From assembly GCA_029834535.1 (NCBI GenBank), contig JAQMWT010000119.1, positions 62,001 to 126,000 of the forward strand: a stretch of 64,000 nucleotides of DNA, written 5' to 3'. A program made the position numbers and the translations under genes. This document shows positions 1 through 64,000 of this stretch, piece by piece (within the stretch, counting starts at the first letter, position 1; every line of letters begins with the position of its first letter). The stretch comes from Chrysophaeum taylorii. Lineage: Eukaryota > Sar > Pelagophyceae > Pelagomonadales > Pelagomonadaceae. The notes beneath the pieces were generated by a model. That model saw only the letters and a program-made list of their open reading frames with translations. It was not told where the DNA came from and did not search any database.

Positions 1-1177
1 CGTGATGTTGTCGGGGGCGGGCTGGGCGGCGCGGAGGAGGTCGGCGTCGTCGTCGTCGTCCGCGGGGGGCGCTGAGAGGAGGGCGCAGAGGCGGGCCTGG
101 GCGTGCTGGACGTGGCGCGAGTCTTGGGAGAAGCCGAAGGCGACAGCGTCGGCGATGGCGTCGCCTAGGGCCTCGCGGTCGTTGGCACGATCAAGGGCGA
201 GCTCGAGTTGATGGCGTCGCGCTTCGCGGGCCTCTTGGGGTTCGTCGAGGGCTTTGAGCTTCGAGCGGGCGGCGACGACAACGGCGTGGTCGTCGTCGAC
301 GCCGAGGTCAATCGCGTGTTCGATCGAAACGAAAATGGCGTCGGCGTCGTCGGTGCCCGTCGCGAGGACGAGCGCGTCTACGGCCTCGCGCCTGTGGTCG
401 AGCGAGCTCCGGCGCGCAAGAGTCTGGTCGACGGCGGCCGCGAGATTCGAGGGCGGCGAGGGCGACGGCGGCGGCGGGGGCTTCTTGGGGGGCGGCGGGG
501 GCGGCTTGCGGCGCCCGCGGCCGGGAGACTCCTCGACGGGCGGCGGCGGCGGCGGCGGCGAGGGCTTCGGTGGGTCGTCTCCGCCCGGCAAGAGCGCGTC
601 GCGGAGCTCCTCGAGACGCCACGAGCCCCCGCGGTGGTCCGAGGGAAGCTCCAGGAGCGCGGGGGGCGGGGGCGGAGCCTCGACGGCGTCGTCGTCGTCC
701 GACTCGTCGTCGTCCGAGAGGTGCGCGGCCGAAAGGCGCGGCCGGGAGAGGCGCTCCTGGCGCAGCATGCCGAGGCAGGCCTGGAGACTCATAAGCCACT
801 CGAGGAGCTCCTCGCCGTTGGGCGCGCGCAGCGCGAAGGGCCGCCGGCGCTCGCGCCCCTCCTCGTCGACCGCGTCGTGAATCTCAAAGTAATTTAGATC
901 TTCGTTTTTCTTCGTCGGCCGGTGCCGCCCGCGCAGGCGCACCGTGTCGGGAATCTTTATGCCCGACTCGGACGTCAGCCGCACACACCCCTTGTACTTG
1001 CCGAGGGAGGCGTCCTTGTAGTAGTGGAGCTCGCCCTCTTCGACGTCGAGGACGAACCATCGTCGTTGCCAGTTCCGACGATGGAGCTGCGCCTGCACCA
1101 GACTCTCCCCCGCCCGCGACCGCCCCCCTCCCTTTTTCAGCATGCTCCCCGTCGTCCGCGCAGTCTCCTCCCCGTAC

Positions 1178-1179
<2 letters not shown>
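1..1179 (-). CDS. PH-domain, proline-rich protein (3' part outside window)
   Basis: The minus strand is open from an ATG at 1179 to the left edge, about 393 codons without a stop. A pleckstrin-homology domain lies at roughly residues 13-137: it has the typical beta strands with WQRRWFVLD, then LHYYKD, and ends in a helix around EELLEWLMSLQ. PH domains bind phosphoinositides or proteins at membranes. An acidic stretch and runs of prolines follow (about residues 150-235), a usual layout for actin or SH3/WW ligand proteins. The ATG at 1179 is chosen because it is the first in frame after a (GAT)n repeat and a stop further upstream. It is divergent to the WW/LRR gene. The specific function is unknown. 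The opposite-strand frames here encode only Gly/Arg-rich translations and are shadows. Confidence 0.75.
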
Positions 1180-1209
<30 letters not shown>

Positions 1210-1210
1210 C
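1177..1210. repeat. (ATG/CAT)n microsatellite
   Basis: About eleven tandem ATG triplets on the plus strand sit immediately upstream of, and include, the chosen start codon of the PH-domain gene. They would lie in its 5' leader. Confidence 0.9.
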
Positions 1211-1311
1211 ACGTCGCCGCCGCCGCCATCACGAACGTTCGACGAACCTTCCCACCGGACGTGTTTGTGCTTCCCACCGGAATCACACTAACGGTACGAA
1301 GATAGATAGTG
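1180..1311. promoter_or_regulatory. Short bidirectional intergenic region
   Basis: 132 bp separate the start codons of two divergent genes (PH-domain, minus; WW/LRR, plus), so the promoters and 5' leaders of both must lie here or overlap the genes. No TATA box is obvious. This is inferred from gene layout only. Confidence 0.4.
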
Positions 1312-3469
1312 ATGGACCGCTTTGCCGCCGCGAAAATCCAGGCGGCCGCGCGGCGCATGCTCGCGCGCGAGGCGGCCTACGCAATGGTCACGGCGGTCTG
1401 GGAGCGGATCTACGACCCGGTCAGCGGAGCCTCGTACTATTACAACACGCAGACCGATGCCTCGCAATGGACGCGGCCAGCGCCGCTCATGTGGCGCGAC
1501 ATCGCCGAGGTCGCCCCGACCTTCACGCCCGAACAGTCGGCCATATTGGTTCAGTCTGCCTGGCGGCGACGGATCGGGCTTCGCGAGGCGCGCGCCGAGC
1601 TCGCCAAGGTGGTCACTCGCCTCGCGGACGAAGAGTCTGGCGCGCCGTACTACTTCAACTCGCGCACGGGCGCTACCTCCTGGCACCCTCCCAAGATGCT
1701 GGGCGGAAGGATCGACTCTCTGGCCGACGAGGCGGTGGTCCCCTCCTCGGCAGCAGACCTCGAGGAGGAGGAGGAGGATCTGGAGGAGGATCTGGAGGAC
1801 GACGCGGACGCGCGCGAGCGGCCGCGCAGCAGGGCGCAGCTCGAGGTAGACGCCGCCGAGGACGACCCCGGCGGCGCGACGGATCTGTCGCTCAAGGGGA
1901 TCGGTCTGACGCGGCTCACTTACCGCGTGTTTGGCATCGAGACCCTCGAGAGGCTCGACGTTTCTGACAACCGGCTCGAGGCGGTGCCGGCGGGCGTGAG
2001 CGCGCTGACCAAGCTCGAGGCCCTCAACTTTTCGCGGAACCGGCTCACCACGCTACCCAGAGAACTCGAGGACTGCCGCCGCGTGCTCCGGTTTCTCGAC
2101 GTGAGCCACAACCGCCTCTCGTCTTATTCGCCCCACGTCTACAGACTCGAGATGCTCGAGACTTGGAACGTCGCCGACAACGACCTCCGAGCCCTGCCCG
2201 TCGCGAGCGGCAACGTCGACTTGCTGCGCGAGACGCGGGTCTGGGACGTGGGCCTCGGCATGCTCATTAATTTGCGGTGCCTCAACGCGAGCCGAAATCG
2301 GCTCGGCGCCTGGCCGCCGCAGCTCGACGAGCTCGCGTCGCTCCGAGAGCTCGACCTCTCTTTCAACGCGCTCCGGGAGATGGTCGTCGCGGAGGCGGAA
2401 AAAAAAAACAAGCCGTTGTGGCCTCGGCTTCGTGTGCTCAACGTCGCCGAGAACCAGCTGTCGGCTTTGTGCTCGCGGATCGGAGAGCTCTCGGCGCTCG
2501 AGGAGCTCGACGCCCGCGGCAACAGAATCGCCGAGCTGCCCGCGACGCCGCTCGGCGGGCTCGCGGCGCTGCGGCGGATGCCGATGGACCGGAACCGGTT
2601 CGGCCGCGTCGACGGCGCGTGGTGGGACCTCCCCGCGCTCGCGTCGCTGCGACTCGCCTTCAACGAGGTGCGCGATCTGGACGCGACAAACCTCGGCGGC
2701 GAGGGTCGGCGCCTCGCCGAAATCGACCTCGAGGCCAACCGTCTCTCGGAGTTGCCCTCGTCTCTCGCCAAGCTCGGTTCGCTGACGCGATTGTCGGTGA
2801 AGCAGAACGAGCTCGCGACCCTCCCTGCAGCCCTCGGCGGACTCTTCCGCCTCGAAACCCTCGTGCTCGCGCGCAACCGGTTTTCGAAACTCGACGGCGA
2901 GGCGTTCGTCGGTCTCGTGTCGCTCTCGACGCTCGACGTCTCGCGCAACGAGCTCGCCGAGCTGCCCAAGGAGCTCGCGAGTCTCCTGAAGCTTCGCGTT
3001 TTGGACGCGAGCCACAACAAGCTCAAGAGATTATGGGACGCTCCGCCGCCGCGAACCCTCCAAGTCCTGCGGCTCGGAGGGAACCGGCTCCGAGTTGGCG
3101 ACTTGTTCGACGGCCGGCGCGCGCCCGCGCTCCGCGAGCTCGCGCTCGACAGGAATAGGCTCGAGTGGGTGCCGCCGGAGCTCGCCCTGGCCCCAAATCT
3201 CCGGGTCCTCACGTTGGACCACAATCCATTCGCGCGGCACCTCGTCGACGTCCTCGAGCCCTTGGCCAACCTTCGGCGACGGGCTCGCCACTTCAAGGTC
3301 TACCTCGGTGGTAGCGCTTATTCCGCCGCCGCCGCCAGCGATTCGCCGCTGGTCATCGAGCTGCGAAACCTCGCCGAGCTCCGGACGTGCGCGAGTGCGG
3401 GGGCCGAACGGCTGGAACGCGGCGAGTATGCGGACGCGGTCGAGCCGTTGACCAAGGCCGCGCGCGTTT

Positions 3470-3521
<52 letters not shown>

Positions 3522-4374
3522 TACGGAATTGCACCATTACTTCTTCCTCGGAGCGAGTCTCCTCGCCCAAGTTCGCGCCCGCGACGCAAGGAACGAGGCG
3601 ACGCAGCATCGCCGGGGGAGCCTCGGCCGCACCATCGACGCGATCGAGGAACCGGACGCGCGGACGCGCGAGCGGGCGGGGCTCTTGGCGCGCGCGAGGC
3701 GCGCCCTCGACCTCGCCGTCAAGCCAGACGAGCCGTGCCCCGAGGTGTACTACTGCCGCGCCGTCGCCGCGCTCGAGGCTAAAGACTACGCGGCGGCGAT
3801 CCGCGACGCGTGCCGCGCGATCGAGGCGCGCGCGTCGCACGCGCCGACGGTTGTCCTGCGCGCCCGAGCGCGGTGCGCGCTCGGTCAGTTCCCCCAGGCC
3901 CACCGCGACTGCCTCAAAGCGCGTCGCCTGGCGGGCGGCGACGCGCGGCTGGAGGCGCGGCTGGAGGCGCTCGAGGAAAAAATCGCCAGGGGTCTCGCCG
4001 CGATCCGCGCCGCAGGCTGCGACGACCCCGTCCTCGAGCGCGGCTTCGAGGTGACGCCCGAGGGTCTCTTGCTGCGTCGTCGGGCCGAGCTCGCGGCGCT
4101 CGAGACAACGGGTCGCTCGGAACGACGGAGGCGCCGAGAACAGCGCGAGCGAGAGGCCGACGCTTCGCGGCGCGCCATTGCCGAGCGGAGCGAGGCCGTC
4201 GAGCGCGAGCGCGCGCGCTGCCGCTCGCTGGCCGACAAGGTCCGGGCGGACCTCGCGTGGCGCGGCGCGCGCTACGCGGAGGAAACGGAGGTTGCGCGCG
4301 CGCGTCGCGACGCCTCCTGCGTCGTCGTCGTCGTGCAAGATCGTCATCCAGCGCGCGAACGAGCGAAGATATGA
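1312..4374 (+). CDS. IQ-WW-LRR-TPR multidomain scaffold protein
   Basis: A 1020-residue single-exon frame; the ATG at 1312 is preceded in frame by a non-standard GTG. Domain order: an IQ-like helix (residues ~4-20), a WW domain (~29-57, W...YYYN...QW.RP), a second IQ-like helix (~77-95), a second WW domain (~102-127), an acidic linker, about 20 leucine-rich repeats of the LxxLxLSxNxL type (~185-665), a run of 15 glutamines encoded by pure CAG (~722-736), TPR-like helices (~740-890), and a basic coiled coil at the C-terminus. WW domains bind proline-rich ligands, IQ motifs bind calmodulin or EF-hand proteins, and LRR and TPR modules bind proteins, so a scaffold role is likely. The proline-rich PH protein next door is a conceivable WW partner, but that is speculation. 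It is convergent with the ARMC6-like gene, 28 bp between stops. Confidence 0.85.
3475..3519 (+). repeat. (CAG)15 coding microsatellite
   Basis: Fifteen uninterrupted CAG codons encode polyglutamine inside the WW/LRR/TPR protein, between the LRR and TPR parts. Purity at DNA level suggests recent or ongoing length change. Confidence 0.95.
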
Positions 4375-4402
4375 TGATGACACGCTACTAATACTACTAA
4401 TA

Positions 4403-5773
4403 TCAGAGGAGCGCGAAGGAGTGGGCGGTGACCTCCTCCTCCTCCTCCTCGCGGAGGAAAGCAGCAGCATCGTCGTTGTTGGGCGGGCGGGACTCGTCGA
4501 AGACGGGTCGGAAGTTGGGTTTCCCTTGGTTGGTTTTGTCGACGCGCGCCAAGGAGCCGTCGGCGCTCCGTTCGAAGGTAGCAACGTGGACGTCGACGCC
4601 GAGGTCGCGGAGCGCGGCGTAGGCGACGTCGACGTTGATGGGGTCGGTTCCCGCGGCGCGCAGCAAAGCCTCGGTGTCATTGCTGCTCCTACTACTCCTA
4701 AAGGCGGCGCGGAGGTCGGGGCGGCGGGCCACGACGTTTCGAACGGCGAGACACGCTTGTCTTTGGAGCCTTGAATCTCCGGGATGTGACCGCATAGCAT
4801 CGAGCACAACAACCGCGCCGCCGGCGTCGACGATGCGCTGCGCGAGATCGGGTTTCCGGAGCGCGACGAGGGCGAGCGTAGCGATTCCGTGCTCGCAGAG
4901 ACGCGCGTCGTTCCAATTCCTTTTCATCGCGTCGCAGACGGCGCGGACGTCGACGCGGTCCTTGGCGTCGTCGCGCGCCGAGAGGTTCCGGAGCAGCCCG
5001 AGGGCGAGGGAGGCATCCGCCCCCCCGAGGGCGCGCTGGCACATCTCGAGCCCGCCGCGGCGCGCTACGCGGCTCGCGGCCTCGTCCGACTTGGTCAGTT
5101 GTCGGAGCGCGAAAAGGTTTCCCAGCTCGACGAGCTTTTCGACCGCGCCGGCCTCCACGAACGCGCGCGCGTTGTCAAAGGTAGACGAGGCGACGGCCGC
5201 GGGGTCGTCGTTCGCGCAGACGGCCGCCAGGGCATCGGCGGCCGCGGGACAAGTCTCGAGGTGCGGCGCCAGACGCGGCGCGAGTCCGCCGCGCGCGAAC
5301 GCGCGCTTGTTGGCGTCGCACCGCGTCGCCATCGCCGCGATCAGACCCCACACCCGCGGATCGGGGACGTGCGCGAGCACGACCTCGGTCGAGACGCGCG
5401 CCCTGTGCTCGGCCGCCTCGCGGCACACCGCCGAGAGCGCCTCGGCCGATCCGGGCAGGGCCCGGCACAACGCGTCGATCGCCCCCGCGACGTTGCCCGC
5501 GAAGCTCGCGTTCGCCGCCCGCCGCTCCTTGGGGTCGCACGAGCACAACCGTGCGATGGTCTCGACGTCCGCGCTCGCGATCGCCGCGACCAGCAGGCGC
5601 CGGTCCTCGCCTCGCTCGAGCGTCGTGTCCACGCCGCTCAGGTCGGCCCCCTGGAGCGCGAACTGCTCCTTGGCCGCCAGGATCGCCTCCGACCGCGACA
5701 TCTCCAGATCCTCGTTCTCCAACACGGCCGCCTCGAACGTCTCCTGGCTGATCTTCGTGCCTCCCCTGGCCAT
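4403..5773 (-). CDS. ARMC6: Armadillo-repeat protein, ARMC6-like
   Basis: A 456-residue single-exon protein. The N-terminus ISQETFEAAVLENEDLE followed by EAILAAKEQFALQGADLS is the conserved start of the ARMC6 family (about 500 residues in animals). The rest consists of alpha-helical armadillo repeats, for example RLCSCDPKERRAANASF and CLAVRNVVARRPDLRAAF. ARMC6 proteins are conserved across eukaryotes, but their biochemical role is poorly known. The start codon lies just after a (CAA)n leader, read on the minus strand. The gene is convergent with the WW/LRR gene, and the PIG-M stop lies about 100 bp upstream. Confidence 0.85.
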   Translation of the reverse strand: MARGGTKISQETFEAAVLENEDLEMSRSEAILAAKEQFALQGADLSGVDTTLERGEDRRLLVAAIASADVETIARLCSCDPKERRAANASFAGNVAGAIDALCRALPGSAEALSAVCREAAEHRARVSTEVVLAHVPDPRVWGLIAAMATRCDANKRAFARGGLAPRLAPHLETCPAAADALAAVCANDDPAAVASSTFDNARAFVEAGAVEKLVELGNLFALRQLTKSDEAASRVARRGGLEMCQRALGGADASLALGLLRNLSARDDAKDRVDVRAVCDAMKRNWNDARLCEHGIATLALVALRKPDLAQRIVDAGGAVVVLDAMRSHPGDSRLQRQACLAVRNVVARRPDLRAAFRSSRSSNDTEALLRAAGTDPINVDVAYAALRDLGVDVHVATFERSADGSLARVDKTNQGKPNFRPVFDESRPPNNDDAAAFLREEEEEEVTAHSFALL

Positions 5774-5872
5774 ATTGTTGTTGTTGTTGTTGTTGTTGTT
5801 ACAGCTTCTTTTCGAATTAATTAATGCCCCACAAACCGCTTTCCAACAACAACAACGGAAAAAAACATGCAG

Positions 5873-7170
5873 TTAGTAATTCACCATCGTGTGCCCGCCC
5901 CGCAGCAGGACGACGAGGAGCGCGATGTTTGCGGCGAAGAAGGCGAGCGAGAGGAGCCAGAGTTCGAGGTGGACCGGCGCGCCCTCGAACTCGAGCGCGT
6001 AGGCGACCGCGAGCCACAGGCCCAACCTTTAATAACGGAGGTTAAAACGGGGTCGTCGAGTCAACGAAAACAACTTTTACAACTAACAAAAATACAACAA
6101 TAGGGCGTGTGAGTCACAAACCAAACAAACAAACAAACAACCTCACGAGGCGAGCCACGAGATCGCAGCGACCAAGAGACGAGGCTTCGCCTCGCTTGGC
6201 GTCGGCGCGGCGGCGAGCAACGCGAAGGGAAGCCACCAGACAAAGTACTGGGCCGTCGCGACCTTGTTGACCGCAACAAAGAGGAGGGTTTGGGCGAAGA
6301 CACAGAGCGCAAGGTCGGTCGGCGCGACGCAGGCGAGGGTCGCGGCCTGCGCGACCGCGTGGAAGGCGAAAGGAATCAGCCCGAGCGCGCCGAGCGTGTG
6401 GTCGTCGTCGAGATTGAGGTAGAGCGGGAACCAAAAGGGGGAGAAGTTGTGGCGATGGTCGACGCGGCGCAGGTGATAGAGGATTGCGGCGTCGACGAAT
6501 TCGCCGTAGGACCGCGCCGCGCCCATGGTCGCGACCAGAAAGACGGCCGCGGCGCTCGCAACACACACGAGTGGGCGGGGAGACGAAACGGCGAGGGCCG
6601 GGACATGGATCGCGGGGTAGATTTTGACGTGCGCGCCGAGGCCGAGGATTGCGCCGGCGGCCGCGTCGCGGCCCGCGTCGGCGAGCTCGATCGCGAGGGC
6701 CACCATCGCCGCAACCAACGCGTCGCTCGAGCCCCGTGTGCACACGCCGATCGCGATCGGGTTCAAAAGCCAGCATAGCGCGAGCCGCCGGGCGTCCGCG
6801 CGCTCGAGGCCGCGTCGCCGACCTAGGCGACCGAGCGCGACTCCGAGGGCCGCGTCGGCGACCGAGAAAATGACCTTCCCGAGGCACTGGACCCCCAAAA
6901 GCACGTCGGGCAGCAGGGCCCACGCGAACACGGGCGAGTACCGGTACGTCGCGCGCTCGTACGGCGAGCCTGCAGGACTCGTGTTGCGCGGCTGTGGCCC
7001 CCCGGACGCTGCCTCGCACGCCCCGCCGCCACGAGCGCCGCCGCGTCGCGGAACACGCCGTAGTCGACGTCGGTGTACTTGAGCCGCGGCGACACCACGT
7101 CCGCGACCTGCGCGACGCCGACGAAGACGAGGCGAACTCCGAGGCCAACGCCAAACATCTCCCACCACAT
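5873..7170 (-). CDS. PIGM: GPI mannosyltransferase I catalytic subunit (PIG-M), three exons
   Basis: Exons on the minus strand are 7170..7020, 6969..6147 and 6026..5873. They total 1128 bp and encode 375 residues. Intron 1 (6970-7019, 50 bp) and intron 2 (6027-6146, 120 bp) are GT-AG. Splicing restores family motifs that are broken in the raw frames: YTDVDYGVF (the lumenal DxD motif), then AAGRSPYERATYRYSP across intron 1, and WLASLGLWLAVAYALEF across intron 2. Other hallmarks are CWLLNPIAIGVCTRGSSDAL, HVKIYPAIHV, HNFSPFWFPLYL and NKVATAQYFVWW. The enzyme is a multi-pass ER protein of the GT50 family. It adds the first alpha-1,4 mannose from dolichol-phosphate-mannose to glucosaminyl-PI during GPI-anchor synthesis. 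Length fits the family (about 400). Its ATG is 14 bp from the ATG of the divergent next gene. Confidence 0.93.
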
Positions 7171-7184
7171 CCTTACCCCCACCT
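7171..7184. promoter_or_regulatory. 14-bp gap between divergent start codons
   Basis: Only 14 bp separate the start codons of PIG-M (minus) and the acyl-CoA-synthetase-like gene (plus). Their 5' leaders and core promoters must overlap each other's transcribed region, or one start lies further inside. This is inferred from layout. Confidence 0.4.
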
Positions 7185-8244
7185 ATGTTGGCTCGCGCGA
7201 TGACGCCCGGGCTGCTGCGGCGGGTGCCGGTGCGACCGATGAGTGCGCTCACCGGCAAGATGGACGAGCTGGTGCGGCGGCACCCCGTCTCGTCTGCTGC
7301 TGACGAGGACACCGCGTCAGGCCTCCTCGACGCTCGGCGAGATCGTCGTGCTCCAGTACAACAAGGTCGGGCCGGGGCTCAAGTGGACTGTCAAGGACAC
7401 CAAGGCGCGTTGTGTACGATGCTCTCAATACCCTACGTGCGCAGAAGTACGGCGACGCGCTCGCCGCCGGCCTCAAGGATATCGGGTAAGACCTCGTCGC
7501 GACGACGACGCTGCTCGGTTGAGTCGGCTTCACTTTTCGCGCAGCTTCAAACCTGGCGACGGCGCGTCGCGAGGTCCGTATCTCGCTCATCCCCTCGCAG
7601 GCATCGCGACCAAGCTCAACCCGGGACGGCCAGAGAAGCACTGCGCTCTCTTCGCGGCCGCGACCGCCGGGTTGGTCGTGGTCTCGATCGATCCGAACGT
7701 TTCGGACCCTTCCAAGCTCCGCGACATCCTCGCCGAGAACAACGTCAAGATGCTCATCTACGACGAGCCCGACGTCGACCTCTTGGAAGCAGCTATTCCG
7801 GAGTTCGCCGCCTACGAGGCGCGCACGGCCAAGCCCTTTTACGTACGCGTGTTTTTTTTGTTTTTTTTTTACCCCCCCGCGTGTTTTTATAGGCCCCGGG
7901 CCTGCCCAGCCTCAAGTACTTCGTCACGATCGCCCTCGACATCCAGCGAGGTCAGGGCCGGAGAGGCCTGACCCCGAACCCCCCCCCCTCGCAGCTTCCT
8001 TCAACTACCAGCACATGCTCGCCTACAACCCCGCGGGCCTCCCCGCCGAACGCACGTCCGACGACGCGCTCCTCTGCGTCGACTACTCTTCTACCGGCGC
8101 CAAGAAGACCTACACCCACGCTCAAGCGGTTGCCGAGTACGTCCAGTCGTCTCTAGGAAGGTATCGCGCACCGTGCCGCGCAGGCCCGCCATCTTCCCCG
8201 AAGTTGCCGCCGTCCTCGCGCCCAAGCTCGCCATCTACAACTGA
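7185..8244 (+). CDS. Acyl-CoA synthetase-like N-terminal-domain protein, eight exons with tiny introns
   Basis: My model joins 7185-7286, 7321-7413, 7445-7485, 7545-7573, 7601-7842, 7893-7950, 7995-8160 and 8184-8244, giving 263 residues. Each intron is GT...AG: 34, 31, 59, 27, 50, 44 and 23 bp. The frame closes exactly, although the 27-bp one keeps frame and may be exonic (a 42-bp GC-AG variant also works), and the 23-bp one is very short. The product starts with a mitochondrial-like presequence (MLARAMTPGLLRRVP). It then matches the N-terminal half of AMP-binding acyl-CoA synthetases: LKWTVKD, ALAAGLKDIGFKPGD, IATKLNPG, FAAATAGLVVVSIDP and LPSLKYFV. A degenerate P-loop region, YSSTGAKKTYTHAQAV, follows where the family has TSGTTGxPKG. 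It stops there, so it lacks the catalytic remainder (the family is 500-650 residues). It could be a non-enzymatic paralogue or a decayed gene. Confidence 0.6.
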
Positions 8245-10412
8245 CTTTACCGCACCCCCCGGCTTTTTGCGCGCCGCTCTCGCCGATGAGCCATAATATA
8301 ATATTCGCGTCAGATGGCGAGCACGACCGCGGCCGACCTGACCAGGCCTCCTACTCCTGCCTTCAGTTCGCGTCTGATGGTAGTGCGATATACCTACATA
8401 TCTCGGGCGGGCGGGGGGGCGGGTGATGGTTCTTTTGGGCACGCTGTGCAGTGCGTGTTGCGTGACGATATCACAAGAGCCTCGCTGTTGGGTTTATCGC
8501 AAATTTCGTTGCTGGAAGAGAGAGAGAGAGAGAGAGACACCGACCGAGGTGGCGCCGTTGGAGTATGCCGCGGCTGATGGAAGACTGCAGATGCGCGCCC
8601 GCGTTCACTTTTTTTGTTATCAACATCATAATCTCCATCTTTGCACGCACGGGACCTAAATGGTTGGCATCTGCCGCGGCGCATTTTGCGCTTCGTCTCG
8701 AGGCCAAACGAAAGATCTGGCATATGACTTGCGCGGAACGCGTCGAAAGATAGGTGGTTTCGGACTACTCACCATGTGCACAAAAATGATGTCGAGCGGC
8801 ACGGTCAAATTGGTGCGATCCTTGATTGAATTAATCCAGGTACTTGACAGCTTTGATACCCAACTCGATCATCATCGAAGCCGAGCTTCTTTGTTTTGCA
8901 ACCAAGCGAGTCTGCGTTTTGAGGGGACGTCGTCGACGACGAGGGCGAGATGTCCTTCTTCGCCGGCCGACACGGAATGGGTCTCGACGACGGTTGCGAA
9001 CGCGCTGAAGGCCCGAAATTGAGTACGAACTTGCCATCGTCGATCGCCGAGAACGATACGACATCGCTCGTGGCGGTCGACGACAAGGAATAAGTCATCG
9101 CACTCGTCGAGCGTGCTTGGGAGGACATGCTCCAACCTCCCGTAGATTATCGCGTCCGAAATCGACGCGAGGCCCGGTGGCTTGACGGCATTGAGCAGGA
9201 TTCGAACCTCGCCAGGTTTGTCACCGCGCGGGCGCCGCGAGCTCGCGCAACCAAAGCCGACTCATCGTGTCGTACATAGAAGCACTTGGAGACAATGTGT
9301 CCAGCGTGGCGTCATCTACGAAGGTGAGTAGCAAGCCCGAAAAAGAAGGTTGTGACGATGGTGAGCACCCCTCTGCTCGTCGCGACGAGCGCAAAAGCGC
9401 CATCGCTGCTCTCTTGCTCGCAGAGCGCCGCGCAACGAGGTCTTGCTTGCGGAATTCCGTGTACTCGGGGAACCCTGCCCGTTCTGTGGTCTCGCCATAC
9501 GACGGCACAACGATCGCCCCTTGGCGCACTTCAAAAACCTGCGCCAGACGTCGTCGGCGAGGACGAACGAACGAACAAAGCGACCGCTTAAGAAGCGAAG
9601 ACGACGAGGGCGAGGCTGTAAACGCAATCTGAGTGATCAGCGGTTGGCCCGCGATCGGAACGAAATACTACGACTATTCCCGTCACGCCGCAACTCGAGA
9701 GCGAAATAGGAACACTATTCTGACTCGATGGACCGCCGTTCTTCGCGCGCAACGCCGACGTCGTACGCGTGCAGCGCATAATTCATCATGAGCGTCACGG
9801 CCCAGCAAATCACGTTGACAACGGCGATAAACAACTCGCCCGTGTCGACACGGTGCGCAAGTGCTCGCTCTTGCTAGGCCGGCGGAGCCACTTTCGATCG
9901 CGGAGATTGGGGGGTGTTCTTGGGTCGCCCCTCCAACACTTCGCCCAGCAGCTGGAGCCGTCACCATGTGCACGAACTTGATTCACAAGCGGGAATCCTC
10001 GCCGCCAGTCACTTAACGGTCGCCTCCAAGAGCCTTGCCATCCTCCTCCAGCAAGACTCCTTTCGCGCCCTCGTGATACATTCCAGGTTGATATGACGCA
10101 TTCGTTTGGAATTCTACAACTGCTCAAGTTATCAATAACGGCCGCGTGACTCATCAAGTCGTCGTCGTAGTCATCATCATCGCCAGAGCCCGCTGCCCGT
10201 CTCCTCGGAAGGGGAGGGGAGGGGGTGGCGAGAAGGACTCCCTCTCGTGCAACTGCAGGATGGCGATGTCGGAGTCGCCATTAGCAGAAGACGCCGGCGG
10301 CGGCGCGCAGGGTACCGAATTGTTAAATGAATCGGAAATGGTCGAGCGAAAGGACGACGACCGTTCGGGCTGAGTTGAAGTACCGGACCTAAACTAAACC
10401 GGCCAGAGTGTG
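8245..10412. other. Intergenic stretch with possible decayed coding on the minus strand
   Basis: No intact gene is convincing in these 2.2 kb. It contains a (GA)n microsatellite (about 8517-8537). Protein-like minus-strand fragments are also present: one at 8872-9250 listed separately, and one around 9723-9890 with a hydrophobic segment (ELFIAVVNVICWAVTLMM) ending in a stop. They could be exons of an unrecognised gene with short introns, or relics. Confidence 0.4.
8872..9250 (-). pseudogene. Unrecognised coding-like fragment
   Basis: One minus-strand frame is open for about 125 codons and has ordinary protein composition rather than the Arg/Ala/Pro-rich look of shadow frames here. Segments include KPGEVRILLNAVKPPG, SISDAIIYGRLEHVLP and CDDLFLVVDRHERCRIVL. 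No family is recognised, and neither a start nor splice sites are clear. Confidence 0.25.
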
Positions 10413-11146
10413 ATGTTGCTCCGAGTGGTCGTCGTTGTCTTGTGCGGCGTCGACGCGGGCACCCTCGTGCGGCCGCAGGGTCCCGTTCACCTGCGGTGGG
10501 GGCGACACGTTTCGGCGGAGTCGTCCACGCGCGAAGCGACGCACAAGCCGTTGTTCGTCGTCGTGCGCGGGGGTGACGTTAGTCGTGGAACCCCGGCGGA
10601 GCTCGTCGCGGCGAGCAAGCCCAAGGTCCACCCCGCGTGGGACGGCGACTGCGTCGATCTAGTCGTGGGGGCGTGCTTCGGCGGCGTCGCTGGTGAGAGG
10701 TCACGGAGGTGGCGCCCGAGCAAGCGCGCAGGCGTCGTCTTTTCCTTCACGCTCACGCGCGTCGCGAGGTGAGCTCCTATTCGGTCCTCGTGACTCTTCG
10801 CAGCGCCGTGGTCATGGCGGCCTCGAACATCGCATTTTCCGCCCTCGTTATCTGGCTCGGCACGGCCCAGGGTTTCCTGAGCGTCCACACCAACGTCATT
10901 CGAAACCAAGCCGGCAGCTGGCTCCAGTGGGCCCGCGCGCTGCCCATTATTCGCAAGATCGACGCCCGCAGACGACGGCGATGGGCGCGCACGCGTCGTC
11001 GCACCGACCCGGAGCTCAGTTTCCTTCACTTGCTCGACGGCGGCGGCGTCGAACAACTCGAAGAAATTGCCACGCGCAACGAACACGCCGTCCTCGGTGT
11101 CATGGTCGGCTTCATCTTCGGCTTGATCAAGGGAGCTCAGATTTGA
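10413..11146 (+). CDS. FUN14-domain membrane protein, two exons
   Basis: Exon 1 is 10413-10699 and exon 2 is 10804-11146. The 104-bp intron begins GTCACG and ends CTTCGCAG, and splicing makes a 209-residue protein. The N-terminus (MLLRVVVVVLCGVDAG) looks like a signal peptide. Residues ~80-209 match the FUN14 family: a glycine-rich helix (DLVVGACFGGVAGESAVV), a second hydrophobic helix (AFSALVIWLGTAQGFLSV), a basic/acidic amphipathic linker, and the typical end LEEIATRNEHAVLG followed by VMVGFIFGLI. FUN14 proteins sit in mitochondrial, ER or plastid membranes; FUNDC1 is a mitophagy receptor in animals. The LC3-interacting motif cannot be judged here. The donor is chosen because it alone joins the two frames; a stronger-looking GTGAGA donor eight bases upstream would break the frame. 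Confidence 0.75.
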
Positions 11147-11711
11147 TGACGGACGGCTTAATCATCTTCTTACCCCTCCCTGTCTGCTCTTGTCTTTCCT
11201 CGTGAGGCGCCGCATTCGCCTCGTGAGAGATATCGTCGTCGAAGGGGGCCCGCGCCGCCGCCGCCGCGCTCGAGGGAGGGGGATCGAGCGCGATCAATTC
11301 ACTCTCATCTGTGTTTGTTGTTTCATGCCCTGGCCTGGCTTTCGTTTATTTTTCACTTTCTCGGGATCGAGGTTTAGGCCCCGCTGGCGAATTCACGACG
11401 AAAATGTGGTCGGCCGCACTAACCTTTATAACTTCCTCCACCGCCGTTGCAGTCCGTTCACCCTCCGCTATCGGGCGCCTCGGAGGGGGAGCTGTTTTTT
11501 TCGACGCCGCGGTGCGTCGCCCAGAGTGCCCGAGGCGTGCGTGCCCCTCGTCCGACAAATTCCAATTCAATATCAATTTCGCGGACGTAGAGGAGGTTTT
11601 TTTTAGGGGTTGCGGATCGGTGCAGGTTTTGCTCGGTATTGTGTGTGGAACGTAGGATGACGGACACTTCGCGGTTCGACCCTGCGGTCATGATTTGCCT
11701 CTAGATTTGCA
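11147..11711. other. Intergenic, no gene recognised
   Basis: Several overlapping frames are open on both strands, as is usual in this GC-rich DNA, but none resembles a known family. I see no RNA gene or repeat. Confidence 0.4.
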
Positions 11712-12782
11712 CTATCGCTGGGCTATTGCGCATCGAGGTACTGTCACGTTTCTTCGGGGGGAGGGAGCCGCGAGGGCTCGCCCTCGCTCCCAGCGGCACT
11801 GAGAGGTCGCCTTCTTGAACATCCCGACGATGCTGGCGTGTTCCACCCACATGAAGCGAGAGCAGTCAAGATTAACGGGCATCCACAGGCTCTTTCTAGA
11901 GCTAGAAAAGCAAGTCGTCGATGCCATAACCCGCCGAGGAATTCCCACTCGAAGACCAATCTGGTGATCTCTTGGCCGTCTTACTCCGGCGTGGAGCGGC
12001 CAACGAGCTGTGTTGGGTCGAGCTCGACGCTCTCGAGGCCTTCGGCCAGAAGCGCGTTTACCACCACCCGTCGTCCCGACGAGGCAGCGAACTTCAAGGT
12101 CGAGTCGACGTCGCGAGACAGAACCAGCCGACGATCCAGCAGGAGATGTTTCGAGCGCGGCACATGAATGCGGCGGCCAAAAACGTCGGAGCGGGCCTGC
12201 GACGAGTGATACTCCAGCCAGAAATGCGGACACGCTTGCCGCGAACCAACGCAACTAACCCAGGACCGCGGACGGCATTGTTGGGACGACGATGCTGTTG
12301 AGCTCACAGCACCTCCACCGCCGTCGTACAACTCCCACTTCCGAAATTCCCAGCAGGCTTCAAACCGGTATCTCGGCGAAGTGCATCGCCGCGCCGCCGA
12401 TGCTACCGCTGTTTGGTCCAGACACTGTCCGAGCCGCCGTCGAGTGCGAACACCACAACCGAACCCGGACTGAAGCTGCGACCCGGAAGCGTCGAGCAGA
12501 ACGAGTCGTCGAGTTCCGACAAGCTTGGTGCGAACGCACAGGCGGTCGCCGCCGCAAAAGGTTCGAGGATGGGCACATCATCGAGAGCTCCCCCGCTGCA
12601 GCCCCATTGTTGACCAGCACCGAGGTTGACAACCTCGCCCGCGACCCCCAGAGCTCATTGAGCGCTTCCAAGACGCACCCACCATGCATGTCGATTGACC
12701 ACAGTCGCTGGCTCCGTGGACTGGCCCCACGGCCTCCTTGGAGGAGGAGTCGTCGAGCTGCTCCACGGCACACGATGTTCAT
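11712..12782 (-). pseudogene. Decayed unknown gene
   Basis: Consecutive minus-strand segments in different frames look like one broken protein. They include SIDMHGGCVLEALNELWG near 12680, then VVNLGAGQQWGC, PSLSELDDSFCSTLPG and VVVFALDGGSDSVW (12613-12410), then IHVPRSKHLLLDRRLVL and SGRRVVVNALLAEGL (12190-11990). Frame changes and stops between them point to decay, or to several very short introns. No family is assigned. Confidence 0.3.
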
Positions 12783-12840
12783 TCATTCATTACCCTAAAT
12801 TGGACTTACGACGACGACGGGAAGTGTGCGGGGTAATCCG

Positions 12841-12868
12841 ATTCAATTCAATTCAATTCAATTCATTT
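12841..12868. repeat. (ATTCA)n short tandem repeat
   Basis: Five to six tandem ATTCA units lie about 30 bp upstream of the capping-enzyme start codon, in the presumed 5' leader or promoter. Confidence 0.85.
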
Positions 12869-12898
12869 CATTCAAGGGCTAGAGTCGCCGCTCCGAGG

Positions 12899-15800
12899 AT
12901 GGCGAGCCAGGATGGTGAGTACCAACGGCGAGAATGGCGGCGCGGTGGGGACGATCGGACGACGGGTGGACGCGGGCAGCAGCAGCGGCGGCAGCAAGTA
13001 TCATCACCACCAACAGCAACAACGAATAGTAGTAATTGGCGGTCATCATCGGGGCGAGACGAGTTTGTGGGGAAGACGTTGACCGCGAGGGTGACGACGG
13101 TGTCGACGAAGCCGCAGGGGGTGTTCGTGGAAGGCGACGGGTTCAAGGGTCGCGCGCTGGTGCGAGCGAGCAGCTCCGTAGTGGTGCGGTCGCTGCGAGA
13201 AGGCGAAAAGGTGCGAGTGGTCGTCACGGGCTCTGACAAGCAGGGCCGGCTGGACGCGAAGCTCGCGCCGGCGAAAACGCGGCGGGAGAGTCGCGGGGGT
13301 GGCGCCGCGAGCGGTCGGAAGCTCGTGATCCTCGACCTAAACGGCGTGCTGTGCGACCGCGGGCCTTACAAAGCCCGACGCGACGCGCTGGCGGTCCGGC
13401 CGCGCGCGATGGAGTTTTTGTCGCTGTGCTTCGAGCACTTTGACGTCGCGGTGTGGAGCTGCGGGAAGCGCGAGAACATGGAGATGTCGCTCTTCGACGG
13501 GCGGAGCCTCGTGTTCTCCTGGGACCAGTCAAAGTCGACGAGTCTGTGGCCGCGGACGTCGAGCGTCGCCGCGGGCAAGCCGCTCTTCCTCAAGGAGCTC
13601 TCCAAGGTGTGGGAGACGAGTTTCGACGAGGATGACGCGTGGCGACCGCGGCGGGTCCGGTACGCGCCGGGCGAGACCCTTCTCATCGACAATCACGACG
13701 AGAAGTTCGAGAAAAATCCCCCGGAGAACTGCGCGGTCGTGCCGACGTGGACGGGCGACGACGACGATTCCGCGCTCGGCGCGGGAAGCGAGATCGTCGC
13801 GCGACTCGCGAGGTTTGGGAATTTCGAGGCCCCAGGACAAGAAATAGAAGGCCACGAGAGTCCGGGGGAGCGGTTCGCGCGGCTGTTCTGCGCGTCTCCG
13901 ACCCACGCGCGCGCGGTTCCGGAATATCCGGCGTCGCGGTACGTCGAGCTCGCGGACTCGCCCGGGCCGCGGGCCAAGCCGCTGCGGCGGCGGGACTTGA
14001 GCGTGATCGGTTCGGAGCCGTTTTTGGTGGCGGAAAAGACCGACGGCGAGCGCGGGTGGTTCTTCCAGTGCGGCCTCGGGACCTTTCTCCTGCGACGCGA
14101 CCTCTCGGTCGCCGAGAAGCTGGGGGACGACGGCGACGACGACAAAGTCGCCATCCTCGACGGCGAGATGATTTCGGACCAGAAGCTGTTCGTGGCCTTC
14201 GACGCGGTGCGGTGCGACGGCGAGGACGTCGGCGCCGTCGAAACGGGGGGCGCCCTCGAGCGTCTCGCCCGGAGCCGCAAGCTTCTCGAGCGCGAGAAGA
14301 CGCGTCGGGATTGGACGATCGTCGCCAAAACCTACTGGCGGCCCTCGGCCCCCGACTTGGAAACCAAGATACGCCGCGTCCTCGAGACGGGCGAGTTTTC
14401 TGGAAAGGACCGCACCACAAAGTCCGACGGCCTGATATTTGCGCGCGCCCGCGACGTCGACGGCTACTATCGCGCCGTCTGCTTCAAGCACAAGCCTATC
14501 GTCACGATCGACTTCCGCCTCGCGGGATACCGTAGCGGCGCGGTCGACGCGGCCGTCGTCGACGGCGGCGTCGAGCACGTCGTCGCCTCGATCCGTCTCG
14601 ACCGGAAGTATCCGCGCCGAACGATCGTCGAGTGCGACTACCGCGACGGCGAGTGGCGCGTCCTCCGCGAGCGACCGGACAAGTCCAAACCAAACTCGCT
14701 CCGCGTCGCCTGGGCCGGCCTCGAGGCCCTCGCCGACCGCCTGACGGTCGAGGATATCGTTTCAGCCTTACGCCGAGGGGCCGACCTGCACGCCGCAAAC
14801 CACTACGACGCCCTCCAGAAGCGGCGCAACAACAGGAGATCCCTCGACGACGAAATGCACCGTCTCCGCCGCCTCAACAACCTCGTCAAGGCGCTCACGA
14901 TCGAGCGCTTCTTCTTCTTTAACGACCTCCGCCCGAGGCCAACGGAGGACGACGTTGAAGATGATGATGACAGGACCCCGCGCGTCCTCGCCGTGCTGCG
15001 CGAGCCGGCGACTCACGGCAAGCAGCAGCACCGCGGCCGACGCAAGCGGCCGGCGTCCATCCTCGAGCTCGGCTGCGGAAGGGGCGGCGACCTCGGCAAG
15101 TACGCCGCCAAGTTTGAGGTCGAGGCGCTCGTGGGCGTGGACGCGTCGGTCGAGGCGTTGAAGGAGGCAAAGCGCCGCTGGAACCACCACCACCACCACC
15201 ACCACCACCACCACAAGTCGTCGTCGTCGTCGTCGTCGTCTTCAAGGGGCGCGTTCCTGGCGGGCGACGTGGGCGACTCGGGGCTCTCGGAGCTCGTCGC
15301 TGCCGCCGCCGAATCCCTCGGCCGCCCGCGCGAGCAGTGGGCCGACCTCGTCGCGTGCCAGTTCGCGCTCCACTACGCGTGCGGCTCGAGAGACCGCCTC
15401 GGGGCGCTTTTTACCGCCGTCGCGCGGGCCCTCGAGCCGACCAACGGCGTCTTCGTCGCGACCGTCGTCGACTGGCGCGCGCTCCGCGACCTCCTCCGCA
15501 CCTCGGACCGCCGCGTTTCCACCCTCTGCTCGGTCGACGCCGACGACGCGACCCTCGACGCCCTCGAAGCGCTCTCTCCAGACGAGGACGCCGCTGCTGC
15601 CTTTGGGCTCCGCTATACGTTTTCGCTCGGCGACGCGGTCGAAGCCTGCGACGAGTTTGTCGTCCACGTACCCTCGGTCGCCGCTCTCGCCCGCGACTCG
15701 GGCCTCGACCTCCGCGCGGCCCTTCCCTTTCCGCGCTTGCTCGCTGCCGAGAACGATCGCGACCCGGCCGCCTTTGCCGCGCTCGCCGCGGATATCGGGG

Positions 15801-15910
15801 TGCGTCCAGCCCGCGACGACGACCCCCACCCCCCGCTCTCGGACGACCAATTCAAAGTCTCCAGCCTCTACCTCGCCCTCGCCTTCGTCAAACAGCAGCA
15901 GCCGCCATAG
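12899..15910 (+). CDS. Multifunctional mRNA capping enzyme: OB-fold, FCP1-like HAD, guanylyltransferase, cap N7-methyltransferase
   Basis: A 1003-residue frame from the ATG at 12899 (MASQDGEYQ); an upstream ATG at 12695 would read through the ATTCA repeat and is less likely. A low-complexity N-terminus is followed by an S1/OB-like strand region (GKTLTARVTTVSTKPQGVFV). An FCP1/NIF-type HAD domain begins at residue ~143 (VILDLNGVLCD; Asp146, with Asn148 where HADs usually have Asp). The guanylyltransferase follows: motif I EKTDGER with Lys380 as the GMP-accepting lysine, LDGEMI, KSDGLIF and FKHKPIVTIDF. The methyltransferase has ILELGCGRGGDLGKY (~721), VGVDAS, ACQFALHYACGS and a typical C-terminus. 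The protein would guanylylate and N7-methylate 5' ends of nuclear transcripts. No Cet1-type or Cys-phosphatase RNA triphosphatase is visible. A GTGAGT donor-like site at 12915 leaves open an unspliced intron near the start. Convergent with Nup96, 24 bp between stops. Confidence 0.9.
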   Translation: MASQDGEYQRREWRRGGDDRTTGGRGQQQRRQQVSSPPTATTNSSNWRSSSGRDEFVGKTLTARVTTVSTKPQGVFVEGDGFKGRALVRASSSVVVRSLREGEKVRVVVTGSDKQGRLDAKLAPAKTRRESRGGGAASGRKLVILDLNGVLCDRGPYKARRDALAVRPRAMEFLSLCFEHFDVAVWSCGKRENMEMSLFDGRSLVFSWDQSKSTSLWPRTSSVAAGKPLFLKELSKVWETSFDEDDAWRPRRVRYAPGETLLIDNHDEKFEKNPPENCAVVPTWTGDDDDSALGAGSEIVARLARFGNFEAPGQEIEGHESPGERFARLFCASPTHARAVPEYPASRYVELADSPGPRAKPLRRRDLSVIGSEPFLVAEKTDGERGWFFQCGLGTFLLRRDLSVAEKLGDDGDDDKVAILDGEMISDQKLFVAFDAVRCDGEDVGAVETGGALERLARSRKLLEREKTRRDWTIVAKTYWRPSAPDLETKIRRVLETGEFSGKDRTTKSDGLIFARARDVDGYYRAVCFKHKPIVTIDFRLAGYRSGAVDAAVVDGGVEHVVASIRLDRKYPRRTIVECDYRDGEWRVLRERPDKSKPNSLRVAWAGLEALADRLTVEDIVSALRRGADLHAANHYDALQKRRNNRRSLDDEMHRLRRLNNLVKALTIERFFFFNDLRPRPTEDDVEDDDDRTPRVLAVLREPATHGKQQHRGRRKRPASILELGCGRGGDLGKYAAKFEVEALVGVDASVEALKEAKRRWNHHHHHHHHHHKSSSSSSSSSRGAFLAGDVGDSGLSELVAAAAESLGRPREQWADLVACQFALHYACGSRDRLGALFTAVARALEPTNGVFVATVVDWRALRDLLRTSDRRVSTLCSVDADDATLDALEALSPDEDAAAAFGLRYTFSLGDAVEACDEFVVHVPSVAALARDSGLDLRAALPFPRLLAAENDRDPAAFAALAADIGVRPARDDDPHPPLSDDQFKVSSLYLALAFVKQQQPP
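15185..15244 (+). repeat. Coding (CAC)n and (TCG)n microsatellites
   Basis: Ten CAC codons (poly-His, residues 763-772) followed by a serine run from TCG/TCT codons interrupt the methyltransferase domain shortly after its SAM-binding motif. Confidence 0.95.
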
Positions 15911-15934
15911 AGGAAAATTGGAACTAATTCACTA

Positions 15935-18517
15935 CTACGTGGCTATTTCGTCGTCGGTACTGCTGCTGCCGCCGCGAAGGAGGTCGACGGCGAGGTCGTC
16001 GAGGAGGGCGAGGCGGGCTTGAGGCGCCAAGAACCTCGAGCGAGCGAGGTCATCAAAAAGCGCGGGTTTCTCCGAGGGGGGGGCGCGGTCGAGCTCGATG
16101 GTGGCGAGGGTGGTCGTGATGTGTTGGCGGAAGGCGCGCTGGAGATGGGGGACGTGGACGGTCCCGGCCGAGGCCCCGACAGTCGGCGGCCGGTCGTCTT
16201 CGTAGTCGTCGACGCGGTCGCGGAGGCGTCGCGCCGCCGCGCCGAGATCCACCTGGCTGTCCTTCTTCTTCTCCTCCGCGAAGCGCAGAAAGTCGAGGTA
16301 GAGGCCGGCACCCCGCCGCCAGTCGTCGTCGTCGTCGAGCCGCGAATCGAGGTCCTCGAGGAGCGCGCGAAGGCTCGTTAGGTCGTGGTCGTGGGCTCGG
16401 AAAAAAAACAGAGCGCGCGCGGGCTGCGCGGCGCGGAGCAGGGCCTCGTGGGCGCCATTAAAGTCTTGGGCCTTGATGAGCGCGGCGGCGTGGGCGACGG
16501 GCGGACCGTCGATGCCGGCGCGGAGACCGGTCGCAGCTTGGAACCACGGTTCCGGAAGGCCCAGGACCTGGACGAGCTCGTCGTTGTGGCGGGTCGAGGC
16601 GCCGCGCGCGTAGAGCCGCCGGTCGAGAATTTGGCGCGCGAGGCGCTCGCGCACGAGGGGGTCGGGAAAACTCGCCGCGACCACGAAAAGCGCCCAGTCG
16701 GCGCGGCCCCGCGCGAGGAGCTGGAAGACGAGCCCGTCGCCGAGCCGCGAGCGTATCGCGACGTTTTCTTCGCGCGCGTTCAGGTGGAGCGCGTCGAGGA
16801 GGAGGTGGAGGTGCCAGGAGCTCGCGACGTCCCCGGCGAGCCTCCCGGGCAGCGAAAACGGCGAGAGCGCGCGCGCGTACGAGGAATCGTCGCCGACGTC
16901 GGCCTCGTCGTCGTCGTACGCGAGTCGCGCGCTCCCGTCGCGGCACCCGAGCTGCAGGAGGCGGTACTCGCGCGCGACCTCGGTTCCGTTGGGAAGGGCG
17001 AGGGGCCGCCGCGCCGTCGCGCGGTCGAAGGCGGCGGCTTCGAAAGAGGCGACGCCGCGCGAGAGCGACGCCGAGCCGCGCCGCTCGTACCACACGTGCA
17101 ACCCGAGCCGCGCGAACCAATCGAGGCCGGCCGCGCGGTCGTCCTCTTCTTCCTCCTCGGCGCTCATCGCGAGGATGTGGTCCTCGAGCTCGAGGCGCCC
17201 GGCGGCGATCCCGAGGGCCCGCGCGAGCAATGCCCGGCTCGCGTCGCTCGCCTCGGCGTTGGCCGCGTCGAACGCGCCGTCCAGAGCTCCTCGCGCCTCG
17301 GGCGCCGCGCGCGACGCGATCGCCAGCGCCAGCCGCGTGCACTGGCCCTCGATCGCGCGCTCGGCCGCGGCCGCCGCGTCGCGGCGGCACAGCCGACGTG
17401 CGACGTCGCGGTACACGACCGCCATCGGCGCGGCGTCGTCGAGCTCCTCGTCCTCCTCGCCCGCGGCCGCCTCGCCCGCCAGCCACGCGCTCACCGCTTC
17501 GTACCGCGCGTCGCGACCCGCCGCCGACCGCCGCGCCCCGGCGGCCGTCGCGAAATACCGCCGCCGCCGGTCGTTCGACTGCGCCTCCGTCGCGACCAGC
17601 GACGCCGTCGGCGGCGGCAGGTTCCCGTTCGCGCCCGACTCTTTTTCCCCGTCGTCGTCGTCGTCGTCGTCGTCGTCGGGTGGCGCGGCAAACCAGAGCG
17701 CCGACACGAGCTCCCACGACCGCGCGACGACGCGGTCCCCGCAGTCCCCGTACACCTCGGCGTAGTCGGCCGCAGTGCGCGCGAGCGCCCGACGCCGCCG
17801 GTCGTGCGCGCGGAACGGCATGTCTCCGACCGCGATTACCTGCAACCGGTTGAGCGCGACCGCCAGAGCTCGCTCGGGAACCTCCGCGACTCTCGCCGCC
17901 GACACAGACACGCGCTGCGCCCCGACGACGGGCCTCGCGACGCGCCCGTCCGCCGACACGCTCGCCCGGAAGGACCGGCCCATGAAGAGCCCGTAGTCCC
18001 GCCCGTGAGACGACAGACCGCGCGCCTCGCGACCCGGAAAGTGGGTTCGGTGCGCGCGCTCCAGCATCCGCGCCGTCTCCAGATTCGCCTCCCCCACCTT
18101 GGCCGGCGGCTCGACGACGCGCGACTCGAGAAGCACCCGCGACGGCGTCCGCCACTTCTTCTTCTTCATCATCGTCATCCCCGCGGACGACGACGCCGCG
18201 TTCTCCGCCAACGAACGCCGCTTCCCGGGCGACGCCACCGACCGCGCGCGCGACGTACCCTCGGCACCGAGACCGAGCTGTGCTGCCAGACCCATCGTCT
18301 CGCGACCTCCGAGCACGCCCCGCTCTCGCTCGTCCACTGCCATGTCCGTCGGCGACGCAAACAGCCCCCCGGGCGAGTACACCACGTGCTGCGACGATCG
18401 CCGCCGCGGCTCTTCATCATACTCCTCCTCATCCTCCCCCGGAGCTTGCATCCGCACATTCCGAACCTCTTCTTCCTCATCTTCCTCGTCATCTTCCTCG
18501 AGCCCTAGTCGCACCAT
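15935..18517 (-). CDS. NUP96: Nucleoporin Nup96-like (Nup145C), stand-alone
   Basis: An 860-residue single-exon protein on the minus strand from the ATG at 18517. It begins with an acidic, low-complexity region (EEDDEEDEEEE). It then has the Nup96 signature RDYGLFMGRSFRASVS at about residues 177-192, and a long alpha-solenoid containing SSWHLHLLLDALHLN, the family's WHLW-type motif. Nup96 is part of the Y-complex of the nuclear pore. In animals and fungi it is normally made as a Nup98-Nup96 precursor cleaved at HFS. Here no FG repeats or autoproteolytic domain are in frame: upstream minus-strand frames are short and stop before 18783. Either it is separately encoded, or a Nup98 part is joined by an unseen intron. 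An Asp run (GAC repeats near 17660) is coding. Confidence 0.75.
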   Translation of the reverse strand: MVRLGLEEDDEEDEEEEVRNVRMQAPGEDEEEYDEEPRRRSSQHVVYSPGGLFASPTDMAVDERERGVLGGRETMGLAAQLGLGAEGTSRARSVASPGKRRSLAENAASSSAGMTMMKKKKWRTPSRVLLESRVVEPPAKVGEANLETARMLERAHRTHFPGREARGLSSHGRDYGLFMGRSFRASVSADGRVARPVVGAQRVSVSAARVAEVPERALAVALNRLQVIAVGDMPFRAHDRRRRALARTAADYAEVYGDCGDRVVARSWELVSALWFAAPPDDDDDDDDDGEKESGANGNLPPPTASLVATEAQSNDRRRRYFATAAGARRSAAGRDARYEAVSAWLAGEAAAGEEDEELDDAAPMAVVYRDVARRLCRRDAAAAAERAIEGQCTRLALAIASRAAPEARGALDGAFDAANAEASDASRALLARALGIAAGRLELEDHILAMSAEEEEEDDRAAGLDWFARLGLHVWYERRGSASLSRGVASFEAAAFDRATARRPLALPNGTEVAREYRLLQLGCRDGSARLAYDDDEADVGDDSSYARALSPFSLPGRLAGDVASSWHLHLLLDALHLNAREENVAIRSRLGDGLVFQLLARGRADWALFVVAASFPDPLVRERLARQILDRRLYARGASTRHNDELVQVLGLPEPWFQAATGLRAGIDGPPVAHAAALIKAQDFNGAHEALLRAAQPARALFFFRAHDHDLTSLRALLEDLDSRLDDDDDWRRGAGLYLDFLRFAEEKKKDSQVDLGAAARRLRDRVDDYEDDRPPTVGASAGTVHVPHLQRAFRQHITTTLATIELDRAPPSEKPALFDDLARSRFLAPQARLALLDDLAVDLLRGGSSSTDDEIAT

Positions 18518-19445
18518 TTCAACGCTTCCAACACGCTGCTGGCGACATCACTCGACGCGCGCTTTTGTCTAACCGCCGTCGGGCTGCACTCACTGAGAGA
18601 TAGATTGATTTGGGGGGGAGGGGAATGCGCGCGACGCGTGGGCATGTAGAGTGAATTCCGCGTGGTGCCTGGGGGGGAGGACTTCCCTAAATACTCTACG
18701 CCTGGCACCCATTGCCCGGAGCGTTCAGCGGGCGGATGTCGACGTGGTGCTTGGTGAGACCGGCCAGCTAATTGAGCTTCCAAGCTGGCGGCCCTACGTG
18801 ACGTGTTCCCTCAGGTCCACGCGGATTAAGTTTGCCTCACCGGACGCCCTACTAACAAATCCCCGGCGGTGAGCCCCCCCCTCCCCGGCCGGGACTCCGA
18901 AAAGCTTGGCGCCTTGGGCACGCAAGCTGGGCAGCGTTCGCGCAACTTTCCACAAGCCGCAGCAGCTGCGCATTCTGAGATACAAGTACTACACCCGCGT
19001 GCGCGCCATTGTGACGGTTGCGCATTTCTCCCATGTTCTGCCCCTATCGGGAGAGCATCCTGCCTTGGTCCCACCAAGAATCTCCTGTTGCCTTTCGTTT
19101 GAGTCTCATCCTCTCGAGACTCCTAAACACCTGCATGTCCTACCATATCTTGCTTGTATTTCCCCGAATCTCCTGCTTATTAATTCCCTAATAATAAAAT
19201 TTGGAGCGTAAACCTGAAGAAGACGTCCGTGGGTGCTATAGCGGCATAAAAGTGTGTATGGGCGGCTTCTCCGGATTAGCCTATTTGGACCATACACTTC
19301 TCGCTACATAAAGCTGTAGTAACCGCCACAGGTGCCTAGGTGTTAGCTTATAGCGGGAGCGTCCGTGAGCTCTGTCGATTTGGAAGGCCGCGTTGCGACC
19401 GCCGGCCGACTTAAAGGGGGGGGGGCGGGTTCAGTGATTTGGGCT
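18518..19445. other. Intergenic, no gene recognised
   Basis: No convincing gene. Base composition drops to lower GC after about 19100, towards the retrotransposon. Frames such as one around 18906-19211 are open but resemble nothing known to me. Confidence 0.4.
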
Positions 19446-19849
19446 TCCAGAGAGCTACACTATTATGTGTACGATACTGGAGCATTTTCACACGTATCTC
19501 TACACGAGGGTTTTCTCTCCGTAATACGGCTTTCCCTCTTTCTCTCCTTTTTTTCCTTACCCTTCCGCCCTTTTTACTTCATGACTATGAAGAACCCAGT
19601 CTGAAGCTCTTTTCCAACATGGAGTAGGCCTCCAGGTGCGTACCGTCGGGTATGGGGCTTTCTGTTTAATTAACAGAGACTTCGTTCCCTGTTGTCAGTG
19701 TAAACGCTTCTATGGGACCTAATGTCCTTAAGGAGTTAGGGCCTAAATCCCTACCTTGTGTAGTAGCATGTGACAAGCGGAATGGTCTGTACACGCCTAA
19801 GACTGCACGCAGTCTCTACCATGTACCCGGAGAGGGTGAAATCTCTCCA
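19446..19849 (+). repeat. 5' LTR of the copia-like element
   Basis: 404 bp starting TCCAGAGAGCTACAC and ending AAATCTCTCCA, repeated at 39090-39493. No TG start is seen, so the left end may be off by a few bases. Confidence 0.88.
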
Positions 19850-20772
19850 GGTTATGGGCCCAGATGCGTAGGTGTGTCAGCCCAACTGTGTTGTACGTTT
19901 AAATCGAATGATCAATTTACGCCTGATCACGAGTACAATGCGACAATGTGTTTGGCGGTGGTCTACTGTACATATTTGTTGTGTGACGGTATGTGCCCAC
20001 CAGTTAAATTGGTTTGTGACCGAGTTGGTTCGGTCACTGGCCACATGCACTCGCATAACCAATAAAATAAAAATTTTTCCTATACAAGCCGCGGAAACTT
20101 GTACGGGGCTTTACTTCCATTCCCCAACAAAAGACTGATTGCTCGAGAACTAATCCATTCTTCAGTCTCAAGTCACCTTGTTTTAAATAGCATGTTGATT
20201 TGTTTGGTCTTGTCAATAAGCCCACGTTTAAAATAGCGTACTGTACATAGAACCCGCACTTGAGAAACCCTTCATTCTTATGTGTCGAATCTGTCTATCA
20301 ATCCTCTAACCTATCCCTTAATAGGTCGCAATCATGTCAAAACAAAAAACAGTATCTACCACGGATATCTACAAACAAGAACAAATCCTTGATAAAATTA
20401 ACGCAGGATTGCGTTTCCAAGATAATTCAACCAAGGTGAACTTGCAAATTGAAGCGCTTCGAAGGCATATGACAAGTCCATATGTGGACGCGTTATTCTG
20501 CTTCGATTCATATGGAGCTTACACCCGGAATGCTCCGGAATATAATCAAATCCTTGAACAAGAAGTTGATATCATTTTCGCTCAATGGAAAGCTGAACAA
20601 ATTAATGATTTAAACTTACCTGATGAAGATGCCCTGCCTGACCATCTTAAAACTTGGCACGTCAACTCGTCGCATCAATTATCAGTTGATGTCCGTAATA
20701 AACTTGAACGACTTTACTACCAAGAGTCGTACAACATTATTCGTCCCGAATTAAATGAGGATGTTAAACATA

Positions 20773-21058
20773 CCGGCGTAGGTTGGCACGTATTCGCCTC
20801 TCGGGCGGGCCGGTTGGCAGCCGGAACGTTCGCAGTGGGACGGGGTATGGCCGGGGGGCGCAGACGGAAGGTTATCGACGAGTTGGTTGTCAGTCACATC
20901 GCGGTCTCCTCGTCGCATGGCGACAAGCTTGATGATCACTCTCCGCCGACCCACCTTTCGGCGCCCCTCGTCTACAGGCCCGTGATTCCGGACTGGCTCC
21001 TGTCGGTCCGGCCTGGCTCCCATGCTCGGGAGAGGTCCGAAGTTAGTTAGTTAGTTAG
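20773..21058 (-). mobile_element. Fragment of TTAA-type foldback element
   Basis: This 286-bp piece matches the left half of the complete element at 32784-33522 and the units near 41409-41700, in inverse orientation. It ends in the GTTAGTTAGTTAG terminus and is truncated at the other side. It interrupts the gag-position frame, whose GC content is clearly lower. Confidence 0.7.
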
Positions 21059-23411
21059 TAAATTGCAGGAAGCGAATCCCAATCCTTCCACCGACTCTAA
21101 AATGGTACAGGAGGAAATGAAAAGCTTATTGAGTACCCTTTGGACAACCGCTTCTCAAGCTTCGACACAGTCCTTAGATCCTGATGAAGCCACCCAAGTT
21201 CATCTCTACGTATCTCGAGTTGATGCTATGTCCAATACAATATCGAACCTCTTGGAAGCCGATAAGGAATCTCTTGTTTCAGAAGAAAAGTATCAAACTG
21301 AAACATCTGCTCCTGAAGCGTCCCCCAGTGATGCGGAGCAGAAGGGGACTGCTGATACAGAGAAAATGTTCCACACTTTCCTGTCCATTAAAGATGATGA
21401 AATCGATAACATCCCGCAACCGCTATTGCAGCACATAAACGCTAAAGCTCAGAATGCTATTGTTCGTCGTCAAGCTCGGGAAACTTCTTCGCACTCTGAG
21501 CTCCCCAGTAATTTAACCAACGAAGATGGTACAGATCCCCCTGTGTTGCTACCAAAATTAAATACTGGTTTTACACTCGTCGTTGTGCCTTCCGAACAAA
21601 CGCAATGTTTCATGACACAGTACGTGTTTGGTCAAAGCTCAACACATGCCTGTTATGCAACAATGCTTAAACTGTACAACGAGTGCAATTTGCCGCTAAT
21701 GACTGCGCCAGGATATGCTGACACATGTGCTTCTCAAAATGCAATTAACTTTTAACGTTATGCTGATCCTATCCACATCGTCAAGCTACCCGAGTCGTTA
21801 TCACCTGCTATCCAGACTGCTACGGATACGCAGAGAATCACACATGCTATGATTATAAGGACCGTCATTCCTGCTCTGCCAAAGCATCCAAATGTGGGAT
21901 ATGTAAAGCTAGACGTTGCGCTTTTTCGACCCAAGCAAAACGACCATAACGATCCCGATCTGCACATCATCAGTATGACTCAATGGGGAGAAGAGAAACT
22001 TGGTATACACCTTTATGGAGTTGAATTTAAAGGACAATCATCTATCCAGAGTAAAATTGATAAAATTGATGATAATGTCAAGATTACTTTGTTTAGACTC
22101 AGTAACCTGTTGCCAACTCTACCAGTTTACTCGCTACAACAAGCAAAAGCGCGTAAAATGGAGCTTCGCTCACTACAGTTCAGACTATGTGCTTTTAATG
22201 AACAACGCGAAATGCTCAAACTATATTCCACCCTCATGGAACGAGCAATTTACGTCCCATGGCTTAAAACCATCCTGGTGTCAATGCATTCGCAGCTGCC
22301 TTACATACGCAAGCATTTCCCACCTCCTGTATGACGCAAGGTTACAACACGTTTGCTCCACACAGTAACTTCATCTCCTAGCCCACGAATACCTACAGTA
22401 GCTTTACTTTGCTCTGGGATGTCCACTCCTGCATTCTTGGCTTGCGCTTCTAAATGACTTGCAAATCAACATCAACGTTAAAGTTCTTGTTGAGAGCGAC
22501 GACAATATCACGCACATGCTACGAAGACGTTTTGGTAATTCCATCGAAGTTTTCCTATCCTTACCTAAGTTTTTGACATATCTCCATCGAGCATCGGACG
22601 CTGAACGCGCACGATATTACACCGATATAGTGGAACTGACATCACCATGCACAAATCGCAACATAGTCAATGGGAGATCCATTTCCACCTTCGAGCGTGA
22701 TATGGATGTTTCCTTGTTTCCAAGTGCTCTAAGTGTACTTGAGCTTTTAAAGCCGCTTGTTCTCTTCATGGAAATGACCCCACCACACTCCGCATCATAC
22801 GAAGATCATATACGAGTTGCCAATCTCATCTTCTCAACGATGCACTATACGGTGGACATATGTGACCGATTTCCATGCTATTTATGTGGAGATTATCAAG
22901 CCAGAGAAAGATGGATCCTCGTCGCACGCAAATATAACACCGGCCCTCTTGATCTGCGTTCATGGCCTAATAAACGAGTCACTTCCTTTCTGGATATTCA
23001 GACCACGCTAACTCCATCAGTCGCAAGTTAATAGTCGCCGAACCTTGGACACAGGTCTTTCCTGACATACCATTTGTGTCCACACCTAAAACCTACAATG
23101 TTTTCAGTCGTACAGGATCCGTGCGCTTAACTGTGACTGAGCTTGAAACCTTAACTATGCTGTTCCTTCGTCTGCACTCTAATAAAACAGTCGAACATCC
23201 CAGTCAAGATGATATGGAGGGCATTTCTAACTTTCCCCTGGGATTCTTGACTAATTCAAGAAAACCAATTGCTTGCATGAGATCCCCTATTGAACTCAAA
23301 GCATTTGTGCTCCTCTATAATATTATGGGACGATTATTCCCTAAATCCATCACATTACCTGTGTCCTTTCGTATTACAACTATCGAATCTAACCAACCAT
23401 CTCACAGATCC

Positions 23412-24477
23412 TTACTACTAATCGACAGACGTTTGTCTGTTTGTTTGTTTGTCTTTAAATGTCGACTGCTAAGAGGGGGGTGTGTGTGGTGAGCATGAAG
23501 GATGTGGGTGGGTTTGTGGGGTTAGTTTGTTTGTCCCATTTAGGGTAAGGATCAGATAGGCCCGCGAGCCAGCCATTGATCCTCCAAGCCGTCTACGGCG
23601 ACCTTGCAGACTGTTTCCACGACCCGCGACGGCTCTTTCAGCGCGCCATTCTCACGCCCCGTCGAAACGATGTTGTCGATGCTGACAACGCGCGCATCGC
23701 CGCGGCCTTTTTTTCCTGGAGACGAGGCGTCGGAGTTCTTTTCAGCCGACTAGGTTGGGTCAGAAGACGACGCCTCGCTCTTTAAAGTCGAGTTTTCAAC
23801 TCCCTGACAACCAACGGCATGCTGACTTTGATCGCGAGCTTAAAGTCTTCGCAACCTCGACCCGTCGCACGGCCACTGCAACGGTACCAGATACGTGATC
23901 GATCGTGTCGTGTCACCGAGGCTCCTCCAACCTGTATCCCTTAAGGCCCGCCGACGCCAAACGATCAACAAGAGCCAGGGCCAGACGCCCCGCGAGGTCG
24001 GCGTCCTCTTGCCCCCAAGCCCGTCTTCTGTCACGTCCAGCTCTACGTGGCTCTCTGTCGATCGGCAGCCCCGAGAATATGCTCTTCTGAGTCGACGACT
24101 CCACCCTACCCCACACGCGCTGCGCAATACTGATAAGCCCCCTCCCGGCGTCTACACGCGCACTGTAGGTGAACTTACTGGGACCAGGTGAACTTACTGG
24201 AACCAGGTGGACTTACGGAGGTTAGAGATTGGGACTAGGTGAAATTAGTGACCAGGCGAACTTACTGGGACCAAGTGAACTTACTGGGTTTTTTAGAGTA
24301 AACTCAAAGGTTAGCGGCGTGTGCGGATCAAAGCAGCTTAGATTGGCGAGGGTGAGAGGGACGAGTTAAAAGGAGAGGGGTGAGTGGATGTGAGCACGAG
24401 TGGGCTTACGCCGAACTTACTGGGGTTAGAGATTGGGACTAGGTGAACTTACTGGCGAACTTACTGGCCTGCACTTG
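23412..24477 (+). mobile_element. Helitron-like element, copy 1
   Basis: It begins TTACTACTAATCGACAG and ends CCTGCACTTG, inserted without target duplication: removing it joins AGATCC to TTATTC and keeps the copia frame. Order inside: a TTTG/TCTG microsatellite, a conserved 5' block (TGTCGACTGCTAAGAG), then remnants of the C-terminus of a Pif1-type Helitron helicase (~23570-24160; [37 protein letters not shown]), then tandem GGTGAACTTACTGG minisatellite units. It lacks the antisense RT. The helicase is frameshifted. Confidence 0.8.
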
Positions 24478-25282
24478 TTATTCTTAAATAAATCCTCTAC
24501 TTCATCCATCATTTACATCACTGGTGGAAGACATACGGGCGGAGACATAACAGTTTCTAACTCTTCTTCTAATACCAGGCACACATAAATGCTTTTGGCG
24601 AAACCTACGCCCTTTTAACACACGATGCCGGAATCGATAAGACTGCTTCTCTCGAACCAGTAACCGGTTTTCTTTGGCTTTGCCAAGCATACCATCATAA
24701 TGAAAATCAAGACACACGTCCTCTAGTACAAGCACTGGTTTCATATACTTCTCCTGTATTTCACGATTCTTTTGTCTTCTACCCTCAGGAAAATCGTCTT
24801 GAATTTATCGACAAAATATTTGCTTTAAGTGACATGCATTTGTCCCAAAGCAGATATTTGGGCTTTATAACATCAAGCGATAGGAAGATGGGTGCCAAAG
24901 TTCACTCTATATATACTCCCACTCCTACCATTCGTGGATTTGCTAATATGCTCGTGTACGATCCACGACTCGATCGCATCCGACACTACTCAACTCGCGA
25001 ATTGGCACGCGCCAATAACTTCACAGCGTACCAAATCAATTTTCTTTTGTCTTTGTCTCCTGACCTATGCGGTGATATCATCGCAAATGCTATTCCAGCT
25101 GGAACATATCATCTTAACTACTAATCGACAGATGTTTGTTTGTTTGTTTGTCTGTCTCTGTCTGTCTGTCTTTAAATGTCGACTGCTAAGAGGGGGGGGT
25201 GTGTGTGGGGAGCATGAAGGATGTGGGTGGGTTTGTGGGGTATGAAGGATGTGCTTGACGGGCGGAGATAAGTACGCGGGAC

Positions 25283-27954
25283 CTAGTCGGGGTCATCGCC
25301 GAGGCGTGTTCCAGGCGAAGAGAGGACGGGCCCCGCCCTTAGGTCGTACGCATGCTGCCGCCGGACGTATGTGCGACGAAGGGTGACGTCCTGCTGGGAT
25401 CGGGCGGCCTGGGCGGGGTTCCCCGAGGCGGCGACATGGGTGAGGGCGGTGAGGGCACAGCGAGCCCGGCCTAATGCGTTGGCGATCCCCCACTCACGGT
25501 AGATGCGGCGAGTTTGGGCCGCCTTTGCCTCGGTGAAGTTGGCGCAGCCGCTTGTCACCCAGGTTCGCGCAGCGATGCGCTCTGCGCATGTTTGGGCGAG
25601 AGCGTGGCACGCCGCGCTGGCCTCACCGAAGGCACCAAAGACGAGGCCGGCGACGGTGCCGTAGCTACGTAGCCGCTGTTCGACAGGGCCCAAGAAGCCA
25701 GGCGGTGGTGCTGTACCCGGCTGGGGGATGATGGCGTCGATGCCGCGGGCGTGAGCGAGGTATTCGGAGTGGACTTGCGCTGCGCGCCGATCGACAGGCG
25801 ACGGGTGGGAGGGATGGAGGGCGTGGGCGGTGTACAACGAACCCCAAGCGAGGGTTTTGATGTCGTAGAGTTGCTCCTTGTTGTCGAGCGTGGTGAGGAT
25901 GTCTGGGACGACTTGACGTCGGGCGAGATTGCCTCGGTACCGGCCGTAGAGGCGCGTGCGAATGGTAGGGGCGACGACGTCAGCAAAGATGCCGAAAACC
26001 TCGGACAGGGCTGGGATGCCGGCCTCTTTGACGCTGCCGTGGACGCAGTCGAGCTGGCCGTCATGCCAGGTGGTCCGCGCTCCTCCGCGGTTGACAAGGT
26101 TGGCCTGCGTGAGAAGCACCTTGCCGTGAGCGTCGAGAACGACGTCAGTGCCCAGAATGCGAGTGCCCACGAGGCCCAAACAAGCTGGAGAGGGGTAGCC
26201 AAAGTACTGGGCACACATCTCAGCCCAGCAGCGGTTGGGGATTTGAAGGCCAGAGCTGGGCCACGAGCTGATGAACGTGGTCGAGAAGCGATCCCATGAG
26301 GACGCCGCTACTCGAAGTGCTTCGGTGATGGGAAGGGTGGCCGCAAGGCGCTGGAGTGCAGTGGCCCGAGCTGTCTCGCGCTGGGAGGTTAGAGCACGCT
26401 GGAGTTGGGGTATGAGCACGGGTGTCGAGATGGTGGGGTCGACGAGGACGCCCATGGAGACGAATTCGTGGGAGAGAGGACCGTCGACGAGATGAACGTT
26501 GGCGGGGTCGCCGGAACCAGCGCCGCCGTGGGAAGCCAGCGTGGTACGGAGATCAGCCCGAAGTCCGTCCCACGCAGTCTCGAGTGCCCGCCCCAGGCGG
26601 CAACCGGATGCGAGGAGGTGGTGCCAACGGTGCAACTCGTTACCTGTGCGAAAAGAAGTGGCACCCAGGACCGAGGCGAGGCGGGGAGGTAGCCAGGGAC
26701 CTCCAAGGCACCCGTAGGATCGCGAAGGTCGACGAGGTGTGGGAGGGCCTGGGCCGCCGTGCCAACAAAGGCGGCGGGGCTGAGGTCGGCGCAGGAGCGA
26801 ATGCCGCCACCCCCACTTCGAGCAGGAAGACGGAGGCGTTGGAGGACGATGCCGGTGGAGTCAAAAACCTGACGCGGATCTGCGCCAAGTGCTGTGGCGA
26901 CGAAGCTGAGGACGGCAACGTCGAAGCGGCGGAGCGCGCTCAAGGCATTGGTGGGGTAGCAGTGTTGCGCGATGTAGTCCATGCGCGGGGCGATGCAGTA
27001 GCGGCCCAACGAGTACATGCAGTGGAGGGAGACGTTCTGGAGCTTGGTGCGAATACGGCTCATGTAGCTCACCTGAGCGTCAACCTCGCGTTGCAAGGTA
27101 GCTTCGACATAGGCATCTCCGGCGTGGCCGGGGAGCCGATGGGCACACCGTAGATTACGAGGCCGTCGGCGACAACGGGGATACCAGCAAGAGTACGCGT
27201 GCCGTCAGGCGCAACTTGGACGTGGTCGTGAACATCGGGGTGGTCGAGAAGCCCCATGCCAAGTGCCGGACAGAACGCCACGCACTTGTCGAGGCGGAGC
27301 TCCTCGCCGCTAGCTTGGATGTCGCGGGCGTACTGCAGGAGGGCGTCGACAACCTCACGAGGGGAACCAGAGATGACGCCGTCGTCCATGCCAAATCGGG
27401 CGTAGCCGGCACATGAACGTAAGCGGGTGTCAAGGGCCTGAGCGGCGTCATGCGTTGCCAGACAGTACGCCGGTGGATAGGTGGGGTCGCCTTGCTGGCC
27501 GCCTTCTTGAGAGTCGAAGGGGGCGCGATCGAGGCCGGTGGGGCCGTGGAGGGCCACCCAGGATGCCGGCCGCAATTGCTTGAACATAAAGTGGCCAAAG
27601 GCACGCAGCTTAGCGTTGGCGTGGTTTGCGAGTTTGTCCACGACGGTTCGGCGCTTGAGCTCGTTGAAGGCGTTGCGTTTGTCCAGCTTGATGATGACCT
27701 GGTCGGGGTACTGCTCCGCGTGGGTGCGGACGCCAAAGACGAGGCGCGAGGGGCCGCCCTTGACCCCGACGGCAACGTTGATCGGGTACAGTGCCTCAGA
27801 GAGCTCGGAGTGGAGGCTACGCACAAGGCACCGTCCAGTGGCACGGCGGCGGACGGTGCCAATGCCGATAGGTCGAACGTCAGGTGCTTGGTTAGCGTCA
27901 GCGGCGCGTCGTTTTACCAACGGAATGAGGGTTACCGTGGTGGTGATGAAGTCC
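25283..27954 (-). pseudogene. Reverse transcriptase core and PD-DxK endonuclease (early-branching non-LTR type), frameshifted
   Basis: Minus-strand coding in three frames with shifts near 27080 and 26600. The first part has RT motifs: DVRPIGIGTVRRRATGR, VIIKLDKRNAFN, EGGQQGDP and the catalytic ARFGMDDGV, then LDKCVAFCP and IYGVPIGS. The last part has VPDIL followed 14 residues later by YDIKTLAWG, a PD-(D/E)xK pattern matching the C-terminal restriction-like endonuclease of CRE/R2/NeSL-type non-LTR elements. The stop at 25283 is shared by the truncated copies at 31356 and 53722, so this gene is a fixed part of the Helitron-like family, antisense to the helicase. Its N-terminal continuation is at 29018-30190. 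Confidence 0.75.
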
Positions 27955-29017
27955 TAACTACTAATCGACAGATGTTTGTCTGTCTGTCTGTTTGTTTGTT
28001 TGTCTGTCTGTTTGTCCCTCGATTTAGGGTAAGGATCATGTAGGCGCGAGAGTAAGCATCAGGTAGGCGCGAGAGCCAGAAAGTGATCCTCCAAGCCGTC
28101 TACGGCGACCTCGCAGACTATTTCCACGACCCGCGGCGGCTCTTTCAGCGCGCCATTCTCACGCCCCGTCGAAACGATGTTGTCGATGCGGACAACGCGC
28201 GCATGACCGCGGCCTTTTTTTCCCGGAGACGAGGCGTCGGAGTTCTTTTCGGCTGACTAGGCTGGGTCGGAAGACGACGCCTCGCTCTTTACAGTAGAGT
28301 TTTCAACTCCCTGACAACCAACGGCATGCTGACTTTGATCGCGAGCTTAATGTCTTCGCAACCTCGACCCGTCGCACGGCCACTGCAACGGTACCAGATA
28401 CATGATCGATCGTGTCGTTGTCACCGAGGCTCCTCCAACCTGTATCCCGTAAGGCCCGCCGACGCCAAACGATCACCAAGAGCCAGGGCCAGACGCCCCG
28501 CGAGGTCGGCGTCCTCTTTCCCAAGCCCGTCTTCTGCCACGTCCAGCTCTACGTGGCTCTCTGTCGATCGGCAACCCCGAGGATATCCTCTTCTGAGTCG
28601 ACGACTCCACCCTACCCCACACGTGCTGCGCAATACCGATAAGCCCCCTCCCGGCGTCTACACGCGCACTGTAGGTGAACTTACTGGGACCAGGTGAACT
28701 TACTGGGGTTTGAGATTGGGACTAGGTGAACTAAGTGACCAGGTGAACTTACTGGGACCAAGTGAACTTACTGGGGTTTTTAGAGTGAACGCAAGGGCTA
28801 GCGGCGTGTACGGATCAAAGCAGCTTAGATTGGCGGAGGTGAGAGCGACGAGCTCGAAGGAGAGTGGGGTGAGTGGATGTGAGCACGAGTGGGCTTACGC
28901 CGAACTTACTGGGGTTAGAGATTGGGACTAGGTGAACTTACTGGGACCAGGTGAACTTACTGGGGTTAGAGATTGGGACCAGGTGAACTTACTGGCGAAC
29001 TTACTGGCCTGCACTTG
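27955..29017 (+). mobile_element. Helitron-like element, copy 3, nested in copy 2
   Basis: TAACTACTAATCGACAG at 27955 to CCTGCACTTG at 29017. It splits the antisense RT gene between ALPDWYY and DFITTTVTLIPLVKRR. It carries a helicase remnant (~28086-28680) and minisatellite but no RT, so it is a short derivative. Confidence 0.8.
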
Positions 29018-30190
29018 TAATACCAGTCAGGAAGAGCTCCACGAACGAACAAGGTCTCAAGGTTGTCGATTTTGTCCATCGCCGAGCGTGCCTTGACGTT
29101 GCTCGGGAAGGGCTGGGCGAAAACGGAGAGGAATTCATTGCGGCACTGGTCGGGGCCCACACCAGCCTTCGGCCGGAGCGTGCGGTAAGTTTCACGCAGG
29201 GCGACCGAGAGTGTGGCGAGCCCTTGCGGGTGGTTGGGGAAAGTGTGAAGGTCCTCCTTGCGAGCAGGATGTTTGGACACGAGTTGGCGCATGACGTCTG
29301 GGTGGCATGGGTCGGCGATGCCCAGGCTGGTGAGAATACGGCACGCCCGAGAGAGGTCGCCAGATTCAGCGAGTCGCAATGCACGAAGTGCGTCCGCGTC
29401 ATCGTCGGGGGCCGCCCGTGAGCGTACATGGGAGCGCACGCGAGTCACGTCGTGGAGGTAGCCGTCAATGAGGAGGTCGTAACGCCCTGCGGCGAAGGCT
29501 GTAAAGCGGTCAGTGAGCACGTCGGGCCGACGGGCGCCGCCTCGTGGTGCTCGCCGAAGAAGTAGGCTGTGAAGGCTCATGTACCAAAGGAGGGCACGGT
29601 CACGAGCGTTATCGGAAGTGGCGTCTTCAAACCATGAACACACCTCGGCCATTGCGCTCGCCCATGCCTCGCGGAATTGGGCGGGAATGGTGCGAATGCA
29701 AGAGCACGGCGATATAATGAGGTCTTTGATGGAGACCTCGTCGATCGCAGAGCGCAAATCGCTCAGGTCACGTGGACGGCGTGTCGGGAGGGAGGGGGCT
29801 GGCCCGGTTGACGTAGGGTGGGCGGGGGCAACAGACGGTGGCGCCGAATGTGACCGAGGCCCAATGGGAGAAATGCCAGGAGACGCGCTCGTGGGGGCTG
29901 CAGCCGTGACAGGGGTGTTGCGGTGGCTGGTGGCAGGGGCAGGGGCGCGGCGGTTGCCGGCGGCAGCGGCGGGAGTGGAGGAGGTGCTAGTAGTGGGGGT
30001 GGTCCGGGTGCCAGCGGCAGGGGTGTGGCGGCTGGCTGTGGCATTCGCAGTGCGGTTGCCAGACGCAGTGGTGCGGCGGTTGCCAGCGGGAGGGGTGGTA
30101 GGGGTGTTGCGGGTGCCAGTGGATCGCGTGCGGGAGCCAATGTGGGAGAGGCGGGCGGCACGGGCAGCTTGAGCAGCGTGGGCGGCAGCG
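29018..30190 (-). pseudogene. N-terminal part of the antisense reverse transcriptase
   Basis: Open minus-strand frame from a Pro/Ala-rich region (30161-29763) into DLSDLRSAIDEVSIKDL and on to PKAGVGPDQCRNEFLSVF and FVRGALPDWYY. The last parts are the usual lead-in to the RT palm, including the PDGxxxE-like position. After removing copy 3 the protein continues at 27954. The true start is not resolved. Confidence 0.55.
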
Positions 30191-31189
30191 CGATGGGCTC
30201 TGTCTGTCTGTCCCTCGATTTAGGGTAAGGATCATGTAGGCCCGAGAGTAAGGATCAGGTAGGCGCGAGAGCCAGACAGTGATCCTCCAAGCCGTCTACG
30301 GCGACCTCGCAGACTATTTCCACGACCCGCGGCGGCTCTTTCAGCGCGCCATTCTCACGCCCCGTCGAAACGATGTTGTCGATGCTGACAACGCGCGCAT
30401 GACCGCGGCCTTTTTTTCCCGGAGACAAGGCGTCGGAGTTCTTTTCGGCTGACTAGGTTGGGTCGGAAGACGACACCTCGCTCTTTACAGTCGAGTTTTC
30501 GACTCCCTGGCAACCAACGGGATGCTGACTTTGATCGCGAGCTTGAAGTCTTCGCAACCTTGACCCGTCGCACGGCCACTGCAACGGTACCAGATACATG
30601 ATCGATCGTGTCGTGTCACCGAGGCTCCTCCAAACTGTATCCCTTAAGGCCCGCCGACGCCAAACGATCAACAAGAGCCAGGGCCAGACGCCCCGCGAGG
30701 TCGGCGTCCTCTTGCCCAGGCCCGTCTTCTGTCACGTCCAGCTCTACGTGGCTCTCTGTCGATCGGCAACCCCGAGGATATGCTCTTCTGAGTCGACGAC
30801 TCCACCCTACCCCACACGTGCTGCGCAATACCGATAAGCCCCCTCCCGGCGTCTACACGCGCACTGTAAGTGAACTTACTGGGACCAGGTGAACTTACTG
30901 GGGTTTGAGATTGGGACTAGGTGAACTGAGTGACCAGGTGAACTTACTGGGACCAGGTGAACTTACTGGGGTTTTTAGAGTAAAGGGTTTTTAGAGTAAA
31001 CTCAAAGGTTGGCGGCGCGTGCGGATCAAAGCAGCTTGGATTGGCGGAGGCGAGAGCGACGAGCTCAAAGGAGTTGGTGTGAGCTAGGTGAACTTACTGA
31101 CCAGGTGAACTTATATGAAACTTACTGGAAACAGGTGAACTTACTGGGGTTAGAGATTGGGACTAGGTGAACTTACTGGCCTGCACTTG

Positions 31190-32599
31190 TAACTACTAAT
31201 CGACAGATGTTTGTTTGTGTGTTTGTCTGTCTCTGTCTGTCTGTCTTTAAATGTCGACTGCTAAGAGGGGGGTGTGTGTGGGGAGTATGAAGGATGTGGG
31301 TGGGTTTGTGGGGTATGAGGGATGTGCCTGACGGGCGGAGATAAGTACGCGGGACCTAGTCGGGGTCATCGCCGAGGCGTGGGGCAGGCGAAGAGAGGAC
31401 GGGCCCCGCCCGTAGGTCGTACGCATGCTGCCGCCGGACGTATGTGCGACGAAGGGTGACGTCCTGCTGGGATCGGGCGGCCTGGGCGGGGTTCCCCGAG
31501 GCGGCGACATGGGTGAGGGCGGTGAGGGCACAGCGACCCCGGCCTAATGCGTTGGCGATCCCCCACTCACGGTAGATGCGGCGAGTTTGGGCCGCCTTTG
31601 CCTGTCCCTCGATTTAGGGTAAGGATCAGGTAGGCGCGAGAGTAAGGATCAGGTAGGCCCGCGAGCCAGCCATTGATCCTCCAAGCCGTCTACGGCGACC
31701 TTGCAGACTGTTTCCACGACCCGCGGCGGCTCTTTCAGCGCGCCATTCTCACGCCCCGTCGAAACGATGTTGTCGATGCTGACAACGCGCGCATGACCGC
31801 GGCCTTTTTTTCCTGGAGACGAGGCGTCGGAGTTTTTTTCGGCCGACTAGGTTGGGTCAGAAGACGACGCCTCGCTCTTTAAAGTCGAGTTTTCAACTCC
31901 CTGACAACCAACGGCATGCTGACTTTGATCGCGAGCTTAAAGTCTTCGCAACCTCGACCCGTCGCACGGCCACTGCAACGGTACCAGATACATGATCGAT
32001 CGTGTCGTGTCACCGAGGCTCCTCCAACCTGTATCCCTTAAGGCCCGCCGACGCCAAACGATCAACAAGAGCCAGGGCCAGACGCCCCGCGAGGTCGGCG
32101 TCCTCTTGCCCAGGCCCGTCTTCTGTCACGTCCAGCTCTACGTGGCTCTCTGTCGATCGGCAACCCCGAGGATATGCTCTTCTGAGTCGACGACTCCACC
32201 CTACCCCACACGTGCTGCGCAATACCGATAAGCCCCCTCCCGGCGTCTACACGCGCACTGTAGGTGAACTTACTGGAACCAGGTGAACTTACTGGGGTTG
32301 AGATTGGGACTAGGTGAACTGAGTGACCAGGTGAACTTACTGGGACCAGGTGAACTTACTGGGGTTTTTAGAGTAAACTCAAGGGTTGGCGGCACGTGCG
32401 GGTCAAAGCAGCTTGGATTGGCGGGGGTGAGAGCGACGAGCTCAAAGGAGTGGGCGTGAGCACGAGTGGGTTTACGCCGAACTTACTGGGGTTAGAGATT
32501 TGGACTAGGTGAACTAACTGACCAGGTGAACTTACTGGGACAAGGTGAACTTACTGGGGTTAGAGATTGGGACTAGGTGAACTTACTGGCCTGCACTTG
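31190..32599 (+). mobile_element. Helitron-like element, copy 4, head-to-tail with copy 2
   Basis: It starts TAACTACTAATCGACAG in the base after copy 2 ends and terminates CCTGCACTTG at 32599. It retains the last ~247 bp of the antisense RT (31356-31602), joined by deletion to the helicase remnant (~31673-32265) and minisatellite. Removing copies 2-4 joins CATCT to TACAATT and keeps the copia frame. Confidence 0.8.
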
Positions 32600-32783
32600 T
32601 ACAATTTATAAACACGTGTGTCAGCTTGTTTACGACTTGCGTACATTAACACTATCACCATCGTTTGACCCTGATCACGCTCCTCTAACCAAAAACTATA
32701 GGTCAACCTTCTTTACAAATATATTCCCAGCAGATACATCTTTAACATTACACCAGAGTTCTATTACTATGTTCTACATTTAA

Positions 32784-33522
32784 CTAACTAACTAACTTCA
32801 GACCTCTCCCGAGCATGGGAGCCAGGCCGAACCGACAGGAGCCACTCCGGAATCACGGGCCTGTAGACGAGGAGCGCCGAAAGGTCGGTCGGCGGAGAGT
32901 GACCATCAAGCTTGTCGCTATGCGACGAGGAGACGGCGATGTGACTGACAACCAACTCGTCGATAACCTTCCGTCTTCGCCCCCGGCCATACCCCGTCCC
33001 ACTGCGAACGTTCCGGCTGCCAACCGGCCCGCTCGGGAGGCGAATAGGTTATAAACCCCTTAATAACACCCCATGTTAATCATTTCCCCCAGCGCGGACT
33101 TTCCGGGTGCTAACCGGCCAGCCCGGGAGGCGAGCAGGCACCGTCTCACTCCGGGACGGCCGGGGCCGCCGCAGGGAGCAAGCGTGTTAGGCGCCGTCCT
33201 CCATCGCAACCAACGGTTAGCGATCGCAGGGGTTAGGATAGGCCGGTTAGCACCCGGAAAGTCCGCGCTGGGATGGGGTTCGCTCGGTTGGGCAGAACGC
33301 GACGGACAGGTCGATTGTTCGTGGACCAACACGTCCGCGGTCTGCGACGCTTTTGCACGACTTCGCACAAGACCGCGCGCAGTGGCGGTCCGTCATCAAC
33401 GAGTCCTCGTCCCTCGCCTCAGCCCCAACTGCGTGATTTTCCTATGTGATTCCGGATCGGCTCCTGCCTGTCCGGCCTGGCTCCCATGCTCGGGAGAGGT
33501 CTGAAGTTAGTTAGTTAGTTAG
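32784..33522. mobile_element. Complete TTAA-flanked foldback DNA element
   Basis: 739 bp flanked on both sides by TTAA. Terminal inverted repeats start CTAACTAACTAACTTCAG and share at least ~46 bp, through CTCCCGAGCATGGGAGCC. A second inverted repeat lies inside (33088-33272). There is no transposase; TTAA duplication is typical of piggyBac-type transposons. It interrupts the copia polyprotein. Confidence 0.78.
33088..33272. repeat. Inner inverted repeat within the foldback element
   Basis: The 32-bp arms beginning CCCAGCGCGGACTTTCCG and ending with its complement enclose about 120 bp. It looks like a separate small foldback element inserted in the larger one. Confidence 0.8.
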
Positions 33523-33604
33523 TTAATCATTTAGCCGACGTTGTCCTTAATCCTGAAAACGGTCAAGTCCGTATTTCCTCTAAACTGACTTTTACCCATC
33601 TTCC

Positions 33605-34519
33605 TAACTACTAATCGACAGATGTTTGTTTGTTTGTTTGTTTGTCTGTTTGTCCCTCGATTTAGGGTAAGGATCAGGTAGGCGCGAGAGTAAGGATCAG
33701 GTAGGTGCGAGACCCAGACAGTGATCCTCCAAGCCGTCTACGGCGACCTCGCAGACTATTTCCACGACCCGCGGCGGCTCTTTCAGCGCGCCATTCTCAC
33801 GCCCCGTCGAAACGATGTTGTCGATGCTGACAACGCGCGCATGACCGCGGCCCTTTTTTCCCGGAGACGAGGCGTCGGAGTTCGGAGTTCGGCTGACTAG
33901 GCTGGGTCGGAAGACGACGCCTCGCTCTTTACAGTCGAGCTTTCAACTCCCTGACAACCAACGGCATGCTGACTTTGATCGCGAGCTTAAAGTCTTCGCA
34001 ACCTCGACCCGTCGCACGGCGACTGCAACGGTACCAGATACATCATCGATAGTGTCGTGTCACCGAGGCTCCTCCAACCTGTATCCCTCAAGCCCCACCG
34101 ACGCCAAACGATCAACAAGAGCCAGAGGCAGACGCCCCGCAAGGTCGGCGTCCTCACACACACACACGCACGGTAGGTGAACTTACTGGGACCAGGTGAA
34201 CTTACTGGGGTTTGAGATTGGGACTAGGTGAACTTAGTGACCAGGTGAACTTACTGAGACCAAGTGAACTTACAGGGGTTTTTAGAGTGAACGCAAAGGC
34301 GAGCGGCGTGTACGGATCAAAGCAGCTTAGATTGGCGGAGGTGAGAGCGACGAGCTCGAAGGAGAGTGGGGTGAGTGGATGTGAGCACGAGTGGGCTTAC
34401 ACCGAACTTACTGGGGTTAGAGATTGGGACTAGGTGAACTTACTGGGACCAGGTGAACTAACTGGGGTTAGAGATTGGGACTAGGTGAACTTACTGGCGA
34501 ACTTACTGGCCTGCACTTG
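33605..34519 (+). mobile_element. Helitron-like element, copy 5
   Basis: TAACTACTAATCGACAG to CCTGCACTTG. It has the helicase remnant (~33722-34165) with internal deletion and the minisatellite, and no RT. Excision joins CATCTTCC to TATTTCT and restores THLPISKSPPDYE in the copia protein. Confidence 0.82.
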
Positions 34520-37351
34520 TATTTCTAAATCTCCTCCTGATTATGAACAACATCCACCTCCCGCACCTTCACCCGACATTCCCTTCTCTGTTCACAGCAC
34601 CCCCAATGATGCGGCGCAGAGGGGGAATGCTATGCCTACCGACACCGACCATGAGTGGGGGGCTCCTTCTTCTGATCTCCATGCTCCTTCTCTGCTCCCG
34701 CATCTGCTCCAGCTGTTGCTCCTACACCCGCTACTTCCGCCACCACACCTACATCTGAAGTGTCTCCCGACACTCTGCCACTTTTACCACCTTATCGGTC
34801 TCTTTATTCCCAGGATGTCCTCCGTCTCACCCGTGGTCCTCATCACCCTCAGCCTCGTCGCAAAACCAATCTCAAGGATGTTCTCACTCGTATTGCTTCG
34901 CCTACTGTTGCCGCTTATAAACAAGCCGGTGGTACGCTCGCCGACTTGAAGTATGACCTCTCCAAGCAGTACATAACATTCTGCGACCCCACCCTCCACT
35001 CCCTTCATATCGCTCATGGCATCCACTGGACGGCTATACCTCCAGAGGGGGAATTTACACCATCCCTTCATCACCATGTGCACCAAGCGATTTCACAGTC
35101 CCCTTCAGTTATGTGTCATAGGAGCCATAGCCACCCATCGCCTGATGCTCCCCATGTCCACTTCTACGACGACGTCAACCTTGCCGATTTTCACCTTCCT
35201 CGAGCTCTCGTTCATTTAGTTTCTGAACATGCTCACGCCTTTCAAGTTCCTCCCGCTCAATATGCTTATGCTTTGTTCACGCCCCACTCCATTTTGGATC
35301 ATAATGACGCTTCTTATGGTGCTTCCGAGCCTCATCTCTCCGCCATCGAAGACTATATCACCGTGCAATCGCATTACATTGAAGCCCACCTTGGTGATGC
35401 TCCTCTACTAGTCGTTCAACTCATCGAAGATCCCGATCACGCTCATCTGCCCGATAATGTCGCTTCTTACGCAATTACGCATCTGACGAAGACTCATGAC
35501 CCCAGCACGGTTGGTTCGGACGAATACAAGATTCAAGCCAAAGATATCAAAATTGATGAATATGAATTGAACTGCCTCAAAGGTCTCTCAGACGCTGATC
35601 GCAAAGCTTATGTTGCTGCCATCTCTAAAGAGATTTTTGACATTGTTGAGTTTGGCTGCTTTAAACTAGCGTTGCCAATGGCCAACTCAAAGCCTATTGA
35701 CACCCGTCTCGTCCTACGTATAAAAACCAACGCTGCTGGTCAGTACATTGAACATAAAGCACGCCTGGTACTACGAGGATTCTTAGCCTCTCTGGGCACC
35801 GATTTCTTCAACACATTCAGCCCTATGGCACAGCTTACCGGCATCCGTTGTGTTTTGGCGCTAGCAGCTCATCTGCGACTTCCCGTCTATCATGTCGACG
35901 TCCCTAACGCTTTTGTTCAAGCTCCCATCGATTCGCATGTCTACGTTAAACTGCCACAAGGCATTTACCTTCTCGATCCCGAAGATACTAAATACCAAGG
36001 CCGCCGTCTCCCAAAGCTACTTAAATCTCTCTATGGATTGCGTCAGAGCCCTGCCCTTTGGAATCAAACCAAAAACTGCTTCTTTGATTCATTAGGTTAC
36101 ACACGATTTCGAACAGGTACATGCATTCACGCTAAAGTCCAAGCTGACGCTACATTTCTAATTTGCACGCTCTCAGTAGACGACGTCGTCATTACTTGTA
36201 CTTCGGAAACTCTACGTCGTGAGTTCCAACAAGCCCTGAAAAAGGAATACTCAGTCGACACCTTCGAGGAAGTCCATACTCTCCTAGGCATGCGCATAAC
36301 GCGTACAACAGATGGCTCTATATCACTGGATTGTCAGGCTAAACTTGACGCATTGTTCGAAGAGTACCCCATTTTAATGCAGTTACGTCCCACGTCTACA
36401 CCGATGTCACCATCAACCACGTATAAAACTGGAGAGCCATCATCTGATATGGACAATTTCATTCTTCATACCTTCTCTACGCTACTCGGCAAGCTCACGT
36501 TTGTTCAATTGGCCTGTCGCCCTGATTTATCCCAAAGCCTTAGTCGTTGCTCTCGAGGAATGCACAATCCAGCATTTCTGCATGTTCAAGTAATAACAGG
36601 AACGCTCCGCTACTTGCGTAAGCCCGAAAATCGTAATCTTCGCCTCTGGTACTACTCTGGTCCTTCCGCTCTAATGGACCATCTTCGACTTCTTATTGGT
36701 AATCGTACTGACATGGCCACCATGTTGGACCACACTAAAGAACAAGTTGATTCAGGTAATTTTGATCCACTGGTCGCATTCGTTGATGCCGATAATGCAC
36801 CTTCTTATGAACAAGACCGCAAATCTACAACAGGCTAGGCTATCTTTTTGTTTGGTTCTCTAATCACTTGGAAGTCTAAGCTACAGCCTATAACAGCTAC
36901 TTCTACGCATGAGAGTGAACTTATCGCCCTCAATATGTGAGCCGATGATGTGGTTTGGTTACGCAAATTGCTAACGGGAATGGCATTCGTTGTAAACCCT
37001 CACTTCTATCTCCGCCAACCTTCAGGGAAAGATCTGCGACTAGACTATGATGCTCACGACATTCCCCTCCCATTGGACATGTCGTCCATACGTAACAGTC
37101 CTATACTCGGAGATTCGGCCTCTGCTATTCATCTATCAAATAACCCCGACAGCGCGACTAAGGCTAAAGCTATCAGCACACGCTGGTTCCGTATACGTGA
37201 CTACGTACAGTTAAAACGAATCCGCCTACATCATGTTTCCGGTACCCATAATATCGCCGATGGATTTACCAAACCCTTTGGAGCTCCACTCTTCAGCAGA
37301 TTTCGCACGTTACTCGGCTTACAACAACCCATAGCTCAACAAGATGGTTAA
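34520..37351 (+). pseudogene. Copia-type reverse transcriptase and RNase H, decayed
   Basis: A Pro-rich segment, a frameshift near 34690, then an RT of Ty1/copia type: ARLVLRGFLASLGTDFFNTF, VYHVDVPNAFVQAPI, LPKLLKSLYGLRQSPALW and LSVDDVVITCTS (catalytic VDD), then LTFVQLACRPDLSQSL. RNase H follows with DADNAPSYEQDRKSTTG, LITWKSKLQ, THESELIALN, ILGDSASAIHLSNNP and HNIADGFTKPFG. In-frame TAG at 36836-36838 and TGA near 36940 interrupt it. I find no integrase motifs before the RT. Confidence 0.9.
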
Positions 37352-37463
37352 TCATTACCCTCCATTATGTCCGAAATGACTTTAAACTAACCCTGCTATG
37401 CACAGGATACTGGCTTGCTAAAATGTGAAATGCTACATAAAATGTGATGTGGAGATTCCTCTC

Positions 37464-39248
37464 ATGATGAATCCCACTAAAAACAAAGACGCTGCGAGCC
37501 GACGCCACTCTACCATGAACCGTGGTCGCGGTGGTGGTATACTGTCACTGTCTCCACCCTTTAATGCTCTAACTCCAAGCGCTGCACCGACTAGTTCCCC
37601 TAATCGGAAACATCAAACCTATTTGTCGGTGGCGCAAGGACATCAATCTACGCCCAAGGCGCCCAAGACAGCTGCCCAACAACAGTCTAAATCACAAGCA
37701 GCAAAGTCTGAGTATTTCCTGTTCAAACATTGTAAATTTGACGTATTAGCGATGATGTCCGGGAACGTTACTGCTCTTGGCTCATCACCACCCAACTTTC
37801 TTATTCCGCAACACAAGGACCCCCAGTGCTGGCTTAAGTCTTTGCAGCAGCTGCTTACGGAAGCACAACAGACAGAGTTTGTAGACAACGTACAATATCT
37901 CAGCTCAGTGTTGTGTGTCAAGACTAAGCGTATCCGAAACGCCCCCGATATATCTCCTAACGAGGGTATACGTCTTCATCGCTTCCCACCCATTAAAGGG
38001 GTTGTCAAAGTACATGTGACGTGTACAAAGTGCTACAACAAAACGGATACACCAGGCACTCCAGTCGTGCTCATCATATGTAATGAGGATGAACTTAAAA
38101 CTGACAGGATTCGCCAAATTACCGCCAATGCTTATATATTTTCGTCAACTATCACCTGTACAGCAAACTGCACTTAAAATGTGCTAATCCAGGTTGGCTA
38201 CCCTTCGGATATAATTGATGTCTTTTCAGATGATACTTCTTCTGAAGATGTTTCACCAGCGCTGATCGACAATCCACCCGCTGAACCCACGCCAGATAAA
38301 GCTAACGACGATATGGCTGAATCTTTAATTCAATGAAAAGAAGAGGCTCGGTCTTTATCTTTACGTCTCACTAATACCGAGCAGCAATTGATGGCACGAG
38401 ATCAACAACTATCGCTTGCATTAACAACTCTCACACAGATGCAATAGACTTACGAAAATCTAAACACTCAAGTGATTGAGAACATCAAGCATGTGTCTCT
38501 ATTAGACAACATCTTGTCAAGTCTTCAGATGCATCAGGACACCATAATCCCGTCCTCTGCTGTATTTGTCCATATCATTTCTCGGTCACTTATCTCATCT
38601 ATTGGACAGCTCCCTCCAGATACGTATAATGAGGCTCAGCAAGTTCAAATCGACGCAGCAGCTCATCATCTCCACACAGCTATGTCTGATGCAAATGATC
38701 GTGTTATTCCTGCATTGGATCTACACACTCTTACACCCGATTCTGCTATGTCTTTCCTTTCGTCTGTCATATCACCCTTGGTCACCTTGAGTGATAAAAT
38801 GACTACGCACAATACTAACACTACTAACGACCCTTCTTCTGATGTTCATAATTCGCCTTCTCCAGAGTTAAAGGAACTGGACGATAATAGCGAAGATGAA
38901 TTGGACCATACATCTGATGTGGATACTAATACAGCTTCTTTGCGTAGCATTACAACACGCTCGACATCATTATTAATTTGTCCTGTTCTGTTGTTGTTTG
39001 TTCCATTGTCCACTGTTTTTATGTATATCGCACAAGTTCCGCCTCAAGAACGTCTGAAATGCATAAACCGTTTCCACACGTTGAGGGGGTCCAGAGAGCT
39101 ACACTATTATGTGTGCGATACTGGAACATTTTCACACCTATCTCTACACGAGGGTTTTCTCTCCGTAATACGGCATTCCCTCTTTCTTTCCTTTTTTTCC
39201 TTACCCTTCCGCCCCTTTTCTTTCATGACTATGAAGAACCCAGTCTGA
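37464..39248 (+). pseudogene. Extra 3' ORF of the copia-like element
   Basis: Between RNase H and the 3' LTR one frame starts at ATG 37464 (MMNPTKNKDAASRRH). It continues with in-frame stops at about 38175 (TAA), 38335 (TGA) and 38446 (TAG) but no frameshift, ending inside the LTR. It encodes a basic Ser/Gln-rich N-terminus, a globular part (KVHVTCTKCYNKTDTPG), a coiled-coil stretch (LSLRLTNTEQQLMARDQ), an acidic region and one hydrophobic segment (LLICPVLLLFVPLSTVFM). The position recalls the env-like ORF of some plant copia (Sirevirus-type) elements. No homology is claimed. Confidence 0.6.
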
Positions 39249-39493
39249 AGCTCTTTTCCAACATGGAGTAGGCCTCCAGGTGCGTACCGTCGAGTACGGG
39301 GTTTTCTGTTTAATTAACAGAGACTTCGTTCCCCGTTGTCAGTGTAAACGCTTCTATGGGACTTAATGTCCTTAAGAAGTTAGGGCCTAAATCCCTACCT
39401 TGTGTAGTAGCATGTGACAAGCGGAATGGTCTGTACACGCCTAAGACTGCACGCAGTCTCTACCATGTACCCGGAGAGGGTCAAATCTCTCCA
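39090..39493 (+). repeat. 3' LTR of the copia-like element
   Basis: 404 bp matching 19446-19849 with about 15 differences counted by eye. It is preceded by TTGAGGGGG (possible polypurine tract) and followed by TGGCT. Confidence 0.88.
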
Positions 39494-39510
39494 TGGCTAT
39501 ACCCTTCTCC

Positions 39511-40981
39511 TCATATCCCTACGATCCCAGCTCCGATTTTGCCCGCGGGTATACCATCCCCCACCCCCCTGGCGCCGGCGTTCGAGCGTGTTATCGATAT
39601 TCGAACGATAGCAATAGATTTCGTGCCTTGTTCAATTCGAGCAGGTCTCGCGACGGGCTGGCCGGTGGCTGGATTGGTTTTTGGGATGTTCAGAAACCAA
39701 ATTATGTCGCTCCGTCCGTAAAGGAAGTTTGAAATGCGCTGGGTCGCGATACCGATGCAGACTCTAATGCTGTCAACCCCACTCCCTCCGCTCAGTAATT
39801 GCCTTATCACGATGTCGCGAGCGTGGCTGAAGTCCGCAGCTTCGCCTCCGACGATGATGAGTACGATCTCATCGCAAAGCTGAGCGCCGAGGATGCGCCC
39901 CAGCCGCTCGCTCCTCGGAGAAATAACCCTCCGCGGCATAAATAACAATCTGCGTGTCGGTAACTTGGACCCCGAGGCCCCTCATGTCCCGGTCGGCTAG
40001 GTTAGCGAACGAAGCGATTGTCGCGGTTGATACCACTGTGCAGCGTTGAAAAAATGTTGCGGTCGAGATTGCTGCTGCGCATCCGATGCAAAAGCTGGTC
40101 TCAAGGGCCCATAAGGTGGACCTGGGAGTTCGTCAGCATTGGATCCTGCGCTGGACGCACCAATCCGATGAAGTGGTGGAACTGCCCCGAAATCCGAAGC
40201 GCGGAATTTGAGCGCCAGGCACCGCCATCGCCCCGGAAAACGTAACGTTCATGCTCGCAAAGTTGACAGCACTGATAGAATCGCGAATGTGGTCTTCGAA
40301 GTTGCGGCCCAGTGTGTCGGTGCGAATTAAGAGATGGCTGCGGAATCGCTGGCAAGACGACAGACACCCCCCTTGCCTCACAACGGTTGTGCGAACGTTT
40401 CTTATTTGCGTCTGGTGGCTAATACGAAGCTCGGTATTGCTGGCTCTCGACCGTCATCGAATCTAAATTGCTTTCGTTGATCGCGCTTTCATTGAACTAT
40501 TCGATGGCATCCGACGCCCCAGTTGGAAAATCCGAGCCTCCAATCTCTCACCATTGATAATGATTATTATCTCGATGCTGTCGCTGATGTCGACGATCCG
40601 AAGCCTGGGAAGCGTGGTGTTGCTGCTGCTTTTGCTGTCGCCGATTTCGAAGGATCCGTTTGCGTTTCTGGTCGACGTAGCTGTAATCAGCATTGCGGCT
40701 ACTATTCCAAAGGCGGTAGTCGCTTGCCGCTCAAATGGCAAGCAGTACACCGTGCACCACTGCATGATAAGCATGGATCAGCATGCCGGTCACCCGAAGA
40801 ATGCGGTTGTCAGACATCGCTCGAATTGAGGTGGTATTCTGCGGCTCCCGCCGCGCCGCCGCGTCATCGACAGGCACAGGCACGCGCGCTGAGCAATAAC
40901 TGCTTCCGCAACTGCCATGGAAGACCGTTCTTATCAGCGGAGTTGGCAAAGCGGGTCAACGACGGACGTGAAATTGTCTAA
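39511..40981. other. Region of protein-like but broken frames
   Basis: Minus-strand segments such as FSHARDIVIRQLLSGGSG with SDIIWFLNIPKTNPATG (39948-39511) and NFEDHIRDSISAVNF (~40330) look protein-like. A plus-strand segment with a hydrophobic run (40554-40829) competes in the same place. No family is recognised and no intact gene is proposed. Confidence 0.25.
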
Positions 40982-42095
40982 CTAGAGGCCAGCCTAATGC
41001 ACGGGGCGTATTCTAATCCCATCGCCGTGGCGCTTGGGATCAGGGTCACCGGGTGTTCAGACGGCGAGTTGATGGTCTGTCGCCAGTTGTCACGGTCTTG
41101 AGCGAGGGAGTACCATGTCTTCGTTGTTACGTGGAAATTGCGGAGTGCTTTGTTGAGACCCCGGCCGTACGTGAACTATCTTCGCCTCATTTTTGAAACC
41201 GCGGACATTCTGACTCACTATCGACTTCGTCGTCAACTTCCTTCTGCGCCCCCGGGCCTTACCCCGCCCCCCTGCGAACGTTCCAGCTGCCAACCGGCCC
41301 GTTCGGGAGGCGAATAGGTGCCAAACTACGCCGGAAGGACAGATGCCCTCGCAAGGCGCGGGTTCAGAAGGCACCGTCCTCATCGCGACCATATCGGTGC
41401 CGATCAGGGTTTACCCTCTAAATAACTAACTAACTAACTAACTTCAGACCTCTCCCAAGCATGGGAGCCAGGCCGGACCGACAGGAGCCAGCCCGGAATC
41501 ACGGGCCTGTAGACGAGGAGCGCCGAAAGGTCGGTCGGCGGAGAGTGACCATCAAGCTTGTCGCCATGCGACGAGGAGACCGCGATGTGACTGACAACCA
41601 ACTCGTCGATAACCTTCCGTATTCGCCCCCCGGCCATACCCCGTCCCACTGCGAACGTTCCGGCTGCCAACCGGCCCGCCCGGGAGGCGAATAGGTGCCA
41701 ACCTACGCCGGGAGGGCGGATGCCCTCGCAAGGCTCAGGATTCATGAGGCACCGTCCTCCATCACAACCGCAGTCGGCGATCAGGGTACCCTCTAAATAA
41801 CTAACTAATTAACTAACCATCTGACTATAGGCCAGGCCAGCCCAGTGCATGGGGCGAAGGCCAATCCAAGCGCACTGGCGCGCGGGATCAGAGTCGCGGG
41901 GCCGATAGACGAGGGGCTTGAAAGGAGCGTCAGGAGGGAGTCGACGCCTGCCGCCATGCGGCGCGGGGACCGCGAGTTGACCGACAACCATGTCGTCGTT
42001 AACGTTTCCTTCTGCGTCACCAGGTCTTAAACCGTCTCATTGCAAACGCTCCGGCTTCCAACGGTCCGCCCGGGAGGCAAACATAGGCGCTTCTA
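40979..42095. repeat. Tandem array of foldback-related units
   Basis: Three related units (about 40979-41435, 41409-41815 and 41803-42095) each end in CTAACTAAC-type repeats. They share GCCAACCGGCCCG...GGGAGGCGAATAGG-like blocks with the TTAA foldback element. The middle unit begins with the same terminus, CTAACTTCAGACCTCTCCC. They look like dead ends or rearranged copies. Confidence 0.6.
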
Positions 42096-42430
42096 CGACT
42101 ATTATCTTATTACGGCCGTTGGCCGATCTAATTCGAATCTAACTGTAATATAATCGCCTCTCTCTTCCTTTCCGCTCGACGCTCTCAGCCCCGCCAATCT
42201 AAGCTGCTTCAATTAGCGCACGCTTCGCCCTTTAAACTTTGAGTTTACTCCTAAACCAAGATATAATTTAAGGGTGAACCTTATACCTTTTGGATCAAAC
42301 TTATAAGTGCTAGGTTTTTCTCAAACTAAGTTATTTCTGACCTCAAACTAATGAAGCGCTGCTCAAATTACGATACTTCCAAATTAATAATATTGGATGG
42401 ATGGATGGATGGATTACCGATAGGAGGCGA

Positions 42431-45400
42431 TTATGCCTTGCTGCGTCTCGGCCCCTTGGGTCGGCGGCTTCGTCGCCTTGCCTGGTTGACCATCCGCTGC
42501 TCCATGTCAAGGCGGCCCATGCTCGATGTGGTCGCCCGTGCCTTGCACAGGGCGGCGATGTCCAGACAGACATCGGTTGAAACTTCCTCAATGCTGAGCT
42601 GGAGATCAACGAGGGCGGCATTATCCGCGAGGTGGCTCAAAAAGGCCGTGCCAACATCCGAGTCAAAGTGATTGTCGCGGGCATTTAGCGTGAGGAGGGT
42701 GTTGTTTTTCGCAAGTGCCTGCGCGATAGCCATGCCGGCTTCCGGGCCGAGGAGGTTCCCTTCGCAATCAAGATGGCGCAGGTAGGCGTTCTTGCAGATC
42801 ATGTCGGCGAGGGCGACGCCGGCGGTAGGACCGTTGGTGCCGAGACTGTTGAAAGAGAGATCGAGGTAAAGAAGCGCTTTGTTTGCTTCGAGCTTGGTGG
42901 CGATAGCAAGGCCGCCCTCCCAGCCGATGTCGTTTCGACTGAGGATGAGGGATCGGAGATTGCCGTCGTCCTCGAGCTTGTCGGCGATCGCGATGCCAGA
43001 CTGGTGGTCTAAGTGGTTGCCCTCAAAGTTGAGCTCAGTTAGGGCGGGGTTTTCCTTGAGGGCCTGGGTGACACCGATGCCACACTCGAAGCTAATGCCA
43101 TTCTCGGCGAGGTCTAACGAGACGAGAGCGTAGTTGTGCTCGATCGCCGCGGCGCATGAGTTGCCGTAGTCGCCGATCTCGTCGCGCTCCGTACCGAAAT
43201 CGGGCCCGACGTTGTTGTCGGCTAGCGAGAGGTACGCGAGGGACGAGTTTCGTCGCAGCGCCCAGAAAATGGGGTTGACGCCGTCTTTGCACAGTTTGTT
43301 TGAAGCGAGGTTGAGCGAGCGCCACTGGATCGTATTGCGTCGGAGACACTCGGAAACGCTCTCGCCAGCATCGGGTCCGATGTCGTTATGGCTCAGGTTT
43401 ATCTCTTGGGTTACGGGGCTTCGGAGCGCGAAGAAGATGTCGCGGGCGGCGTCCGTGCCGATCTCGTTTTTCGCAAGCGCGAGTCTGACGCAGTGCGCGG
43501 GGCGCGCGACGAAACCGGACTCGACCAGTTCGCACAGAGCGTCGGCAAGTGCGGTACCAACAGCCGGCGTGAGGCCGTTGTCGGAGAGGTCGATGTCGGT
43601 GAGACTGGTGTTGACTTCCATGGCCCGCGCCAGCGGTAGACCACCCGTCTCTCCGATCGAGTTTGCCGAGAGGTCCAGTTTTGTGATCCTGCAAGCGCCT
43701 TGTTGTGACGAAAGGAAGTCGCCAACGTGCTCTCCAAGCTTGGAGCCCATCGCGTTGCCGGCGAGATGGAGCTCGGTCAAGTTCATGAGGGACATGAGGG
43801 CGCTCACTGCGACAGGACCCGCCCGCGCACCAAACTTGCAGTTGTTGAGGCCGACCGAGCAGAGACCCGAAAAGACGCGGGACTCAGCCAAACCGCCAAA
43901 GTTCATCAGCGCCGCGGCGGCCGTGCCCCGAGACGGGGGGCGCGCTGACGCGGTCCGCGTGCGGCGCCTCTGGCGGTCGAGGCTGTTTGTGAGCTGGAGC
44001 ACGCAGGCGTTGTCGAACTCCTGGCCGTCCAACGCGACGTGTACGAGCGATCGATTGTTGGCAAAACCCGTCAGGATGGCGAGGAGTTCCTCGCAGGATA
44101 CGTGTGCCCCGCGGAGGTCGAGACCCGTGAGAGTGTGGTTGACTTCGAGCGCCTCACCGAGCGCCGCGCCGACACCGGCGGTCTCGCCACCTTCGAAGCT
44201 CTGCGCGCCGAACCGGTTTGCCGAGAGACCGACGTACGCGAGGGTCTTCCCTTTGCCCAGAAGGCTCGCAAACGCTCGAAACGCGTCCGGTCCAAAGCCG
44301 TTGTCGGCGGCCTCGATGGAGGTGAGCGTTTGGTTTTCGTGGAGCGCGAGCGCGATGGCCCGGCCGACCTTGGTCCCGAGGCAGTTTTGACTAAGGTCGA
44401 GAGCCACGAGCTGCGAATTCTTCTTGATAGCCGCCGCAAATGGCAACCCGACGGCCGAGCCAAAATTGTTCCGAGCCGCGTCGAGTTGCGTGAGGCAGAC
44501 GCGGCTCGTGAGCGCGTGCGCGAGGGCCTTGCCGCCCTCGCCAGCGAGGTTGTTTCCTGAGAATCCCAACGACACTAGCGGACTAAACAGATGGCGTCGA
44601 AACGACTTGTCGAGCTCGATGGCCGCCTCGGCGCCGAGGTTGTTGTTTGAGACGTCGAAGTGCGTGAGCCGTTGGTTGTGTCGAAGCGCGGCACAGAGCG
44701 CCGGTCCCGAGCTCGCGACGCACGCTCGCGCGAGCCGGTTGCGCCAGAAGATTCGCGGGCCAAGGCGGTTGTTGGCGAGACTCAACGACCGAAGGCTGCC
44801 TTGTTTTTTGTTCTCTTTAAGCAATCGCGCAAAGGCTTCCCCAGACTCCGCCTGGAGCCTGTTGTGAGCAAGCGAACACGTCGTCAGCGTTGCGTTTTGG
44901 CCGAGCGCCTCAGCGAGCGCGACCCCAGCATCGTCGCCGAGGTGGTTGTAGCGGAGGTCGAGGTAAACGACAGACGTGTTACCGTCGAGCGCACGCGCGA
45001 CTGCCAGGCCCGCGTCGTCGCGCAGGCGGTTGTGTGGGGCGACGAATCGGACGATGTGTATTGGATAAAACGTGAAGAAGTTGGACTCCCTGGTGATCGA
45101 CGTCTGGGCCATCTCCAAAGCGCCGAGCAGCGCCTGGATCGTCCGCGAGCCGACATCGCCGAGTTCGCACCTCGGGAGCTCGACACGGTCGCGGCACGCC
45201 AAGAAGCATTGCGCGAGAAAGTCGGGGATGTCTCCGGGATAGTGAAGCCACTTGGAAACGCGCACGAAGCCGGGTGGCGGACGCAAGTTGAGAGCAAGTG
45301 CGAGCTGCTGTACAAGCTCACCATACAGCGGGACGGCGATGTCTCCTAAGGCGCGGAAATGAGGCAGACTCCACGGCACGCGGTAGTGTTGGATTTGGTC

Positions 45401-48400
45401 CGACAGCAGGATCTCGGCGAGCTTTGACCGCTTCCACTCGGTCTGCTGTGTGGGCATTCGCACGTGATCGAGGAGCGTCTTGGCCAGCTCCTTGAGTGCG
45501 ATGATGACGGGCGAATCGCGCTGGTCGTCGATCGCGTCCAAGAGCTTGGGATGATGGTAGAGGATCCACGCCACGGCCTCGGGCTCGGCCTTGAGCATGG
45601 CGCTGTGCAGGATGCACTGGCCCGTTGGCGTGCGGAACGTCGCGAGATTCATGCTACGGGCGGCAGCCCACTTGACGAGAAAAAGCTTTTGCCAGAATGT
45701 GATGAGCTTCCGGGGTTTCGGCGAGGGCCATGCAATGAAGCCGGTGCTCCACTGCTTCGCGAGCAGCTCGTCCCACTGCTGCAAGAGCCGGAGGCCGAGG
45801 TTGGAGTCCTCGAGCACGTACGACTTGACGTCGAGACTCTCGGCGACGAGAGAGAGGACAAGGCTGTCGAGTTCGCGGATCGTAAAAGAACACGCGTCGC
45901 GGACAGCGTCGTGGACCCGTAGCAGATAAAGGAGCCGCACGGCGGTGTAGAGCACGAACGTGGACGCGAAGACGTCGAGCATCGACCTCGCGTAGCTTTC
46001 GTCCCTCGAGATGAGATCTAGCACGCCGCCGACGAGGAATAAGATGATGATGGTGGTCCGCGTCAGCTCGTCCAGCTGGCGCTCGTGCAAATACATGTAG
46101 GGGCGCTTCAACGTTGTGGCAATGCCAAAGCCGATGCAGACAAGCGCCGCGCCCAAGCACTGAGCCCACGGATGTTGCGACGCGCGAAGGAAAGTTATGA
46201 CGGCGCAGAAGACAAGATTCTCGCCGAGCAACACGACGCGCCAGAAGCTCGCGTTGCTCTTGAATGGTCTGATCAGGTATCCGAGCGCGCTCGTGTCGAC
46301 CACGGCGTCAATGTTCTCTATGAGAAGTTCGTGGTCGCGCGTGAACTCGTCGAACGAGATGGCGTATTCGTTCTTTGCGTGTAGGTACGAGTGCTTCATC
46401 TTTTCGATTTTTGCTGGCAGGCTTTTGCTGATGCGCCAGAGACCGGCGCGGGCTCCTCGCTCCATCTGTTCTAGGAGCGCGGTGCTGAGAGGTGTGTCGG
46501 CGACCCAGCGAAGCACCCATGCCCTAATTGCCCTGAACACGGGGTCGAGGTTGCTGCCGAGCTTGAGCACGCGCAACGTGCGGGCCATGCGCGCCATGCG
46601 CAGCATTCGTACACTCTTCAAGGCGCGGAGCGACCTAAGAAAGCTGACGTTCGTGCCACTGCCGACCAACACATCAAGGAGCCACAAAAGGATCAGCACG
46701 AAATCGAGGTTGTTAAAGCGCGACCGAAAGTAGTACCGCGGCGTGAACGCGATGATCTTCACCAGGAACTCGGCGACAAACAGGAGGCCAAGCGCCCAGG
46801 TCACCAGCAGATTCAGCGTGGTTTCACCCATGAGCTCTTCGAGCTCGGCTTGTAACACGAGCGGGGATAGCGACAATAAGACGGCCACCGTTATCGCGGT
46901 GTTGAAAAGTTTGCTCTGGCATATTCGATAGAGGCGCGCGCGAAGTCCGCGCTTGGGTGCGTTGAACTCGCGATGATCCGATACTTTGAAGAGCCGTTTT
47001 CGCTTTCGCTTCTTGCCAACGCTCCCGGACTGTAGTTCTTTCCGCCACCTCCGAGCATTCTTTGGAAAGAAGCAGCCGCAGAACGCGACGAGAGCCGTCC
47101 CCACGAAGCCAAAAAAACGGCGCGATGTCAACAACGAGAATGTACCGCTCGACTCGTGACGGCCCGTCTCCTCGAGATTCATCGCTTTAGGTGGAGACGT
47201 GTGGGTTCGCGGTTGCTTCTTTTTCTTTTTTTTGATTTTGGCTTTGCCGCCGCACAAGCTCGCGACGAGCCGCGCCAGGTGGCAGCTCGTGCAGATTGCC
47301 GACACGACAAACTTTAACACGCGACGCGCTGTTGCGACGACAAGCTCCAACGTGACCTTTGCTTCCTTCTGCGCGTCGTGCTTCCACAACCTTGCCGTGG
47401 TGATGAGGACGTGCTCGAGGCTGTACGCTTCGCACTCGGCCAGAACGTAGGTGAAACGGCGCCACGCAGTCTGATAGTTTTGCCACCACTCGCAGCTGTG
47501 GAGCTGCTTGGTTGCCGTGTAGGTGAGGTGCAAGACGGTTACCGGCAGGCCGGCACCGTAGAGAAAGAATGTGGCCACGGATACGGTGAAGACGAGAATG
47601 CCCGCGGACGTGTCGCAGTCGAGGCGACGTGTCGCTTCGTGTGCGTGGAAGGGGTGGGGTGGATAGCTGACGAAACCGGGCGGCGCGACGCGACCTCGTC
47701 TCGCGCGCGACGATTTCGGTCGGATGCGAGGAGGGAAGCTGACGTAGTAGCAGGCGATGTGGCGGTAAGTATTTTCGAGCGGCTCGTGCATCGTCTCGCC
47801 ACTGTGTCGGGTCCAGACTTTGGCCGAGTAGACTGGCCGCATCCCGCCGGCGACGTACAAACACGTCGGGAGATACGTGAGAAACAGCAGGACAAAACAA
47901 AGCGTGCTCTTGGCGCTCACCGTTTCTTTGAGCAGCACGATCGCCGCGTAGGACCGGTTGTGGGTGACTTTCGCGCGGAAATGCGCGCGCCAGGCCGACG
48001 CGAGCACGACAAAGATTATCCAGACGTAGAGAGCGAACGTCCCGCCGACCATCAACATCGCGTTGGCGTGCTCGAAGTGTCCTTGGCTGCCGTAGGTGAG
48101 GAAGGCGATGCCCGCGGGCACTCCGACGACGACGAGGCTCGCGACGAGAGCATAGGCGAACGAGCGCGGGATGCCGAGCCTGAACCAGCGTTCGACATAA
48201 AGCAGCATCCAACGATCCGTGATCTTAGGATCGGTGTAGTCGTCGATTTCCCAGAGTCGGAACAACGACGCGAGGAGTACGGCGCTGAGCGCGATCGATG
48301 ACGCGTAATTGACGACGTCGCGATAAAAGTACAAGTCGACGGCGGATCGTGGCATCCACTGGCTCGCTCGTTCGACCAGGGTCCACGGTCCGTTGCGGAG

Positions 48401-49522
48401 GCCCTCCGCCTTATCGTCGCGGTGGCGGCGGCGGCGGTGGAGGTGCTTTTGGACGTAGGTGAGCGGATAGAGATGTCCGTCGAGGACGCGCGTCGTCCAG
48501 TCGACGAGGAACTTGAACCCGGGTGGCCAATCCACGTCCATGGACGCCACAAGTCCTAGCATCTGCAAGAAATGGATCGTCCGCTCGAGTTTATAGACTT
48601 GCGAGCCGTGCTTGAAATCCGGGGAAGACTGCTGCTGCTTCTGCTGCTTGCTTTTCGGACTGACGACGTCGTCGTCGGCGGCGGCGGGCGCGTCGCCCTC
48701 CGACCACGGCGGCTCCTCCTCCTCCTCCTCCTCCTCCTCCTCCTCCGTGGCGAGGTCCGCAATAATCGTTTCTGGCTGCGAGGCTTCGATGCTGTCCAAA
48801 ATAGCCGAGACGCCTTTTGTCAGCGATAAGTCGTCGAGGTCGATCGTGAAGCCGACGTCGGCGTCTCCGAGGCGAGAGCGCCAGACAAAGGCCGAGAAGC
48901 GCTCGCGATACTTGAAGACGCTGTCGGCCATGCGCAAGAGGTCGAGCTGGCGTTGTTGGAGCGAGATCGAGGGGTCGACCTTTGCGGGGGGTTTGCGACA
49001 CGTGATGTGAGAGACCTTCTCCTTGGCCGCCTCGAGGTCCTGGGGCGTCTCGCGCTCGATCTCGAACTCTTCTTTCTTCGGCTTGGATTTGTGGTACCGT
49101 TCCTCGAGCATCACGATTTTTTTCGGGTGGTCGAGAACCGATGCGTCAAGCTGTTCTGTCGCCATGAGCTTGGCGACCTGGGACGCGTCGATGCCGGCTT
49201 TTGCCATTCTGATGTAAACCCGGAGCTCGGGATGGTCCCTGGCCTCGACGAGGACGGTCCCCGGCGGAAACATGGGTTCGACATCCTCGACGACCGGTTC
49301 TTGTGGCGACGGCGCGTCGTCGAGCGTCTCGGGCACCTCCTCCTCCTCCTCGATTTTGGCAGCGTTCTTCGCGACGTATCGCCACGAGGTGCCGACCTTG
49401 ACGAGTCGCTCGACGAGGTCCTGTCGCTCGCGCCGCTCCCGGGTAACGTCATCCTCGACGGGGACGACGATTTTCTTCCGCCGGTCGCGCTTGAGCCGGA
49501 CCTTCTTCCGGACGGGCTTCAT
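42431..49522 (-). CDS. Giant membrane protein with voltage-sensor-like domain and ribonuclease-inhibitor-type LRRs
   Basis: An uninterrupted 2363-residue frame from the ATG at 49522 (MKPVRKKVRLKRDRRKK). Order: a charged cytoplasmic region with an acidic run; a first membrane cluster (~395-560, for example ALVASLVVVGVPAGIAFLTY) and another segment near 640-670; a four-helix voltage-sensor-like unit (~865-975) with S2-like LFVAEFLVKII, S3-like NLDFVLILLWLLDVL and S4-like SLRALKSVRMLRMARMAR, with Arg/Lys every third position; then further membrane helices (~1090-1210). A helical linker precedes about 28 LRRs of the NLR/RNI type (~1490-2320; LDLSxNxLG, IAxALxxNxTL). No ion-selective pore loop is evident right after S4. 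A Pro/Arg-rich stretch around residue 600 may be an unspliced in-frame intron. It could be a voltage-sensing or channel-like signalling protein; function unknown. Confidence 0.8.
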   Translation of the reverse strand: MKPVRKKVRLKRDRRKKIVVPVEDDVTRERRERQDLVERLVKVGTSWRYVAKNAAKIEEEEEVPETLDDAPSPQEPVVEDVEPMFPPGTVLVEARDHPELRVYIRMAKAGIDASQVAKLMATEQLDASVLDHPKKIVMLEERYHKSKPKKEEFEIERETPQDLEAAKEKVSHITCRKPPAKVDPSISLQQRQLDLLRMADSVFKYRERFSAFVWRSRLGDADVGFTIDLDDLSLTKGVSAILDSIEASQPETIIADLATEEEEEEEEEEEPPWSEGDAPAAADDDVVSPKSKQQKQQQSSPDFKHGSQVYKLERTIHFLQMLGLVASMDVDWPPGFKFLVDWTTRVLDGHLYPLTYVQKHLHRRRRHRDDKAEGLRNGPWTLVERASQWMPRSAVDLYFYRDVVNYASSIALSAVLLASLFRLWEIDDYTDPKITDRWMLLYVERWFRLGIPRSFAYALVASLVVVGVPAGIAFLTYGSQGHFEHANAMLMVGGTFALYVWIIFVVLASAWRAHFRAKVTHNRSYAAIVLLKETVSAKSTLCFVLLFLTYLPTCLYVAGGMRPVYSAKVWTRHSGETMHEPLENTYRHIACYYVSFPPRIRPKSSRARRGRVAPPGFVSYPPHPFHAHEATRRLDCDTSAGILVFTVSVATFFLYGAGLPVTVLHLTYTATKQLHSCEWWQNYQTAWRRFTYVLAECEAYSLEHVLITTARLWKHDAQKEAKVTLELVVATARRVLKFVVSAICTSCHLARLVASLCGGKAKIKKKKKKQPRTHTSPPKAMNLEETGRHESSGTFSLLTSRRFFGFVGTALVAFCGCFFPKNARRWRKELQSGSVGKKRKRKRLFKVSDHREFNAPKRGLRARLYRICQSKLFNTAITVAVLLSLSPLVLQAELEELMGETTLNLLVTWALGLLFVAEFLVKIIAFTPRYYFRSRFNNLDFVLILLWLLDVLVGSGTNVSFLRSLRALKSVRMLRMARMARTLRVLKLGSNLDPVFRAIRAWVLRWVADTPLSTALLEQMERGARAGLWRISKSLPAKIEKMKHSYLHAKNEYAISFDEFTRDHELLIENIDAVVDTSALGYLIRPFKSNASFWRVVLLGENLVFCAVITFLRASQHPWAQCLGAALVCIGFGIATTLKRPYMYLHERQLDELTRTTIIILFLVGGVLDLISRDESYARSMLDVFASTFVLYTAVRLLYLLRVHDAVRDACSFTIRELDSLVLSLVAESLDVKSYVLEDSNLGLRLLQQWDELLAKQWSTGFIAWPSPKPRKLITFWQKLFLVKWAAARSMNLATFRTPTGQCILHSAMLKAEPEAVAWILYHHPKLLDAIDDQRDSPVIIALKELAKTLLDHVRMPTQQTEWKRSKLAEILLSDQIQHYRVPWSLPHFRALGDIAVPLYGELVQQLALALNLRPPPGFVRVSKWLHYPGDIPDFLAQCFLACRDRVELPRCELGDVGSRTIQALLGALEMAQTSITRESNFFTFYPIHIVRFVAPHNRLRDDAGLAVARALDGNTSVVYLDLRYNHLGDDAGVALAEALGQNATLTTCSLAHNRLQAESGEAFARLLKENKKQGSLRSLSLANNRLGPRIFWRNRLARACVASSGPALCAALRHNQRLTHFDVSNNNLGAEAAIELDKSFRRHLFSPLVSLGFSGNNLAGEGGKALAHALTSRVCLTQLDAARNNFGSAVGLPFAAAIKKNSQLVALDLSQNCLGTKVGRAIALALHENQTLTSIEAADNGFGPDAFRAFASLLGKGKTLAYVGLSANRFGAQSFEGGETAGVGAALGEALEVNHTLTGLDLRGAHVSCEELLAILTGFANNRSLVHVALDGQEFDNACVLQLTNSLDRQRRRTRTASARPPSRGTAAAALMNFGGLAESRVFSGLCSVGLNNCKFGARAGPVAVSALMSLMNLTELHLAGNAMGSKLGEHVGDFLSSQQGACRITKLDLSANSIGETGGLPLARAMEVNTSLTDIDLSDNGLTPAVGTALADALCELVESGFVARPAHCVRLALAKNEIGTDAARDIFFALRSPVTQEINLSHNDIGPDAGESVSECLRRNTIQWRSLNLASNKLCKDGVNPIFWALRRNSSLAYLSLADNNVGPDFGTERDEIGDYGNSCAAAIEHNYALVSLDLAENGISFECGIGVTQALKENPALTELNFEGNHLDHQSGIAIADKLEDDGNLRSLILSRNDIGWEGGLAIATKLEANKALLYLDLSFNSLGTNGPTAGVALADMICKNAYLRHLDCEGNLLGPEAGMAIAQALAKNNTLLTLNARDNHFDSDVGTAFLSHLADNAALVDLQLSIEEVSTDVCLDIAALCKARATTSSMGRLDMEQRMVNQARRRSRRPKGPRRSKA

Positions 49523-49613
49523 ATCTTCTTCTTCTTAAATGTTGTAAGTCTAACGTGTCGCATCCTCACTAACCCTCACGCACTTTAACGTTTTGACGAC
49601 GACGACGACGACG
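49523..49613. promoter_or_regulatory. Short bidirectional intergenic region
   Basis: 91 bp separate the divergent start codons of the voltage-sensor/LRR gene and the Obg gene. It ends in a (GAC)n run. Promoter function is inferred from layout only. Confidence 0.35.
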
Positions 49614-50912
49614 ATGCGTCGGTTCGCGGATCGCGCGCGCGTGTGCGTCCGAGGCGGGGCCGGCGGCAAGGGGAGCGTGGCATGGGATCCGATTCGCGGG
49701 GCTCGCAAGGGGTTCGGGAAGCGGCCGACCGGGGGTTCGGGGGGTCGCGGGGGGGACGTGATCGTCGCGGCGACCGAGTCGTTGGACTCGTTGTCGTCCA
49801 TGCCAGGAAGCGTGGTGTGCGCCGGTGGAGGCGCCAACGGGGAGCGGCGCATGCGGCACGGCATTCGCGGCGAGAACACGACGCTGTTTGTTCCGTGCGG
49901 GACCGTCGTTCGCGCGAGCGACGACGACGATCCCGAGAAAGACGCGTCGACGGAGGTTCACAATCTCACCACGGCGGGGTCGTCGGCGGTGGTCGCGCGC
50001 GGAGGGCGCGGCGGGCGCGGAAACGGCGTGACGCGGACGCGGGCGTACCAGAACAAGTACGAGCGCGGACCGCCGACGCCGGGACGGAGCTTTGGCCACG
50101 TTCTGGGTCAGCCGGGCGAGGCTCGAACGCTCGACCTCGAGCTCCGGACGATCGCGGACGTCGGTCTGGTCGGAAAACCGAATGCCGGAAAGTCGAGCCT
50201 GCTGCGCGCCCTGAGCGCCGCCGAGCCGGAGGTCGCGGCTTACCCCTTCACAACGCTCCGGCCGCACGTAGGGGTCTGCGAGTTGTGGAAGCGGAGGGAA
50301 GGTGCCGTCGTTGATCGCGACGCCCTGAGGATCGCCGACGTCCCCGGTCTCGTCGAGGGCGCCGCCGAAGGTCGTGGCTTGGGATTAGACTTTCTGCGCC
50401 ACGTGTCGCGCACCAAAGCGCTCGTCTTCGTGGTCGACGCCTCGCGAGGTTTCGGGGCAGCTATCGAAGACCTCGTCGTCGTCGCCAGCGAGATTGCCGC
50501 GTCCAAGTGTCACGCGCGACCGCCCCCCGCCCTCGTTTTCGCCAACAAACTCGACCTCGTCCGCCATCGCGCGAACCTAGTGCGACAACTCCGCGACGCC
50601 ATACTCCAGCACTCCTGGGCGCCCGCCTTCATGGATGTACTCGGAGGCAGCGCTCTCACCGGCCTAGACATCCCCGCCCTGGTAAGATGAATTCCTTTTG
50701 ACTCGCCGACGACGCCTCTCCAGGCCCTTCGCCTCCACCGCCTTGTCCGCGTCGACCTCGAGGTCCACGACCAGTTCCAGGGAGAAGAAGAACGAGGAGA
50801 AAACCCCAAAATCGGGGACGGCGGCGGCGGCGTCATGCGACCTCGACCGCTTCCGGCTCCTCGAACCTCGAGGCCTTCTTCTTCTTCTTCTTCTTCTTCG
50901 TCGTCGTCGTAA
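49614..50912 (+). CDS. Obg-family GTPase, two exons
   Basis: Exons 49614-50681 and 50724-50912, with a 42-bp GT-AG intron (GTAAGATG...CTCTCCAG), give 418 residues. The N-terminal Obg fold has glycine-rich turns (CVRGGAGGKGS, GGSGGRGGDV, GGRGGRGNG). The G domain has G1 GKPNAGKSS, a TT-containing switch I (AAYPFTTLRPHVGV), G3 DVPGLVEGAAEGRGLG and G4 NKLD. Such proteins (ObgE, GTPBP5/10, plastid ObgC) bind the large ribosomal subunit and act in its assembly, here presumably in an organelle. Without splicing the frame would end two codons after the exon; splicing adds a 62-residue tail ending in a serine run from TCT/TCG repeats. Confidence 0.92.
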
Positions 50913-51714
50913 ATACAAAGCTATCGACTCGGCGGAATTTGGGTAGTGGTGGTCCCACTCGGTCTCTCCGAGTTGTTACGGGTTCTTGCTCGCTGTGACT
51001 TGGAAGCTACCTGCGACGGTGCTTGCGCAGGCAGAGCATTCTCTGCCCACTTTGTGGCCGCATCTATATACCGTGTCTTCATCTCCATACGATCGAGAGT
51101 TGGGAAAGTCAGGCCGGAAAATTTTGTCGAGCGAAACAACACCGCGCGTCGTCGTCGTCGACAGAGTTGGGCGTCCTTTGGCAGGAGATGCACTGGGAGG
51201 CCTTTTTACCCCTTTCCTTTGGAGGAGATCCTGCCTTGCAGGGTCAGCGAGCGCGCTCTTTTACATGGAAATTTCATTCCGATGGGCTTCCTATTCCAGT
51301 CCTCCGCGTGCTGCTGCTGCTTGTCGCGCTGCTTCAGCATCCTCTGCTTGCTACGTGTCGCTGGCGTTCTATGTCGCCTCGTCTGCTGCCAGATTCGGCA
51401 CAGGCCCGAGGCTCTTCACTCTACTGTAGACAATATAAACCACCACCACGCTATAAGTGGCCGAACCAAGCAGGTTGTTGGGATTTATTTATTTAATTAA
51501 TTTCTGAGAGCACAATCTACGAGCGACCTCAACGTCGGCACCTTACGCGGTGCTTCAATCCCTTGAGTAGTAGGTATGCGGCAACTCCGCTTTGGTAGCC
51601 CCCCCCAAAGAAAAGAAACGCTCATGCACGTTGTCCAACCACCTACGTGATGACGGCGATTCGCGAGAACAACACGTCTCCTGCGACGACCTTTTTCGAG
51701 CGGCCTAATCGCTC
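50913..51714. other. Intergenic, no gene recognised
   Basis: Three overlapping plus-strand frames are open between about 50946 and 51500, but none resembles a known protein. No repeats or RNA genes seen. Confidence 0.35.
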
Positions 51715-52032
51715 TCATATTCCAATCAAGCCCATTTGGTTGAAGATGATGATGAGGAGAAAGGGAAAAAAGATGCTGACAAGGCCAATGATAACTAGGG
51801 GGTCTTTGAGTTTGTCGGTTGCCGAGAGCGATTCGAAATTGCTCGCAAAGTACTCATCGGGCTCGTTCTCGCGCGTTAGCTTCGGCTTTTCATCATCGTC
51901 GCCAGCGCCAAAGGCCATGTAGGCTGGGCCGCCGCTGTGACGCCTCGTCACCTTTTGCAGCCCCTGGGAGGGTACAAGCGCCAACGCGCTGCCGAGCAGC
52001 ACGGCGGCGGCGAACAACAGACTACGCGCCAT
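51715..52032 (-). CDS. Small, probably plastid-targeted single-pass membrane protein
   Basis: 105 residues from the ATG at 52032. The N-terminus MARSLLFAAAVLLGSALA is a signal peptide, followed by a hydroxylated/basic stretch (VPSQGLQKVTRRHSGGPA) of the kind that forms bipartite plastid targeting in algae with complex plastids. The mature part is acidic (DDDEKPKLTRENEPDEYF) and ends with one hydrophobic helix (PLVIIGLVSIFFPFLLIIIF). It resembles small thylakoid subunits in layout, but I cannot name it. It is divergent to the next gene, 62 bp between starts. Confidence 0.6.
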   Translation of the reverse strand: MARSLLFAAAVLLGSALALVPSQGLQKVTRRHSGGPAYMAFGAGDDDEKPKLTRENEPDEYFASNFESLSATDKLKDPLVIIGLVSIFFPFLLIIIFNQMGLIGI

Positions 52033-52094
52033 CACGCGCACTTCAACTTACGCCTCGATTGATAGAGCCGTTTTGTAGCCGTTCCAAGGATACG

Positions 52095-52640
52095 ATGATG
52101 CTCCATCATCATCATGACCGGGGGTCGACGCGTTTGACGGAGAGCAACACGACACTAACGCGCGATGTTGGGATCGAGCTGCGCGAAGCGCCACCGCCAT
52201 CCATCAGGGCAAGCCGCGATGAAGAGGAGGTCTTGTTGGTAAAGGCTGACAAAGAGAGCCACGTCGAGGAGTTGCGGCAAGCGTTGTGCGTGGCGGCGAC
52301 GCGCGCCAAGTCGATCGAGTTGCGACGCGCCGACTCGATCTGCGAGGGGCATCGGCGAGCCCTCGCTCATCGAGATGCCGAGGCGATGGCGCTGCGGCAC
52401 ATCAACTGTCTTCTTGCGCACGCTGCGAGGCGCGGCGGAGGCGAGAAGATGCCGCTTCTCTTGCCCGCGGCCGTCCACAAATACGGCGCTGTGCTCGTTG
52501 GCGTCGCGCGCGAGGCGCGCATCGGACCGGAGCCGCTCGACCCGCTTGTTCACGACGAAGCGCGCTTGATGAACTTTATCGCGCACTTCCTCGACGTGGC
52601 CGCGGAGAAGTACGACCGACGCAGTCCCGCGGAACTGTGA
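52095..52640 (+). CDS. Unknown 181-residue protein
   Basis: Starting at ATG 52095 (MMLHHHHDRG), the frame encodes a helical, charged protein: DEEEVLLVKADKESHVEELRQ-like helices, a middle rich in Ala/Arg/His, and a C-terminal segment VHKYGAVLVGVAREARIGPE then LMNFIAHFLDVAAEKY. The frame is open further upstream, but that part is Arg/Pro-rich and overlaps the divergent gene, so it is treated as a shadow. No family is recognised. Confidence 0.5.
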   Translation: MMLHHHHDRGSTRLTESNTTLTRDVGIELREAPPPSIRASRDEEEVLLVKADKESHVEELRQALCVAATRAKSIELRRADSICEGHRRALAHRDAEAMALRHINCLLAHAARRGGGEKMPLLLPAAVHKYGAVLVGVAREARIGPEPLDPLVHDEARLMNFIAHFLDVAAEKYDRRSPAEL

Positions 52641-53217
52641 CGTTATGATGCCCCTGCATAGTTGACTATGTGGCGTGTATGGCGTGTTCGCGATCATGTA
52701 TGTTTTCGAGCGTCATACTCCTTCCGTCATCACCAACAAAGAGGGACGTGGCGCGCAATCATTTTGTTATTAGTCGTCCTCGATCGTTCCCGTGGCCAGA
52801 CGGGCCGGTGAAGAAGAAGTAGAAAAAAGGGCAAAACCCCGGGTGTGTTTGTTGTCAACCGGTGTCGGATGGGGACCGCTATGCGTCGCTCGCCACGCCA
52901 TTGGAATCTGGCGCGCGCGCGAAATGAATCTAAGTTTAAAATGCGGCTCTGGTTTTATAGCGCGAGCTCTAGAAATTCTATTGTTTTGGTGTGCGAAAAG
53001 ACAGAAGAAGGAAGTTCGTCCTCGTCTCGACGCTGATGGGTCGAGCTCGCACCTCGCTCTCCCGCGCCCTATCTAGCTTGCGCACTAGGTATCTTCAGTC
53101 AAAGCGGCAAGCGCGAGCATTAGCACTTAGTGTCGCTCGTTGCGAGCGCATAAATAACCACCAGGCTGCGGGGTAGCCATCTATGTACTGTGATGGCAGC
53201 CTGCTCAAGTTCGACGC
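52641..53217. other. Intergenic, no gene recognised
   Basis: No supported gene or repeat; short overlapping frames only. Confidence 0.35.
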
Positions 53218-53347
53218 TTACACAGGATGTGTAGAGAACTCTACCGTCGTGCTCAAATACCAGGTCATCCAGACTCTCGGTGTCCAGCGACTGATCGGCA
53301 CGTCTTCGAAGGTCCCATCACCGTTGAATCTCCGAACAGTGATGTCC
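53218..53347 (-). pseudogene. C-terminal fragment of the Helitron-split gene
   Basis: Minus-strand frame ITVRRFNGDGTFEDVPIS then TPRVWMTWYLSTTVEF, ending at a stop at 53218. It abuts the 5' end of Helitron-like copy 6 and is probably the continuation of the OTU-motif gene on the other side, though one frame change is needed. Confidence 0.4.
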
Positions 53348-55086
53348 TAACTACTAATCGACAGATGTTTGTCTGTTTGTTTGTCTGTTTGTTTGTCTTT
53401 AAATGTCGTCTGTTTGTCCTTACTACTAATCGACAGATGCTTCCTTACTACTAATCGACAGATGTTTGTCTGTTTGTTTGTCTGTTTGTTTGTTTGTCTT
53501 TATATGTCGACTGCTAAGAGGGGGTGGGGGGAGCATGAAGGATGTGGGTTTGTTTGTTTGTCTTTAAATGTCGACTGCTTGTTTGTCTATAAATGTCGAC
53601 TGCTAAGAGGGGGGTGTGTGTGACTGCTTGTTTGTCTTTAAATGTCGACTGCTAGAGGGGGGTGGGAGGGATGGGTGGGTTTGTGGGGTATGATGATGCC
53701 TGACGGGCGGAGATAAGCGGCCTAGTCGGGGTCATCGCCGAGGCGTGGGGCAGGCGAAGAGAGGACGGGCCCCGCACGTAGGTCGTACGCATGCTGCCGC
53801 CGGACGTATGTGCGACGAAGGGTGACGTCCTGCTGGGATCGGGCGGCCTGGGTGGGGTTCCCCGAGGCGGCGACATGGGTGAGGGCGGTGAGGGCACAGC
53901 GAGCCCGGCCTAATGCGTTGGCGATCCCCCACTCACGGTAGATGCGGCGAGTTTGGGCCGCCTTTGCCTCTGTGAAGTTGGCGCAGCCGCTTGTCACCCA
54001 GGTTCGCGCAGCGATGCGCTCTGCGCATGTTTGGGCGAGAGCGTGGCACGCCGCGCTGGCCTCACCGAAGGCACCAAAGACGAGGCCGGCGACTGCTTGT
54101 TTGTCCCCCGATTTAGGGTAAGGATCATGTAGGCCCGCGAGCCAGACATTGATCCTCCAAGCCGTCTGCGGCGACCTCGCAGACTGTTTCCACGACCCGC
54201 GGCGGCTCTTTCAGCGCGCCATTCTCACGCCCCGTCGAAACGATGTTGTCGATGCTGACAACGCGCGCGTGACCGCGGCCTTTTTTGCCGGAGACGAGGC
54301 GTCGGAGTTCTTTTCGGCCGACTAGGTTTGGTCGGAAGACGACGCCTCGCTCTTGACAGTCGAGTTTTCAACTCCCTGACAACCAACGGCATGCTGACTT
54401 TGATCGCGAGCTTAAAGGCTTCGCAACCTCGACCCGTCGCACGGCCACTGCAACGGTACCAGATACATGATCGATCGTGTCGTTGTCACCGAGGCTCCTC
54501 CAACCTGTATCCCTTAAGGCCCGCCTACGCCAAACGATCAACAAGAGCCAGGACCAGACGCCCCGCGAGGTCCGCGTCCTCTTACCCACAAGCCCGTCTT
54601 CTGTCACGTCCAGCTCTACGTGGCTCTCTGTCGATCGGCAACCCCGAGAATATACTCTTCTGAGTCGACGACTCCGCCCTACCCCACACGTGCTGCGCAA
54701 TACCGATAAGCCCCCTCCCGGCGTCTACACGCGCACTGTAGGTGAACTTACTGGGGCCACGTGGACTTACTGAGGTTTGAGATTGGGACTAGGTGAATAT
54801 AGTGACCAGGTGAACTTACTGGGACCAGGTGAGCTTACTGGTGGTTTTAGAGTAAACTGAAAGGTTAGCGGCGTGTGCGGATCGAAGCAGCTTAGATTGG
54901 CGGAGGCGACAGCGACGAGCTCGAAGGAGTGGTGTGAGCACGAGTGGGTTTACGCTACTGGGGTTAGAGATTTGGACTAGGTGGTGAACTTACTGACCAG
55001 GTGAACTTACTGGGACCAGGTGAACTTACTGGGGTTAGAGATTGGGACTAGGTGAACTTACTGGCGAACTTAATGGCCTGCACTTG
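53348..55086 (+). mobile_element. Helitron-like element, copy 6
   Basis: TAACTACTAATCGACAG at 53348 to CCTGCACTTG at 55086. The 5' end is partially duplicated: TTACTACTAATCGACAG recurs near 53430 and 53448. It contains the last ~372 bp of the antisense RT (53722-54093), joined by deletion to the helicase remnant (~54152-54740) and the GGTGAACTTACTGG minisatellite. Confidence 0.82.
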
Positions 55087-56190
55087 ACTGTCCAAAAGCG
55101 AAGTCGAGTAAACAACATTGGCCTGGGCCAACTAGACCTTCCATCGAGTCGGTGCCACGGAACCAGTAGTGGCGGTCGCAGGGCTCAGTGCAGTCGACGG
55201 GTCCACGAAGATCCGATGGCCTCCTTGCAACAACGTGCTCCGCGAAGTCGGGGTCGAGTGACAGCTTGACGATGGCGTCAGGTTTGTCCTCCAATCCTCT
55301 TGCAACCACATCGCGCGACATCTCGACGCGAGCGGCAGTGATTGACTCGACGAAATTACCGCGCTTCAGGAGAACCTGCCGCACGCTACGGTACGGTAGC
55401 CGCAGTGCCCGTCGCCCACCTCGTTCTGCCGTCGGCGTGCGCATTCTGTCATTTGCTCGTCGTCGATAAGACTGCGCATCACGTCGTCGGCGAAATCTGC
55501 ATTGCGTACGATCCGAAACCAAGGGGGCCGTTCCGAAGCCGCGACGCCAAGCCCATCCCTGTGGTGCGACGGGCCCAACAAGAAGTCGACTACCGAGTTG
55601 CCCATTCGCACCGAACAGAGCGTCGTGTCGGCTTCCGCAGGACGGAGGACAATTCCTTGGGGCCAAGAGCGACCGCCATCAGCCGAAGAACGAGACATAA
55701 TTGTCCATCGGCGCAGGAGCTCACCCGGGATGACGCCTCCGCGATCGAGTGCTGTCGGTACAAACCCGACGCTGGAGCTTTCTGTACTCTTGCAGGTCGA
55801 AGCCGCCGAGTCCACACAAATTGCTTGGATTCACATCGGTCACGTCGACGTGGAGGTCAATCGGGTCGGGACTTCCAGGAGTTGGCCTGACCGGTTCTGC
55901 TTCTGACATCACCTCATTGTGTAAGTCGTCCTCGTCGTCTCGCACTCCACCGTTGTCCCTGACTGATTTGGCTCGTTTCCTCGCCGCGGCTGGAAGAAGG
56001 CCCTTCGAGCCTCTGCAGCGTCGCCTTTGCTTCAGCTACCCACTGCTCCTCCGCACGCTTGTCGCGTTCAATCTTTTCGTTGGTACGGCGCTTTTGCGGC
56101 TGAAGGTCCCTCCCCCGAAACATAGTTCGGTCAGTGGTCGGTCGATGTTGCTCGCTCGTCAAACGTCTTGAGCAGCACGCCGCAAAATTA
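55087..56190 (-). pseudogene. Decayed gene with OTU-like cysteine protease motif
   Basis: Minus-strand coding in at least three frames. A charged, coiled-coil N-terminus (NEKIERDKRAEEQWVAEA) is followed by IDLHVDVTDVNPSNLCG. Then comes VRNADFADDVMRSLIDD, leading into EVGDGHCGYRTVA, which matches the OTU catalytic block (DGxC; Cys near 55403). LLKRGNFVESITAARVEM follows, and CDRHYWF near 55168 could give the catalytic His. OTU domains occur in deubiquitinases and as passengers in Helitrons, MULEs and retroelements, so this may be another mobile-element gene. It is split by Helitron-like copy 6. Confidence 0.5.
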
Positions 56191-56698
56191 ATGCTGACGT
56201 GTGACGAGCTATTCTGGCCTCTCATTGGCTAGTGCTGACGCGTGTCGTCTCCTCGTCGTGCGCACACGCCTCCTTCCTCTTCTCCCGTCATCCTAACTTT
56301 CCCGCCTCTATTTTGGCGGTGCGCCCGCAATGCCTGTTCCGGCTCGCGGGTGCTGATGAGCTGCAGGTGTTAACAGTTTGTCCCTCCTCCATCTTTCCCT
56401 CACCCCGCTCTGTTCGAGCTTAACTCTATCTGACCTTCCACTCTCGTGAGGCTCCTTCCGCGCACGCCCTGCCCTTGACCTTTGAACTTACTCCCAAACC
56501 CCTGAACGCCCGTGCTCTTGATTGCTCCCGTTCGCACCCAGCCCCCTTGGCAGTCAGTCATCTTTAACCCCCCAAAGCAAACGAACGTCCTGCGTGTTCC
56601 TGGTCGAGATTCTGTATCTTACGGACTGCACGGGGAGGCCTACTGAAATTCAGGGGGTGTCTGGTGTCGGCGTGTAGTTCGCTGACTCCCGGCAAAAT

Positions 56699-56770
56699 GT
56701 GTGAATCATGGTGGGGGCTGATTTTGTACTGCGACTCGCAGTACAAAATCAGCCCCACCATGATTCACAC
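56699..56770. repeat. Near-perfect 36-bp-arm hairpin
   Basis: GTGTGAATCATGGTGGGG... on the left arm is complementary to ...CCCCACCATGATTCACAC on the right, with one unpaired G and almost no loop (centre near GCGACTCGC). It could be a foldback element or a terminal hairpin. Confidence 0.9.
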
Positions 56771-56935
56771 TGCGAGCGCTATGACGAGCTACAATTAATC
56801 TGAACGCTGATTGGTTCGTTTAGCTAGTCACATAAGCACAAGTCGATAGGGTAAGGGTTAAGGTAAGGTTAAAGGGCCGACCGCGTGGTTGAGATTGTGT
56901 AGCACTGAGTACGGGGACGTCGTAAGTAGTCTTGG

Positions 56936-57193
56936 TCATCGCCGATCCGCGGGGCAGACGAAGAGAGGATGGGTCCCGCCTTCAGGTCGTACGCATACTG
57001 CCTCCGGACGTATGTGCGACGAAATGTGACGTCCTGCTGGGCGCAACAGTGCGGCCTGGGTGGAGCTATACGTTTTTATATGGCTGAGGGCGGTGAGAGC
57101 ACAGCGCCCAGCCCAAGGCGATGGCGATCCCCCACTCACGGTAGTTGCGGCGAACTTGGGCCGCCTTGGCCTCGGTGAAGTTGGCGCGGCCAC
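56936..57193 (-). pseudogene. Diverged relic of the antisense RT C-terminus
   Basis: Minus-strand similarity to the last ~85 residues of the RT at 25283-25540 (for example ISSHIRPEAVCVRPEGG against SSHIRPAAACVRPKGG in a shifted frame). It is clearly older than the other three copies. Confidence 0.6.
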
Positions 57194-58138
57194 TTTCCAC
57201 GTCAGCGCTGCGACGCGCTCCGAGGAGACAGCACTCCGCTGGGTTGGTGGGCCCGCGCGACCACCGTTGCGTTGACGATTTTGACTGGCAGAGTCGCCGA
57301 CAAGCAGGCTAGACGCTCTGTGACGTGCTTACGCTCTCTGACTCACCTTCGCGCGCAGCCTCCGCCAGCACTCTCTCGCTGCATCTCGGCATCGACTAGT
57401 CCATAGCCTGCCACTTATCCCAGCCTCATCACACGCGAAGATCTGCACCGCAGCCCACCACTCGGCTATCTCATCACGCACGACCGGCAGACATCACCGT
57501 CACCTCGAAATGTCCGGCTCCAACGATGTCGCACCCAATCCCGCGGCCGACGCGACGCCGACCCGCTCGTGACATTCGCGGAATTCTCGCGCATCTGGCG
57601 CGCCGCCGACGACTTCAACGCCACCACTGACAGGACCGCCAACGCCCGCGCCTTTCGTCACTATTGTACCTGGCTTGGGAATCTTTTTCGCGGCGCTTTG
57701 TGCATCGTGCGCTTACCCGCCATTTCTTTCCCCTTCCATCCTCTGTCTTCCCTCTCCATCGGCATTCCACCACGTCCCCGGACGTCCCCGCGCCGCTGCG
57801 GGAGAGCAGGAGATCCCCGTGCGCTCCCCCGCCATCCCGGATTACAGACAGGAGCTCCACTTGGCTAGTGATCCACAGGACACTAGACAACGGCCCTCCC
57901 CAAATCACGCTAGTCAATCCTCTAAAGATTCTCGTGCGCATGAACAGACTCCAGACAGACTCGAGACCGACTCGAGACAGACGCGAGACAGACGCGAGAC
58001 AGACTCCGTCCCCTCATCCATCAGACAGACTCAAGTCAGACTCCAGACAGACAGCGATGTGGCGGCAACTCCCGCCTCCTACGGCTTACCCCTACTCTAG
58101 GGCCCCCCTTATCAGGGGCGCCCTACTCCGTTCTGATG

Positions 58139-58205
58139 ATGTCTTTAAATGTCGACTGCTAAGAGGGGGGGGTGTGTGTGGGGAGCATGAAGGATGTGGG
58201 TGGGT
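58139..58205 (+). repeat. 5'-block fragment of the Helitron-like family
   Basis: TTTAAATGTCGACTGCTAAG and the following G-rich block with GAGCATGAAGGATGTGGG are the same as after the microsatellite in the complete copies. The rest of the element is missing. Confidence 0.85.
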
Positions 58206-58516
58206 GATGATGTCAGTGTTCTCTATGACATCATCTTCCTTTTCCGCGACATGCGTCACCCTGATTTCTGTTTTTCGACATATCCTTGATCATAAAGCAA
58301 CAGCCGGTCCTCAAGTTGAGAGGACCAGGCACGGAAGTTGTTTGTGGTCGTGTGGCGGGAGAACGGCCATCCTCGTCCAGTGACCCCACCAAGGGCACGG
58401 ACGCGAGCGGCGAGCCAGGATTCGAAGGCACGCCAGGTAGCCCCTAAAATTCTCCTTACGCCACAGGTGGTGGAGGAATACGAGATTCGAGCGACTATAT
58501 CGGTCGCAGCGAACTA

Positions 58517-61353
58517 GTGCATCTTGCATTCTCTACACGGTCCGGACAAGCCGTGCGCGCCCTGATCAAGCGCGCCGACAAGGAATTCCAGAAGGACCAT
58601 TGCCGTGGGAAAGTCCCTTGGCCGGATACGTTAGTCGTCGGAAGTGACGACGCGCGATTCGGTGCTAACCGACGCGCAACCCGGGTACCGCTGCCGCAGG
58701 CGAGCGGAGTGAGATCGCAACTCACGGATAAGGCATTGATTGCCGGGCAGAGACGAATTCTGCCGCCCACCGGACTGATAGATTTGTCGGTGGAAGACGC
58801 ACGCAACGACGATATTACGCGTGTCGTGGACGATTAGAAGTTCCAGAGTCGAAGGAGCACGAGAACGACGATGACTCAATTATTTTGGACCCGCTCTGAT
58901 CTCGGCCGACTAGAACGAGCCAGAGCCGATATGGAAGACGATGATGCTGCCGTCGAGCAGCTACGATATGACGAACCGCCAAGCCGTCAGGATGAGACGA
59001 GCGAGGGGAACGATGACGATGATACTGATTATGATGATGAGGAAGAAGAGCTGAACTACTACGGCGATGAACTGCCGAGGGCGCCGCCGACGAGACAACC
59101 GGCCGCCCATCCAGAACGTGCGCGAGGTGATGAACCACCGAATGCTGCAAAGATTTACAAAGCCCAGTTACGCGAGATACGCCGAGAAAATAAGCGCGCA
59201 CAAGAAATCCTCACCCAGCTGATAGTAGAAGAGATACGGCGTGAATCGATACACCGGAATGAGATAAAAATAATGCAAGAGCAACTGCGTAGGGCCAACG
59301 CTCGAGCAGACGCCTTCCAAGATCAAGTAAGCTCGTTGACACGTGAAAGAGATGAATTGCGTACGCCGAGTCGCCCGAGGCGAGCGAGCAGTCTCGAGGG
59401 AGAATTCCGACCCTCGGAGGTACCGCCGCCCACGCGAACGCGAGCGAAAGTTAGGAAGCCGCGCGACAACGACGACGAGTCGTCCGAGATGACCGAAACG
59501 TCGTTATACTACGAGCAAGAGCAATCCAAGTCAAAGGAGCTCACCCAAACCAAAATCCCCACAGAATCGGAGAATCTGACCGAAACGTCGTTAAACTACG
59601 GGCCGAAGCCGACAACCGCTTCTATCCCGGCGTCACCGTTGGTGGCACGATAAAATTTGTCGTCAGCTGACACAACCCTCGGTTTTGACGACGCGCCGGA
59701 GTTATGTGTGAATCCGATTTACGAGCCCCGTGCAGCCGATGACGCCCAAAGTAAGGGACCCGCCGCTGCTACGCTCGATGCTATGAGTTTACCTCCGGAC
59801 ATTCAAGTGGATGGCACTTCGTCTCCACGATCGATCGACGATGCGTCGCAGAGGATTACCTCGAATGATAAGCGCGCACCTGAGTACACACCCATCGAAC
59901 GTCACGTGCCCTTTGGTGGCCATTTCTTGACAGATATGACGTCGGGGACGACGCCTTCTTCTTTTGCAGGCCCCCCCGACGAACCGATTACAGACGTTTT
60001 TGCAGACGTTAGTGCAGATGTTTTATTCCCTTTGACGATGGCATACGTTTCGTGTGCCGACATTTTTAGTGACAAGGGGATTGCCGATATTCTAAGCGAT
60101 GGAGTGGATGATAGGCCGAGTGAAACGGCCGAGAAAATGAATACGAAAGCGGAAGAGGTGAAGAATCTTATAACGCATGAACTGCCTTTGGAGCTCAGTG
60201 AAAGCCCTGGCGTATTACTCACGAACGAAGAGTTCAAAGATTTTCAGCCTGCATATGATGATGGCTACGCGATAATAAAAGATCCCGAACATACTATGAG
60301 GGATGAGTATAGCTGCCGCCCGGAATCGAATTTGGATGGGACGATCAGCATGGATAAGAGGAAGATGAGCGTACCGACGGTATGGATACGAGCTCACTGT
60401 TTCCTGAGGAAGAAACCGCCAGAGCGGAAAGAAGTGCGATTCCGACCCCGAGGCATGGATTTATTCGCCAACGGAGAGTTAATTTACGTTTGGTCGGAGT
60501 TTTGGCAAGAAGACGACGCATGTGTCGATGTTTCGATAGATGAGACGATTGAGACAGTTCGGATAGGCTTGGGAGCACCAGTCGCCTACAGGGACGATCC
60601 AGAGGTACTAGGACCTGCCGAACTGACGCCAGAGAGAGACAAAGATAACAAGAGCCCCAGTCGAAGTTCGCGCCGGCACAGACGACGCCGATCGCGCGAC
60701 GACGAATACGACGGAGGCCGACACCAATATAATTTGGGTTTTTTGAGCGCTACGCTCGCGTTTACGACCCCTTGCGGTCAACAGTTACCATTAGGAGTGA
60801 TGGTGTACCCGAACACGGACACCCGCCCCGACGACGCAGCCGACGCCCTTGCCGCGGCCGCATTCGAAGATCGTGCTCGCCCGCCGCCGGACGAGCCACC
60901 CAACGAAGTGCTGTCCGATCGTCGGTCTTTGGCACAGATTTATGAGCAGATGTCGAGCGATGAGCTCGAAGATTCGAGCGAGGAACTTGAAGCTCCACGA
61001 TACTGGGAAGGCGATTCAGATTTGGAAGATGAAGAAGCTACACCTTGTGAACCAGTGTCCGCGATAACGTTATTTGACGAGTCGTCCACGGACGACCCAC
61101 CGTTTATTTTTGACGAGGAAGCCTCGATGCCATCGGCTTATCTTTGGACCCTCCAGAGACGACCGTTGGCGACCGAACTGGCTGTGAGCCAGACATGGAT
61201 TTCTGCAGTGATAGCTCGTGCGCTCATTCGACGGACGAGACGATGACCATCGCGTGTAATGCAGACGACGATCTTACGATAGAGTTGACGTCGGGGACGA
61301 CGCCATCTTTTCCTGCGGACCCCCCCGAAACGGTTTCGGTTACTACGGATTGA
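58517..61353 (+). pseudogene. N-terminal (gag-position) part of a retroelement-like polyprotein
   Basis: One frame runs from about 58517 to 61246 with in-frame TAG (58835) and TAA (59651). It then shifts by one base near 61140 and meets a TGA at 61351. No ATG restarts it after the stops, so it was one ORF. Contents: a basic region, an acidic run, a coiled coil (REIRRENKRAQEILTQ, then EEIRRESIHRNEIKIM), repeated Thr/Ser/Glu-rich segments, and a globular part (WIRAHCFLRKKPPERKEV, ELIYVWSEFWQEDD). TSGTTPSSFAGPPDEP near 59940 and TSGTTPSFPADPPETV near 61290 are an internal repeat. GC content is lower than in host genes. No zinc knuckle is seen. Confidence 0.6.
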
Positions 61354-64000
61354 GCCACGTATACGCCGCCGGAAGAAAAGGATAGATTTAAGAAGACGAT
61401 TAGCAGCGTTCTCAAGTGGGACGAAGACGAGCCGACGTCGAACCTGCAGGATTGGTGGACGAAAACTCAGAATTTCTTGTTAAAGAAGCCACCAGAACAA
61501 CCGCTCAGCGACGGAGTCAAAGCCGCAGCCGACACGGAACCGATCGCCGATGATGATGAAGATCAACCGGCGACGAATGAATTCACAGATGCATTCTGGA
61601 ACGACGAAATGAATGATTTAAGGGAGGGGTCGTTTGCTTCCAAGAACTACGAAGACCAGGATCCCCTACCAGCGTTGATTCCCTCCGAGATTGTCTTGGA
61701 GGAAGAGCGGAAGCCGCCAGATAAAGAGGCTGACGCGAGCGTTATGGCGAAGACGCCAACAACAGATGATACGAAAGCTCAAGCCGCGGTATCGATTCCC
61801 AACCCCGGAGATGAGCGAGTCAGAGCCCGGTGTGCTCACACTTCGTTGACGCCGCGAGATGGCAAGACGATAGAAGATGATTTGGTTCCCCTCAGTTGTT
61901 TAGATACGGGTACTCTAACGTTTATAGCCTGTCATATCTACAGGAATCGTGACGGACCGAAATTCTCGACGACCATCGGTGTCGATGGAATGGCAGATGC
62001 TTCTTATATTTGCCGAGAAATGGTCAGAAAATTGGCCAAAGATCAGTTGATTTTCGCTGAAGGCGAACTTCCGATTAAGCGCAAGCTGTACGGATCAGGG
62101 TTGAATACGACGACGATCTATCGTTGGATCGCCATTCGGGTCGCCCTCGCCGACGACTTCGCTGCCCCCATTGTCGCTATTGTAGCCGATACGAACTATC
62201 TGTTCCTGTTGGAAGGGCGCGATATACGAGTTTTAGGCGCCATTGTGGACTATCCCCACGATCGGATCTGTTTTTATCGAACCCAAGTCGTCTACGGACG
62301 CAAGAAGATTAAAGTTAAGGATGAACGAGTCGATGCACCCATCGTGACCTTTCGATCTATTTACGATCGAGATCCGATAACCGTGCCGATTTACAATCAT
62401 CAACACGATGCCTTTCGGAAGAGTCTCGACCTAGTCAAGACTCGAGTTTACGCTCGTTTGAGCACGATTAAAGACCTCCGAAGCCCGCCGCCGGAACGAA
62501 CGGTAGCCTTGGCTACGCGGGGGCATGCCACGACCAAATTCTCCCCAGCTCCGGGAGAAGCCGCGCAGGAAGTAGTCGCTTACGCTGCGCGCACGCTTCA
62601 AATCGAGCCCGGTCGAACTTACAATCTACCGGTTATTTTGTCGAAGCCTATGGAAATGGGACAGGTTTTCGTCGCTACGTTTGCTGAGAACGAGCAGATG
62701 GGCGTTGTCGAAGGAATGTGTTCTTCTTGCGAAGAGCACGACCGATCCGCTGCTCGGGTGGCGGTTACTGCCACGGAAGAAGTGCCGACGGTCGTCACTC
62801 AAGGCGAAGTCCTTGCGATTGGAAGTATCGTTAGGTACGAAGACGAGTTGAACGTCTCTACGATCAACGAACTTATGAAAGAATGTGAAGAAGGATACGA
62901 CAAGGGGAACCTTCCTTTCACCGTTTCTGTCGCTAGTCACTTGACGCGATGCGACGCATCTCCCCCGCCGATGCTGCTGAGCACGGTGCAGAAGGACGCT
63001 ACGACCGCTATGGCGGACAAGTCCACCCTCAAACGACCTGAAGGCAGCGACGATTTCGCTCGAAGGTCAGAAGAAGATGAAAAGAAATGCCGCGAGATCA
63101 CCGAAGCGGAGATCGGCCGCCGATATGAAAAGGTTCAATGGCTTCCAATCGCTTATCGCAAGGTGGTGATGCTGTTCAGTGGAGCCGGAGGCAGTACTTT
63201 AGGTCTCCAACGAGCCCACGAAACGTGTGGGACGTCGTTTCGAGTCGTGCTAGCACTCGATGCGTCGGACACCGCCAACCAGATCCACCATAAGAATTTT
63301 CCGAACATTCCTGTGGTGCAGCACACACTGTGTGGTCGCTATGTTACAACCTTACGGTTGATCGAATCTTATTTACCCTACGCGGAATGGTCGTCGTCGA
63401 TGTGTATCGCGTCGCCACCCTGCGTACACTCCGCTCTGTGCAACTTGACCTCCAGAGATGTTGGGGAAGGAGTCACCGCTACCCACTGGACGATGAAATT
63501 ATGCAAGGTGGCTGGTTTCTTCATGTGGCTGATAGAGCAGGAGGCTTCGATTATTTCTTACGTTGCACGTTTGCACCCGTACGTATACGTCGTCAATTTT
63601 TACGACATAACTCCTAGTTTGATGAGCTGTCGCGTGCGATTGTTGGTTTCGAGCCATCCGCTCCATTTGCGCGCAGTTCCAAAGACTGGCAAGAATATGC
63701 AACAAGAGTTCGCCGCTGCGCTTGGCTACGCCGACGAACGACATTTACTTCAGATGAACAATTTAGGATCATCACGAGCCGCGACAGACGCAGCTTATAC
63801 TGTTACGCGTGTCCCGCTTCGCGTAGGACCGCACCGTTCCGATTACAGATCTCTGAATCTGGAAATGACTTCGGAGTTGCTGACGATGTCCCCTGATTTT
63901 GATTGGGCCGGCTTCTCCAGGACGACCTCGTTGAAACACTTGGCGTCCGTCGTGCCACCTGACACGATGGCCTTATTAGTGCTCGATCTGCACAGCTCTG
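61354..64000 (+). CDS. Retropepsin-like domain plus C5 cytosine DNA methyltransferase (continues beyond window)
   Basis: 882 codons open to the right edge, in the frame reached after the upstream shift; the TGA at 61351 precedes it. At ~61960-62290 the order SYICREMVRKL ... LLEGRDIRVLGAIVDYP resembles gypsy-type retropepsins (LLGRDfLxxxGAxIDy), although the active site reads VDGMADAS rather than a clear D-S/T-G. From ~63160 there are C5-methyltransferase motifs in order: I VVMLFSGAGGSTLGLQRA; II ALDASDTANQIHHKNFP; IV CIASPPCVHSALCNLTSRD with the catalytic PPC cysteine (codon at 63421); a VI-like VYVVNFYD where ENV is usual; VIII-like MSCRVRLLV. The enzyme would methylate cytosine in DNA. RT, RNase H and integrase are expected downstream but are not visible here. 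Confidence 0.75.

Follow-up and report, generated by a model that had tools for sequence, protein, structure and literature searches.

Gypsy-type and copia-type LTR retrotransposons with cytosine-methyltransferase-like domains in the pelagophyte Chrysophaeum taylorii

The stretch of the Chrysophaeum taylorii genome analyzed here (hereafter, the window: 64,000 nucleotides, bases 62001–126000 of contig C119) contains the left part of a decayed Ty3/gypsy-type LTR retrotransposon that very probably carries a captured, divergent C5-cytosine-methyltransferase (C5-MTase) domain between its protease and its reverse transcriptase (RT). Scored copies of the element number far more than a hundred, a lower bound, and a second, copia-type element in the same genome carries a different domain of this kind. 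Retrotransposons that bear a DNA methyltransferase (DNMT) are already known; new here is their occurrence in a stramenopile, where a single genome has both a gypsy and a copia case.

Structure and copies of the gypsy-type element

Coordinates of the element are in window numbering, and positions above 64000 lie on the same contig past the window end. The genome searched comprises 70.8 Mb in 697 contigs; the genome paper, which reports Nanopore and PacBio reads for C. taylorii NIES-1699, describes 71 Mb in 702 contigs, and its main text, in the portion accessible to us, contains no words beginning with ‘transpos’ or ‘repeat’ (PMC10366177). The whole element occupies 58058–68903 on the forward strand, delimited by LTRs and by the target-site duplication AGCGA, the five bases directly outside the outer LTR ends (58053–58057 on the left and, past the window, 68904–68908 on the right). 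The 5′ LTR (58058–58465, forward strand; TGTGGCG...CGCCACA, with TG..CA ends) includes an insertion of ~62 bp that matches another repeat in the window, the LTR elsewhere being ~337 bp long, as is the 3′ LTR at 68072–68408, past the window. At the right end (68072–68903), this LTR is followed by a copy of part of the left flank and then by another LTR, which ends at 68903; the integration site carries a tandem duplication. An ankyrin-repeat frame (13 PF00023 stretches) lies at this end of the element (C119:130879–132585, equivalent to L010:880–2586). A candidate primer-binding site, TGGTGGAGGAATACGAGA, lies 2 bases past the 5′ LTR; a genome pattern for the matching tRNA end returned 0 matches and is uninformative, one of its bases having been fitted to the T-loop rather than taken from the element.

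The internal region begins with a gag-like stretch (58838–61243, forward strand), whose 59423–61123 portion is 89% identical to the open frame of another copy, L031. The coiled coil proposed there in the original prediction, which was made from the window sequence alone, finds some backing in a weak Tropomyosin match (E 0.0013), but that match is below cut-off. An open frame with protease-like and DNMT-like domains follows on the same strand at 61354–64000 and runs on to 64281 (882 aa over 61354–63999; 976 aa up to 64281). Its retropepsin-like stretch (61948–62260, forward strand, right end approximate) is recognized by reading and runs VDGMADASYI ... LGAIVDYPHDRICF. The protease proposed in this frame gives no Pfam match in the window copy, and the active-site triplet (window position 61981) is D-G-M rather than the retropepsin D-S/T-G in all seven gypsy copies read. 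The C5-MTase-like domain spans 63160–63966 on the forward strand. Past the window lie the C-terminal part of the RT with RNase H (64948–66519; PF00078 E 3.4e-11, PF17917 E 3.2e-26) and a broken integrase (66895–68028; Integrase_p58_C E 1.5e-6, with a partial rve match below cut-off).

These features place the element with Ty3/gypsy. An RVT_1-type RT is joined to a gypsy-type RNase H (RT_RNaseH) in the window copy, L031, and L035; in the latter two, Integrase_H2C2 and rve follow RNase H, the integrase domains scoring over cut-off; and LTRs with TG..CA ends are accompanied by a short target duplication. We are virtually certain of this anatomy, and it bears out the original description of a retroelement polyprotein, for which RT, RNase H, and integrase were to be sought beyond position 64000. 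A shared frame was to be sought as well, and this holds for L031 (contig C5), where the gag-like, protease-like, DNMT, RT, RNase H, and integrase regions form a single open frame (2860 aa within the stretch read, 3063 aa as reported by the search), but not for the window copy, which is broken in a poly-C tract near 64.26 kb. Of the seven copies, five can be compared at this tract between DNMT and RT: four keep the frame there, and the window copy does not. The window copy shows further decay: in-frame stops occur at 59651–59653 and immediately upstream of 61354, the frame changes near 61.1 kb, and the integrase contains stops.

The mapping of related copies and LTRs that had been proposed shows how widespread the element is. 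Searching the genome with the gypsy DNMT returned at least 138 matches (138 of 977 candidates scored), 111 of the 138 without stops, and a DNMT query from a second subfamily returned at least 150 (150 of 922 scored), which overlap those of the first query; at least 42 matches were found for the LTR (40 of 475 candidates scored). A third DNMT subfamily, considered on the basis of L015, was rejected, its pieces resembling a decayed copy of the second subfamily.

The methyltransferase-like domain and its selection

Reading the window domain identifies motifs I, II, IV, VIII-like (CRVR), IX, and X, the first four of which had been claimed originally. On the forward strand, motif I lies at 63163–63210 (LFSGAGG), the PPC of motif IV at 63415–63423 (SPPC), a motif VI-like WLIEQEAS at 63526–63549, the motif VIII-like SCRVR within 63616–63645, motif IX at 63841–63876, and motif X at 63922–63972. 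The corresponding Pfam search succeeded in part: all seven gypsy copies tested match PF00145 at E ≤ 0.1 (best E 1.6e-6), but the window copy scores 17.9 bits over the whole frame and 20.7 over the domain, under the curated cut-off of 22 bits, as do the long frames of L031 (18.4 bits) and L035 (20.7 bits).

Profile–profile comparison gives a clearer result. A profile of the seven gypsy copies matches a profile of 22 DNMT2 proteins at 97.0% (E 7.9e-11, 74 columns), DNMT2 being the best-scoring profile for the N-terminal half of the domain (motifs I–IV), and matches six phage C5-MTases at 95.4% over residues 61–331 of 342, whereas the best of 60 column-shuffled controls reach 1.1% (DNMT2) and 1.6% (phage). 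Because scores of 95–97% stand against at most 1.6% in the controls, the domain very probably belongs to the C5-MTase family, in agreement with the original claim.

The putative catalytic residues (the Cys of motif IV, the Glu of motif VI, and the Arg-x-Arg of motif VIII) are kept in all seven copies. There are departures from consensus in motif IV (PCV for PCQ), motif VI (EQE for ENV), and motif X (AS for GN), and also in motif VIII. The alignment to phage C5-MTases puts motif VI at a different site, without Glu; we favor WLIEQEA, judging by its distance from motif VIII and by a weak fold model in which a strand ends there. That model, the only one above noise and made with DNMT2 rows as the alignment, leans to the DNMT2 fold (pLDDT 54, pTM 0.54); a single-sequence model is poor (pLDDT 36.5), and Foldseek with it found 0 matches at E ≤ 0.001.

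The domain’s place within the family is harder to define. Its SPPC is common to all 26 DNMT2 rows aligned, and the best two PDB matches of its profile are DNMT2, at non-significant E-values (0.066 and 0.071), but in place of the DNMT2 signatures PPCQPxTR and CFT the domain has PPCVHSAL and AYT. Motif I, FSGAGG, is in our estimation unlike that of DNMT3. The tree that had been called for, with 38 rows, puts the gypsy and copia DNMTs outside DNMT2 on very long branches (supports 44/40 and 81/85) but in no supported place; it includes one DNMT5-like protein and omits DNMT1, DNMT3, and DNMT6, and from such a tree we could assign neither domain to a named class. Searches of 5.8 billion proteins, covering those 0.55–1.75 times the query length that share words with the query, gave no match at E ≤ 1e-3 among 2569 candidates for the gypsy region or 3967 for the copia region. 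No DNMT homologue was confirmed in the viral contigs scanned, and a phage collection yielded weak matches to the gypsy domain in six records (best E 0.3).

The gypsy DNMT domain is under purifying selection. Between the two old subfamilies its Ka/Ks is 0.036–0.062 in all ten pairs (five first-type by two second-type copies), values that are rough since Ks, at ~1.8–2.8, is near saturation. The corresponding ratios are 0.025–0.055 for RT–RNase H in the five pairs with L033 and 0.067–0.079 in the two of five computable with L034, 0.055–0.065 for integrase (two of four pairs computable), and 0.116–0.177 for the protease region (eight pairs). The DNMT values fall among those of RT and integrase, as far as the latter are computable, and are lower than those of the protease region. 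Comparisons inside the first subfamily give noisier and higher ratios, 0.11–0.31 for the DNMT and 0.18–0.94 for RT–RNase H (10 pairs each), the high RT–RNase H values coming from pairs with L032 and from one pair with only 4 changes. We are confident that the domain has a selected function in the element.

A copia-type element with a different domain

A search of the genome with PF00145 gave 57 matches, comprising two host genes and 55 others, and all 21 further loci read among these 55 (L006, L011–L030) encode a DNMT different from the gypsy one. Their assignment to copia comes from RVT_2 matches in L020 and L029, in the RT frames scanned, and, for 11 of the 20 loci L011–L030, from an RT active-site motif. 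This motif reads VDG in L020 (L020:8346) and VDD in the ten other copies that have it. The copia polyprotein (L020:2787–8642) runs from a protease-like stretch (LIDGGAS, by reading) through the DNMT and an integrase (rve, below cut-off) to the RT, and its DNMT finds at least 152 matches in the genome (150 of 649 candidates scored). The protease triplet is D-G-G in nine of 11 aligned copies, the remaining two not covering the site; unusual triplets thus occur in both DNMT-bearing elements, D-G-M in gypsy and D-G-G in copia, compared with D-S/T-G.

The copia DNMT keeps PCQ and VEN in all eight aligned copies and has a degenerate motif I. Its profile score against phage C5-MTases is 93.9%, with shuffled controls reaching 3.5% at most; its similarity to the DNMT2 profile (70.5%) is not relied on, since one shuffled control reached 31.6%. 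Its median Ka/Ks is 0.128 (range 0.081–0.823; 66 pairs from 12 copies), alongside 0.093 for the integrase (66 pairs) and ~0.14 for the RT (30 pairs, approximate because of one undefined value). Compared directly, the gypsy and copia DNMT profiles show no similarity (0.7%), which suggests two captures in one genome; both alignments are very shallow, and the comparison is hence no proof.

Another copia-type RT lies within the window at 34676–36835 on the forward strand (RVT_2 E 2.5e-40), 33% identical to that of the DNMT-bearing copia element. Searching the window with both polyproteins detected no DNMT near it. This suggests that an element of C. taylorii can retrotranspose without one. The window also contains, at 12662–15907 on the forward strand, one open frame combining mRNA cap (guanine-N7)-methyltransferase, capping-enzyme C-terminal, and NIF-phosphatase domains.

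CpG content, possible functions, and known elements

The original prediction held that an independent algal case would suggest that such elements place CpG methylation on their own copies or make use of it, and the gypsy copies lend this no support. Their CpG observed/expected ratio is 1.17–1.42 in four copies (window blocks, 0.96–1.44), and pairwise comparison of five copies gives transitions of 548/5980 (0.092) for CpG and 411/4438 (0.093) for GpC. We found in them no CpG depletion and no excess of CpG over GpC transitions, and on both counts reject a heritable CpG methylation footprint; CpG self-writing by the gypsy element is unsupported, since its copies bear no mutational sign of it. In the copia copies the ratio is 1.00–1.09, below the three host genes measured (1.37–1.47) and like the low-CpG window blocks (0.96–1.06), and TpG/CpA is raised (1.10–1.18). 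Across seven copies, transitions are 2083/12561 for CpG and 1630/12455 for GpC (0.166 vs 0.131). There may be a mild CpG-methylation effect here, but the signal is ambiguous because transversions are raised together with transitions (0.0825 for CpG vs 0.0683 for GpC).

A plausible selected function of the gypsy domain, which we put forward tentatively and as somewhat short of probable, is methylation of cDNA. The domain would be made as part of Gag-Pol, travel with the replication complex, and methylate the element’s own new nucleic acid, most likely cDNA before integration, and the methylation would shield that nucleic acid from host sensing or silencing. The mark may lie outside the CpG context or be lost after integration, a proposal we make because the gypsy copies have no CpG decay. 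De Mendoza et al. propose cDNA methylation before integration for DIRS elements (PMC5890265).

Could the domain instead come from a host DNMT gene that has a retroelement inserted next to it, or resemble a DNMT by chance? Taken alone, the window copy, being under the Pfam cut-off, would allow this. The copies read already refute it, and we give it practically no credence: DNMT and RT share one open frame in L031 and L035, and of the 107 RT matches scored (at least 107, from 1266 candidates), 58 are preceded on the same strand by a listed DNMT match, in 56 cases 1650–1850 bases upstream. Adding 53 further DNMT places supplied an upstream DNMT for six more. The remaining 43, two of them too near a contig start, have none among the places compared and may or may not be DNMT-less elements, the lists being lower bounds. 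Two host DNMT genes were found, both separate from the elements: L001 (contig C634), a DNMT2, and L002, a DNMT5-like gene that matches, at E 8.5e-130, part of a 2348-aa protein filed in the PDB as Rad8, which we take to be fungal DNMT5. In the related pelagophyte Aureococcus, DNMT5 goes with a methylation landscape (PMC9998398). The original prediction was to be overturned by an intron-bearing host DNMT gene lacking retroelement enzymes, or by an HMM search that does not back a C5-DNMT; neither outcome was obtained, although for the window copy alone the HMM score is under the cut-off.

The substrate could also be RNA. DNMT2 methylates tRNA, and LTR elements depend on a tRNA primer, so that the gypsy domain might methylate genomic RNA or the primer rather than DNA. 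The profile score and PDB matches that put DNMT2 at the top, the shared SPPC, and the lack of a CpG mutation footprint in the gypsy copies are consistent with this, but the altered signatures, the tree, in which no placement within or beside DNMT2 is supported (44/40), and the phage DNA C5-MTase match, which spans more of the domain, count against it, and we consider it unlikely. A fuller version, in which gypsy and copia each captured a different C5-MTase in an equivalent position directly behind the protease and the gypsy one derives from a DNMT2-like RNA methyltransferase and has the tRNA primer or the element’s RNA as its substrate, seems to us more doubtful still; if it were true, RNA methylation would be part of the retrotransposition cycle. 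About as improbable as RNA methylation in general is a pseudoenzyme, in which the C5-MTase fold would serve the polyprotein as a structural or nucleic-acid-binding module without catalysis. The departures in motifs IV, VI, VIII, and X and the lack of a clear mutation footprint of methylation would fit a pseudoenzyme; against it, the gypsy copies retain Cys, Glu, and Arg-x-Arg across a Ks of ~2, seven out of seven, and the copia copies their PCQ and VEN, eight out of eight. Methylation of cDNA by the gypsy domain remains the function we favor.

The known DNMT-bearing retrotransposons, as far as the accessible portions of the literature describe them, are LINE and DIRS elements in dinoflagellates and a Gypsy element in Klebsormidium (PMC5890265), and according to a 2025 paper Copia and DIRS elements had been reported before (PMC12344493). 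Closest in form is KnitGypsy-Dnmt3 of Klebsormidium nitens, likewise an LTR Gypsy with a DNMT in its Pol polyprotein, intronless copies, and purifying selection on the DNMT; it differs in having a Dnmt3-family DNMT, a DIRS-like repeat arrangement, and a charophyte host (PMC5890265). By comparison, the C. taylorii element has ordinary LTRs, a 5-bp target duplication, a stramenopile host, and a divergent DNMT of no nameable class in a tree without DNMT3. SymbioLINE-Dnmt and SymbioDIRS-Dnmt3 of dinoflagellates, described in the same paper, resemble it in their many DNMT copies and purifying selection, and SymbioLINE in carrying an orphan DNMT lineage, whereas their element classes are LINE and DIRS and SymbioLINE copies are reported as CpG-depleted, unlike the C. 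taylorii gypsy copies (PMC5890265). Set beside DNMT2, the tRNA (cytosine38-C5)-methyltransferase, the gypsy DNMT scores best over motifs I–IV and differs in the two signatures; the tree gives it no supported place. No report of a DNMT retrotransposon in a pelagophyte or other stramenopile was found in the accessible portions of the open-licence literature, including PMC9998398, PMC5348765, and PMC6338049, and the independent algal case foreseen in the original prediction thus falls outside the published cases found.

DNMTs are the enzyme type that usually silences retroelements. With the present elements, the range of DNMT-bearing retrotransposons comes to include a stramenopile whose genome measures 71 Mb; they suggest two captures, by two LTR superfamilies in one host, with both domains under selection. 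That the gypsy copies lack CpG decay speaks against heritable CpG self-methylation as the general reason for capture, and the question that these elements open is why retrotransposons repeatedly take up the type of enzyme that usually silences them.
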